In this document: one piece after another, positions 1 to 64,000 of the stretch
Position numbering within the stretch: position 1 is the stretch's first letter
Layout: each line of letters starts with the position of its first letter
NCBI GenBank assembly: GCA_030141605.1
Contig: JAQGDQ010002387.1
Span: 124,001 to 188,000, forward strand
DNA length: 64,000 nucleotides
Source of the DNA: Tubiluchus corallicola
Taxonomy: Eukaryota > Priapulida > Priapulimorpha > Priapulimorphida > Tubiluchidae
Direction: 5' to 3'
Translations under genes and position numbers: made by a program
The notes under the pieces: model-generated
What the model was told of the DNA's origin: nothing
Databases searched by the model: none
Seen by the model: the letters and a program-made list of their open reading frames with translations, nothing else

Positions 1-3000
1 GAGGGTAATGATAGATGTTTAGTAAAATAACACAATTCACAGTTCTTTCTAACAGAGTTCCTCCTCAAAAGAGTACAAGATGGTATTGCTAAATGCTGTA
101 GTGAATGCATGAATGCCAAACGAAACACTTTGTTTTGCAAAAACTGAACTTTGCGAATATTTTAAAGCAGAAATTAGCGGAAATTAAAAAAATGAAATTA
201 TAAGTTTACTTTTATATTCTTTGAAGCCCTTGAACTTGCAAATTTTATTCCTGGGAAGTGTTACTAAAGATGATAATGACTACGTGACAGTGACAGTGTG
301 ACACTTTTAGATTCTATTTTAAGTTTGTCATTATGTGCAGTTTGAAGAAAATTGAGAAATTTCTTACTTGGTAAACAGTCTTCAGGTGATACGTATCAGC
401 CATAATGATCACCTTCTGATGAGTATTCAAAATATATGTCAGAATGAGAACTACCTACTGTCAGGTTAAAATATTCAAATTTTTCACATCAGTTAAAATT
501 AACCTTCACTGGTTAACTTGTGGGTGGGGTATTAGAAACAAGAAAGCATCCTTAGATTCCTGATTCATAGAAAGTAAAGAAAGGTGATTTCTGAAGGAAG
601 ATTCTTTTAGAGGTTGGTACATTATAACAACATGTGTAGGGCAGACTTATGAGAGTGTCAAAAATATTATACACAGACTTTGAGGCCTTAGCCTTCAGCC
701 AGTCTAGCTTGTAGGTGAATTTACCCCTAGACGAAAACCTCAAACTGCTCGGTTAGCTGAAGAACTTAGGCCTCGTTTAAATGCAAGAAATAGTTTTATT
801 ATGTGTTACTGGATAAAGACTTGAAAGGGGTTATGACATGTGGCGACTTCAGTAATGAATGTTATATTAATTATAAAAAAACAGAATCTTGATGTATGAA
901 CAGAATTGAAAGATGTTTATGAAATTTTAGCAAGATCTAGAAAGTTTTATTAAATTGTAAGGGCTTTTTATAGTTATTAAGTAATTTGCAGCTAATAAAT
1001 TTGTGTCTAACAGTGGTAATTTTTGTTAGGAGTTGGACATACCAATCAGTAAAGCCAGTTTCTTGAAAAGTAATAGACATACTAACATAGCCACTCGCTT
1101 CTAAAACTATATATTATGTGTAAAGCTTCAATAGATATTATCACACCACTTTCAATTTCGGCTCTCTAAATGTACTTGGAGATAAAATTTTTTATCTCTA
1201 CCACGCGCTACCAAAATCTCAGCTTTTGCCAAAAAAAAAAACAAACACTGCTGTGCCAAGTAGATACTGTAACTGTGGCTGAAAAGTTTTTGATTAAATT
1301 TCTGATTAAAAAATAGGCACCCAGCTTGTGAAGCAATACGTATGCGTATATATATATATATTGTAACAAATTTTGTGTATATATACTGCTGTTGCTATTG
1401 CCGCTGCTGCCACCACTACTATTAGCATGACAACGTATGTATTACACATACAGTATGTATGCAATATATCTTTGAGTTGTGAAGATTTCACAAATTTATT
1501 TGTTTTCATTTGAAATTAACCAAAGTTCTCAAGAGGTCTTTATTAATTTTATCATTAAGTTTTTTGGAGAAAACCTGGGATGAAAACATGACAAAAACGA
1601 TGAATTTAAATAAATTGAAAAAATGACTAATACCTTTCTGCTGGTTGATTGGCATTGTATTACTTGCTTCTTATTTTGATCATTCTACTTGGTTTGTTGG
1701 TAATCATTTGAGGTCTGTCATATTCTAATAATAATTCTACCATCATACTGTTTAGGATGCTTTCTTGTGTACTTGATGAAACTGATAAGAATTTCCACAG
1801 GTGTTTAACTAGATGATTGATTTACACATAACAACAGCTTTGAGCCAAATTACAAAATTACCTTGTGAATAGTGGGTTTGGAAACATCTCCATGTCTATT
1901 AGGTTTTGCTATTTATGTCAGTTGTAGAATAGCTCTGCGTATCACTGGCTAGCCAAAAGGACTGTTGCTTCCTGGGTCGAAATGAAGTATTGCTTGTGAG
2001 TACCATTTATGTTAGTAAGAATTTGTTGTCTGAAACAGCATCCACAGCAGTCGCAGATCTATTCAATAACCTGCCTCGACATTGCACAATTTGATTGATA
2101 AGCACTTAGCAAGTATGAAGTACACACTTTTTGATTGTATTTTTTCTTTTTTGTCTTAAAATTGAATGTATTTTAAGTGAGTTCAAACTGGTAATGGTCT
2201 AATATACTGTTTGCTCTATAAAAACACATCTATAGCCACAATGTTTACTCATATTGTGTATGAAAAAACTATATGTGCAAACCCAAAATTATTCACCGAG
2301 CTTTCAGTTTTCATTATTCTGCTTAGTGATAGTGAAATTCTAGTGGATTCTCTATATTCCTTTTAGACTTTCAATTCCCTTATGAGGGATATTAAATGAG
2401 GGTGTTAAACCGTAAGATTTGTTTCATAATTTATTGCATGATTAAACAAAGCTTGATTGTTGTTTTTCTTCATTATTAGCAATAGATAATACAAAACTCG
2501 GTTAAGAGTTAATCTGGATTTAGTGCTCAATCGCTCGTAATAAATGTTATATTTATTGTCAGATGTGATCAAAAGTTGGTAATATAATTTTCAACTGTAG
2601 CTCAGGTTGCTAAGCCTTTCTTACATTTCCTAGTTGTGTAGCTATATAACCTAGTTTCGTTGTTGTCCGGTCATTGATTTTTTATATACAAGCATCAATA
2701 AAACTAACCTAGTCTGATCACTATCGATGTATCAATTATGGCCGTTCATAAATGCTGTAAAGGGCAATATCCTTTGTGCACGGGAGACATGATTGGGGGG
2801 TAATTACGCTCGTAGAAACAGCTGACATGGTGTTAGTGATCCCATAATTACCCGTTTGCATTCTTCACTGGGTAAAACATTGATAAGTTTAGGTGAACCT
2901 TGTTATTTTCGCCTTCCAATCTTAAGCTTGGACAAGCGGCGACATTTTGCAAAAAGTCTAAATTTGTTGTGTTAGAAGGCCATCAAAAACAAGAAATTTT

Positions 3001-3780
3001 GATGATCATATCTATATCTGCGCGTGAGATAGATTTCAGAATTTTGTTGTTTACTTACAAAGATTTCAAGTCCTCCTACAGTTACTTGTACAGTAGTTTG
3101 CGCTATATTGTGTTCATGTTACCGTTAATTTTGATTAACATTGGTTAAGTACTAAGTACAGATTTACCAAAACGCAGATGAGTGTCTCGGGGAGAGAGAA
3201 AAGATAGGTAATGAGCATGATAAAGGTGGGAGGGAGAGAGTGGGGACGGGTGATTTTGTAAAAATGTGCAGTTATTTCGTCGTAGTAGTTCAATGTCTAA
3301 TTGTTTTAATTAATTAAGGATCTTTCGTGTTTTTCTTCAGACGTTTTTCACATAAAATACAGTCCTTTATTAATCCTAGTACTAACCTTGTTGTTTCGGG
3401 CAGTTTATGTAAAAAATGGACATCTAGCTGGAGGCTTTGTTAATTATTTTCTCTTTTGTCTTGTTTATTCTGACAGTTAGTTTATAATTATTAGTCGCTT
3501 TTAACTGCTCTGTAATTAGTAATGTTGGGGATTGTATTTTAACTCAATATTGTTTACAAGTGGAGCTGTGTGTCCAATGCAAAACTGATGCGACTCATGT
3601 GGTACCTATCTGAGAGTACCACGACTTGCTGGAATTGGAGGTACTTTTGTTGGTTGGGTTGTTGAAACGTGCATTTCATTGCTTTTTTGGTCTAAGTTTC
3701 ACGTTTTGCATACATCTGCTAAACTTGTAAGTACCAAAAGTGTGATAGACTTTTTAATAGAGTAATGTTGGTGACTTTTA
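1..3780. other. Non-coding region, no recognised gene
   Basis: AT-rich sequence without an ORF that looks protein-like. It contains a short TA run near 1345-1365 and an impure GCT/GCC/ACT trinucleotide stretch around 1387-1425. I see no exon, RNA gene or clear transposon here. Confidence 0.6.
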
Positions 3781-3791
3781 ATGGTGTATCG

Positions 3792-3804
3792 AGGTCAAAG
3801 GTCA
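3792..3804 (+). promoter_or_regulatory. Perfect DR1 nuclear-receptor half-site pair
   Basis: AGGTCA-A-AGGTCA is a direct repeat with one-base spacing, the consensus bound by RXR- and HNF4-type receptors. It sits in repeat family A, so it may be only a sequence feature of the repeat. Function is not shown. Confidence 0.3.
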
Positions 3805-4354
3805 TTTGTGAATTTAAAACTGTGGGGTATTAGGCCACCAAAAGTTGAGTAGCTTTAGTGCTACAGAGAAGACAGATTATACTGTATACTTTATGATCTT
3901 GAATAGCTTGTTTGAGTTAAGTCAGTTAAATGCCGAATGAACACAAATCAGACTTTTTCATCCACAGGATCAGCCAAAGCCACAGTACTAGGGTTAGGTC
4001 CGCTGTGTGGTGTGATTCAAGACCATCTTGCTTTTGTGCGATATCTATCTATGAAAATACCTCGGCATTACCTTTCATTTGATGTATTACAAGCTACTAT
4101 TCAACAGAATGTGTGAGCATTTTGTCTGTTTGGCTCCTCAATTTCACTCCTAGCGATGTTCTGTGTCAACCAATCTGGTCGCAGCTCATATTATTGAATC
4201 CATGGCATGATTGTCATTGAGGCCTTTCATTTGATACATTACGACCTACTGTTTTCCCGCACTCAGCCGTTCACTAGATTTCAACCTCCTAGCCACATAA
4301 CCAAAAATTGTAAGAGGAGACCCAGCCTAAAGAGATTATAGGAAACCCACTGCG

Positions 4355-4367
4355 TGACCTTTGACCC
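4355..4367 (-). promoter_or_regulatory. DR1-like motif in repeat family A
   Basis: TGACCTTTGACCC is the complement of GGGTCAAAGGTCA, a DR1 with one mismatch. The same string with matching flanks (a CCCAC block upstream) occurs at 11679-11691, which shows that it is part of the repeat consensus. Confidence 0.25.
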
Positions 4368-5040
4368 AGGTGACTGGTCATATACAGACATAAATCCCCC
4401 TGTCTGGCGATTGCGCTCTGAGAGCTTCGTGAGCCTTGCCCTCTATGTTTGCGAGTTATTAAAAGAAACACAAAGGCCGAAGAGTAAATAAGCAAAAAAC
4501 GTGGTAGGCCGAAGAGTAGATAAGCAAAAAAACGGGGTAAGTCAACAAATTAAAGTACTTTAAGTAATGCATGATATCACAAGCTGAAGTGTTTCACCTG
4601 AGATTCCTGCAATATCCCTTTCATCATGCCGTCTAACTAATTGCAGCTTTAATTATTAACATTGCAATGGGAAACTCATTAATTAGTAATCAAGGTTTGT
4701 TAACTGAACAACGCCTAATTGATGTGCAATTGCTAAACAATTGTTGTGTTGCTCACACCTACGAGGGTTATTAATTACGTGACAGGCTTTAGGTTGAGAG
4801 AGAGGCTATGTATCTAGCCCTGAGAAACCATAATAGATTATTAGCTCAACGTTCGGCGCGAGGTAGGCTTTTATAGTGGTTATCTTTGATTAATATTTCT
4901 GGCTTAGTACTAGCGGTTTACTGTGTTTTCACTTCGCGTTGATTTATTTTCAGTGAATAAAATTCCAGACCATCCAGCTGATTAGTTATTGCCGGTTTTA
5001 ATAATGTTTAAACCTTCTAATGACTACCACATAAATTAAA

Positions 5041-5600
5041 ACTTAAAGGAAAGCCAGAACTCATCTTAAACTATAGCTCAAAACAATCTACCCTATAATA
5101 ATAATATTGAAAGGAAACATACTATTTCTTTCAATACTGATTTACGCAAAAGAATTATTACTACAGAAACGTAATTTCGCATTCGCGCTGTTAGTTCTTC
5201 GTTGTTACTGCTGTTACATGCATTTCGCAATTCGCTAATTACATCGGAAGAGCGCCTCTCAGTTCAAATGTGTTCAATTTTGACGTAGTGCAGACGTCCG
5301 AGAGCTACTGGCAAACTAGAAATTTGAATTTAAAACTTAAAATTTGCTGAGTTTTTGTGTATCACGCTGAATGTTGTACAGTAACACTGTACTTCAATTT
5401 TCGCTTTCGCAAACAGGTGCACCACGCTCGTGAAATGTTTTTGTGCTGTTGAAAATTATGTTCAGTTGTGATGTCATCACTAGTTAGGCTCGCTTGTCGT
5501 TAATTAGGTTATAGTCTATTATTTAAGTACCAGAAATACTTTGGTAGTGCTATAGGTCTTAAAATGTGTACTTTTACCGTACCTCAAAATGGGGTAGGAT
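5041..5600. repeat. Dispersed repeat family B, copy 1
   Basis: This stretch aligns by eye over about 550 bp with 27241-27830. Shared blocks in the same order include an ATAGCT-AAAACAAT block, GAATTATTAC-ACAGAAA, CCTCTCAGTTCA, GTTGTACAGTA-CACTG, and TTGTGATGTCATCACTAGTT. No coding frame is conserved. It is probably a non-autonomous transposon or part of a longer element. Confidence 0.6.
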
Positions 5601-5709
5601 ATATAAATTCACACAGTTTTTCTTTAAATGTAAACTTTTGTGGACCATTTGTGGTATTGGACTCTGGTTTTTTTATTTATCTATGCGTTTTCAAATCATG
5701 CAGTAATTT

Positions 5710-6005
5710 TTCTCAAATCGAGTTGTACCGATTTTGAACTCATTGCCTGCATATGTTGATCGTAACTGCACAAAATATTAAGTTATTTAAAAGCCGCTTA
5801 TATAAATTTAAATAAATAAAGTTACCTTACATAAATTCCTTGTCCTCAATAGACACATGCTAGCAGTTAATCTCTTTGTGTCTTTACCACACTCTTGTAA
5901 ATATTTTATTTGTATGTTTTTCCAACGTGTTTTATATATATTGTTTTTATTATAGACTGTATTTTACTATTGGGTGTGAATAAAATAAAATAAATAAATA
6001 AGATA
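5710..6005 (+). mobile_element. LINE 3' end remnant
   Basis: Around 5737-5830 the translation reads NSLPAYVDRN and then, one frame over, LSYLKAAYINLNK followed by a stop. This resembles the WNSLP...FKxxL ending of CR1/Jockey-type non-LTR retrotransposon ORF2 proteins. It is followed by an AT-rich 3' region ending in AATAAAATAAAATAAATAAATAAG, a typical LINE tail. The copy is truncated and frameshifted. Confidence 0.4.
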
Positions 6006-6009
6006 CCAA

Positions 6010-8430
6010 ACGCAGAGGTCGGTTAGCTGTCTGTAGGTTCTGAGCTACGTCTCTTTATTTTGATACTTTCTAAATCTGTGTATTCAATATGCTTGCGGCT
6101 ACAACGTTTTGCTACAAGTATGCATTCACCCGCTTTATGTTCTGCCGTTTCTACTCGTCCTTGTACGGAAACGGTTGTTCACATTGAAATAGAATCACCA
6201 AAGTTGTATATGAAATTAAGCTTCTCTTGTACATTAAAAACTGAAATTTTTCTACAGCACTATCTTCTTGTGACTTTGCATGATTTTCTGCGTTTTGGAT
6301 CGACCTCTTTTACGATGTCCTTTGCATTATTTGTAGGCGCGCTACGTCAGTAGAAGTTTGAGGAAAGTAGTTGAGAACCGTGATTATTTAGAATGTATAG
6401 TAACCACACATGTTACACTGACACACAGCCGTAGTTCATTGTATTGTTTTCTCAGTAGCAGTTGCTCAAATTTTCATGTTAAACCAGGAGTCTCACCTGC
6501 ATGGTTTTAGGAACGTAATGATCTTAAGTGTGTAAGATTTTCTTATTAATTGTAAATATTTACTTGAAATTTTATTTGTTTCTTCCTCTGAGTAGATGAG
6601 TGAATTGCAATAAATTTATTTAATTTATTGTGTGTAGATGTTTGGTTTATAGGTCCTAGATATTTTAGTGTTTTGCCGTAACCGTAATATAGGCCGCTTA
6701 GCGGTGAAGGCCTACACTAACAGGTGTGAATTGTCGTTATTATAAACAAAGGATTCGCCACTGTCAACGAGACGTAAATATTGTCTTGTTTACCACATTG
6801 CTCACGTATCTACAAAGTACAAATACTAGCGAAAGAGCGCTTGATTTGTTGTTTCTAATTTACCTGCGTCCTGCAGCAAAGACTGGCTCACAGGTTTGAG
6901 AATGTTTATTCAGATTATTTCCTTAGCTTATTGGCTGATATGTATTATCAAGCTCAAAATTGAATGGTATACATAATAAGCTTATAAATTTAATTGCAAT
7001 CGTCCATTTATAATAATTAATAGGTTGCTTGATGAGTGAAACTCAATGGTAAATGAAAAGCAACAGACCTGCGCTTTTTTACTGTACAATCACCGTCTTC
7101 TTTTAAGTGAGAATTTCGCCAGTTTCCGCTTGATTTCTTCAGTTTTGTTTTCATCTTTAAGCCATTCGGTTTACTTTTGAACAAAATAAAGGGGTTAACC
7201 CTGCGTTTGTTTGCTTTTCCCATGTTTACATTATTGTGCAGTGTTTACTTTTCGCTCATCTCATTACCGCTATCTCTGTAAAACTTTTTCAATTTTTCAT
7301 ATCGTCCGTACAGTCATTGTAACCATGTGAAGTGAATTAAACTTGAACGTGTACAATGAAACTGAAAATTTCTGAACATTTGAACCGTCCCTTGAGTTTA
7401 TTCTGTGCTGCTGTGAAGCATATTCTGTTGATGATGGCAGAAGGTGCCTAGAAACAACAAGATTTTTTTAAAAAAATTAAACATTGGCAATGGTTTATCC
7501 TGATACTTCATTAATCCGGCGTTACATTTTTAATCCCGCCTGATTGTTTCATATTATGTTCTGTTCGAATAATTGCTCTTTGGAGAACTTGTGTCATATG
7601 GGGACAGTCGACTTGCTGTGTCAGCGTAAAACCGAAAGTAACAAAATATTTTCCATGAACCAATCATTTCAAACAAAAACAAGTTTTATGACTTATCACC
7701 AAAACGCCAACACATTTGTTAACGTGCTCACTTGGATGATTCCTTGCTCAGTCTGATCCAGTGTTTGTTCCTCTTAATCTTAGCAATTTGTAAGCATCCA
7801 TTCTGCTAAAAATTCTAACTGAGGTTCGAACAAACTGAGGGGTAATCTCCGGTAATTTCAAGTCTGTAAGTTGTCGCAGCCGGTATATGTTGTTATAAAA
7901 ATTGAATGATATTAGAGACAGGTTAAGAGAAAAGAATTCACGAGCTCTTCTAATACTTTGGTTCTCCTCAAGCATCAAAGAATTTTCTTTAGTTTTGAGC
8001 AAAAACTAAAACCATGGCCAATTTTATCAATACTTTACATCGCATGCGTGAGCATTTTTGATAAGTTAGTGATTAGAAACCAGTGGCAGTTGTGCGCAGT
8101 TTTTGTATTCATTTACTCAAAGCATATCGGAGCGCTTGAAGCGCCATTATTAATGAATATTGATGCTGTAAGTTAACATGATTGTTTCGTATGAAAGGTC
8201 CAGGTGCTACTTGGAGTAAGCCAAGGTCATTTTTCTTACAATCTTGACAAGATCATAAGATGGGCACATTTACTTTGACGCCTAATAAAACTCATTCTAT
8301 ATTTGTCTGAGAAATTTTACTATCCTTTCATTCTTTTCGCTTTTCATTCCTGGTCTAGGCCTTGGATAAACTTATTGTGAAAATGCAGTTAAACTCTTGC
8401 TAAAAGATTAAAAAATTCTTTTGCAAAACG
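6010..8430. other. Non-coding region, no recognised gene
   Basis: Several short ORFs exist here, for example 6060-6353, but none has domain-like composition or splice sites that would make an exon. I see no RNA gene or clear repeat. Confidence 0.5.
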
Positions 8431-8440
8431 TCTCTTGTAT

Positions 8441-8600
8441 CTATTGCACATCAGAAACGATTCTGTTAAACTCAAACCATGTCGAATTGACGATGTTTAA
8501 TATTTTATTCTGTGGTATTTGTAAAGTTTTCGAATGCTCCTTTATGATGGCTGCTAGCTTGCATTTTGCTGAAAAGTGTTTTAATTTGACATAAATTTTC
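8441..8600 (-). pseudogene. Possible hAT-type transposase remnant
   Basis: The minus-strand reading contains LQIPQNKILNIVNSTWFEFNRIV. This resembles the hAT (BED zinc finger) transposase segment LPxxKLxxDVxTRWNSTxxML, with the usual TRW replaced by STW. The frame closes with a stop at 8441, so only about 45 codons resemble the family. The upstream part of the same ORF overlaps a tandem repeat and is not protein-like. The match is weak and could be chance. Confidence 0.25.
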
Positions 8601-8629
8601 ACGGACATGAGTCTTGTGTGTGAGTCTTT

Positions 8630-8925
8630 GAGCCAGTGAATAACTCGGTGAGTCAGTCGGCAAGTGAACATAAAACTGCAAGGGCTCACATTAACAGCAA
8701 ACACTAGGTCCTTATGGTCCAGCATCACCTTATCTGTGTGTCTCAAAAGTAATGTGTACAAGTGAGTAATTAGCACCGATTAACTCACTGAGCATTAATC
8801 TAAAAAGTGAGTAACTCAGTGAGTCAATCAGTTAGTGGACACAAAACTTCAAGAGGCTCACTACACTAATGTAAACGGGTGAGTGGCTCAGTGAGTCAGT
8901 TTCTTTGTGGCATCATAAAAGCCAT
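8630..8925. repeat. Degenerate tandem repeat rich in GTGAGTCA
   Basis: Three related blocks share the pattern GTGAGTAACTCAGTGAGTCA, about 15 variable bases, an ACATAAAACT/ACACAAAACT block, CAAGxGGCTCAC. They begin near 8634, 8803 and 8878, and unrelated sequence lies between the first two. The short words GTGAGT, CTCACT and GAGTCA also recur in both orientations nearby. Confidence 0.5.
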
Positions 8926-8929
8926 GAAA

Positions 8930-11330
8930 TTCATTCTAAATTGAATGTTCAGCAAGAGGTTCACAACACGTCTCCTTTATCGAGCGGTCGTTTCTTGTAA
9001 ATAATGGACTTTACATATACTGATTAACAATGAAGGTTTTTACAAGATTTAGTGTTGGCTTTACTAAGTAAGTTCTAGCAGGAGACTGGTTTATTGTTTC
9101 AAACCCTGTTCATTACCGTGTTGGCCAACATGCTGCTGTTGAAAAGATGAAAACGGTCAACCTTTCAACCGAATCAAGTTAGGGAATTCTCTTTGATGAT
9201 CTGCAATGCAACAGTTGACCTCGTGGTACAGTGAAATTATTACGAAGAGAAACATAAGGCAAAGCGTAAATATTTTAATATTCTTCATGTGATCTTTTTG
9301 ACTTTTCTCTCATTTTTCTGCACCTGTAATCACTCCACACCTGTCTATAGGTAACACTAGCTGAAAGACATCAACCAAGAACAAATTGAATTGCTTTATC
9401 AAATACTTGTTGAAAGTCAAGAGGTGTTTGATTCAAAGATTTTCTATAGACGTTAAAGAATGAGTTTTCCTTGAGACGGTATTACAGTTCATTCAAAGTA
9501 AAATCCACAGTTGAACATTACTAGGTGTTATTCAAAGTTTAATTGATCGATAACTCTAGATTCTAAAGATTCTTACAGCTTGTAAACGCCTATTGCTTAT
9601 AATCATATGTAAAACAAGGTGTGGCACAAAAACTAATCACACCCCTCCAATCATATCCACCCTTGTTTTGCGGGTGCACAGATGTGCCACCAGCTGTGGT
9701 CGATAATGAAGATGGACTGATAAATCTGGTGCTCAAAAATAGATGATTTGATGGATAAGAGAATGTCAAACTAGATTAAATTGGACACGCAACAAGTCAG
9801 AGTTTTTAGATTTGTGCACTTGCAGTATATAAAAACTGAGCAACTGGTGTTTCTTTCAACAAGTTATGTTTTGCTATATTACAGAATTATGTTTATTTTA
9901 TTCTTAGCGTTTATTGATCTGATATGTTTATTTTGCAGATGCTAAAACTGTGCACAGCATTACTAAGTTTTAACTGCTAGGTGGATTTATTTGTTATTTT
10001 CTTTCCGTAATTGCAAAATATTTTTCGAATTTTTGATGTTATTTTATTCTGCAGTATAAAAATAAGATAAACTGCTATTTCTTTGATGTTTTCTACCAGT
10101 CTGGCTTGTCGGAATTAAGAAAAAGTTATGTAATATGGCAAAATAAGACGTGATTTATTTCGTAATATTCCAGTTTTTCTAAAAAAAAAGTTAATTATAA
10201 CAATGTGGTTGAATTATCCGAGCAATTTTTATAGAATTCAGCATTAGCATACACGTTTTACATCTTTTTATGGCAGAAAGCTGGTGTATGTTACCTGATT
10301 TTAACATTCTCTTATGTAATATCTATGCGCATCTATGAAATACGTTGTTATTTTTGTACGTTTAATGGAAACTTTGGCATTATACGTAAATACCAGTTAT
10401 AAAATAAAGTTTACGTGTTTCCAGGGCGAGCACGATCTTTGTTTTGAACATGTTTTTCCAAAGTTTGTTTCGGGTCGTCCAATGACTACATTTACAAGAT
10501 TTAGAACACGAATTTTTTAATGAGTTATTCTTTGTCCCTTTGTATCAACGTGGCTACAAAGCTGCATATGTTCTTTGGTTTCCACATGTCATTAGAATAA
10601 TGTGCTCTTCGCCCTTGCCACGTATTGGGCTGAATTTCGTCAATTGCTGTCAACATTTTTATCTTCGCCATCTGACTTTTTTCTCCTAACTTTAGAGTTG
10701 TAGAGTTATTTTCACATCTGATTGAAACTGTATAGTAAGAGTTGCTGTGATTCGTCTAAACGTTTTTATAAACGACTGCACAGTCAAAGCATCACATCAT
10801 TTTTGTATACAGTTATTTTTTTGCTAACTTTTCATCTTATCATGCGTGCTACTGCATGTCTACTCGTGTGCATTACCTGTGAAAGCTTTTCATTTTACTC
10901 CTTGATAATGTACAGATAGCCATGCACCTGGTTACACACCTGTCCCACAGGATTTTGAATGGCAGACCACCTCTGTCTGGTTTGACTATAAGAATAATGT
11001 GCCACTCTGACACTATTGCAAGCTTTTGAGTATTTAGGTTCAAGACTTTCTTATGCTGATATTCAGAATGTTTTTTACACAGTATTAAATTGAGGTTATT
11101 CTAAATCGTATGTGTTTTACATTGTTAGATTATTAAATCTATATATTTATAATCATAAAATTTAGATTTCAAACTAGTTGACAATGTTTCTGATGTGGTC
11201 AGAAACTGAAGATTTTGCAAACAATACAGTCAGTAGTTACAGAATTGGGCATTGAAAAGACACCAGCCTCTTCTTTTAAAGTTCTAACATTATTTTATTG
11301 AATTCAGTTTGCTTGAATGCATAGGAACTG
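8930..11330. other. Non-coding region, no recognised gene
   Basis: The stretch is AT-rich. Short ORFs at 10335 and 10722 lack any recognisable domain. A short imperfect inverted repeat (GGTGTGGCAC ... GTGCCACC) lies near 9619-9692. Nothing else can be supported. Confidence 0.5.
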
Positions 11331-11339
11331 CACTTCATA

Positions 11340-12060
11340 ATGAAATGGCAACTTGTAACATTTTAACCTGTGACCCAGGAGTCAGAGGTCCACCAATTTT
11401 GGCATAACTGATACCATTCAGTTTATCTCTTTGAGACATTTCATTTGATATACTACATCATACTATTCCTAGACACCCAATGTATTCCTGTTCCTGACCC
11501 CCATTTTTCAGTTTTTGCCTCCTAGCGGAAAATTTCCCATCCCTCTAAGTGCCCCATATTCTGCCATACCCAGGAACTTGGCAACACCTAACCATATACC
11601 AGATATTATGGCCCCAGCTCAAAAACTGTCGGAGAAGATAGATCCTAAAGAAAAATAAATGAAGACCCACCCGCTCCATGACCTTTGACCCAGCAACTCC
11701 GGTCACATGTATACATAGTTCCCTTTGCCCAGAGAGTGTACCCTGTGAATTTGGTGTTCCTGCCCCTAAGCATGTAAAAGGACACCAAATGGCAGCCCCA
11801 AATTTTGCATTGTGGCCCTTCCCTCGGGCGTTTATAGCTTGTCAGCTTTTTGAAACCCCAGTTCCATATCTACCCCACAGTACCCAAATACTTGTGAAAA
11901 AGAATTGCAAAAAACCGAAAGCCCTAAGAGGAATTATGTCTTAAAGGAAAAACTGACCGATGCCTACTGCCCTTTCCCCTTGACCAAAGGTCAGTGGTTC
12001 CCTGCCCAGAGCTACCAAACCTGTGAGTTTGGTGACCCTATCTAACAAAGGTTTAAGAGT
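11340..12060. repeat. Dispersed repeat family A, copy 2, with DR1 motif
   Basis: Homologous by block order to 4040-4440: TTTCATTTGATATACTACATCATACT at 11446 onward, GCCTCCTAGCG near 11517, and AGACCCACCCGCTCCATGACCTTTGACCC ending at 11691. A DR1-like site is at 11679-11691, and an outward-facing pair TGACCAAAGGTCA lies at 11981-11993. The 88-codon ORF inside (11678-11944) shows no family similarity and is treated as chance. Confidence 0.5.
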
Positions 12061-12349
12061 TGTTAAGCATTTAAGTTGCAGAGAATAAATAAGAATAAAT
12101 AACTCAATGAAAATCAGTAAGATTTTGCTATAGCTAAATCTTAATAATTATCAGGAACCAATAAAAGCTCAAAATTGATTACAAAAAATAATTAGTTATT
12201 TTTTAAATTATTTATTATTATTTATATAATTTAAAAATAACTAGTCCAGCAAAACTAATACTTACGAAAGTTGGATTGACTGGTGAGCTATTAACAAGTT
12301 TAAGGCGCACCTTGATCACAAGTTAATCATCTTGATCACAAGTTGATCA

Positions 12350-12435
12350 CCTTAATCACAAGTCTAGATGTTCTAATGGTCACTGCATTCGACTTATAAT
12401 CTGAAGGTCCCTGTTTCAATCCTGACTATTTTGCA
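12350..12435 (+). repeat. tRNA-like sequence, possible SINE head
   Basis: The order of a D-arm-like AATGGTCACTGCA, an anticodon-arm-like TTCGACTTATAATCTGAA (loop would read UAU) and a T-arm-like GTTTCAATCCTGAC matches a degenerate tRNA. The stems are mismatched and no CCA-adjacent acceptor pairing is clear. A tRNA-derived SINE head or tRNA pseudogene is more likely than a working tRNA-Ile. Confidence 0.3.
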
Positions 12436-12439
12436 TTAC

Positions 12440-14640
12440 CTTTCGGATAAGTTTGTTTTCAAAAATGTAATAAAGCTGTATAGGTTCATTTTATCATTGT
12501 GGATTCTCGTATACTGACACAGTTTGCAGTTTTATGTGCATAGTGTGCGCTAAACATTTTACATAGACGCTCAAATAAATTTGATTTATCCACCTATTAA
12601 AGAAAATTAACGAACTAAGTAACAGCACTGTCTCTTAGTTTCTTTAAAGTTTTTAAATCATTGATTTCTATGTAGTGCAATAGTTCAGTTACAAAGCATC
12701 TTTCCCTGACTGACTATATTTTTTATTACCACTTTTACTCCAATTTGTCTGTTTCTGTACTTCTTTACAGAACAGGAACGTCTTTGTTAATTTTTCTTCT
12801 CCAGTTTTCTTATTGGTTTTTCTTCCGTCTGAAATCGAGTTTGTGTATTTGTCTATTCATTGCCTTCCTCGGGCGGATGAATACAATCACTGTCCATCTC
12901 ATAACAACCGAACTTATTGTCTAGGGAAGACTTATCTGGTCTTAATAAAACTTGATCATTTTTGTAAACATTCGATGTGTTTAGACTTGTAGAACACACA
13001 ATCTTTACCAGAACCTAAGAACTGCACTTAGCTGTGCGCTATTAATTATTGTTTCTGTGAAGTAGCTGATATATTTGAAATACCATGGTACTACTAATAG
13101 ACCTGTTAACATAAAAGTACATCAATAATCACTCTGCTATGGAGCCTGTAAAAGGTCGATCAGGAAAATGTGTTAATAATAATTGCCATTATTGTACATA
13201 ATTGTTGTAGATATTACAGGTTTATTGTTAAAAGAGTGAGTCTTCTGGTATCTCCAATGAGAAAACTTAAACAGATAATTAAGGTATCTGGTTCAATGAT
13301 AATTAGATAAACATTGCTCTGCTATGAGAATAAATCCAATTTGTTGAAGTATAATAAGAAACTGTCAAGTGTTATTAATGGTGTGACTAGTCAGTTGAAG
13401 TAGGACTTTTCTTGTACGAATCAACGTTAAAAACTTTTAAAAGGGATTGTGCGTAGTCATATAAGAGAATCTCAGACCTTTTGCTTACTTTTTAAAAATA
13501 TAGCTTCCTTACTATTTTCCAGGAAATTGCAGTCTGGTGAAGCAAAAAGCTCCGCTTTTGATTGTCGATCTTGATTGGCACCACGCACTTGAAAAATCAT
13601 CATTCAATTTAAGACAGCCACCCACATTGTTAAAACGGGTCACTAAACATGAAGGGTACAAGAGTTTATTTTTACTTTTAATCACCTGTTTTCCAGTTTG
13701 TAATAAGCACTACACTGAAACCTGCAATAGAATTAAAACGTTTATTAGGTGACAGTGCAGAAAAAAATTCATGGAAGGTTAGTATTTATCTACAAAACAA
13801 TTTACCTGGTAGCTGTATATCCTGATTAAACCCGCGTTTACAGTTAATTCGTCGTGTGAGAATTCCTTAAAGCTAAAATTTATATTTGTATCGTCTATAT
13901 GTAGCTTTATATCCAGAAATAAAAAGTAATGGAATGAGGAATTTTACACAAATACTTGTATCTAGAATGCTAGAGGGTTTCATTATCTACTCAAATAAAA
14001 TATTAATTAAATTTATAGCGTTTCATCATAGAGGATTATCCTCGATAATGAACTGTGTTACAGTCCTTCCACAACCATCTTTTAAATAGGTCTTTCCTTT
14101 AATTCTGGATCCCGGCATGCATAAAAAGGTACACTTAACTGTTTGCCATTGTACAAATTAGTAAATTACAGTCACATTAGAATTAAATTGACAATGTTAA
14201 GAGACTTGGGAAGTCTTCCCTATTGCATTACATTGCCGTTAGCGCGTTTAGATTGACACTGGATAAGTGCACGTTTAATGAGTTCACATTCTTTGACCAG
14301 TTTCTAAAGGAGGACCACCTTGCATGAAAACCCACTCCGTCATCATCTTTGCGTCTCCTGCCGCCCACAGTTCTACATTCCTGCATGAAACGTGTGATAA
14401 TAAATTACCTCTCAGCACATCACGTATAGTTGTTGCAGTAAAGATATAAATTTTATAGTTTTAATAACAATGACAACATCATGTTACATCAGCAACAACA
14501 ACAACAATCTTTATGCATTTATTTCAACAGATAACATGTCTGTTACACTTAAGGCTTTTATCACTCACACACAGAAAATAAAACCTTATTAACCCTTACT
14601 AATCCTTTTATGCTTATTAACATACACTAGACAGGGCAAC
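12440..14640. other. Non-coding region, no recognised gene
   Basis: Gene-free AT-rich sequence with a short CAACAA run at 14490-14505. ORFs at 13537 and 13886 have no domain-like features. No splice-bounded exon was found. Confidence 0.5.
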
Positions 14641-14660
14641 AGCAAGTATAACTTTTAAAA

Positions 14661-14830
14661 TTCGTTGATTTGATTAGCTGCAGTATCGAACCCACAACCT
14701 TCCAGCTGGAAAACATGCACATTTCTACTAGATTTAACTTTTACCTAACCAACATTTCAGCTTCCTCCTTGATTATCCAACTTGTTGGTGCCAGAACTTA
14801 GTCCACTCACCGCAGGTGTGGGCCATTTGA
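14661..14830 (-). repeat. tRNA-derived SINE-like sequence
   Basis: On the minus strand an A-box-like region (CTAGTAGAAATGTGCATG) is followed about 45 bp later by GTGGGTTCGATACTGC. That contains GGTTCGATAC, a good Pol III B box, at 14683-14692. The spacing and order fit a tRNA head. The part between them, TTTTCCAGCTGGAAGG, can fold as an anticodon-like arm. No second copy was found in the window. Confidence 0.35.
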
Positions 14831-14839
14831 AGTCATATA

Positions 14840-17800
14840 CCCAGGCCCTGAATAACGCTTTTGATTAAATACATTTTAGCCACAAGTACAACACGTAACA
14901 AACCTTTTTATTATTATGTAGAACGTATTTCAGACTACAGTAATCATGTTCTGCTGGTTTGACACTTTACTGGTTACAAATAGTATTGAAATTTTAGTTG
15001 CAACTGCAAGTACATCGAGGTTACCAGTCTTGGGCACTCATGTGATGATTTTTAAATGATTGATTTTTTAATAACACGAGTATTATATTGTTTTGCTATG
15101 TGATACAGAGCTATATATTTTATATAAAATGATAAACAAAGTCGGTGCCACCAGTCACTTCAAAGAAGTTCAATAAACGTCTGTAAAACTGCTTAATGTT
15201 TAAATACTACTTATTTTAAGTTTTTCCATGAAGTAGCTGTAATCGAAAGCAGTTTTGTGATACCTGGCGACACCTGGCTCAAATCCAGGCAGTATCAAAC
15301 TTTTTATGTATTTCGAAAATTTGTCAATGTGTCTGTTTAATTACTTTAAATTGCTTTAATCATAAAAGTCTTAATGATAATGCGGCGCACCATAATTATC
15401 GGTAGTAATTGTAATATATATTTTGTATTTTTTCTAAAACACGATTACAAGAGTTTTAGTGCTTGAAGCAAGTTTTTCGTAGTTACTGTGGAAAATCCGC
15501 TTTTTAGACTAGTTTTTCTCCCGGGTTGTTTTTTTCCATTTTGTTTGGGTAAAGCTGGTCCGCGTTACCATAATACAGGTTTGTATAACTTTTACGCCTG
15601 CAGTCAGATGTGATGTGTTTTTATGTACGAGGTTTATGTAAATGACAAAAGCCAGGTTTTAGACGCCTCTAATCTCGAATAGAGGGTAGCTGCTGTGTGT
15701 GAACCCAACGTTAGACTTGTTAAGAGGCAAGTTTACTGTCTGCCGAATCATGACTGATTGCATAGGAAATTCCACGGGTATTGAAAAATTAACTACAGTA
15801 TTGTCAGTTTAAAGGAACGAAAATTGTCAAGCTGTCAGAGTTATGAAAACAGTTTCGGTCTCGTCTAGAAGACTTTGTCCTGTGCTCATATAACGACCGC
15901 TATCGTGTACAGTCCAGTCAACTTGGCTAAACAAAGCTACTTAGTGGGGTGGACAGGTGAAAATGTTGAATATAAATCCAGAAATATTGCTTTCTTGTAA
16001 CTCGTTTAGTGATAGGAGTACTAGTTCTTTACAAACGTGTAAGGCTCTAGTTAAAAAAGAAATTTTCTGGTAGAGAATGCCGAAGATAAAAGGCCCGAGT
16101 GAAATACTGGATTTATAAATGCAGTTATTCTCTATTTAGGAATGTCCAGTGTAAAAGTACAAGAAACAGCAAAAAATGACTACTGTGAGCAAATTGTTCC
16201 TTTTAAGAACAAATCACGAGACATCCTGAGACAATCTTCCCTTAAATTGTAATTTAATTATTTTTTAGACAATTTTATCCGACTTGTGCCCATACGTAAT
16301 GTATTTGTATCAATAGAAAACGTTTCTGAATAAGTCTATTTAATTTATGCTTACTTTGTTTAGTCTGTACATGTGAAGTTTAAATAATAACTTGGCTGAA
16401 GTAGTTTTGCTAAATAAAATACATTTTTTGGAGAGCTTTTACTGGTTGAAAGCTGTTCAAGCAAAGTTTTGATTGGTTTACACGAATAATAGGATGAATA
16501 CATTAGTGCTGGGAGCATTGTACCTAAACCTTTGATTGTACACGATAAGAGTTTTAAACTCTCTTGTCCAGTCGCACTTATAACTAACAAAGCCAGACAG
16601 GTAGTCCATTAAGCACCGTCCACACACCTACAACACCTAAGCTTACCTCACCTGACGACTAATTAGTAATATTGGTCATGACAGGTAAGGTGAATGAGTT
16701 CCTAATACGTAGCTAATTGTTGATCACTTGCAGAATAGGATATTAGATAGTGTTTGTTTTTCATAATTATTCCTGTTGAATCATTGTTTTCAGTTGTCTT
16801 GCGTTGTTTGATTTAGATCAAGTAGGAATTTCAGTGTAGGCAATTAGGTAAATTATAATTATGTACATCATTGTTAATTAACCCACCAAATGATGTTGAT
16901 TTTTTCATATCGCGTGCGTTTCGGCAACTAGCACTACTGTGTATTTGAGTTTATCTTACAAAACTTACACAATATTTATAGGCCTATAATTTATAGAATA
17001 ACATTATACTTTTGCGATATTGAGTTATTCGAACTCAAGCAGCGCTGAGACAGCGAACTATTTAATTTCACTATTAACGCATATATAGTGAATAAATTTG
17101 ACCTTTGATTTGTAAATTCTATAATTGTAATGATTTTGTTACTGAGATAAAAGTTTAGCAACACTAAATAATTGTAGTTACAGCAGTTTTGTTTACTGTA
17201 TGTATGTTACAATTTAATAAAATAAGTCAAGCATTTATTATGTCAAAAATATTTACAACTTCTTTGTTAGTACTGCTATATTGCCTGAAGTCATTTTCTC
17301 AGCAACTGATTTCATGTGTGATAGTAGAAAGTGTTGTGGTGTTTTATTTAATCATTTACTCTTCATTGCGTTTACATAAACACTGCTGAGTCAGTTGTGG
17401 ACAGTAATGCCATAAAGTATGTTGATCTGTTTTCATGTTTCTCTCCGTCTCTCCCCTTTCCCTCCCTCCCCCCCCTCTCTCTCTCTTTCCTCCCCTATTT
17501 TCATTTACAAAGTGCATATATCAAATAGCGCTATTTGATATCAGACGTCAATCTGCCTCTAGTAAACAAACACCTTTTTCTGTTGACTTGCTCTGTTGGG
17601 AAGTTTGCTTACTTCGTTTCCATGGCAACTAATAGCGCGGTTAGTGATAGGAAAAGGTTTCATTATTTACTGGATCGATTGTTCATGCATCTGTATTATT
17701 GCTTCTGATCAATACAATTCAATTAATAACTGTTCCTGCTGCAGTTCTTATAATCAATCAGCTCAAAACTAAGCAAGAATTATTGGGCGATTAATCCACA

Positions 17801-19000
17801 TTCAATTATGTACCCATTTGGTATGTCCAAAGTTTCTAGAGATTGTCAGGTTTACCTTGTCAAGGAAAAAAGCAAGAAAAATAACTTTCTCATAATAAAA
17901 GGCAATAATAATATGACTCATTTATAGTTTATGAATGTTAAGTGATTTTTAGAATTCAAAAAGATAATTTAAACAGTGCAACTGTGCATTTAAGTTCTGC
18001 TTTTTTCTGAACAAAAATAAATTAATATTTTTAATAAATAATTTCATATAGTCACTAAAACAAGTGGCATCGTAACTATGTACTTTTTTATCAAAGGTAC
18101 CTACATCAAAGGTGCTATACACATTTTGTTTGTCACTTGTAGGCTTACATGTGTGCAATTTCCTAATAAAATGTAGCTTAGGTCTGTTTGGTTTATTAGC
18201 TCTCATGCATTTTTAAGTGCACATGTTGATTGCTTTCCATTCTGCTATAGAGGTATAAAGTCTATAATAGACTTTTTTATATTTCTTTAATTCTACAGAC
18301 CTTGGTGCAAGCTAGCTGGGAACTTGGGGCCCATCATAATTGTTCTCAGTTGGGCCCCACATCTCCTAAGCCCGGCCTTGTTTATTATATCATTATTGCT
18401 TTCATATATCTGCAACTTTTTCTTTTTTCTAAATACAGCATTTCAGTTTTTACTGTAACTATGTTGCTCCTTACACTGACCGTGGGCTATTTATCAACCA
18501 AAACACACTAGACCTTTATATTAAATTTCTGTTACTCTGTGGTTATATCACAATTTGGCCCTTTCTTTTTCTCATTACAGAAAAAAGGGAGTTGATAAAT
18601 TTGAAGGCCACTTTGGGCCTATCAGTATTCACCAGATGTTACATTCACAATCAGAAGTGTGAACTTCTGTTGAATTTTCTGTTTTTCCTTACCCATCTTT
18701 GAAATAAGTTTTCAACTAGCCATAATTTATGGGCTGTAGGGATTGTTGAATTAAATCAATTATTTATTTCAGGTTTCCAACAGGTTATATAAATAGAATT
18801 AGCAAAACACTCCTATATCTTCACCTGCCAGAGATGCAGTGTAGTTCTTCAGTTGGCCATGCTACCACGTGGAGCCTGTCATATCCTGTTTATACACAGA
18901 ATCCAGAAAATAATGAAAAGTGACACAAACTTTAGGTACTAACGGGAGTGGTCTTAGCAGACCTCCTTGAAGGACCTCGACTCATCATTTTTGTTTTTTC
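14840..19000. other. Upstream of Rab23, no recognised exon
   Basis: AT-rich sequence. It contains a T-arm-like hairpin CCTGGCTCAAATCCAGG near 15275 and a pyrimidine tract at 17436-17500. Promoter or 5' UTR exons of Rab23 may lie here, but I cannot place them. Confidence 0.4.
17436..17500. repeat. Polypyrimidine (CT/C) tract
   Basis: About 60 bases are almost only C and T, including a run of nine C and a CTCTCTCTCTCT run. This is a simple-sequence tract with mirror symmetry. It could form triplex DNA, but no gene contact is evident. Confidence 0.7.
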
Positions 19001-19004
19001 GCAG

Positions 19005-19145
19005 GTTGGCGAAGATGACTGCAGACAGGATTTACAATTGAATTTTGTGCTTGAACTTTTACCGGGCCTCGGGGCAAGGCCGGTCAGCCACTTTCTGCAA
19101 TCTCACACTTGAGTTTAAGCATTGAAACTCAATGCGGTAAAAGTG
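19005..19145 (+). other. RAB23: Probable Rab23 5' UTR exon portion
   Basis: A pyrimidine-rich stretch ending TTTTTTCGCAG at 19004 could be a splice acceptor placing a leader exon directly before the start codon. The leader would hold a nine-codon upstream ORF, stop included (ATGACTGCAGAC...TGA). This is inferred from sequence only. Confidence 0.35.
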
Positions 19146-22100
19146 ATGAGGGAGGAAGAGATAGAGACTGCCATTAAGGTTTGGTTCACTTAACAGACAA
19201 TCTTTTTTTTCTGTTTAATGCTTATTCCCCCTTGCCTCCTTGGGGCAGTCTTATCATTGCAGATATATTCTTTTTTAATTTTATAGTTTTCCTTTTTCTG
19301 CACCTGTTATGATGGCACTGTAAAACATTAACACTGTTAAAAAACTTTGCTTTCCAGCCTTAAAATTTTATATGAATCCCTATAGCCAAGGATGCTACCA
19401 TGTGCATATCTCATTAATAACTGGCAAAAAGTTTATGATTTTCAGCAAGGTTATAATTTTCAACAGCATTGAACTAAACTTTTCTCCTCAATTTCTCTTT
19501 TGGCCTGTTAGAGGTGTAGTGAATTATAATGAATTCTGTCGTAAATTTCAGCTATGATTATCATAAAACAGTTGATGGAGAGCCAAGCATTACTTTTATC
19601 CTTCATTGGCCATTATTGACACAATTTTAGAACTGTGTAAGAGGATCCATTCTAAACACATCATTGACACAAAATAAAATTACTAATGTGATCTGAATTT
19701 GTTAGCGCTACAGCCTACAGGAAATAGGGGCCATTTGCCATTTCCATACAATGTGCTATATTTACTAGCTGAATAACCATGAAGTGCAGTGGACAATAGG
19801 GGAGTAAAATCATAAATGTGTTATTCATGCTTCTTGTTCATGCTCAAAAGTAATGTTGTTACAGTTAATGTAGAAGTGCATAGATTTTACTAATGCTGCA
19901 ATTTATTATTTAAAGTGCTATAATGGCATTATTAACTGCGGAATTGATTAAGTTTGATAATCACTGAGTTGCCAAAAGCTGTGACCAGCCATTGAATGCT
20001 TGTGCTATTCTCATAAATTAAAAATGTTAATGTGCAGATTGCATGTGTGCTATTGAAATAGAAGTATGAGTTCAAAGTGAATAAAAACTCTTTGTATTTG
20101 CAATAATTTGTGTTGCTCAATAAAAAGTGAATGACTCATTTTTATCCATATGAGTAATTTGTTTGTCTTCCACTAGGTGGTAATAGTAGGCAACGGTGCT
20201 GTAGGAAAATCATCTATGATACAGAGGTACTGCAAAGGCATTTTCACCAAGGAGTACAAGAAGACTATAGGTGTTGACTTTTTGGAAAAACAATTTCAGT
20301 AAGTGCTTTGTTTAACTGAGGTAACTCAGTTACTACAAGACCTATTGCAGAGTCTTTGTTGATAAAAAGTGTGCTTTAAAGTTTCTTTTAGGTCAACCAT
20401 CCGTCTAACTCACATACTTCTAGTTGCAACAACTTGTAACAATATACCAGAATATCCAACAGTTGATCATGTTTTATTAAGTAGTTTTCTTGTAATTAAA
20501 GTCTTCTTGAAAAAGTGGACATCTGTCAGCTTGATGACTGTTGCAGAATTAACGGGGAAGATGTGCGGCTAATGTTATGGGATACAGCCGGTCAAGAAGA
20601 ATTTGATGCAATAACAAAGGCATATTACAGAGGCAAGTACCTTTCAAAGTTGCAAGCTTCTTGACTGCTTCACAGTTTTTATCACTATATGGCAATTGGG
20701 TGTGTATGGAAATCACAAACATATCATAAACTAAATTTGCAAGCATGGTTAAAGCACCTTGCTTTAGTATGTAAACTTTAGGTATAATGCACATTATAAA
20801 TGTGCAAGAAGAAAGTTTTTAACATTTTTATACAGTTTGGCACTCTGAAGCTGGAGTTCTAATGATTGTGGTAGGATTGGGACCTTGGTGTATCAGTCAC
20901 ATGCGGATATGAATACCACGTAAACAGCCATAAACAAACTCCTCAACAGTATAAACAGCCATAATTAAGCCGGCAGTAGCAAGTATCAAACCCTAGTGGT
21001 TACCTATCCATTTTCTGATTAAGCTTGACATTACTTAATTTCAGTTACTAAGTATGCACTGTTAACTCACTCAAAATTTTGGCTGTTGTCTGGATAGGTC
21101 TTAGCTTGTGTTTGTGTTCAAATTTGTAGTTTTCTACAAAGATTTAATTTCTTTTAGAAACTAAAGTTATTTGTTTAAATCAATTTTAAATCTGTACAGT
21201 AATGTGCCTGCAGTCTCGCATTTTGTTTTATAAAACTGACAGGCAAATAAGTATATTGTGTTTTTACTTTGCACTAAGCTAATTTCCATTTGTTTTGTGT
21301 TGGTCTTCGATGTTGATTATCTACATGCAAGAAAACAGTTTGTTACCTTATTTGTGGGACACGTATGTCCAGCCTTCCGCGCTTCACGGTCGTCCTCTTT
21401 TCTTCCCTAAATTGCATTTATCTGCCGTGTTGTAATTTGCATATATTTTCCTTGACAAGCAAAATGACAGGTTAGACAAATTCATTCATTGTTCTGTAAT
21501 AAAAGTTACTAGTTTTTCTAATTATTGGTTAGAAATTTCATCATGCCAGTTTGTTAGTGAAGTGAAACTATGTTACAGATAAACAAGTACGTGATATGGG
21601 GGGAAATTCTACTGTGAGTTGATCGGGGTGGGCAAATAAAATTTGTGTCTCTGCTGCTATGTAATTGATATTTCTTGAATGACATTGCCTGATTGAAACA
21701 TAATTAATGATCTTCTATTAAACCTTGAATTAATATACTTCGTTGTACCATAATTAATCCATCGTTTGTTGAAGAATGGGGCATAGAAATAATTATGACT
21801 CCTATCTCAACTGCTTTCTACTCCTATCTTTAGTCACATTGTTGTTGTTATACCATTTCAGGTGCTCAAGCTTGTGTTCTAGCTTTCTCTACTGTAGACA
21901 GAAGTTCTTTTGATGCAATAGAAAAATGGAAAAAGAAAGTGAGCATTTTAGAATAATTAGATAAATATACATAAAGCAAATTACTGATCGTAAGTGATTC
22001 GCTTAGATACTACTTCTTTTTTGCTGTTCCTCCATATTTGTTAAACATTGAATGTTGACAAAGTGTTGGATACAAAACATTGTAGAGGAGCTTCAGAGGA

Positions 22101-25100
22101 GCTAAATGCACAATACTTGTTGTGATGACAAAAAGTATAACAGTAGAATAGAAAACTTTAAATATTTATTGATGTAAAAGATTAAACAAAAATATCGGTA
22201 AAAATATAGGCATATAAGGTCTTGTAACAGCCAACTAGTGAGAACAGAATGTAACAAAATTGGAGCAAACTGTTCACTATTGGGCTAAACCTGTTTTTAG
22301 AACAGGGTAACAGATAGGTAGAAGCCATCTACTACATCAGTAGTGATTTTACAGATTACTGAGCTAATTACAATTTAAATGTAATTTTTGTAATTTTCTG
22401 GTCATTCACAATGTCAATACTTAAGATTAGGTTTAAGTGAACAAGCGGTGACCAAGAAATTTTGTCTAGTGAAATTCCTGGGTTGTTCATATCCATGGCC
22501 ATATCTAATGTTTAAGGCTGGAGGTAGATCCACGAATCAACTGTAGTTACCTGTGTACTTTCTTACATCCAGCCTGCCTCTGGGTCTGTACAATTTACAA
22601 GAATGATCTCTAATATTAGCTGCATTCCTCAAGGATGGCTCATCTTGAATGTTAGTTTTATTGATAATCTGAAAAACCTGAATCATGAAATTTTGCATAT
22701 AAAATTTAGAGAATAGGCAATTCATGTTTTCTGAAAAGCTTCCTATTAATTTGTTTGCTTTGAGGAAAACTAGGTCATCTGTTAAAACAAGGTATCACTA
22801 GCAAAGACTTACAAAGCTCAGTGAATTAACCAAGTGCCAAATAAATTAATCCACATTATTTAGGTTGCTATGGCAATGCGGTAATGATGATAGTTTAACT
22901 AGAAGTAGCACACCATTAATTATGTGCTGATTGTGCAATGGCTCTTACTAGCTTAGATTTTTGTAACAGCGAGGATCTTGTGATATCTGAGCTTACACAA
23001 ACATTTTTGATTTTTAGTTAAATATGTTTTGAAACATCTATATTCATTTGTTTTAATGATAAATATACGTATTACATATATTCAGCATAGCAGTTTTATG
23101 AAGGTGATTAAAAAAATGTTTCTTTTATTTTTCTGCTGTTATCATCACAAATGTACTTTTCAGATGTCTGTTGCCTTCATATATAATTAAAGCAACATTT
23201 CTGACTTATTAACTTGGTTTACTCTATTAGCTTCTCAAACTCAGCTGTAGGCTTCGATCATCCATGATGTATAATCAATAGATTTAATTAGCTTCGTTTA
23301 GACTAAGCTTGCATGTAATTTATGCTGGTTCTTAATCATGTTGGTTTGTTTTGGCAGGTGGAAAGTGAATGCTCTTACATACCTACTGTATTGGTGCAGA
23401 ATAAGATGGACCTAATTGATCAGTCAGTGGTCCCCAAGTAAGTGTTGATAAGTACTGTCTCCTATGCATGTATGGCAATGTAACGAAAGAGGGTGAAAGG
23501 TGCAAAGGAAGAATGATGTACGACAGGAAGGAAGGAGCAAAGGAAAGCCATTAGTGTAATTACTAACTTGGAGTATAGTGACATTTGGAATTTAAGGCTG
23601 TAGTTGTCTATCATGTAATAACATGTTATTGACATAAAATACAAATTGTTTGTGTTTTATATTACGCAGTAGTTTGCATTAATGGTTCTAACATAGAAGC
23701 TGTTCATATGTTTTCATCTCTAAAGTTTGAGCATTGAACAAACATGATATTGGATTGCCACGTTGCATTATTTTTTTAATATCCTCGTGTAGATTTTGCT
23801 GCTTATAGTAAAGTTGTAGGTGCGAAAGTGTAATCAGCAAAAGAAAATTGGTAACAATAGTAGTGTTATTTTTGATTAAAAAGCATTAACCATAAAATGG
23901 ATTAATGTATTTTACTGCATAAATCTTGACACATTTGGATAAGTACAGTAGACACATACACACGTGCACAGATTAATGAAATTATTATAGTCTATCTAAG
24001 AATCACCAAAAGTGCACATAGTGCACACAGTTATTATAGATAAAACTAAAATCATAATATGTATGTTTGATGCATACTTATATATGTATATGTATACAGA
24101 TTACTTTTGCATTTGTTTTAGGGAAGATGCTGAAGGGTTAGCTAAACGACTAAAACTACGGTTGTATCGAACGTCCGTGAAAGAAAATTTACACATAGAT
24201 GATGGTAATTAAATAGTACATGTTTTACATGTATCATTGGCATAATAAACTGTAAAGAATGTAAGAACCTGGTTCTGTAATGCAAAAAGAACTTTTAAAT
24301 TATGTCATTAGTTTAGAAGTGACAAGTAACAAGCTGTGCGCCATTTTGTATCACCAAAGTGTCTTGTTCTTTTTACAAAGTAATATATTGTATCACCATC
24401 CCAATGTACACCACTGGCTCACCAAAAAAACATTAATCTTTTTGACAGTATAAAGTAATTAATACTTTTCTTTAGTTAGTGAAGAGTTTGCTACTGCAAA
24501 TGCTCTGATTATTTTTTCAAACTTTACGCATTGTTATTTTTTATCTAAAGTTGTTTCAAACATCTGACTGTTCAAATGGCCATGCTTAATGGTCATTTCA
24601 AGGCAAACTTTTGAATTTTATTTATGAAAAGTGTTTTCTTGTCCTTAATGTCTTTTTTAATATTTTATCATTGTCATATTCCTTATTTAATATAATTTTT
24701 AAAATTCTTTCCATGTCATTTTGTCAGAAATGAAAATTTGACAAAGTTCTTGAAGAAATGAATCATGACATCATTCCCATTGAGAAACAACATGAATCAT
24801 ACTTTTGTCATCTTATAACCCTCAGAACTATTCCACTAGAGTCCTTCAAAGCTGTGAATAACTGCAGTGCTAGATATTAAGATACTATTATTATTTATTT
24901 GTACATCAATGTACATTAATACCACATGGTCATGCAGTACATTAGTAATTTTACAAATGTAATCAGTTACTGATTTATAATACATTAATCACAAAATTAT
25001 ACAATGGAAAAAACAAAGCAATAAAGAGACAAAAATGACAATAATTAACTTTAAAAGTTATACTTTAAAATACTATGAAATTATTTGCATGTGGTTAATC

Positions 25101-26614
25101 CTGCATAATAAACATTAAAATTTCATTTAATTCAGTCAAGATAAGAAAAGAGAATTCTGCTGCTTCTATTGTATTTAAAATATCCATGGCCAGAGATGCA
25201 CTAGAAGTTTGATCATCAGTTAGTCTGCATTCCTCTATAAATACATATGATTGGACAAGCTTCGGCTTAGATATCATCAATGCATAATCTATATTGTAAT
25301 TTTGGCAGATGTACTTCACATTATTTCCCATATGTGATAGAACTGAATAACAACTTTGTCGAGCAACTTTGTTCTTTCCTGAAAATTAAATCCTGCTAAC
25401 CGTTTCGTTAATTTTCATCTATTTATTATTCTGTCCAGGGGAGGAGGCAGTCATTTCCTGACACCCTTACTCTTTATACATGTTTTTATAGAAAGACGTA
25501 GAGACGAGAATTGAGAATGTACGTCCTTCATTAACTTTTTGCAATAAGTTACATAAATTTGTTTGCAGTTTTCAGGTATTTAGCAGAAAAATATTTACAG
25601 CAGATGAACAGTTCAGTAGATGACTGTCAGATGCATCGTATTGGCGGGCACAGTAAGTAGAAGTTTCTCTGTCTTTAGTTCTGCACTTCTAGTGATTTTT
25701 TTTGCAAAGTACATGTGCTTATCTGGCAGTCAAGAGTAATAAATACGAAAGATATTACATAAGATACCTGTGTTTCATAATGTGAATTGTGCTTCAGAAG
25801 TAATACATTTTTCTGATTGAGTATCCAGTAATTAAATTTATGAAACTACTGCAAAGTAATACATAAAGTTAAGATGCGATGCAAGTGGACTGTACAGTTG
25901 TCTAATCATGCTGCTGTTTAAATAATATTTGAAAATAATAACTTTACTTAATGAATTAAAAGCTTACAAGTTAATCGTTGTTAAACCTAATTAGTAATTT
26001 GTTTGGAGACACACTGAATATTTCATTCATTGAGTGTTGCTTTCTTGAATGAAGATACTTCAGGAAAGCAGTTGAAAGCCTTGGAGCCTTGAAAATTAAC
26101 TAGTGTTGCTTTCAAGTAATGCATATGCCTTTGAATGTATGATAAATGGTAAGATATTTTGAAGAAAATTATTGTGAAAATGTCTAGCAGATTGTTTTTA
26201 ATCTTCACTAGCAGAAATTGCAGGTTTGCCTGTTGTAGCATAATGCTCATTAAATTTTGTTGATAGAAGACAAGTCATGTCACTTTGCAAGAATGAGTGT
26301 GCAACAGGAAGTGTTGCCAGAAGAAACTTTCTGTAATTCAGTGCATTTTTATAGAGGCATATCTTGCTAGTAACATAGTATTTTTACTTTAGACATTGGT
26401 CTTGCTTGTGGCAATTTGTATAAAAAATTGTGCAATCAAAGCACTGAAGTTCCTATATATGCTTGTTGTGCTAATTTGACATATTATTAATGCAGATGCG
26501 TTTGCAACTGGGAACGGGGTGCCCGGAAAAGGACGTGAGACGATCCAGCTTCATCCGAGCAAGAGGAGAACACAGGGAAAGAAATCTCCCCTTGGAAGGT
26601 GTAAGCTATTATGA
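19146..26614 (+). CDS. RAB23: Rab23 small GTPase, eight coding exons
   Basis: Coding exons: 19146-19178, 20177-20298, 20547-20632, 21862-21938, 23358-23437, 24122-24204, 25569-25652, 26496-26614. Phases join without a break to give 227 residues, close to the 237 of human Rab23. Exon 1 encodes [11 protein letters not shown], matching the Rab23 N-terminus, with an in-frame stop just upstream at 19116. Seen motifs: P-loop GNGAVGKSS, switch I with [21 protein letters not shown] and TSVKE. Rab23 identity rests on the near-identical run through [19 protein letters not shown] and on the [13 protein letters not shown] segment. The C-terminus ends CKLL, a CaaX-type prenylation signal, as expected for Rab23, which lacks the usual double-cysteine Rab ending. 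Known role: a vesicle and ciliary trafficking GTPase that restrains Hedgehog signalling. Oddities: the exon 1 donor is the weak GTTTGG, and the intron after exon 3 starts with GC. An upstream mini-ORF begins at 19014 in the likely leader. Confidence 0.96.
20633..21861 (+). other. Rab23 intron with GC-AG boundaries
   Basis: The exon ends AGAG and the intron begins GCAAGT. The reading frame into the next exon (GGT GCT CAA) requires exactly this junction, giving the conserved YYRGAQAC segment. The rest of the donor matches consensus perfectly, as is typical for GC donors. Confidence 0.85.
22490..22740 (-). mobile_element. LINE ORF2 C-terminal remnant in a Rab23 intron
   Basis: The minus strand reads VFQIINK ... 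[20 protein letters not shown] before a stop. This resembles the RGHxxKLxKPRxRLDVRKYxFxxRVVDxWNSLP ending of non-LTR retrotransposon reverse transcriptases. It is followed by frame-broken WNSLP-like sequence. It lies in the intron between the fourth and fifth coding exons of Rab23 and is dead. Confidence 0.55.
25095..25331 (-). CDS. Unrecognised 78-codon ORF in a Rab23 intron
   Basis: The ORF has an even amino-acid mix (for example [22 protein letters not shown]). I recognise no family. Upstream sequence in another frame ([13 protein letters not shown]) faintly recalls the region of LINE proteins after the RT core, so it may be a transposon scrap. It is antisense to Rab23 and has no supporting splice sites or promoter. 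Confidence 0.15.
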   Translation of the reverse strand: MGNNVKYICQNYNIDYALMISKPKLVQSYVFIEECRLTDDQTSSASLAMDILNTIEAAEFSFLILTELNEILMFIMQD

Positions 26615-27240
26615 ACTATCCAGCTCCAGTCCTCGGCACTGCCTATACTAATCAAACGATGGGGAATCTTTAGTGCAGTTTACTTCTGTGATTACATGCA
26701 ACACATTATGTCTCGTACATCTTGTAATATCCTGTGTAGCTGAACGTCGTGTTCTAAGATGTGGTGCGTTCTCTAACATTGCGTAGAACATTATGTTATT
26801 TTGAAAAACTCGTAACACAGGTTTAAAGCAAAATGTAGATAGCTGACAATAGGTTCGTTAAGCGTATTTGAACATGTCCACTGTCTAGCAGTGCTAATGG
26901 CAACTGGTGCATTGTGGTTACAGATTACTGCTCACAGTGATAAACTAAAAGGTGTGCATTGTAGCCATATTTGCCCTAATTCGGTACATCTTGCATATCG
27001 TAACGGAAAAAAGACGTATTTTTGAACTCTGATGTAAAACTATTTGAGGTATTAAATATTGAAAGACAGAATGTTTTTCAAGAAAGATATGCTTCAAAGA
27101 AATATTACGGGGAGTCTAATTTTGTTAGTTAATTGTTGTCTAACATACTTCCAGCTATTCAGGTGGGTGACAGTGCAGGCTTGGATTTTGAAAACACATG
27201 CACAATAACAGTTTGTGCCTGATCAGAATGCAACTTAAAA
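26615..27240 (+). other. Rab23 3' UTR and flank
   Basis: This is the sequence directly after the Rab23 stop codon. It should include the 3' UTR, but I could not choose a poly(A) site with confidence. Confidence 0.4.
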
Positions 27241-27990
27241 AACCTGGCTGAAATCTTGAATTATAGCTTAAAACAATTTACGTTATAAAATATTGAAAAG
27301 GAATGTATAATTTTTCAAAAATAACTTACATGAAGGAATTATTACCACAGAAATGCAATTTCCTATTCGCATGGCTAGTTCTTTGCTGTTACATGAGCAC
27401 TACCGCTTGGAACATTTCGTTAAAAACAGGTGTTGTACCTCTCAGTTCAGAGGTGTTCAGTGGTGATGTAGTATGCACGTTTGAGAGCACTTGCGTGAGC
27501 ACAGCAATAAGCTTGAAATATAAATTCTAGACTTATAATTTGCCAAGTTTTTATATATCACACTGTATATTGTACAGTAGCACTGGACTTCAATTTTTGT
27601 TTTTGCAGACATATACAACACACACGTGCAATGTTTGAACTATTGAAACTTATGTTCAATTGTGATGTCATCACTAGTTGGGCTCGTTTGCTCTTCATTA
27701 AGTTTTTAATCTATTATTTAATTATCAGAAACACACTGTGACATCATTACCGATGTTAAAATGTATTCTTTTTCTGCAGTTCAAAACGGGGTGTGTTATG
27801 AAAAATCATCCTGTTTTTCTTTAATCATGTCATGATGGCAGCATTGTTAGATTATTCATTAATCCAGTGATGAGCTTAAAATGTGAAATTGTCAATTTAA
27901 ATTTGCGATGTTTTGTATTTAATTGTCAGTCTTATACAGTAGTGCCAAGCTTCAATTTTTGCTTTTGAAAATGTGTGAAACTCTCATGAT
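27241..27990. repeat. Dispersed repeat family B, copy 2 plus partial third unit
   Basis: The segment 27241-27830 is homologous to 5041-5600. The strongest shared block is TTGTGATGTCATCACTAGTT near 27659. From about 27900 a second partial unit repeats the TACAGTAGTGCCAAGCTTCAATTTTTGCTTTTG block, so this copy is at least partly tandem. The 75-codon ORF at 27303 lies inside and is not conserved in copy 1. Confidence 0.55.
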
Positions 27991-27999
27991 GGTTTCTAC

Positions 28000-30900
28000 A
28001 TTTAGAAAAATTTTCTCACTTGTAAACTCACCGTTACCTATGCTTACCTGCTGTTAATGAATTTTTTCATATAATTTCCGTAGTGCTCCCGTAGGTATAA
28101 TATCACAGTCTCAATGTAAATCAGAAACTTTTGGTAATTATTGTAGTTAATAAAATGTATGTCTGAGACCAGGTCAAAAGAGTTTGGTCTGAGAAATCAT
28201 ACTATTTTCCTTTAAATAAATTATCATCTAAAGACATAGTTTTAATATAATGACGAGTTTTGCACTGTGTTGCTGCGATTAGCGATGACCACTAATTTAT
28301 ATTAACAATGGACAAAAATTGTTTCAGATGAGCGGTCCAGTTCTTCCCACTAAATGACATTATGCTTATTTATGCTATTGCTGTCTGCCAGCGCTTTCAT
28401 TAATTCATGGTTGTGCTAGAAAAATTGTGAACAGGGTAACTAACAGACGGAACATTATGCAATGTACTGTATTTTAGTACAAATGCCAATTACCAAATGC
28501 AGCATGCCCAGTGTCTAATTCATCCACATGTGTTACAGTATTGTGTTCTATAATTCTCCTCTTTAAGACAAGTCATCTTACCATTATACTTCTACATTGT
28601 TTAACTGACAAAAAGAAACTCTAACATATGTTTATTGTTTAACTTTGCATTTTGGTTATCACCAAGATCGTTTAATGTACTAACATACAATTTTATTGAC
28701 TATATCTTACTGTGACATTTTTACTTTTTTATGTTTCTTTATTTTAGAAATGTTTTAAATAATGCCAACATTGATTTCTTGAACGTGTAACTTTACTTAT
28801 ATTTTATAATCTTTAATTTATTCAGGGTTCTTATTAGGGTCACCATAATTATTATTTTTGTACATAGCTTATTAACGTACATTTATTATTTTATGTAAAA
28901 ATGATGTGCTTATTCTATTGCTTATGTTAGGACAATTTTAAAAAAATCCCTTAGGTCATTTATTAGCGTTTGATTTTGTTCATGTTAGATAAATGTCAGC
29001 AATACTTTTATTGCATACTTTATCAAAAATTGAATTTTTCATTTTTTGCCATAATTAGATTGTAATTCTAACCAAATAGAATAAACTGATAGTTTCAACG
29101 TCGAGATTAAATAAAAAGTACAGAGAATTTTGTGATTTCAATAATTAAATTGTTTTTCGCTTCGCTTAATATCTTTTACAAACTTATTTTTCAACTTTAC
29201 GAATTTGTAGTTCGATTTCTGATGAAGGACATTTTTGTATAACTGTGACTAAACAAAAACTTACGTTTGCTTACACTTACTGTTAAAGGGCAGTAAAATT
29301 CAATGACATATCTTGAAGATTTCTTGAAAAGTAAAATTAATTGCATAATAAATATTTTTATGGCTACTATTTGCTGTATTTGAGAACATTTGAGTCCAAA
29401 TTTTTGGTTTTGTCATAAAAAAACGTGAATTGTACTGAGGCAAATTTATTTTGCTGTTAACATAAATACTGAACACATTACATTTATTTCAGGTGATAGT
29501 GCTATATTTCATTCATTTTCAGCACTAACTCACTAGTGGATTTCAGCAAGCCAGCCACTCAGTCAATTTCCCTCTTAAAACGAGAAATTTTTAGTACATG
29601 TGCACTTAAGTAATGATCTGATTTACTATTTTGCATTTAATGACTTTGTTTCAAAACAGAAAATGGACTAGTAACATCTCCATAGTTATACATAAAAACT
29701 TAGTACATTATAAATTTACGAGTATCTTTTTATTTTTCACAGACGTATTACAGTACTGGTGTTACCATAACAACAATCATTAATCACACTACATGGTGGC
29801 ACAAATGTTTTTAGACATATAATTACAATATAAATAGGAATATCTAGCATAAATGCTATTACTAAACATATACATTATATAAATATACATCTGTTTTGTA
29901 CGTACGTGCAACATGACATCATCACATACTATAATGACTACACCAAATGGTGGTAACATTTACGTACTTCTTGAACATCACGAAGGGTAAAATTGAATTA
30001 AGTATAACCAAGGCAAATGAAGTCTGAAATTGCCAGTAGAGAAATTTCCTTTTTTTTACTGTGACTATAACCCAGTATTGTGAGGTCAGAAAATCGTTCA
30101 AACCATCTGCAACTATTCAACACTTAGCAAGCACTTTCTAAGAAAAGAACCTAGCTAGGACCACTAATGGAAGTAAACTGTGGAGCCTGTATAATATTGT
30201 TAATGAAACTGATTTAAACAAGTACACAAACTTACTTCACTAGTAGAAAAAAAAGGTACAAGTAACGCAGAAATTCGAAATTCTGTAAATCCAGTCTAGC
30301 TTAGTCATTCAGGACTAGTGCAATAAATAATTCAGAAACTTGTAATCATAACATAATAATGTAGCATTCAGAGTCGAGAGTTTTCTCTCAAAGAAACTTG
30401 CAAGTTTTATATCAAGAAATGTGCAAGTGTCTTCACACTAGAAAGCAGTGTCTGCTGTGACTACTCTAAGACAGTAATCATAAGCAAAACCTTATGACGG
30501 ATAATGTAGCGACATTGAGGTTAAAAGAAATTTACTCTTAGCAAATTGATTGTCTTTGCAACAGCTAGGAACTGTCAAGAGGTTTCACAATGAAAACAGG
30601 TCGTGTCTCTATTCAAAGCGAGAAGTGTAGAAAAGATGCAGATAGTAAACTCGCAGCAGGGGCATTTACACTAAACAGTAATCAACTCGTAGCTCTTGTC
30701 TGCGACTTCGCAATTTCTTGAAACAAAAAAGTCACAAAGCAGTTATACAAACAAATTTGCTGTAAAATAGAAAATTCTGCCGTTGGCCCAAGTGCAGAAA
30801 ATATATAAATCATGTGCAAACGAAAAAGCATTGTTTACAAAAAATTGCAAACTAAACCAAACTATAGGTATGGAATAACGGCTTGCTCATAAAACGGTAA

Positions 30901-31780
30901 GTTGTTTGAACCCCGCAACCAACACTTACATAAATTAGATATTGAAAAATCTGTAAAATACAAGGAAGAAATTGTAAGAACCTGCTTTATGTTACGGCAC
31001 ATTGGTAGACATTAACATCATCAAAATTCTATAAGTTATTTACACCTTGGTAATTTATAAGTTATATACACAAGGAATCACAAAATTAAATGACTGATCA
31101 ACTGAGTCGATGATACATGAACACAGTAATTAATAAACATCAGTTGTGCTGAAGGACAAATTGTGAAAAATAATAGTTCGGCGCTGAAATGCTTAACATT
31201 AGAATCCATTCGTGAAAAATTAACTTTAAGGCTATAAGAGTGAAAATTGTTCATAATAAAGCTGGGTGTGCAAAATTGTGTGTCAAAATAACAACCTAAC
31301 ACTTTTGCAAATCCAATGTTCATCCTGCATGATCGACATTGTGCACAAGAGCAACTCCACAAAATCATATTTAGAAAAACGTGAAAGAAAATAAATCCAA
31401 AAATCAAACTACTTGTTGTTACTAAAATCTCTTAGGAATTCTAAAAATGCAATTATTCGATTTGTGTGCAGCTAAGAATAAAGGAAAATTAATATAATGG
31501 ATTGAACTTCTAATAAAACAGAAATTTCAAGTATTAATAAGTTTCTTAACGTAAGAGCACTGGCTAGAAACTAATAATGAGATAATAATAATAATAAAAC
31601 TATAACTATATTTTTACTGTTAACAATGTTCATAGACTGATAACAAAAACATTAATAGTAGCTAGTTTGGCAAAACTTATAATGCAATACTTCAACATTT
31701 GCAAAAAGGAATCAGTGCACATTCAGCCTGTTTTTGTATCCTCTAAATCCATATTTAAGAATCACTAGAAAACCAGAAAA
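28000..31780. other. Intergenic between convergent Rab23 and UBE2W
   Basis: AT-rich, with no protein-like ORF. The 109-codon minus ORF at 31078-31407 has no recognisable domain and lies in the likely UBE2W 3' UTR or flank. A TAA microsatellite is at 31580-31598. Confidence 0.45.
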
Positions 31781-31788
31781 ACAAGAAA

Positions 31789-31977
31789 ATGGTAGTTATG
31801 TATTATGAATGGACGAATTACTTGGTAGATGAACATGTTCCAAAAGAAAGTGAAATCAAAATTAAAGTCACGTATCCATTCTTAACTCCTGGCTCCGATC
31901 CTATGACTAAAAATAATGCATTACATACAATGGCTGATTATATGGAAGCTCACTATCAAATAGTAGACGCACAGTGA
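31789..31977 (+). CDS. Unrecognised 62-codon ORF antisense to UBE2W 3' UTR
   Basis: The ORF starts MVVMYYEWTNYLVDEHVPKE and ends in IVDAQ. It has an A at -3 of the ATG and an even, soluble-protein-like composition unlike its AT-rich surroundings. It ends six bases from the UBE2W stop codon on the other strand. I recognise no family. It could be a small gene, an exon, a retrocopy scrap or chance. Confidence 0.25.
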   Translation: MVVMYYEWTNYLVDEHVPKESEIKIKVTYPFLTPGSDPMTKNNALHTMADYMEAHYQIVDAQ

Positions 31978-31982
31978 AAAAA

Positions 31983-34844
31983 TCACACTTTGTCATCTGA
32001 AATGTAACAACAAATGTTTTACGTTTAATGCAAACTATGAAATGGCAAAGAAAATATTTGTCATTGATTAAGATATTTCATGCCATAGTAGATTTCAGGA
32101 ATTAAAAGAAAATCAGCGTAATTAAATATCAAATAGTGCTGTCGAAAGTTTGTTGGATACACCCAAGTTGAACACCAAATAATGGCACTTCAACATAAAT
32201 AATTAACTATAGTAAAAGTTAATATAGTTACAAGTCATAATAGTACCAATTGCATACAAGATAATGATACATCAGCATACAATAATAGTCGGGATATTGA
32301 TGAAAAACTTACCGTGGTACCACCACCTAGTCTTCTTTGGATTTTTGTTGCATGTGCGTACATAAAATGTGTTATCAGGTGGTCGTTTCTGCAACAAATG
32401 AAGGATAAATTATGACATTTTACTCGCATTGGAGGATCTGACAAAGCTAAACCATATCTAGAAGTACCTGTTCAATTATTTTTTATATTCTTGCATTTTT
32501 CATCAGAAGACATTTTTACGAAAAGTCACATATAAGTCAAAAGCTTCATAATGTTGATCATTAACAAGGTTTACCCGCTAAGCAGATTCTCCCACCCCTG
32601 GCCCGTCAGAAGTGCCTTAGTCAAGTTTGAATCTACGAGATAAATAGCCAAACTCAGTATGGTGAATGAAACCCACTCAAAGTAAACGATGGCAGTTACA
32701 CATCCATGAGTTGGCCAACCTTGGTGTTGCTTAACTTTTATTGCAAAGCACAGGCGCATGACCACTAGCCTATTTCCCTGAAATTTCACGTGTATTTTTC
32801 TCAATGTAGCTGACCAATGTATTTACAACTTCATTTACTGATTACTAATTACTGATTTTTTTACAAACCTTTTCCTTGCAGCTGCTTAGCATACTGACTA
32901 TACTTAAACAGATAGATTGTACAGAAAGCGCTGGTGACCAATCCTCTGTCAAGATGGATAGACAAATGTGGCCATTACTGTAGACATGTGGATGCACAGG
33001 AATGTGATTACCAGTGAAAACTACCTGTGGTAAAAATGCAGAAGTTCACTAAAATTCAGGAAAACGAAGACGTTTGTGGCTTCCTAGTTTGTCTACAAAC
33101 AAAGAAACCCAGTGTTCCTGGTTTAAAAATCCTCCGAGGAATTTTCCAGCACAATTATAGAGCTTACAAATCAATTTCGTCCTACTAAGCACAAAAAGTA
33201 GTGCCCAGCAGCAGAAGAAAAACTTCTGGCACTCCAACCATTTAATGTTTTCATTTTTGTTTCGTGGGTGAAGACACAAATTGTGCATGTTTTTTGCGTC
33301 CCTGAGACCGACTTTCCCTTTTCAACAAGAGGGGATAAAGATAAATGATTTTTTTCTAAAAATCACCCGGAGTTTGATTTGCAGTACTGACCAGAGTAAC
33401 TTTTCTATGTATGAGTTGTGCATAACACGACAGTCCTAAAACATTCAGCTCCAGCATTAAAAATTGCAAAGATTATAAAAGACATAGAACACTGTCACAA
33501 TAATACAATCGGCATTTAGAGAAACGCTACTGTTTCTCCCAAAATTTTCGATCTACTAAGCCACACGATACAATACACATGCCGGTAAGTAACAACATTT
33601 GCTTTTTTTCTAGATTGTATGTAGTAATTAGGACAGCTACGATGATTTCTGACTAGGCAATTTTGCTGCATTTTGAAAACTTTTGTTAATGTCGGATTAG
33701 TAATTAATAATTAACAGTAACTGAACTTTAGACGAATCTTGCACCCTTTCACCCTTACGCCCGGGGGCAATTGCTCCCTCTCGCCCCTACCTTGCTATGC
33801 CCCTGGCTACAGCAAAAGGTTGCAGGCAAAATTCCTTCACGCAAAATCAGGTGCAAATACACGACAATAAATCTCGCTTGATACAAAGAGCTACAAAGAC
33901 CATTTAGTAATCTGCCGGGAAGCAAAAACATACATAATAATTATGCTGTTTTATATTATCAGTGAGTTTTTAGGACATAATAATGCAATATGTACTGCTT
34001 TAATGCTTAAAATTAAATAAGAAAGTTGTTGATGAAATAAAAATGGTTTTGAGCAAAGTAAAAAAAATTGTCGTTAAAACGAAACATGAGTTAAGTGAGA
34101 AAAAGTGTCAAATGTTCAGCATTGTTACGTCACAAAAACAGGAGTTATTAAACGAGGTCTTACTGTATATGACTTTCAAAATTTAATTTACATAATACTT
34201 TATTTCATCTTTTGGATCTTAATGCTCTTTAAGAAGATGGAAGAAACTGTTTAAGGGAAATAAAGCTCTGGAGTAATTACCTCGGGTGAATCAAATGGAT
34301 ACCTATTACTAAATTTGAATAGTAGTTGAAAGCGTTCTCCCTCATACAGAGTACCTGTAGCACCTTCCATTTCTATTGTCCACCTATAATCATACATAAG
34401 TAACTATGTAAAATAATGAAGGCAGGGCCAACCATGCAAAATTTCATCTGCAGACCATACAACAAAATACCCTTGAATTTCTATTCCAAATCTTAACTTT
34501 ATAGATACACAGATCCAGTTATGAAAAACCAGGTCAATAAAGTGCAATTCATAATAAGTTTACATATAGCCGTATTTATACTCATCAACATGCAATTACA
34601 AGTTAGATCCCAGATGAAACCTTTACACGGATATCTAGGTTTCTGCACACTTAATGCCCACACAACTATAAACTCGCAATGATTTGCACAAAACACTAAA
34701 AACTTTTCAGTGTAGAACATTTTTACTAAAATAAAGTTTTGAAGACAATGTCAGTACATACGTGTGTAGACTGTGGTCTGCATTAACTTTTATCCCAGGA
34801 GGCGGATCTCGTACAAGTGTTGACAGCTCCTTCTGTAGTCGTTT
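31983..34844 (-). CDS. UBE2W: UBE2W-type ubiquitin-conjugating enzyme E2 (5' end missing)
   Basis: Minus-strand exons in transcript order: 34844-34762, 34383-34281, 33024-32869, 32388-32313, 31996-31983. Phases join cleanly and give 143 residues including KRLQKEL, RDPPPG, EMEGATGTLYEGERFQLLFKF, SNRYPFDSPE, HPHVYSNGHICLSILTEDWS, RPPDNTFYVRTCNKNPKK and a C-terminal WWYHDDKV. This is the whole UBC fold of UBE2W apart from the first few residues. The catalytic Cys in GHICLSIL is at 32962-32964, and HPH replaces the usual HPN, as in UBE2W. UBE2W attaches ubiquitin to protein N-termini. The last exon holds only 14 coding bases and ends KV where human UBE2W ends TC. The first exon (human MASMQ) was not found. 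An ATGCAG followed by GTAAAA on the minus strand near 55270 is a weak candidate. Confidence 0.93.
32573..32795 (-). mobile_element. 5S-rRNA-like SINE in UBE2W intron
   Basis: Minus-strand positions 32741-32689 read AAGTTAAGCAACACC...TTGG...ACTCATGGATGTGTAACTGCC. These match the 3' half of 5S rRNA (AAGCTAAGCAGGGTCGGG...TACTTGGATGGGAGACCGCC), including the internal control region. A unique body of about 110 bp follows. This order fits a SINE3-type (5S-derived) SINE. The 77-codon minus ORF overlapping it is a by-product. Confidence 0.5.
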
Positions 34845-36420
34845 CTGTTAAATTATTATTGTTATATTAGCTTAATATGTTACAACTGTTGTACGATATT
34901 ACATTGGACACAATAATTCACGAATTCTTATTAAAAAAGTTTAGACGACAATGGTGGTTACAGCCTATACTAGTAAAATAGTGACCGTGACTAGTAGCTA
35001 CTAACTATTTAAAAGCTTAATGCATTTGAAACAATATTTGATCATAATTTCGACAACTGTGACCTTCTATAACATTCTAATTTAAACAAGTACAGACAGC
35101 AATAAGCCTTTTATGCTATAAAGTGATGCCAGGACTCTCTTAATTCTTTTTAGGCAGTTTCACGCTTTTAATAATTTAGACCACTTGTGCACCTACTAAT
35201 GATTAATGATGACATACGGGCTCGTTTTTGTGCCTTGTAAATCCACTAATGGTCACCTGCCTGCAGATTGAGCCAAGTAAAACAAGGGTAGTAAAATATT
35301 CCCTTGGGTCAAATAAGGGACCAACTTGGAAACAAACATTTAGTTAGGAAAAATATGAGACTACTCGCTGGAGACATCATCTTTAATGATAAGAATAAAA
35401 AGTCCATGAGCTTTATTAGAATCAGAAGCAGATATTCTTTATTGCCAAAAGATTTTTTAAAAATCTGCTTTAAAAACTAATAAAGGGCATTCAACTTTTT
35501 ATTCATGATAATAAACATTTAGATCCTTTAGGTAAATATTATCCCTGGTCTATACCCAAAACAAGCTTTTTACAGTAAGTTGCTAACCCAACCAAGTATA
35601 CTTCAACTGTGGTTTCTTTACTGCCACAGAGCTACTACTGGCTTTCAGTACTATCATGTTTACTCTCAAATAAGGATAAGTTCGACGAAAGACGCAAGAT
35701 ACTTGAATTTTCTGAAACTACCTTCTCACATGGTAATGGAAAAACCAGGGCTGTCTCTCTCTCCTAGTCAATGCAACTGTGCTTTTCCTGTGTTTCATTT
35801 GTTGTGCCTCTGCAACTTTAATACGTGATTGTATGCTTTTATGTGTGATGTTTTTATTTGTAAATAATATAAAGAAACCAAAAAATTGGTTTTAGAATCT
35901 TTATGTGTTTCCCCCTTTTTATTTCAAGTCTTGTGTCTTTTTATTGTATTAATTGTGGGATTTTTTAATAATCAGCAAGGTGTGCAACTGGCTAATAACC
36001 ACTAAAAAGAATTTCAACTAATTAAATAAATTCTTTCCTAGGATTAGGAAATTAGGTGTTTCACAAATCTAACTCAGCCAGCACATGCATGGATATCACT
36101 GACAAACTGTATGTCTGTTCTCCATCACATAAATATGACAAACCAGTTATTAAAATTTAATGCAGAATTGAAAATATTACGGTTAACCTGTTTTTTACTC
36201 AAATACAGCCAAAGTTATACAACACACTTACATAAACTAACACTAGCTCAACAGTACCATATCAAGGCCTTGCTCAAACGAATATCAAGTACCTGGCATA
36301 AAAGAGTTTTTCAACAACCATGAACAACAGCAAGTACATTTGTACATGAGTACATCTATGGAATATTTGGCAAAATCCATATGGGCTGACAAAATCCTTA
36401 CTTCAAAAGTTGAAAGAGTG
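34845..36420. other. Upstream side of UBE2W, first exon not located
   Basis: AT-rich sequence. I searched for a minus-strand ATG-containing exon ending CAG or CAA before a GT donor and found none. The plus ORF at 35580-35828 has no domain features. Confidence 0.4.
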
Positions 36421-36429
36421 CTAGCATAC

Positions 36430-36910
36430 AAAAGATGTTTTTAGAGCACTCGGTGCTTGTTTAAAAGACTTGACATTGGGGGCATTAACAATACCACTGC
36501 TTAAACTGTTCCATTCCTGCACAACACGGTAGGAGAAAAATGCTTGCTGATATGTGTGCATGAATGCTGAATATATAGTTTTTGCTAATGACATCAATGT
36601 AACTCTCTATGAGGATTCTCAAAGAACTCACTCCGATCCAAATTTGTGGCCGGATTCACTATCTTGAACATGCAGACAATTGTGTCATGGCTCTAATCTA
36701 GGGTAGGAACTGATATCGTTGGCAAGACGAAGACATCTTCTTTGGACTTTTTTATCTTCTCTTTAAAAGATACAGATTGCAGTGCCCTAATAACAACAGC
36801 ATATTCCAACAAAGGACTAATCAAAAGGTTTGTATATAGGTACAGCAACTGACGGCTCAGGGCATACGACTCTCTAATGATACCAATTCTTTGTTTAGCA
36901 GTCTTACATG
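36430..36910 (-). mobile_element. LINE ORF2 C-terminal remnant
   Basis: On the minus strand, KTAKQRIGIIRESYA...LYLYTNLLISPLLEYA resembles the LINE RT thumb region (KxxxRLGLI...LYxxLVRPxLEYA). Further on, FSYRVVQEWNSLSSGIVNAP and VKSFK match the terminal RVVxxWNSLPxxVVxAPSxxxFK motif. Stops and frameshifts interrupt it. It abuts the decayed BEL element on its right. Confidence 0.65.
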
Positions 36911-36921
36911 AGTAATATAAT

Positions 36922-36965
36922 TGTTGCTACCATATGCAGAATATCAATTGGAAGGTGCTGCATAG
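36922..36965 (+). repeat. 5' LTR start of decayed BEL element
   Basis: TGTTGCTACCATATGCAGAATATCAATTGG closely matches 39311 onward (TGTTGCTGCCATATGTAGAATAGGAAGTTGG). Only about 40 bases can be matched. The rest of the LTR is deleted or diverged. Confidence 0.55.
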
Positions 36966-39310
36966 GAAGAGCAAGAAAGATGGTGGAATGCTTTTGCCCC
37001 CTAGTAAGGCCTACAAAAAGGTTAAGAAGATGCATTATGAGCATTTTGTGAATTCTTACAACATCATTGAATCATGACTAACACACATTAGGGAAACAAA
37101 GGCTGTTAAAGGGCAAGAAGAATTAATGAATTTTGCAGATGACTCGAGAATGGCCCCAGAAATACTGAATCATTGACCAGTATTAACAAAATAGAAGAAA
37201 TAAATAATCAGACAAATCTTTTGTGTATATTAGAGAAACTCCCAATGTACCTTTAACCAAGACAGAAAACAGAAGCATATAAAATTAGAATAAGTCAAAA
37301 ATGAAGTCCAACAGTTGACAATGTAGTGCATTTTGTTTAAGCTGCAGCTTTAGAAGCAACTGATCCAGTTTTCGGTAATTTAGGGTATGCCCAGACCAAG
37401 AAAGAAGGCCCCCAGATAGTGTTTACACGGGCAGCAAAAATTAGACTCTGGTACCCTTTTCCTTATACTCGTGGGGTACGCAATTGTTAAGATTCAGTAG
37501 CAGTGAAGAGATGGTCTTTATTCGTACATAAGAACAACGACTGGCGCATTTCACCTAACCACAGCTGTTAGGCCTGTGTCACACAGAAAAAGCCACAAAA
37601 AGCAAGCCATAATCCGTAAGGTATAAAGCGTCTTCCATCTTCCGTAAGGTGCATGTCATAATTCGCAGTATGCGCCTTGCTTTGTATAACTATGCGGGAG
37701 ACACAAAACTACTATATTTTAATATAATAGGTACTATAGTTTAATAGTTAAAATAATTTTACTCATTACAGAATAACAGATTGTCAGTCGCATACGTTGT
37801 ATATGCATAACATGATTGACTGGCATGCTGCCTCCTGCATGTAGTATACATTTATTATATGTATTGTAGTAATATGGCAGTAGTAATTAAGTGCTGTGGG
37901 TTAAATATGCCTTTTAATGTTTATAGTACATCGATGTTATGAATTGTTTTATACGTAATTCTTATGAAATGAATTTTGCATAGAAAAGCTTAATTATGCA
38001 AATTTTCACATTAGTGATAAGCAAAAATTCCTTATGGCAAATGAAATTAATGGCCAAAGGCTCAAAACGGCTTGCAAAGCTCCACTAGAGACCTTGATAA
38101 CATAGTTGCCCAATTCTGGCAGGTGGAAGTGTGTGAAGATGAAACCACTATTCTGAAGAAGATATCAAGATGATTATATATATATACTAATACTAATCTG
38201 TAATAAAACATACAGAGAATGTACAGTAATAAAATGTTGTAGGAGGATTCAGTAATTCTACCTAAGGATAATCACTACCAATTGCCAACACTATTGACAA
38301 TTGATAGTGATTATGCTTAGATAAACCCAATACCATTCTGAAGCAAGTATCCTGAGCTCCCAAAAACTTACCTGTGCTCCCTGTGGCACAGTCTAGATTG
38401 CAGGGTCGTAAAAACAAGCTACAAAATGACTGTGGAAATCTTAAATTTGCTAAATATGGCATATGCCGAGGAAATAAATGCCAAAAGTATTAATGGCAGC
38501 CCTAGAAAGATTTGGTATTAGCCTCACTTTGCAGTTAGTAAAACAAACAAGCCAGATAAAAACAAGAATTGTGTTTAATTGTGCTGTTCAATTTGAAGGT
38601 ACTACTCTCAACAGGAATGTTACGCAGGGCCCTGCTTCAGGAGTTGTGCTTAAATTTAGAAAAAACCAAATAGATTTCATGGCTGATCATGAATGCATGT
38701 TTCACCAAGCAAAGGTACTGCAGAGGATAGTGATATACAAAGATTTTTATGATGGGAAAATGGTTGTTTAAACGCATAACCAAAAGTCTACAGAATGGCC
38801 GTACACACATTCTGTGGAATGTGGTGACCAAGTGCAGCAGCTTTTGCACTCCAGAGTACTGCAAGGGATAACAGGCATTTGTATGATGAAAATGTATTGG
38901 AAGGCCATTAACTCCGATTTCCGATGATCCCGAGGATGCAGAACCATTGAGGCCAAATCGTCTGCTTTTGGCTCACAATCACGCTTTGCTGCCACAAGGT
39001 ATTTTTTGAGACTGATCGATACAAACACAAGTGACAACGCATTCAGCTCTTAGCGACAACAACAACAACAACAAAAAATAGACTATGCCAAAGAGAAATC
39101 TCAAAGTTAATGATGTGGTGCTTGTGAAGGAGATCAGATATCTGTAGCCACTGTGAAATATGTAACAAGCTCATGATGGCCTGAAGGAGTGAAGGATAGA
39201 TTTTTGGAGCAACCCATACAGAAGCTTTGTCTTCTGAAGGGTGCTGACAAATTGCTTGTTGAACATGTTTGTCAAAATGCTCTGGTCAAGTTTGCATTAG
39301 AGAGGGGGAG

Positions 39311-39360
39311 TGTTGCTGCCATATGTAGAATAGGAAGTTGGAAAGTGCTGGCCTAGTTAT
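39311..39360 (+). repeat. 3' LTR start of decayed BEL element
   Basis: The segment begins with TG directly after a polypurine tract (39301-39310) and matches the segment at 36922. The right end of the LTR could not be set. Confidence 0.55.
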
Positions 39361-40285
39361 GAATGGACTTTGTATTTGAAAGAGACCTTTACAATGGGTA
39401 GAATAATCTTCTTACACACTGCATACCTTTCAATGTAACCATTTTGGGCTGTACTCTTGCCACTAGCATCTCTTCCTCTCACATTTCTATCTTCATCATC
39501 CTGCCTTCCCTTGCACATTTTTACTCAGCTTCACTGACAGACATTGCATCTCTTGCTCTGATGGCACATATAGCTGTTACAGCTGGGCTTTAAGCATTTG
39601 AAGCAAAGTCTTTTCTTTCTGGACAGCTCCAATCTGTCTTCTGGCTTCATGGCAGCCAAGTTTGCACATTCAGTTACGAAGTGTTCACCTATGCAGATGC
39701 TGCATGTACTAGGTCTCTTTGACTCACCTGATATTTTGAATAAAAAATTTGTTAGGCAACTTGCTTTAGCATCTTTTCTCGCCGTGAGTTTCTGGCATCT
39801 GTTCTTTTTCGGTCTGTATATTCTAAACTGATTTAGTAATCATTAAATTTCAGTGATCACATGGAAACCCGAGCCAAGATATCAGATCTTACCACCATAA
39901 GGCATCATGTGATTAAGTAAAAACATAGAAGGTATCAATAGTGACTTGTATAATTCTGAGAAAAGCACACTCAACAGTTTCAGCTGAAGAAGCCCACTGG
40001 TCAGACTGAGACTCAATACTGTCGAGATCTATTGTGGTCGTAAACATGTCAGAATCAAATTGTGATTTGATTTTAGCATATAATTTTAACAAAGCAGGGC
40101 TCCAATAGAAAGATGCATCCTTTATCTACACACTAATATAAAGAAAAGTTGAAACATACCTCCTATTCATAAAAAAATTACTGTTAGCGTCACGAGAACA
40201 GACTAAGACCGAGCGATTTCCTGAAATGTTTTCATTTGGGAGTTAGCAGATAGCAATATTTTTATCTACTGCTGTGTGCCACAGC
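39361..40285. other. No recognised gene, maybe rest of old LTR
   Basis: No domain-like ORF is present. Part of it may be the remaining 3' LTR of the decayed BEL element. A 77-codon ORF at 39598 is unrecognised. Confidence 0.4.
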
Positions 40286-40290
40286 CTAGG

Positions 40291-40576
40291 TGTTTTGGAT
40301 ATAAGCACGTGGTGCCTCCTGGTGTTTGTTTTTCCTAGTTTAGACAGGTGAGCTAGGTCAGGAAATAGGCCATTGGCCTCATTTCACAGTTAGCATATGA
40401 AAGAAGTGAGTCACCGGTATGCGGCAAAGATGTAAGTTTCATTTCTTCACATTTCGTCATGTCATATTATTATTAATTATCATTATACCAGTTACTTAAT
40501 GTTTTGACGTTGGTTTAGCAGAAAGAATTTTTAATTTTTCTTCAGCTAAAACGAAGTCGAACGCATGTCGCGTACA
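40291..40576 (+). repeat. 5' LTR of BEL/Pao element
   Basis: 286 bp, starting TGTTTTGGATATAAGC and ending GTCGCGTACA. By eye it is identical to the 3' LTR except for three single-base differences and no indels, about 99 percent identity. Confidence 0.95.
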
Positions 40577-40658
40577 GTTTTATATCTCAGTCTGTGTACC
40601 TAGAAGAGACGGCCATATTGCTTTCGAGAACAGAACACCTGGACAAGGGTAGTACAGC

Positions 40659-41177
40659 ATGGCTTCCGGGCAAGGACGAGATTTGTTGAGACTAAATGAA
40701 GAACAGCTTCAGCAAAAAACCGTACAAGAGTTAAGAAAGTTGCTACGGGATAAGGGATTACAAGTCGCTGGAAGCAAAGCAGAATTAGTCCAACGAGTAC
40801 TGGACAGCGAGATTACTGCAGAGGTAACCACGCCTACTTCAAAGAGTGAGAGTGTTAAAACGGCTCGTGACCAATCAGGCGAGGTGGGAGTGATGCAAAC
40901 GGACAACACCACGTCCAGCAGTGTGAAAACTTCTGCAACAAACTTAAGCAGGTTTGATTTGCATGCCTTGAAAATTAAAGAACAGAAACTAAAATTACAA
41001 GCCATGGAAATCAAACATTTGAGCCTGCAAAAGGCTAGTCAGGGTTCTGCTAGTTCAGATGTGGCTTCGCCTGTAGCCAAAGAAATATCAAGTGCAGAAA
41101 AGGTCAATGAGTGGATTGAAAAGTCACACAAAGATGTCACAGAAGTCTCGTCACCTGAAGGGCTCATCAAACCCGAA
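40659..41177 (+). CDS. BEL gag N-terminus with SAP-like domain and coiled coil
   Basis: The ATG at 40659 opens a frame whose residues 16-50 (NEEQLQQKTVQELRKLLRDK, then GLxVAGSKAELVQRVL) match the SAP fold: two amphipathic helices with a Gly-Ser-Lys turn. SAP domains bind AT-rich DNA or chromatin. A Ser/Thr-rich linker follows, then a charged helix at residues 100-125 (LHALKIKEQKLKLQAMEIKH) that looks like a coiled coil for gag multimerisation. From residue 174 the frame becomes glycogenin without a stop. Whether the SAP domain belongs to this BEL lineage or was also acquired cannot be told here. Confidence 0.75.
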
Positions 41178-41914
41178 GCTTACGTTACTATGGCTACCAA
41201 TGATAAATACGCCATAGGTGCTCTAGTACTGGCTTCTTCGCTATGTAATGTTGGTATTACACTTAGTTTAGCGATATTAATTACAACTGGAATTTCTAAA
41301 CCCATAATGACGCAGATAAGCGCCACCTTTGATCACGTGGAGCTTGTGGAAGCTATTGACAGTTCACATGTAAAAAGTCTACAATTACTAGGACGGCCCG
41401 AATTAAAGGTGACTTTTACAAAACTGCATTGTTGGAGGCTAACTCAGTTCTCAAAATTTGATTTTTGGATTCTGATGTAATTGTCCTGCAAAACATAGAT
41501 GATTTATTTAGCTGGAACGAACTGTCAGCAGTTGCAGATATTGGCTGGCCTGATTGTTTTAATAGCGGACTTTTCGTTTTTGAACCTAATCTTAGCACGT
41601 ACAGTGAATTGAGGTCATTCGCTCAGTCAGATTCAAGCACATTCGACGGTGGAGAGCAAGGTCTACTAAACCAGTATTTTAAAGCCTGGAATACAGCTTT
41701 TGATAAACGATTGCCATACAGGTATAATGTAGCAGTAAAGCAGTTTCGAGAAAGTGTCAAGGTTGCTCATTTCATGGGTCCTAGTAAGCCCTGGGACAGT
41801 ATACGCAGCATTTATCACAAGCAAGTGGCGCCAGCTACAGGTAAAACAGACTTTGAATCTGAAATGTTAAATATTTGGTGGTCACTTTACATTCATGAGG
41901 TCGAACCAAACTGG
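41178..41914 (+). pseudogene. Captured, intron-less glycogenin GT8 domain, frameshifted
   Basis: The family adds the first glucoses to itself to prime glycogen. In the first frame AYVTMATNDKYAIGALVLAS and RPELKVTFTKLHCWRLTQFS match the glycogenin N-terminus. One base is missing near 41456, and the domain continues in the next frame with DSD (41468-41476, the metal-binding DxD), GWPDCFNSG (about 41543-41569), FDGGEQG, HFMG and KPW, and the terminal helix LNIWWSLY. It covers essentially the whole catalytic domain in about 737 bp with no introns, so it derives from spliced mRNA. The loop between YN and the VKQF segment is about ten residues short. In glycogenins that loop contains the self-glucosylated Tyr. 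FDGGEQG has Glu where FDGGDQG is usual. Activity is therefore unlikely even without the frameshift. It lies inside gag, in frame with the SAP-like N-terminus. Confidence 0.93.
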
Positions 41915-42284
41915 CCTCATGAATTAGAACTAATAAATAAAGCTAATGTTCAGCAGCACATTCCTACCCGAACAAAACTCAGTCCTGATGCACCTGAATT
42001 TGCCACTCGCTTACATGACAGGAGCAGTGTTCATAGAAAATTATACACATGATGACGGGGCGAGATATACCAGGCTTTTACAATTTTGCACGGGCGAAGC
42101 AAAACGGGTTGTCGAAAGTTGCAGTTATATGGACCCGCAGATCGCATACAGTCATGCTAAGCAAATGCTTATTGAACGTTTCGGGTCACCCTTTATTGTA
42201 ACACAAGCGTGGTTGGCTAAAATAAATGAGTTTGCAGTCATAAAAATAATGAAAAGGAAAAACTCAGGGAATTTTCTGACTTGA
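41915..42284 (+). CDS. BEL gag central region, frame-broken
   Basis: After the glycogenin domain the frame continues with HIPTRTKL, like the start of BEL gag core. It then shifts near 41990 into LPLAYMTGAVFIENYTHDDG, ARYTRLLQFCTGEAKRVVES and AKQMLIERFGSPF, typical of the BEL gag capsid-like region. Another shift near 42245 ends this frame at 42284. Confidence 0.8.
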
Positions 42285-42724
42285 TGATTGGTTGTGTAGA
42301 GACATTAAAGGCCATGGACAATTTAGCCGAAATAAATACACAAACAAGTTTGCTTCAAGTCATTAAGAAACTCCCATTCCGTTTGCAAGACAAATGGAGA
42401 GACGTTGTTACCAAGTTAAATAAACATGATGGCAGAAATCCTACAATTTACGACGTGGTGGGATTTGTCAAAGAGGCGACTGAAAAAATAAACCATCCCG
42501 TGTTTGGTGACCTTGCAACCGGTGGTCAAATGAACATTACAAAACGCAAGAATAAATTAGCAACTAGGAATTTCGCATGCACTACCTTTCGAACAAGAAG
42601 TTCATCCAGAGAAGAAAAATCGAGTCAAACAGGCGGAACGCCAAAGGATAGAAAATTAAGCAGTAGAGATGTCAGAAAATGTGTTCTGCAACTCAGCCGA
42701 GCATGTTTCTCTAAAAAACTGTGA
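42245..42724 (+). CDS. BEL gag C-terminal part, frame-broken
   Basis: The frame reads NEKEKLREFSDLMIGCVETL and then INTQTSLLQVIKKLP, followed by a basic Ser/Arg-rich stretch. The recognisable gag continues in the next frame from about 42675, so this frame's last residues up to its stop at 42724 are an out-of-frame tail. Confidence 0.75.
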   Translation, partial: NNEKEKLREFSDLMIGCVETLKAMDNLAEINTQTSLLQVIKKLPFRLQDKWRDVVTKLNKHDGRNPTIYDVVGFVKEATEKINHPVFGDLATGGQMNITKRKNKLATRNFACTTFRTRSSSREEKSSQTGGTPKDRKLSSRDVRKCVLQLSRACFSKKL

Positions 42725-45700
42725 ACAGTTTAAAGACAAGTCGGAAGAAGAGAGACTACAGTTTGCTCGGAAAAGTCGCTTATGTTTTAACTGCTTACAG
42801 AAAGGGAACCAAAGAGCTGGAAGCTGTTACAAACCAGGCTGTACAAGACAGGGATGCAGAAGAAAACATTCTGCTCTGCTTCATGACGCTCTGGAGAAGT
42901 GGGCTCCTTCCAATGGCGAGAGGTCAACAAATGTTGAAGCAACAAGTTGCGCTGTCACTACAACCAAACTGTCAACAAGGGCTGTGCTCCCCATCACTCC
43001 TGTAAAGGTACAGGTGCAAGGCGGACGTCCAATTCAGACAATGGCTTTGTTGGACCCAGGATCAACTAATACGTTCTGTTCCAAGGCCATATATGATGAG
43101 CTGGGAGCTGTTGGCAAGAAACAAGTCGTGTCACTGACTACAATTGAAAAGAAGCATTCAAAAATACATACTTCTGTGACCAAGATGTACGTCAGTAAGT
43201 TGGATGGATCAAACAAAATGAAACTTCCCTTTGTCTTTGTCAGGCCATCTTTGATGTTGGATGTGACTGACTATTTGGTAGACGAACAAGACATTAGTAA
43301 CTGGCCTCATCTCAAAGATGTTCCTTTGACGCTAGCTGATTCACGTGAACTGCAGCTCGGGTTAATTATAGGACAAGACGTCTCTGATGCATTAATGCCT
43401 TTAGAAACACGCTGTGGGCCAAGAGGAGTTCCGTATGCAACAAGGACTAGACTTGGATGGACATTAAATGGCCTGATAGGAGGCGGCAATGAGGACACTA
43501 AAAAGCTGTCAAACAACCTTCTTCAGGCAGAACAGGTTACCAGCCAGCGACAAGTCGAAAAATTTTGGAAAATGGACGCTGTTGACGATAGCATACAGTA
43601 CTCCCATGACGATAAGTTGGCGCTGAGCATTTGGGAGAAGTCCATCACCAAAAGAAATGGTCACTACGAATTGGAGATACCTTTTAAGTCTAATGATGAC
43701 AACATTCCTGACAGTTTTCAAATGGCTTCAAAGAGGTTGGCAAGCCTTCGCTGTAGACTCAGCAAGAATAAGTTGTTGCATGAAAAATACTCCCAAGCCA
43801 TGGCTGATCTGCTCCAAAAGGGATACGCAGAAGAAGTTGTTGAACATGATACGAATGTTGCAACATGGTACTTGTCACATTTTCCAGTTTTTAATGAGAA
43901 CAAACCCGAAAAAACTAGGATCGTATTTGATTGTTCGGCAACAGAAGACGCAGTCTCTCTCAACATGTTGGCACTACAAGGTCCAGATCTGACTAATAAA
44001 TTGCTTGGTGTCCTGCTATGCTTTAGAAAGTATCCAGTAGTAATCATGGCTGATGTTCGTGAGATGTTTCACCAGGTGTACGTAGCACCGAAGAATAGGG
44101 ACATGTTGAGATTTCTCTGGTGGAATGATGGAAACCTAGATGCGCCACCCTCCATATTTCGAATGACAGTCCACCTTTTTGGCGGTGTGTGGTCGCCCAG
44201 CGTAGCTTCATTTGCTCTCCAACAGACAGCTAGAGATAACGTCAACTGTTTTGATGAGCATGCATTAAATACGGTGGTACATAGCTTCTATGTCGACGAC
44301 CCCTTTAAATCTGTGGAAACTGCAAAAGAACCAATCGATTTGATGTCAAAATTAATACAGATTCTAGACACTGGAGGTTTCCACTTGACCAAATGGATGA
44401 GTAACGACAGAGACGTATTAGCATGTGTGCCAATTGAAGAACGAGGAAAGAACATTAAGAATCTTGATCTAACCCAGGACGATCTACCAAATGAACGAGC
44501 CTTAGGGGTTAAATGGGATGTCAAAAGCGATATACTTGGCATTCAGGTTAAGCTGCGAGAAAAGCCAAGCACCAAGCGGGGACTACTTAGGTCATTAGCA
44601 AGCACCTATGATCCCCTAGGCATGGTCTCGCCTTTCATTTTACAAGCGAAAAGACTGTTTCAGAACGAATGCCGGATCCAGGAAAAATCATGGGATGATA
44701 GACTGGAAGAAGAGACTGAGAAAAGTTGGGATAAATGGAAATCTGATTGTCCTGCACTAGAATACTTTACGCTAGACAGATGCCTGAAGCCAAGAGATTT
44801 TGGAAGAATTGCTGACTTGCAGCTGCATCACTTCAGCGATGCATCCCAGTATGCTTACGGCACTGTAACTTATGCACGGATGGAAAATGCTGATGGAGTT
44901 GTACACACAGCATTTGTAATGGCAAAGTCTAGGCTAGCACCTATGAAAAGCCTAACCATACCACGCCTTGAGTTGTGCACAGCAGTATTAGCCTCAACTG
45001 TCGACAAACAACTGAGAAGAGAATTGTCCATACCCATCAGCGAGTTCGTGTTTTGGTGTGACAGCACTATAGTGCTTCAATACATACGCAACACCACAAG
45101 ACGTTTCCATACTTTCGTGCAAAATAGAGTGACTACCATACTAGAAACTTCGTCGCCAGTTCAGTGGCATTATATCAGTACCGCAGATAATCCAGCTGAT
45201 GACGTATCCCGAGGAATGGACGCCAATGCCTTAGTAAAATCTCAGCGTTGGAAATATGGTCCTAGTTTTCTGCGAAAAGCCCAACATGAATGGCCGCAGC
45301 ATGATCCGAGCAAAGAAAATGATGAACTTAACGACGATAAAGAAGTCAAGCAGACGACATGTTCCACTACTGTAAAACACATACAGGATAGAAACGACAC
45401 AATTAGCAAGCACATTGAACATTTTTCGTCATTTTACAACCTCAAGAAAGCAGCAGCTTGGATTCTTCGTCTGAAGGACATTTTGCAAAAGAAGATCAGA
45501 GGAGAAAAACCTGAAGTACCTCCAAAGTTAACAGTGCAAGAGCTGACAAGAGCTCAAGATGCATTAGTAAAATTCGTTCGGACTCAGAACTTTGGCATGG
45601 AATATAAGGCGCTTACACAAAAATCTGCTAAATTGATGCGCATCCCTAAATCAAGCAGGCTACGAAAACTTGATCCGTTCATTTGCGAGAAGGGTTTGCT

Positions 45701-45740
45701 ACGTGTTGGTGGACGACTGAAGGCGCCAGGCACCCTATGA
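42669..45740 (+). CDS. BEL/Pao zinc knuckles, protease, RT and RNase H
   Basis: A 1023-codon open frame. Residues 39-72 hold two Cys/His knuckles (CFNC...C and CTRQGC..KH). The first has Asn-Gln where His is usual. Residues 125-137 (MALLDPGSTNTFC) are the aspartic protease D-x-G-S box, with Pro in the middle. The RT has KTRIVFDCS, the acidic motif in MADVREMFHQV (460-470) and YVDD (541-544). RNase H acidic residues are in HHFSDAS (724), PRLELCTA (768), WCDST (798) and NPADDVSRG (844). These are intact by inspection. The frame ends at RVGGRLKAPGTL, where BEL proteins continue into integrase: a short deletion there shifts the frame. Confidence 0.93.
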   Translation: MSENVFCNSAEHVSLKNCEQFKDKSEEERLQFARKSRLCFNCLQKGNQRAGSCYKPGCTRQGCRRKHSALLHDALEKWAPSNGERSTNVEATSCAVTTTKLSTRAVLPITPVKVQVQGGRPIQTMALLDPGSTNTFCSKAIYDELGAVGKKQVVSLTTIEKKHSKIHTSVTKMYVSKLDGSNKMKLPFVFVRPSLMLDVTDYLVDEQDISNWPHLKDVPLTLADSRELQLGLIIGQDVSDALMPLETRCGPRGVPYATRTRLGWTLNGLIGGGNEDTKKLSNNLLQAEQVTSQRQVEKFWKMDAVDDSIQYSHDDKLALSIWEKSITKRNGHYELEIPFKSNDDNIPDSFQMASKRLASLRCRLSKNKLLHEKYSQAMADLLQKGYAEEVVEHDTNVATWYLSHFPVFNENKPEKTRIVFDCSATEDAVSLNMLALQGPDLTNKLLGVLLCFRKYPVVIMADVREMFHQVYVAPKNRDMLRFLWWNDGNLDAPPSIFRMTVHLFGGVWSPSVASFALQQTARDNVNCFDEHALNTVVHSFYVDDPFKSVETAKEPIDLMSKLIQILDTGGFHLTKWMSNDRDVLACVPIEERGKNIKNLDLTQDDLPNERALGVKWDVKSDILGIQVKLREKPSTKRGLLRSLASTYDPLGMVSPFILQAKRLFQNECRIQEKSWDDRLEEETEKSWDKWKSDCPALEYFTLDRCLKPRDFGRIADLQLHHFSDASQYAYGTVTYARMENADGVVHTAFVMAKSRLAPMKSLTIPRLELCTAVLASTVDKQLRRELSIPISEFVFWCDSTIVLQYIRNTTRRFHTFVQNRVTTILETSSPVQWHYISTADNPADDVSRGMDANALVKSQRWKYGPSFLRKAQHEWPQHDPSKENDELNDDKEVKQTTCSTTVKHIQDRNDTISKHIEHFSSFYNLKKAAAWILRLKDILQKKIRGEKPEVPPKLTVQELTRAQDALVKFVRTQNFGMEYKALTQKSAKLMRIPKSSRLRKLDPFICEKGLLRVGGRLKAPGTL

Positions 45741-46420
45741 TATTACCGAGAAAGCATAAGCTGTCAGAGCTAATCATTCGTCATTACCACGAAACGAACG
45801 GCCACATTGGCAGGGAACATGTCATAGCTTTAGTAAGAAATGAATTTCGGATAATTCATGCAAGAGCCTTGGCACGCAAAGTCCTGTACGAATGCCGACA
45901 TTGCAGGCTTCGCAAGCCATCTTTCCTTGATCAAAAGATGGCAGATTTGCCTATTGACAGACTACAGCCATCAGACGCTTTTACCACTATTGGCATTGAT
46001 TGTTTTGGCCCGATACAGACCAAGAGAGGTCGCTCACACATTAAACGCTATGGAGTCATCTTTACATGCCTAGCTACACGCAGTATTCACTTGGAAGTCC
46101 TATTTGACATGTCCACTGATTCGGTTATAAAGGCGATTAACAGATTTTGCTGCCGCCGAAGGAAGCCAGACAAAATCAGGTCAGATTGTGGGACTAATTT
46201 TGTAGGAGCAAGCAGAGAGCTGAGAAAGTCTATAGCCGAGTGGAACAATGACGTCATACATTCAGAGCTTCTTCAGCGGCAAATAGAATGGCAATTCAAC
46301 CCACCAAGAGCCCCACACATGGAAGGTGTTTGGGAGTCTCTCATTAAGAGTGTGAAGAAGATTCTCTTTCCAACGAACAAACCTTGGATGATGAAGGCTT
46401 GGCAACCCTGTTTTGTATAG
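45722..46420 (+). CDS. BEL/Pao integrase, N-terminal and core domains
   Basis: The frame is open from 45683 and becomes integrase-like at ARHPMILPRKH (about 45722). The HHCC zinc domain is HYHETNGHIG with CRHC. The DDE core has Asp in GIDCFGPI, Asp in RSDCGTNF and Glu in PHMEGVWESL. A frameshift near 46390 ends it early. It catalyses integration of the element's cDNA. This copy is broken at both ends. Confidence 0.88.
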   Translation, partial: GARHPMILPRKHKLSELIIRHYHETNGHIGREHVIALVRNEFRIIHARALARKVLYECRHCRLRKPSFLDQKMADLPIDRLQPSDAFTTIGIDCFGPIQTKRGRSHIKRYGVIFTCLATRSIHLEVLFDMSTDSVIKAINRFCCRRRKPDKIRSDCGTNFVGASRELRKSIAEWNNDVIHSELLQRQIEWQFNPPRAPHMEGVWESLIKSVKKILFPTNKPWMMKAWQPCFV

Positions 46421-46860
46421 TTGAAAATATAGTTAATAGCAGACCGCTAACTACAGTTTCTGACGATGTTGACGACTTCAATCCGTTGACTCCGAATCAC
46501 TTTCTTCAGATCAGCGCAGTTCCAAACCTGCCTTTGGGAAAGTTTTGTCAGGCAGATCTCTTTCGACGAAAGTGGAGACAAATACAGTATCTCTCGGATA
46601 TCTTTTGGCGCAGATGGTTGACTGAATATTTGCCCACTCTACAGACTCGAAGCAAATGGAACAAGGAGCAGAAGAATGTTGAAATAGGAGACATCGTATT
46701 AGTTCTGGATGAGACACCAAGGAATCACTGGATGCTAGGACGGATCATTGAAGCACGGAAAAGCAGTGATGGACTAGTGAGAAGTGTGATGTTGAAGACT
46801 AGAGATGGGACTCTAAAACGACCAATTCATAAAATAAGTTTAATCGAATGTAACAATTAG
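46384..46860 (+). CDS. BEL/Pao integrase C-terminus with DUF5641-like tail
   Basis: In the frame after the shift, DDEGLATLFCIVENIVNSRP continues the integrase core. FNPLTPNHFL, FRRKWRQIQYLSDIFWRRW and IGDIVLVLDETPRNHW followed by RPIHKISLIE match the DUF5641 region that ends BEL/Pao polyproteins. The stop at 46858-46860 is probably the native pol stop. Confidence 0.88.
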   Translation: MDDEGLATLFCIVENIVNSRPLTTVSDDVDDFNPLTPNHFLQISAVPNLPLGKFCQADLFRRKWRQIQYLSDIFWRRWLTEYLPTLQTRSKWNKEQKNVEIGDIVLVLDETPRNHWMLGRIIEARKSSDGLVRSVMLKTRDGTLKRPIHKISLIECNN

Positions 46861-46995
46861 TTGATTTTGTTAAGCATTCATAAACTGTATGTTTAAGTTA
46901 AACTTTGAAGTAGATGTATGTCAATTTAGTCAGTCATGATATGTTATTACACTGTTGGTTTCCTTTAATTTTGTAAATGCTGCAGGAGAGCATTT

Positions 46996-47005
46996 AAGGA
47001 GGCAG
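46996..47005 (+). promoter_or_regulatory. Polypurine tract of BEL/Pao element
   Basis: AAGGAGGCAG lies immediately before the TG of the 3' LTR. A purine-rich tract in this position primes plus-strand DNA synthesis. Confidence 0.7.
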
Positions 47006-47291
47006 TGTTTTGGATATAAGCACGTGGTGCCTCCTGGTGTTTGTTTTTCCTAGTTTAGACAGGTGAGCTAGGTCAGGAAATAGGCCATTGGCCTCATTTC
47101 ACAGTTAGCATATGAAATAAGTGAGTCACCGGTATGCGGCAAAGATGTAAGTTTCATTTCTTCACATTTCGTCATGTCATATTATTATTAATTATCATTA
47201 TACCAGTTACTTAATGTTTTGACGTTGGTTTAGCAGAAAGAATTTTTAATTTTTCTTCAGATAAAACGAAGTCGAACGCATGTCGTGTACA
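47006..47291 (+). repeat. 3' LTR of BEL/Pao element
   Basis: 286 bp, starting TGTTTTGGATATAAGC and ending GTCGTGTACA, with three substitutions from the 5' LTR (AAATAAG for AAAGAAG, CAGATAAA for CAGCTAAA, GTCGTG for GTCGCG). It is followed by the CTAGG duplication. Confidence 0.95.
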
Positions 47292-47296
47292 CTAGG

Positions 47297-48180
47297 TAAT
47301 AGGAATGCTTCAGAAAAAAGAACCAAACTGTAAACACTGAAAAGTTAAAAAGAGCTTCAGATGAATTTTTTCAATGTGCGCCATTTTACAGTGTCTGTGT
47401 GGGCCAGTAAGTGGCGTACTCTACCGGCGTTGTTTTGTAACTTTTGATTTTCTTTCGAAACGCGGCACAAATAGCAAAGAAGGGTTGCAGTTTATACAAT
47501 GAAAATTGGAACATACGATACTTTGAGGCTTCATACTGTACAAAAAATATGACTGTATGAAGAAGAAAGCCAATGTTCTAGCACATTAAGTGCTTGTTAA
47601 GAACAATAATTTTCTTGCTTGTAGTCCTTCGTTGTTTTGAATACATGACTTTTTGTATCATGCAACTTTGAAGGTTTTTGACTTTCCAGCAGATTTCACT
47701 TTAAAGATGTTTTCACGTGTCAGCTCCAAGATGCGTAAAGATTAGGAAACTTGAAACTTTGAAGCCCTGTACATTTCCTTGAGTACTGTTTCTTTCAGTT
47801 GCTCAGCACATATATACACTCACATACTGACTGACCTTACTGACTAACCAGCTAACTAGCTATGATTTACTTAGTGTCGGTTAGTTATTTAATTAGTTAG
47901 TGTTGGTCTAGCTAAGCTAATCAGAGAGTCAATCAATTAGTTTTGGCAATTTTGTGGTATGGCAGGTTTGGTGGTATGGCAGGTTTGGCGATATGGCACA
48001 TTTAGCACTATGGCGGTATAGCAGGTTTGGCAATGTGGCATTTGGCGGGTGGTGTTGGTATGGGAAGGAGGTAGAGTGTCGACAATGGGACTGATATAGG
48101 AAGGTAGAAGGGTGTTAGGGTGTGAGGAAAACCACCTAAACTGCAAGTGCGCCACAATGGCCCGAAATAAAGACCACCGA
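47297..48180. other. Non-coding flank with short tandem motifs
   Basis: No gene is seen. The part at 47820-47940 is rich in ACTGACT/AGTTAGT words. The part at 47941-48055 is a degenerate array of GGTATGGCAGGTTTGGC-like units. Confidence 0.5.
47941..48055 (+). repeat. Degenerate G-rich minisatellite
   Basis: GGTATGGCAGGTTTGG occurs twice in tandem. Decayed versions follow (GATATGGCACATTTAGC, GGTATAGCAGGTTTGGC, AATGTGGCATTTGGC). Unit length is about 17-20 bp, and the G richness is strand-specific. Confidence 0.55.
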
Positions 48181-48202
48181 GCATTCCCTTTGGAATGCCG
48201 CT

Positions 48203-48469
48203 ATGAACATTAATCCACTCATAGATAATACATTTAAAACTCCTGACAAAGACAATTTGTTACCTAGAGTCTTAATTGATACAAAGGATCACATTTCAGC
48301 CCCTTTAGCACATGTTATAAACTTATCCCTCGAAAATGGATGTATTCCTAATAAGCTAAAGGAGTCGGTAATTGTTCCTTTGTTTAAAGCTAAGAACCCT
48401 ATGGACTTGAGGAATTATAGACCCATCTCCCTCCTACCATTTTTTCTAAAATTTTTGAAAACTTTTTGA
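48203..48469 (+). pseudogene. LINE reverse transcriptase fragment
   Basis: An 88-codon stretch including HVINLSLENGCIPNKLKESV and LRNYRPISLLP, the fingers region of LINE reverse transcriptases. It ends at a frameshift/stop just after the LLP motif. Confidence 0.85.
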
Positions 48470-48873
48470 GTTCAGTTGTCAGATTACCTAAACAAAAAAA
48501 AATATTATTAATACAGAACAGTTTGGGTTCAGGAAAGGTTGTTCAACTGAAATAGCTTTAGTTAAAATTGTAGAAAACAAAATAATTAAATACAGAAGGT
48601 AAAAAAGGTCACTTGGTATTTTTTGCTACCTGTCAAAAGCTTTTGACTCGGTCGATCATGATATACTACTATCAAAACTATTTTACTATGGAATCAGGGA
48701 CAAGGCTCATCAGCGGTTAGAAAATTACCTTAAAGAGCATACACAAGTAGTTAAATATAATGGTTGTTTCTCTTCAGAAAAAATATAACTCATGGTGTGC
48801 CGCAAGGGTCAATTTTGAGACCACTTTTGTTCTAAATATATATAAATGATTTATTACATTTCCTAATTAGTTC

Positions 48874-49373
48874 TGTGGAAGTTGTAACTGTATATTTTTA
48901 GGTGCTGCCATCTATTAACTAATCACTTTACATTTTACCAGCTAAACTCACCCATAATATAATTGTTCGGTCCAGTGAATATGCATACTCACTGGATCTC
49001 TCCCTATTTTACTGTAATGGTATTTGTGAAGCCAAGTTTGCATAATTACCTATACCTATATATACTGACTGGATTCTACTTCTAGTCACTCTCTGTCTCA
49101 CTCTCAATGCAGTGCAGAAGTCATGCTAGTCGTGCTACACAACTGTCTAACTCACACTCTGTGCAGTGCAGCAGTCGTGATCCTCATTTTACTTACTGTC
49201 TAACTCTCAGTGATCAGTGCAGGACATTCTTGTCCTCAGTGTGCAGTGTAGCAGTCATTCTACATATGTGTATGTAGTCTAATAAATGTTTCAGTTTTGT
49301 GCAGATATGTGGTATAGTGTTTTATTCTTTTTCTACAAAGTGTTCAACTACAACTTCATACAAGACTTTCACA
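48874..49373. repeat. 500-bp solo LTR, nested in LINE
   Basis: It begins TGTGGAAGTTGTAACTG and ends ACTTTCACA, flanked by the 5-bp duplication AGTTC (48869-48873 and 49374-49378). Inside are a TATA-like TATATATACT near 49061, an AATAAA near 49280, and three copies of a TGCAGTG(C/T)AGxAGTC motif. No internal retroelement sequence is present, so the element was lost by LTR-LTR recombination. The superfamily cannot be assigned from the LTR alone. Confidence 0.8.
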
Positions 49374-49378
49374 AGTTC

Positions 49379-50040
49379 CAAAATGATTCAATATGCTGAC
49401 GACACTAGCCTCCTTTTTAATATTAATCAGTTCAATGCGCAAAACACAGACAAGATAAATGATGAACTCGAACAAATTCCTATGTGATTCAAAATTAATA
49501 AGCTTTCCCCAAATCCGTCAAAAACTAAATACATTGTTTTTAGGTCGCGTTATAAAAATATTCTAAGTAATATTGACATCAACATAGCTCAGGTGCCCAT
49601 AACATGAGTAAATGAAATGAAATTTTTAGGTGTAATCATTAATGAATTTTTAGATTGGCAAGCACACATTAATAAGCTATGAGTTAAAATGTCTAAAAAC
49701 ATAGGAATTATTTAACATATAAAACAATATACTTCCAAAAAAACATATGATTTCACTATACAGTAGTCTTGTTTTGCCATATCTGACCTACTGTGCAATC
49801 CTGTGGGGTACAACGTATGCCAGTGTGTTAAACAGTATGACAACGCAAATGCAACCGTCAGATGTATAACTTACGGAAAAGATTCCAGATAGGCAACAAT
49901 TATTTCAATGAAAACAGAATTTTATTATTTGATAATTTAGACAAATGATTAAAAATAGCCCTTCCGTTAAAAAATTTGAAGAAACATTTAAACTACAAAA
50001 CTTCAACTTGTATAGTACTTCATAGTTTTTTCCCTTCCTC
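49379..50040 (+). pseudogene. LINE reverse transcriptase, YADD to C-terminal part
   Basis: It continues the LINE after the solo LTR with KMIQYADDTSLLFNINQF, then INKLSPNPSKTKYIVF, FLGVI and KMSKNIGII. Several in-frame stops and frameshifts follow toward 50040. Confidence 0.8.
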
Positions 50041-50569
50041 TTAACCCAGTAAAGTTCATCCTCTGCAATATAATCATTATTTGTTATTTCAGTTCTAGGT
50101 TAATATACCATTGGCAGTCACAGCATGATGCTAGCCATGGCGTATTCGTATAACGTACGCAATTATTATTAATTATCATTTACTGAATTCATTATTACAT
50201 ATGATTGCACGTCGGCACTATCATAATAACTATAATTCTCACATCTTTTTCTGTTCTTTTCTCGTTTTAACCATAACATTTTTTACTTATTCCTGTTCTA
50301 CATGCTTTTGTATATAAATTCTCCTCCTTATTTCTATTTCACATTCAGCCATTCTTACATTTACAAGCTATTAGTATTAATAAGCTTCTTGCTGCAGTGG
50401 TGTTATCATGAATTGATACTAATATTTATAACTATATCCGTTAATTTCAACTAAATCACACAATGATGTACATTATATGTACGTAAAATGTATGTTACTA
50501 GTATGGTAATTACTATTTATGTGAAATAAATAAGTAAAATTGAAAAAATAAATAAAATTGAAACTCTAC

Positions 50570-51090
50570 GTTACCTCCTGCAAGAAAAGAACTAAACCAA
50601 GAAGATTAAATCTCAAAAAGCTAAATAAATAACAGTAAACATCAAGCAAAAAAATAAACTCAATAGAAAGACGCGAGTTCATTAAAAAATGTATTAAAGA
50701 AATGTATCTATTGTTCACTGACCTGCATTGACGCCATACTTTTTTGCTGTCAGCAGTGTGAATTTCGTCAACGCACCGCGTCGACAATCGTAACTCACAA
50801 TTCCTTTATTCATTTAAAAACATAGAGGTATATACAATTATTTATGGCCGTTATAAACGAAATATTGATTTCCAAGAAAACTGTTACTCCGGGAATTATT
50901 TATTAATGAAGTTTTTAAATTTAGCTTAAAAACAAGATAGTGCTTTTTTGTTACGTGCATTGGTCATAATCGTGAAGAAGTCAAAGTCTCGAAAAATTGA
51001 TGTGAAAAAAACTTTTTGAGACTTAGTGGGCACTTTGACTTCTTTGCGATTATGTTTTCAAATTTATTAACAATGCAAAATATATAATTA
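50570..51090. other. Gap between two LINE remnants
   Basis: No protein-like ORF. Two related lines (GAAGTCAAAGTCTCGAAAAA and TTTTGAGACTT...TTTGACTTC near 50970-51045) form an imperfect inverted repeat. Confidence 0.4.
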
Positions 51091-51099
51091 TGCTGACAA

Positions 51100-52735
51100 T
51101 AGGCCGTTATAAGCAGGACAGAATGTGCTCCAAACATTAAACAAACTAGATTCTAATTGTAGCAAAGTGTTGAACTGGTTTGAAGATAATAGCATGAAAG
51201 CAAATTCAGAAAAATTCCACGTTGTTGCCATTGGAAATAAATCACAAGCACTAAATCTAAACTTCGACATTGACGCAAAAAATCAAAATTAATGTGACAA
51301 TCAAATAAAAATCTTGGGTACATGTTTGCAAAATCCAATATAAAAACAAGTAGAAGTCCTTCCTAACTGTAAGTAGAAGAATTGCAGCATAATTTATTAT
51401 TTATATCATTCTTTCACCCTGTTAAAGGAAAAGCGGATAATTGTGTAAACATTAGTTCAGAATAAAGAATGCTCTAAAGTGATGAAAACTACAAAAGCTT
51501 TTTTTAAATCAAAGCTTAGATTAAATAATAATTACCTCGCATACTCAAATTTCGTTAAACTTTCAAAGCCACGCGCGGCTCAGTGATTCTTCTAAGATTG
51601 GCAGCGGCGCGTTTTTGTCACGTTAGCGTGGTCGATAAATAGAAGGCGGTACCATGGTAACAATGATCATGAACTACAGTGTTAGTTTCTCACGTCATAT
51701 GGATGTAGAGCCCATTTTCGTGACATCATACGTTTAAGCAGTAACACTTACGCAAACGTGCTTAACGCGCAAGGGAGATGTCTGCCATTGCACAAACTGT
51801 ATTAGTTTCTGACGTAAGCAATAGCTGCGTTCGGTTGCCGTTAATTAACTTTCTAAGCTAATTATTCAAATATAAGAAACATTTGCTAACTTTGTAGGCA
51901 AGAAAATGTGTATTTTGGACAGTAAATTAAAATGAGATTGAGTCTAAACAATCGTCCAGCCTTCCTTTAAAGTTTAATTACTGTCTGCCTGTATGGCATT
52001 TTAGTAGTTACGCAGTAACGAACAAACGTGAAAAAATTTAAGAAAGGGCACTGAGATTTACCTACAGTGATTATGCCTTAAGTTATGAAACATGCTAAAC
52101 AAATTTAAAAATTCGTTAATTCTTTGCGTATAAGAACTTTAGCCTTAGAAATATTTAAAATTCTAAACAAAGAAGGAGCTAGCTACTTATACGACCTGAT
52201 GGCAATTAAAGAATCTAAGTATTCATTCCGATATATTAAAATTACAAATGTACCACGCATCAAATGCACTAAATACGGCTAAACTCTGCGACATTCTGCC
52301 GCAGTTCGCGGAATCAATTGCCAAACGATAAGCGAAATGCTTAATGTAGTTATGAACTTATGGTATGTTTCAAAATATAAATTCGTGGAAAGATGACGAA
52401 TATAAATGTACTGCATGTCGCAGAAATTGAAAATTTTATGGTTCTGATTAAGCTGTACTTCCAAACTATGAACTGTTTTCGAATGTGATTTTAACTCGAT
52501 TAATTAAAGGCGTTGATTTTAGCATCTAAGTTAGCATTTATGATTTTAAAGTCTGCTAGGATCCAAAGTGTTTTATTGTAGCAGTATAATTGTAAAATCT
52601 TTTTATCGCCTAAGCACTATTTTTACTAGTAGACTGGCTTTGTAATATATGTCGGCTTAAAAGTTATTAGGAGTTAGTGTTTTTTGTGTTTATGTAAAAC
52701 CCGACTTTAAATAAAATTTGATTTATTTTGATTGA
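51100..52735 (+). mobile_element. Second LINE remnant, C-terminal half
   Basis: At 51120-51290, LNKLDSNCSKVLNWFEDNSM and then KANSEKFHVVAIGNKS match the LINE RT palm/thumb (WFxxNxMKxNxxKFxxM). After a deletion, 52110-52290 reads LRIRTLALEIFKILNKEGAS, then YSFRYIKITNVPRIKCTKYG and HSAAVRGINC, the C-terminal LQTLAxEIFKxLN...VPRVxTxxYGxxSFRYxAAxxWN block. It ends in a tail with repeated TTGATTTATTTTGATTGATTTG. Confidence 0.75.
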
Positions 52736-52739
52736 TTTG

Positions 52740-54297
52740 AGAACGTACGTATTATCACGTCCGGTATTAACTTAGCGCTAGGCCGTTCGACTGCTAATAC
52801 ACAGTGTGCACACTCATGTGTCATCATAAATATAATAGCAGCAAATAAATGCGGTGAAATGTTTTTTTTCGCACTCCGCAACAATGTGAGGTTATATCTA
52901 TTAGGAAGCCCTTGCATCTCAGCAATGTACTTAGGCACGGAACTTAACGACTTGGGTTACCAGTATAAAAGCACTACGCTGTTTGGTGCAATTAGTCTGT
53001 ATGTATAATTAGTCTGTACGGAAAAATAGTCTAGCATAGACTAATTTTAAAGGGGACAGGTCATTTTGGCGCGGCCGTTTGGGCGCCCGCCCACTTGGGC
53101 GCGAGACATTTCGGCACAAGAATCGACGCACACTACGCTTGAATAATTTCTGTGTCGCACTACAACACGTGATGCTTATAGCTGGCCTATTAGGTGAAAC
53201 CTCTTTGTTTCTTTAGTCGCAGACTAATTTTTTCAATGTACCTAAAGTTTTTGTAAACGAATAAACAATTATTTTCGTGAATACGATCATGTAATTGACA
53301 TTAGAAATAATTAAAACACTCACCATGTGCAAAAACCTGCTGTTTTTAAAGCTTATTAAAAACTCTTACAACTCGAAAGTTAAATTACATTACATTAAGA
53401 TGCACTGAAGTTTAAAATTACAATTAAATTATATTACATTAAAACGACTTTACAAAACATTAATTAAGAAAGACTGAAGTTTAAATTACATTACATTTAA
53501 AAGACAATAATTTACGTGAATATTAACCTCATTAAAATCCATTATTATAATAATCTCGTGTCACAGTGTATACAGTAATAATGAAGTTACTGATAATTAA
53601 AAAGTGCAGAGGTATAAAACTTAGACTGTGAAGAGGCTTAATCTTGAAAGTGATAATTATGTATATTTGCGTTATAACGATGCGTTATAACGTTATGTCA
53701 GCGTTCAGATTACAACTGTCCTGCTACGTTCTGTTAACTTTATCAATGTATGATACTGTGTAAATAATTATCGGAGTTAACAAGATAGGAAAATTTCAAA
53801 TTGACAAGAACGTGTGGAAGGCAAAGTTGAACACCAGTTAAACCATAAGTATACCACAGGTTAAGACTCAGCATTAGTTGACTTAAATTTCAAAAGCTTT
53901 TCAATACAATATAGGCGATACACCCTAAAACATATTATGAAAGAAATCTACTTAGATCTTTTCGTATAAGCATTAAACACCTGAATGTGTCAATTTTGTA
54001 TGATATTGTTTAAAACCTACTTCGTAAGCAATGTGCAAAAGCACACCTGTTTCATACAGCCAGTGAGTATTAAAAATTGTTCATGTTGCTGTTGGCATTA
54101 AACAACTAGCCTACTGTATTGTCTTACGTAAAGATTTAGTTCATTTTATTCTTTGTAATCGTTAAACATATCGACAGACTGTATTTAGTCAGTTTTCTTC
54201 TATTAAATTTCTTAGACGTTTATTGAGTAAAGGTCTAAAATAGAAAACTCATTTTTTTCTTCTCCTGCAGGACACACCATTTTCTGTAGGGAGGGTG
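52740..54297. other. Non-coding region, no recognised gene
   Basis: AT-rich apart from a GC-rich repeat at 53060-53121. Repeated TTAGTCTGTA words occur near 52990-53040, and ACATTACATTA(A) words at 53380-53500. No exon or RNA gene can be supported. Confidence 0.45.
53060..53121. repeat. GC-rich array of 15-16 bp TTTGGGCGC units
   Basis: Four imperfect units share the core TTTTGGCGC, TTTGGGCGC, CTTGGGCGC and TTTCGGCAC at 15-16 bp spacing. It is a sharp GC and CpG island in AT-rich DNA. Similar TTTTGGCGC words are known from terminal regions of some invertebrate repeats. Here it is isolated. Confidence 0.55.
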
Positions 54298-54302
54298 TGC
54301 AC

Positions 54303-54402
54303 TGTAACAATACCATAGATATGGTTTGTTTAGATAAAAGATCTTGGTGATTGCTTAGGAGGGTTCTGCATTCGAGACTGTCATGCTGCTCTGATCTTCT
54401 TT
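54303..54402 (+). repeat. Left arm: partial inverted LTR
   Basis: 100 bp starting TGTAACAATACCATAG. It is the reverse complement of 54681-54780 with 3 mismatches. The inner end is joined to gag within a short shared AAAGAAGA sequence. Confidence 0.85.
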
Positions 54403-54583
54403 TTTCACTTCTTCAGTTTTGTCACTAAGTGCAGGTTGCATATACAAGCTAAATTCTTCACGCCATTTTTTCCATGCTTGTGACAGATTGCGTGATTCGA
54501 AGTTTAGTGCGTTAGGTGGTTTTAGCTGATTCATAGTTCTCTACAAATTTGCCGTCCGAATAAATACTCAAAACAACTAGTTC

Positions 54584-54596
54584 ACTTCTGACACCA
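54584..54596 (-). promoter_or_regulatory. Primer-binding site TGGTGTCAGAAGT
   Basis: It directly follows the LTR on the minus strand and begins TGG, as a site pairing with a tRNA 3' CCA end must. This sequence is common in Gypsy-group elements, and the tRNA identity is not determined here. Confidence 0.7.
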
Positions 54597-54780
54597 TGTT
54601 ACACGCTACAATAATATTAGCAACCAGACAAATGCGTGCATAATAAAGTAGTATTTATTAAACTAATTAGGAACTTAAACAAAGAAGATCAGAGCAGCAT
54701 GGCAGTCTCGAATGCAGAACACTCCTAAGCAATCACCAAGATCTTTTATCTACACAAACCATATCTATGGTATTGTTACA
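54597..54780 (-). repeat. Complete 184-bp LTR of fold-back element
   Basis: Minus strand TGTAACA...TGTAACA, TG/CA ends, immediately followed by a primer-binding site beginning TGG. TATTTATT and AATAAT words lie inside. The right arm of the palindrome is its first 100 bp. Confidence 0.8.
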
Positions 54781-54789
54781 TGCACTAGC

Positions 54790-57700
54790 CATTGTACTAG
54801 CATGGAATGGCTTTATTAGTTCAGTAGCAGTTCGGCCCATAGAATGGCCACTATGAGAGATGCAAGACACGTCGGCTAGTTTTGTTTCTCTCTAAATTTA
54901 TTTTTTAATCTTTGCATTTTCTATTCTGTTCTTGAACAATTTCTACAATTCTACAACAACAACTCTACTACAAATAGACGATAAAAAGTTAACAGCACTG
55001 GAGAAACCAGTGCAAAGCAAGAGTTGGAGCCGGATTCGCGAAAAATTGATTGGATCTCGATTATATTAAAAACAGGATGTCATGCGTAAATGATCTGATA
55101 AGCTCATTTTAAAATACCAAAATTTTTCAGTGTTGCGGGACTAGGTTTCGCTCTGTTTGCGTTCAAACTTTCACTTACTCAAGGACACAGAATATACGCT
55201 CTGAATGTTATTTTGAAGTCACTTTAAAGCAGACACCTCTGTAAATCAAAACGTAATTTTACCTGCATGAAATTCACAAATCCTACTTTCTGAGTGACTT
55301 AAATTTAAATACTTATCTGTTTTACCTGCGCAATATAATACAAGTGATGCATTCTGAATCCCCTCTTGAGTTCAGTGGTTGCTGCGATAGTTTAAGCACC
55401 ATACAGGACAAGACTGCTTCTATCCTCCCAAGACTTGTCATCCGACTGTTTCAGGCGCCAATGTGAAGGTTTGATAACACCTCAACGATAGATTGCTCTC
55501 TATGTTTTGTGTCTAATCTAGTCAGCTATTCAGTTTAATCATAAAGGTTTACTCACATGCAAAACGTTAACAGTTTGTAGATTTCAAATCTTACCCATTT
55601 TAATTTGGCAATAATTAGTAACTGAGTCAATCATTTTAGTTGGCGTGGGTAGCTCTTTTAAAGCTGGTTTAATGTGTCCCAGTTGTTTGGTCTGCATGGT
55701 AGTTTATCTTCAGGATGAGGTATTCGGACCGAGATCTCTCATCAACCAATAATTCTGGTTCAATCCGTTTACTCATTACTGCATACCAGTTCTAACACTA
55801 GTGTTGCGAAGGTGGCCACGAGGTCCAGAGTTCAAATCATATCATTCAAACAATGTTGAGTTGTAGTTGAGAAATCAACTCAAATTCAAAAAAGTTAAAC
55901 AGAAAATTAAAATGAGAGCTAGCCAGAACCTTTTCCTGCGTTTCTCATGCTGATCATAATTACAGAGCAGGTGCTTTGATGGTACATGCTCCCACACACA
56001 TATCCATTTGTGCACTAAACCGTATTCCATACCATGTAGCTACTATTATAGCTGCTATGTAGTGCTGATATGGAATGGTTTCCCAATAAGTTGAATCATC
56101 AGAATGTGAGGTTGGGGTGAAAATAAATGACCTTTCGTTCAGCAGTAACAATGTAACAACGTTGTAAATATCCTCAAATTGTATGAACATCGTGTGTATG
56201 ATACCTGCTGACTGTCTTAATGAATGTATAGGCCTAGTATACTGATTTGGAATTGCATGTGGTGAAAAGAAGATTACAAGTAGAGGTCGTGAGTCTGGGA
56301 CAGAGCCAGGATTCTAACACGATTGTCCGATTTTAGTAAAAAGTACAAATTTGAGGATTCATTGACGATGCGCACTTTGGAATTCCATAATCCGCTCTGG
56401 CAAATCACAACGTTTGCAGTGCGCCAGGCTGGTGAAGAGTTTAAATGCGAAAAAGAAACTTCCGTGTTTTTCAAGATGGTGGCAGTTTCGCGGATCAAAA
56501 GTTGCTAAAGTTTGTTTGCGACTTCGTGTATTATTGATTATCGGCTCTGCAGCTACTAAAATAGAATTGGTTTTAAGAACATTGAATGCTTTGATTATCT
56601 GCGATTGTACTGAACACGGTTTAGAGTTTTAGAAAAAGGTGTGTAAGACTAACAGTCTAGATAAGTTGACTCACTGTTGGAAGTTTGATGGGTCCACGAT
56701 GGCATGCCATTAGCAGTGCTTTAGTGCAGATTTGCAAACCAGAATTATTTTTAAGATAGCAGATACATTTAGATAGTACTCGCACGACAATGATTAGTTA
56801 GGCCGTCAATAAAATCTCTTGTTTCATTGATGTATTGAGAACATATCACCCCAAGTTACATTGGCACTGTATAAAACAACGAACTTCACACGATCGTAGA
56901 CTCTGCTATTTTTTCTCTTGTGTCAGGTTCTAGTAGGAGACAGCACACAATAAACAACAATGCAACGAAATTGTAAGGCAAAACTTTCTTTGTTAGAACT
57001 GTATTGCTTTTGATTTTTGTTGGTGCATTGCAGTAAAAATGTAATTATAATTAAATTTTGGTAATGGTTTTGTGCAATTGTATCGTGCTCTCTTAGAAAC
57101 AAGACCAAAACTCATGAATTATAATGTAGGATAGATGTGGAATGTACAGATACAGTCTTAACTGGTGTTAGTGTTGAAATTTGCAAAACACCGAGTGTGT
57201 GTAATTGACATTTACAAACAATGTATTGTCATTAGCATTAATTAATGTCAATTTTTACATTTGTACCACATTTAATTGAATTTTGATATTGATCCTTAGT
57301 GCTAGATGCTGTTGTTTGTTCGGAAGTTTAAGTTTCTTAAATTCTTAATAATGCTTTAAGTGTCTTAACAAAGTGTAGGCTATTCTGTCTGCTATTTGGT
57401 GCTAGATGCTATTGTTTGTTTGGAAGTTTGAGTTTCTTAAATTCTTAATAATTCTTATGTGTCTTAACAAAGTGTAGCTATTCTGTCTGCTATTTGGGTG
57501 TTGATTTATTCTCCTTTGTAATGAGAGTAGTATAGACCAGGTTTCCCCGTCAAGGAGCCTTTGTAGTTGCTGCTTAATAACTGATGTTGTGTACGTATTT
57601 TTTCTTACTATTGCACAGTTGTGAAATTAGCTATTAGTGGGTATTAATAGCTAATTTTTGGGGAGCCATGTAGCTGCCATGAGTTAGATGCATTTTCTAA

Positions 57701-58290
57701 TTTCGTGCACATCAGCTTTGTTTAGCAAGTATTATTTCCTCACTCGGCGATGAGGCTTTGTGGAAGAGCATGCGCTCATGGCAGGTCAGCCATGATTAGT
57801 GAAATTATATTGTTAAATAAATGTTCTGTATACTTTTCCCACTAGTTTTTGCATTTTTTTGACCACCAGTGAATGCCTATTTACTACCTCAATGAGTCAG
57901 TGAATTGCCATTGCAGTTAAACTGTTTATAGTGATTTCTATTAGTAGTAATATTTAAGTGCATATGTATGTTTTTAGGTAAATATGTTTGAAGTTGCTAT
58001 CACAACTGTTATTGATTACCAAATATCAACTGTTTGCTCAGAGTATCCATTCTGTTACTGCTAATCCCTGGACATTCCTAGATGCACATTAGGTGCTCAT
58101 AAATGCAGTTTTTCCCTCAGGGGTCTTTTTATCTGTACATGGAAATCTCTACCAAAAAAATTTCCCCTTACATTGAATACTGAAATACTAAATGGCATGT
58201 ATAACTATTTTCATTTATTTATTACAGAATGTTTTGAAAGCTATGTAATGCCTCGGAATACATTACAAAACTGGTTGCATTAATTTTTTT
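54790..58290. other. Upstream of LRRFIP-like gene
   Basis: No coding exon was recognised. A CAAGATGGTGGC word at 56472-56483, similar to YY1 sites at transcription starts, with CG-containing surroundings, might mark a promoter, but this is weak. A minus-strand ATGCAG before GTAAAA near 55270 is a weak candidate for the missing UBE2W first exon. Confidence 0.3.
57300..57496 (+). repeat. Two-copy tandem duplication, period 100 bp
   Basis: The 100-bp unit starting GCTAGATGCTGTTGTTTG at 57301 is repeated from 57401 with a few substitutions and small indels (AATGCTTTAAG against AATTCTTATG; GTAGGCTATT against GTAGCTATT). Confidence 0.85.
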
Positions 58291-58294
58291 TCAG

Positions 58295-58400
58295 AATGTC
58301 GAATTCTTCACCATCTAGTTCTACGCCTGGCAGTGGCAGACGAAGAGGGGACCGCCAGTACGCAGCAGAAGATGATGCACTTAGCAAAATAACTAAAGAG
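58295..58400 (+). CDS. LRRFIP2: LRRFIP1/2 homologue, first coding exon
   Basis: The exon is bounded by TTTTTTTTCAG and GTAAGA. The start codon at 58296 opens 35 codons ending in phase 0: a Ser-rich lead, then STPGSGRRRGDRQ and YAAEDDALSKITKE. This matches the conserved N-terminus of LRRFIP2, which has TPGSGRK and FSAEDEALSNIARE before the AEARLAAKRAARAEAR helix. That helix, in the next exon, is not found before the window ends. LRRFIP proteins are coiled-coil partners of Flightless-I that act in TLR and Wnt signalling in vertebrates. The assignment rests on one short exon, and LRRFIP1 and LRRFIP2 cannot be separated. Confidence 0.7.
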
Positions 58401-61400
58401 GTAAGAACGTCTTCTTTCTTGAGATAAACTGATTCAAATTAGATTTGCTACTGTTGTTGGTCTGCTTACAGTTAAATTCACTCATAATGCCCTATGCACA
58501 CCATTACGTAACATGGAACACAGTTTTAAATAATTAAGAAATCAAGCTAGAATAATGTGTGGGACATTCAGAATTTTTTTCTGATTAAATGCATTGGCAT
58601 TACATTACTCACAGAATTAGGCTTAGAAGACTATAGAGGCATGCTTATCCAGGCCTGGCTTAGTTTTATCCATCAGTTGGAACTTTATTAGTTGATAAAG
58701 TTTGACCTGCATCAAGTATTATTTGCATTTTACCGTTTACTTACTGAACTGCAGCAAAAAAATTGGTTAAACTTGCATATCAACAGCTGGGATTGAAGTG
58801 ATAGTGACAGTTGATAATTTTCTGGTGGTTGGATGACTTGTGAAATTTGAAGTTTGACAATCAAACTAAAATCGTGTGCTTGTGCCATCTCTAACAACTC
58901 TTGCAGTTGTGGATTAGCCTCTTATCAGCGTCAGCTAAGGATGCTTGGTGATTGCTCATTCGATGGTTTGGTTAGCTATATCAGTCCTATATACATATAT
59001 AAAGTAAACCTAGTTTTAATCAGAATACGTTTCATTGTATATTACTTACATATTATTTTTAGTAATATTATAAATTTGTTAATTGGCTTTAGTAGGCGAC
59101 TAGTATTTTCATAATTTGTATTGTTTAGCAGATCTATAACATAGTTGTTTCTGTCTTAGAAGTTGTGAGTTCAATAAAAATGTCATCTGTCATTATCCTA
59201 CTGGTGTGTGACATTAAAGATAAAATTGGAGTAATAATAATCACTGTCATGTAGTTGTAATTCCTTATTTACACTCAACGGTTACAAGTAATGTCATATT
59301 TTTCTAGTATGCTTTCGCAATGGAATGAACTTAACGAATTTTTTTTATAAAAGATAGCCTACGAAAATGAAGTAAGTTTAAAAAAATTTTAATCAAACCT
59401 TTGTAGCACATTTTATAGTATTTAAAACATGTGTACTTATTGTCTGATTAGGTAGAATTTGTAAAATTATGCTAATTTAGTTACTCATACGAGAATAACT
59501 GCTTTCCAGTTAGATGATTTGTACTGTAAATAATTTTCGACCCAAAGTTATCAAGGTTTAAATAAGCCGTTTTACAGTTCCATGATGATGATTGATGATG
59601 ATTGTGAAAACGTCAAAGGTTAAGCATACCAGACAAAGCATTTGTGTATACTTTACAACACCTCGCAGCCTAAGCTAATGTAATAAGTACTAAGAGTTTT
59701 AACAGATAGCTAGATCCGTACCTAGTTCATTTTTTGTAATGTATAATTAAGCAAAGTCCATGTAAAATAACTGAAGTTACTGAACTGATGCAGCAGAGCT
59801 TTGCTTTACCCACAGGTCATGTGACCATTATAATTAAGACGCGTTGCTGTGGTACACTTAACTTTTGACCTGCAGTAACTGTGTGTGCACACAACGTAGC
59901 TGTGAAAAGGCTTATTAATAAAGCACACTTTTCAAAATTGTCAACTGTGTCATTTTTTGCATCAATTTTCAAACTATATTATTTAACTGTTTAAGTGGAT
60001 GCAAATTAATGCTTGTTTTGAGCATGTAGGTTGGATGTTTCTATATTTGAGCTAAAAGATTTGGGTGGAACGTTAATAAAATAAAACACTCAAGTTAGCA
60101 AATTTGTAGGTATTTTTGAATACATATATTAAGCATACAAACCGATGAAGGTTAGTAGATTATTTTACTGTTTACTGAGGGAAGTGCTGAAGTGTCTGTA
60201 GATTTATATTGTATTTGCTTTAGATTTTCGCTTAAAGGCCTTTTCTTTTGTTTTTACTAAGATACAGTAAAACATGAGCATTTGTATAATGTTGCATTGT
60301 TATTGACCTGTTGTTTGCTTTCTATGCCAGCAGCTTTGCTTTCTATAAATTTTAATAATGGTCTGGCCATAAAGTTATTCCTGGGTAGCTGTAGTTTATT
60401 TGATAAGATTTGAGTCTTGTTACTGAAACTTTGTTGTAAGATTGTTGTATGAGACAAATAAATTCCGTTCCGTTCAAGTTCAGTTCTGCCCTTTGGTTTC
60501 GGTATTGTTTATTTTACTTTCAGTTTCTTGCATAAACGCATGTAATATAAAATTGCCGGCCAACTTTTGAATTATTATGTTGTTTTTCTTCACATGGTAA
60601 AAACACCATTTTCACCAATAGATTGTCATGTATTAGTAGAAATGTAGTTGTAATCAAATTCATTCTCTGCACCTGGGTTACATATGCATCCATTTTAAAA
60701 TGCTGACCCCTCTATGGGTTTAGTTGTGTCACTCGTCTAGCCGTCCTCTTGTATTCAGACAGTGTTACAAGCATCTAGGTTGCACAGCGATCAGATTTGC
60801 AAAAGATTTGGTAATCGTTCAACCGCCTGCACCTACCTACCTTTGTGAGTGCTTGGTTCTGCGCATTAGCTACCAATACCTGTATTTTAATCTATACCTT
60901 ATCGTAGCGCTTATCTTAGCTGTTTACATTGACCTGTTTTCGGTGTTCACAGTAGCATTTGCTCTCGGAGGCTAGTCAGTTGACATCACATCCTGCGATA
61001 CCGGATGGGAGCTTTCTTCCTTACTTTCCAGTAAATTAACAGAGTTAAAAGTGGTTTGTGCGGTTTAGCAATTGACGCGTGAGTCTGTTTAATAGATTTC
61101 TAACTTTGCATTGGAGATGACCAAGTTCTGAAAGCGGAACCAAGTAAAAAATGTGCCTCAGGCAAACGGGTTAATTGCAATGTGTACATAATATCCCAGT
61201 GTAAGCAAGTTATGCCTCACAGATCAGGTCACATGTGTATGAGTTTAAGCTCTCAATGTACACGTCAATGCGCTGACGATTAAACTCTTCTCGTTGTTGG
61301 GATTGTCTTGCATAATTGTTGTTTATGAAGTAAAGATCATGACATTTTGGTAAAAATTGTGGTTATTTTCAATTGGGTGTGTTCCGTGTTTCGCAGCGGA

Positions 61401-61879
61401 CTTTAGACTGCACACGTATTCGTGTCTGCAAGTGAAAACACACACAGTGCTCTGTACTTGAGACCAAGCTGTTTCGTTTACCTGTTCTTATATAGCAAGT
61501 CATATTGCCTGAACGCTATTTGATGTATTCTTCACTAATCCGCAACATTACCATAAATACGTAACGATCAATAAATCAACTGCTTTATCAGGGTGTAACA
61601 TAGACCTTGTATGTGTTTGCCTGGCATTAAATACCCACATGATTTTAAACAACGCAGTGTGGTTTATTTATTCTTTAATGTAGCTTGATCATTGCCTAGC
61701 TAGAACAAAAGAATTCAGTGTGTTGGTTATCCTCGTACTACAGCAGTGCATTTGGATTGTATAAAGTGTATAAAGGTACATTGTGTAAAGTTGGCTGTAA
61801 CTTCATAGGAATTTGCAACGAATATGGAAACTGTGATGGTTTGCCGTTGTTATACGATTTTGACCTAGGGACAACAAAA
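58401..61879 (+). other. Intron or intergenic after LRRFIP exon
   Basis: No further LRRFIP exon was found here. A tail-like ATTGTTGTATGAGACAAATAAATTCCGTTCCGTTC at 60442-60476 resembles the 3' end of L2/CR1-type LINEs. ATGATGATTG repeats occur near 59583-59604. Confidence 0.4.
60400..60480 (+). mobile_element. LINE 3' tail remnant (L2/CR1-like)
   Basis: A TTGTATGAGACAAATAAATTCCGTTCC ending is typical of invertebrate LINE 3' termini of the GTATGACAAATAAATTCCATTCC kind. No coding part is visible upstream. Confidence 0.3.
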
Positions 61880-64000
61880 ATGTCTGGATTTTTTTCTAAA
61901 ATTTTCTCAAAAAGACATTCATCTTCTGACGTGGACGAAGAGACAACAGAAAAGGTAGAATCACCCAGAAAAGGAGAGAAACCAAAGCGAACTAAATCTG
62001 AGAAGAAAAGTAAGAAGAAGGGGGGAAGCTTCTTGGTTGAAGAAGTGAGTAGTACTAGAGAAGAATTAACAGAAGATGCAAAAGAACATCTGGAGGCAAG
62101 TAATGACCCAACAGAAAACTTTGGCAGTAGACATGCAGGCAAAGATTCTAAGCCAGATGATACAGTATGCATTCAAGACATTGATATAAATATTGTTGAA
62201 AACACAGATGATTTGGATGCAAATGAAAGCAGCATTGGCTTTGAATGGGGTGAAGAAGAGGAAAGTTTACTTGAAGAAGGTGATGATGTAGAAGTAGCTG
62301 GGTCTTCCATTTTGTCCAATGAGGAATTATTTCTTGAAAAGGAAGGCAAAAAGGAAACTGATTCCGGAAAAACAGATCTACAGAAAGATGATCCGGGTGT
62401 TCTTATAAAAGATGAAGTCAAAGGAAGCAGTTTCTTGGAAGGTGTTTTAATTGCCCTAGAGCAAGATAAGCAAGTGATAAATATTCACGAAGAACAGGAA
62501 TGTTTGTTAAAGACTGCACAAACAATGAGTGTACAGAAAGATCATTTTATGGAAATAAAGCAAAGTGATGAACATGTTTTGAGTGATGACACAGCAATAT
62601 ATTTACTGCAAGATAAGCAGATTTCTCTTGAATTTCAGCCAGTGAATTCTTTTCCAGAAGTTGTTAAAATGGAAAATCAAAATTCAGTTTCCGAAGTTAC
62701 TGATAACAGAGAGGACAATGAATCATTTGAAGGGGATGCTAGTCATTTGGAAGAAAAAGCTATACAGCACATCAGGGTTAATGACATAACTGATGTAAGA
62801 GCCAAAATCCAAGAGGAAGTAAAAAGTAGTACTATCATTGACTCGAATTTTATTTCGCAATCATTCATCGATCAGAGTGGTGATGACATTAAGAAAGATC
62901 TGTTTATTGAAAACAATGTTTATGTTGAGCCTGTTGGTAGCTGCGATGAGGAAAATGGTAAACTAGAAAATTCACCAGACAGAGCTTTTACTTCAAAAAA
63001 TACGAGCGAGCATGCAGATACTAAGGAGGAACTTTGTATAAAAAAAGAAACTGCAGTAGAAAGTGGAATAGTGAATACTGATGATTCTGGAAAAGTTGAC
63101 CTAAGTCCTGTTGATAGTGATAATAAAATTGGTGTATTTGGCACTCCCGGCATCCTTCATTCGAGTGGTATTTCTTTTGGTGAAAATGACAGATCAAAAC
63201 TACCAGCTGAGGTTAACCTTGAAGACATTTCAATCCTAAAAAGTGAAAATCACCTTTCTAATGATGATACTCAACAAGAACATTCCAGTCAAATCTCTGG
63301 CTCTAGTTTAGTTCTTGAATGCTCGATTCAAGGTGCAAACAAAACAGGAGGCAATTCACAACATTCCAGTCAAGACATAGATGTGAGCTCAAGTCAAGAA
63401 CACTTCCCTCGGGAAATAGACAGTACCTCACGCCAAGAACATTCCTTTCAAAAAAACAATATTAACTCGAATTCAGAATCTTTTACAAAAGAAGTAGTCA
63501 GCAGTGAAGACAATTCAGAATGTTTTACTAATGAAGCAGACTATAGCTTAAGTTTTGCAAGCAAAGTCAACATAAGTGCTGGGAAAGTAAAAATTGCAAT
63601 TAACAATGGTAATAATTATCCTCAAGAAATTCTGCTCGATAATCAAGATGAGAAGAAACACGTTTGTGTAACGTCATTTGTGTCTGATAAACTTCTTTAC
63701 CCTGATGGTCAACCTTGTGATGACAATACTGGTAAAACAATAGAAAAGAATGAGTTACCAGGAGGAAGCAATGAAACTGCAGATATGAAACTAAATATAG
63801 TACATGCCAGTCTTGGTACAGGTCCTTGGGCTGCTGTCATTGAAAGTGATGACAGAAACCTTGTGTGCAGCAACACCATTAAGCAAACAGGAGTAGTGGA
63901 AAATTCATCAATAACTATTGTAGAACAAGACGTAGGAAAAAGAAATGATGCTGTCTTAAAAGGAAATGAAGAAAAAGGTAGCAGCTTTGGTGATGAAGTG
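61880..64000 (+). CDS. Large open exon of an acidic Ser-rich protein (partial)
   Basis: A frame of 707 codons from ATG at 61880 stays open to the window edge; I read it codon by codon. The ATG has AAA before it, and the frame is open upstream only to a stop at 61697 with no other ATG. The N-terminus MSGFFSKIFSKRHSSS is basic-aromatic, then lysine-rich (KRTKSEKKSKKKGG at about 35-48). The rest is acidic, low in aromatics, without membrane segments, and probably disordered. KGGSFLVEE, KGSSFLEG and KGSSFGDE recur at about 46, 182 and 699, and (S)QEH(S/F)xx-type repeats lie at about 470-520. I do not recognise the family. It may be an alternative first exon of the LRRFIP-like gene upstream, or a separate gene. 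Confidence 0.8.
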   Translation, partial: MSGFFSKIFSKRHSSSDVDEETTEKVESPRKGEKPKRTKSEKKSKKKGGSFLVEEVSSTREELTEDAKEHLEASNDPTENFGSRHAGKDSKPDDTVCIQDIDINIVENTDDLDANESSIGFEWGEEEESLLEEGDDVEVAGSSILSNEELFLEKEGKKETDSGKTDLQKDDPGVLIKDEVKGSSFLEGVLIALEQDKQVINIHEEQECLLKTAQTMSVQKDHFMEIKQSDEHVLSDDTAIYLLQDKQISLEFQPVNSFPEVVKMENQNSVSEVTDNREDNESFEGDASHLEEKAIQHIRVNDITDVRAKIQEEVKSSTIIDSNFISQSFIDQSGDDIKKDLFIENNVYVEPVGSCDEENGKLENSPDRAFTSKNTSEHADTKEELCIKKETAVESGIVNTDDSGKVDLSPVDSDNKIGVFGTPGILHSSGISFGENDRSKLPAEVNLEDISILKSENHLSNDDTQQEHSSQISGSSLVLECSIQGANKTGGNSQHSSQDIDVSSSQEHFPREIDSTSRQEHSFQKNNINSNSESFTKEVVSSEDNSECFTNEADYSLSFASKVNISAGKVKIAINNGNNYPQEILLDNQDEKKHVCVTSFVSDKLLYPDGQPCDDNTGKTIEKNELPGGSNETADMKLNIVHASLGTGPWAAVIESDDRNLVCSNTIKQTGVVENSSITIVEQDVGKRNDAVLKGNEEKGSSFGDEV

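Follow-up and report, generated by a model that had tools for sequence, protein, structure and literature searches.

A glycogenin-type GT8 domain is probably a working part of Gag in BEL/Pao retrotransposons of the priapulid Tubiluchus corallicola

How does the catalytic domain of glycogenin come to lie inside the Gag of a retrotransposon, and is it a passenger there or a working part of the protein? The question is raised by a 64,000-nucleotide stretch of Tubiluchus corallicola DNA (hereafter the window), in which positions 40291–47291 form a 7-kb element of the BEL/Pao type. BEL/Pao LTR retrotransposons constitute the Belpaoviridae. Consistent with this family, the window element contains a Pao-type peptidase and a BEL-type pol flanked by an LTR pair; TG...CA LTR ends together with a 5-bp target-site duplication, also characteristic of BEL/Pao, are found here (CTAGG) and in the copies on contigs C448 (GTACC) and C1810 (ATATT). 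Its Gag is arranged in the order SAP domain, coiled-coil-like stretch (recognised by eye), GT8 domain, Gag core and zinc knuckles, and is followed on the 3' side by the Pao peptidase, reverse transcriptase, integrase and DUF5641. Within pol, Peptidase_A17, Integrase_H2C2 and DUF5641 scored above their Pfam cut-offs and RVT_1 and rve below theirs. The features of the element are as follows.

40286–40290, no strand: left target-site duplication CTAGG, from flank comparison
40291–40576, plus strand: 5' LTR, TG...CA, 286 bp, three mismatches to the 3' LTR
40577–40583, plus strand: putative primer-binding site adjoining the LTR end, without a tRNA-type TGG
40707–40805, plus strand: SAP domain of Gag (Pfam PF02037, 7.9e-9)
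41100–41117, plus strand: KVNEWI motif immediately 5' of GT8, identified by eye
41175–41935, plus strand: glycogenin-type catalytic domain (GT8), with a frame break between 41462 and 41480
41730–41745, plus strand: gap site at which ten residues with the Tyr195 equivalent (30 nt) are absent by comparison with L023
41939–42962, plus strand: Gag C-part, capsid and zinc-knuckle nucleocapsid, with several frame breaks (L023 matches)
44025–44378, plus strand: reverse transcriptase RVT_1 (0.001, below the curated cut-off)
44571–45065, plus strand: Peptidase_A17 (Pao) domain (1.2e-47)
45755–46237, plus strand: Integrase_H2C2 zinc-binding domain and rve core (rve below its cut-off)
46570–46842, plus strand: DUF5641 (2.8e-30)
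47006–47291, plus strand: 3' LTR, paired with the 5' LTR
47292–47296, no strand: right target-site duplication CTAGG, from flank comparison

The original prediction placed a glycogenin-type GT8 domain between the SAP-bearing N-terminus and the Gag core, inside recently duplicated LTRs with a CTAGG duplication, and our analysis confirmed this arrangement: the 286-bp LTRs differ at three positions and CTAGG is present on both sides. The C-terminal piece of the domain matched Pfam PF01501 (1.5e-9), whereas PF01501 went undetected in the N-terminal piece at a cut-off of 0.01; glycogenin-1 was the best PDB match of both pieces (2.9e-36 and 1.3e-20, respectively). The predicted motifs AYVTMATNDKYAIGALVLAS, DSD, GWPDCFNSG, KPW and WWSLY were located in the window, and the predicted coordinates of the domain proved correct. 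This copy is defective, as Gag and pol are split over several overlapping frames. Compared with its close relative L023, its GT8 is missing ten residues that include the equivalents of Tyr195 and Tyr197, and the window copy is thus without the acceptor tyrosine. The window locus is present in five contigs (C1796, C2016, C2136, C2140, and C2209) that are identical across the 3,585 bases compared, and subtraction places the match at the same distance from the contig end, 110,225 bases, in all five. Based on this, we read the five as assembly redundancy and dropped the idea of five young insertions. Elsewhere in the window, positions 54303–54405 and 54678–54780 form an inverted repeat with 103-nt arms that are 96% complementary and 272 nt apart.

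The original prediction also proposed a search for further copies with the same insertion, and such copies proved numerous. Using the C-half of the window GT8 as query against the genome (343.5 Mb, 2344 contigs), we obtained at least 71 matches at E ≤ 0.001, with 80 of 80 candidates scored. Merging pieces at most 3 kb apart on one strand left 60 places, among which are the cellular gene (C2137), the window locus as it recurs in four further contigs, and at least one repeat of the C900/C2321 locus (L019 and L021 are identical). Contigs C461 and C485 likewise represent one locus, with 99.8% identity over all 5,498 bases including the flanks. Loci recur across contigs together with flanks that are identical or nearly so; some stretches thus seem to have been assembled more than once, which inflates the copy counts. 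In other genome contigs, the GT8 search returned two distant bacterial GT8 among 27 stretches, and in viral contigs single-protein patterns, which cover close relatives only, gave no match to GT8 or to the 1026-aa pol frame.

From 5.5-kb pieces taken around 40 of the 60 places, Gag N-part frames were obtained in 24 cases, and these fall, on our own reading of the identity table, into eight diverged groups: A (L023 and the window), B, C, D, E, F, G (L026), and H (L061, in which GT8 is truncated). Identity of the N-part between groups is mostly 34–58%, rising to 73% with one short open partner. Some frames that include GT8 are open over 2201, 2217, and 2028 aa. In six representatives Pfam detected SAP (6/6, below the cut-off in L029), GT8 (6/6), and DUF1759 (5/6); in the exception, L027, the frame ends 5' of the DUF1759 place and the DUF1759 match was then found at C2:617197. 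In the groups inspected by eye, GT8 occupies a constant position in the linker and is preceded by a similar W motif. Judged by sequence, the GT8-bearing elements include young insertions. The LTR pairs of C930, C448, and C1810 each show a single mismatch, over 288, 424, and 412 aligned bases, respectively, stretches that slightly exceed the LTR ends; the mismatch of C1810 lies outside the LTR at the edge, and the target-site duplication of C930 was unreadable because the piece ended early.

Within these Gag proteins, conservation is strongest in GT8. In all ten between-group comparisons of five representatives it had the highest identity (46–57%, versus 36–53% for the Gag C-part, 26–39% for the N-part, and 33–51% for the stretch after it). 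The dN/dS ratio of GT8 was 0.11–0.50 in 11 of 14 pairs, and 0.81, 0.81, and 1.08 in the three that involve L047 or L048, copies with a frame break within GT8. Values for the Gag C-part were 0.27–0.53, and GT8 does not have the lower ratio in every pair: L045–L042 gave 0.50 in GT8 versus 0.27 in the C-part, and L039–L040 gave 0.45 in both. When five non-overlapping pairs were pooled, the 31 synonymous (Sd) and 38 non-synonymous (Nd) changes departed from neutrality at p 1e-4, given an expected synonymous share of 0.24 (measured 0.21–0.22) and in a test that ignores transition bias and the pairs' shared ancestry; with broken copies added or swapped in, p was 0.0006 and 0.002.

We also scored twelve GT8 positions, whose functional roles we take to be those of the equivalent glycogenin residues, in 41 copies including broken and near-identical ones. 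Asp104 and Asn133 were kept in 40 of the 41, Gln164 in 38, Asp102, Lys86, Gly215, and Lys218 in 37, and Asp160, Asp163, and Tyr195 in 36, followed by Tyr197 (34/41) and His212 (33/41). The combination that marks a glycogenin, GT8 ligand residues plus the self-glucosylated tyrosine, is therefore present by sequence in most copies. The position of Asp102 is occupied by Glu in L043/L044, a single locus on two contigs, and by Asp in two other members of that group, L047 and L053. Natural selection appears to have maintained GT8 in several diverged lineages. That it is a neutral passenger is disfavoured by both the dN/dS values and the residue conservation.

Selection could act on functions other than self-glucosylation. 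The domain may be an active cytosolic glucosyltransferase with another substrate, such as a host protein, a different Gag residue, or the nucleic acid of the particle. Conserved ligand residues would be expected of such an enzyme too, and relatives with other acceptors exist, as indicated by the Skp1 glycosyltransferase (6mw5) that the window GT8 matched in the PDB; however, an acceptor tyrosine is needless for a foreign substrate and is present in 36 of the 41 copies, and we consider this explanation unlikely. Somewhat less probable still is that GT8 is kept purely for its fold, as a dimerisation module that aids Gag assembly and for which catalysis is irrelevant. Glycogenin forms dimers, the domain is fused within Gag, and one locus has Glu for Asp102, all in keeping with a structural role, but conservation of the ligand residues, Lys218, and Tyr195 extends across groups with ~50% identity. 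We prefer the reading that the glycogenin domain, derived from RNA, is a working part of Gag and probably makes it a self-glucosylating protein.

Derivation from RNA is indicated by comparison with the cellular gene. The intron-bearing glycogenin gene that the original prediction anticipated was recovered on C2137, where searches with the GT8 N-part and with rabbit glycogenin-1 identified exon-like pieces. Four introns with GT–AG ends, their splice sites deduced from the sequence, would interrupt the domain at codons 47, 106, 160, and 202 (phases 2, 0, 1, and 2). Alignments of the element GT8 domains continue without interruption across all of these places; the lack of the cellular introns is a hallmark of RNA-mediated capture and points to acquisition via RNA or a retrocopy. 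Insertion of a BEL element into the host glycogenin gene is ruled out, as GT8 is enclosed by the LTRs and the host gene maps to a different contig. The host and mammalian glycogenins are 63.7% identical to each other, and seven element GT8 domains share 48–53% identity with the host protein and 48–56% with mammalian GYG1. This equidistance implies that the capture is old or that the domain evolves fast. In a tree of 16 GT8 rows, the host and mammalian glycogenins grouped together (90/85). The group D domain joined the cellular sequences rather than the other elements, at 72/62 only, so that the element GT8 domains may or may not form one clade and several captures are conceivable.

Relatives that lack GT8 also occur in this genome. 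A genome search for DUF1759, with 150 matches scored among 260 candidates, placed nine just downstream of a GT8 match and 141 elsewhere; the list lacks the GT8-bearing members of groups A, B, D, and E, contains repeated contigs, and was accompanied by a match in one of 14 known control genomes, a Sulfolobus. These counts suggest that many BEL elements of this genome are without GT8. Three GT8-less N-parts (L069, L070, and L071) were inspected; the N-part of L070 is coiled-coil-like and includes a similar W motif, and the frames of L069 and L071 are shorter. A KVNEWI-like motif is present in L070 and in a further GT8-less element, L072, which retains SAP and in which GT8 is absent both by eye and in the genome GT8 search. 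L072 and the GT8-bearing L062 have flanks 94–96% identical in DNA; the 864-base GT8 segment of L062 is missing from L072 and ~58 bases of repeats stand in its place. At the join, L072 carries tandem EQPGSSS-like repeats. The Gag frame of L072 stays open over the join and, given the near-identical flanks, this indicates that GT8 can be dispensed with. Contigs C2120 and C2123 also match the L072 span and may be the same locus repeated. Because GT8 occupies the same place in other groups, its absence from L072 is probably a loss. In a capsid tree that left out groups B and G, the two GT8-less rows did not group together (p-AU 6e-5; long branches flagged), and L072 fell on the side of group D.

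This position of L072 and the affinity of the group D domain for cellular sequences (72/62 only) would also fit two or more independent glycogenin captures into the same Gag linker, in place of one capture followed by loss. We regard this as rather improbable, since GT8 sits at the same linker place after a similar W motif in the groups inspected by eye and, between L062 and L072, one segment is simply missing. A recent single capture of host glycogenin mRNA by one element would agree with the intron-free GT8 and the similar window LTRs, but its occurrence in eight diverged groups, found through the genome search, and the near-equal distances of seven representatives from host and mammal make this so improbable that we rejected it. 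Of the capture of a spliced glycogenin mRNA put forward in the original prediction, the intron-less domain fused to BEL gag therefore stands, and the one-off, recent origin from the host gene does not.

On balance, we lean towards an old RNA-derived capture of glycogenin into a BEL/Pao Gag, after which selection kept the enzyme and Gag most likely came to glucosylate itself. We infer a single event of template switching, by which the catalytic domain of glycogenin, beginning close to the N-terminus of the enzyme and extending as far as the GT8 fold does, would have landed in the linker that joins the SAP/coiled-coil N-terminus of Gag to its capsid part. The lineage would then have diversified with GT8 staying in place, retained by selection as an enzyme. 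Most likely, Gag would dimerise through GT8 and would glucosylate its own retained tyrosine, giving particles that carry short alpha-glucan chains. The gain can be guessed at; targeting to, or stability in, glycogen-rich cells is conceivable, as are sugar-coated particles or an association with germ-cell glycogen.

A second feature of these elements concerns their priming. No tRNA-type primer site (TGG) was seen directly after the LTR. In 11 of 15 upstream regions (L023, L026, L027, L029, L030, L031, L041, L044, L045, L053, and L062, several of which share groups), a 7-mer preceded by AG is the complement of the bases that follow a CA farther downstream. Five different 7-mers occur among the 11, and the LTR 7-mer and its complement covary between groups. 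First-order Markov simulations put the chance of such a pair at 0.3–4.3%, for a pattern initially spotted by eye in some of the same elements; the LTR ends are anchored by a 3' LTR in four of the elements only (window, C930, C448, and C1810). The four regions without the pair are the window, C40, H61, and x55. In the window, 40577–40583 pairs by eye with 47261–47267 of the 3' LTR, and the 5' LTR 7-mer carries a mismatch. Upstream of the 7-mer, ATGTAAGT or ATGTACGT, resembling a 5' splice site, occurs in nine of the 15 regions (window 40430–40437, L027, L029, L030, L031, L040, L041, L044, and L045), and in several a pyrimidine-rich stretch ending in AG was noticed by eye just before the 7-mer.

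The 7-mer pairing is reminiscent of Tf1-type self-priming, here within a BEL element. Self-primed LTR elements include Tf1, Tf2, Maggy, and Skippy, among others (PMC6934838), with which the present elements share the absence of a conventional tRNA-type primer-binding site; unlike those, the present elements are BEL elements, and what they show of self-priming is sequence complementarity only. With considerable reserve, one may picture a clade whose Gag is a glycogenin that primes alpha-glucan on its own tyrosine, yielding particles that are sugar-coated or incorporated into glycogen granules, and whose reverse transcription is self-primed in place of tRNA priming; we give this combination a minority chance.

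The elements share with glycogenin (GYG1/GYG2, GT8) the catalytic domain, the ligand residues, and the acceptor tyrosine, but carry them embedded in Gag. The C-terminus of glycogenin bears a glycogen-synthase-binding motif; by eye, this part of the protein was not seen in the elements. The Pao peptidase, integrase zinc domain, DUF5641, DUF1759 Gag, and 5-bp target-site duplication are held in common with BEL/Pao elements, whereas SAP and glycogenin domains inside Gag set the present ones apart from those known. The literature matches listed included no description of a BEL element that carries glycogenin or GT8, and the term "glyco" is absent from the main text of the 2011 BEL/Pao survey (PMC3118150). 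BEL/Pao elements are restricted to metazoans, according to PMC3601003. A precedent, described in PMC5408684, is that of bdelloid rotifer LTR elements with a captured ORF3 (GDSL esterase, DEDDy exonuclease). There too, acquired enzyme genes are retained in families, but as a further ORF besides gag and pol and with other enzymes, whereas here the capture lies within Gag. What is new relative to that account is a metabolic enzyme inside a structural protein, apparently selected across diverged lineages. The GT8-less L072 beside its GT8-bearing sister offers a ready comparison for the role of the domain. If Gag does glucosylate itself, particles would produce a cytosolic glycan coat of their own, which would link a mobile element with glycogen metabolism.
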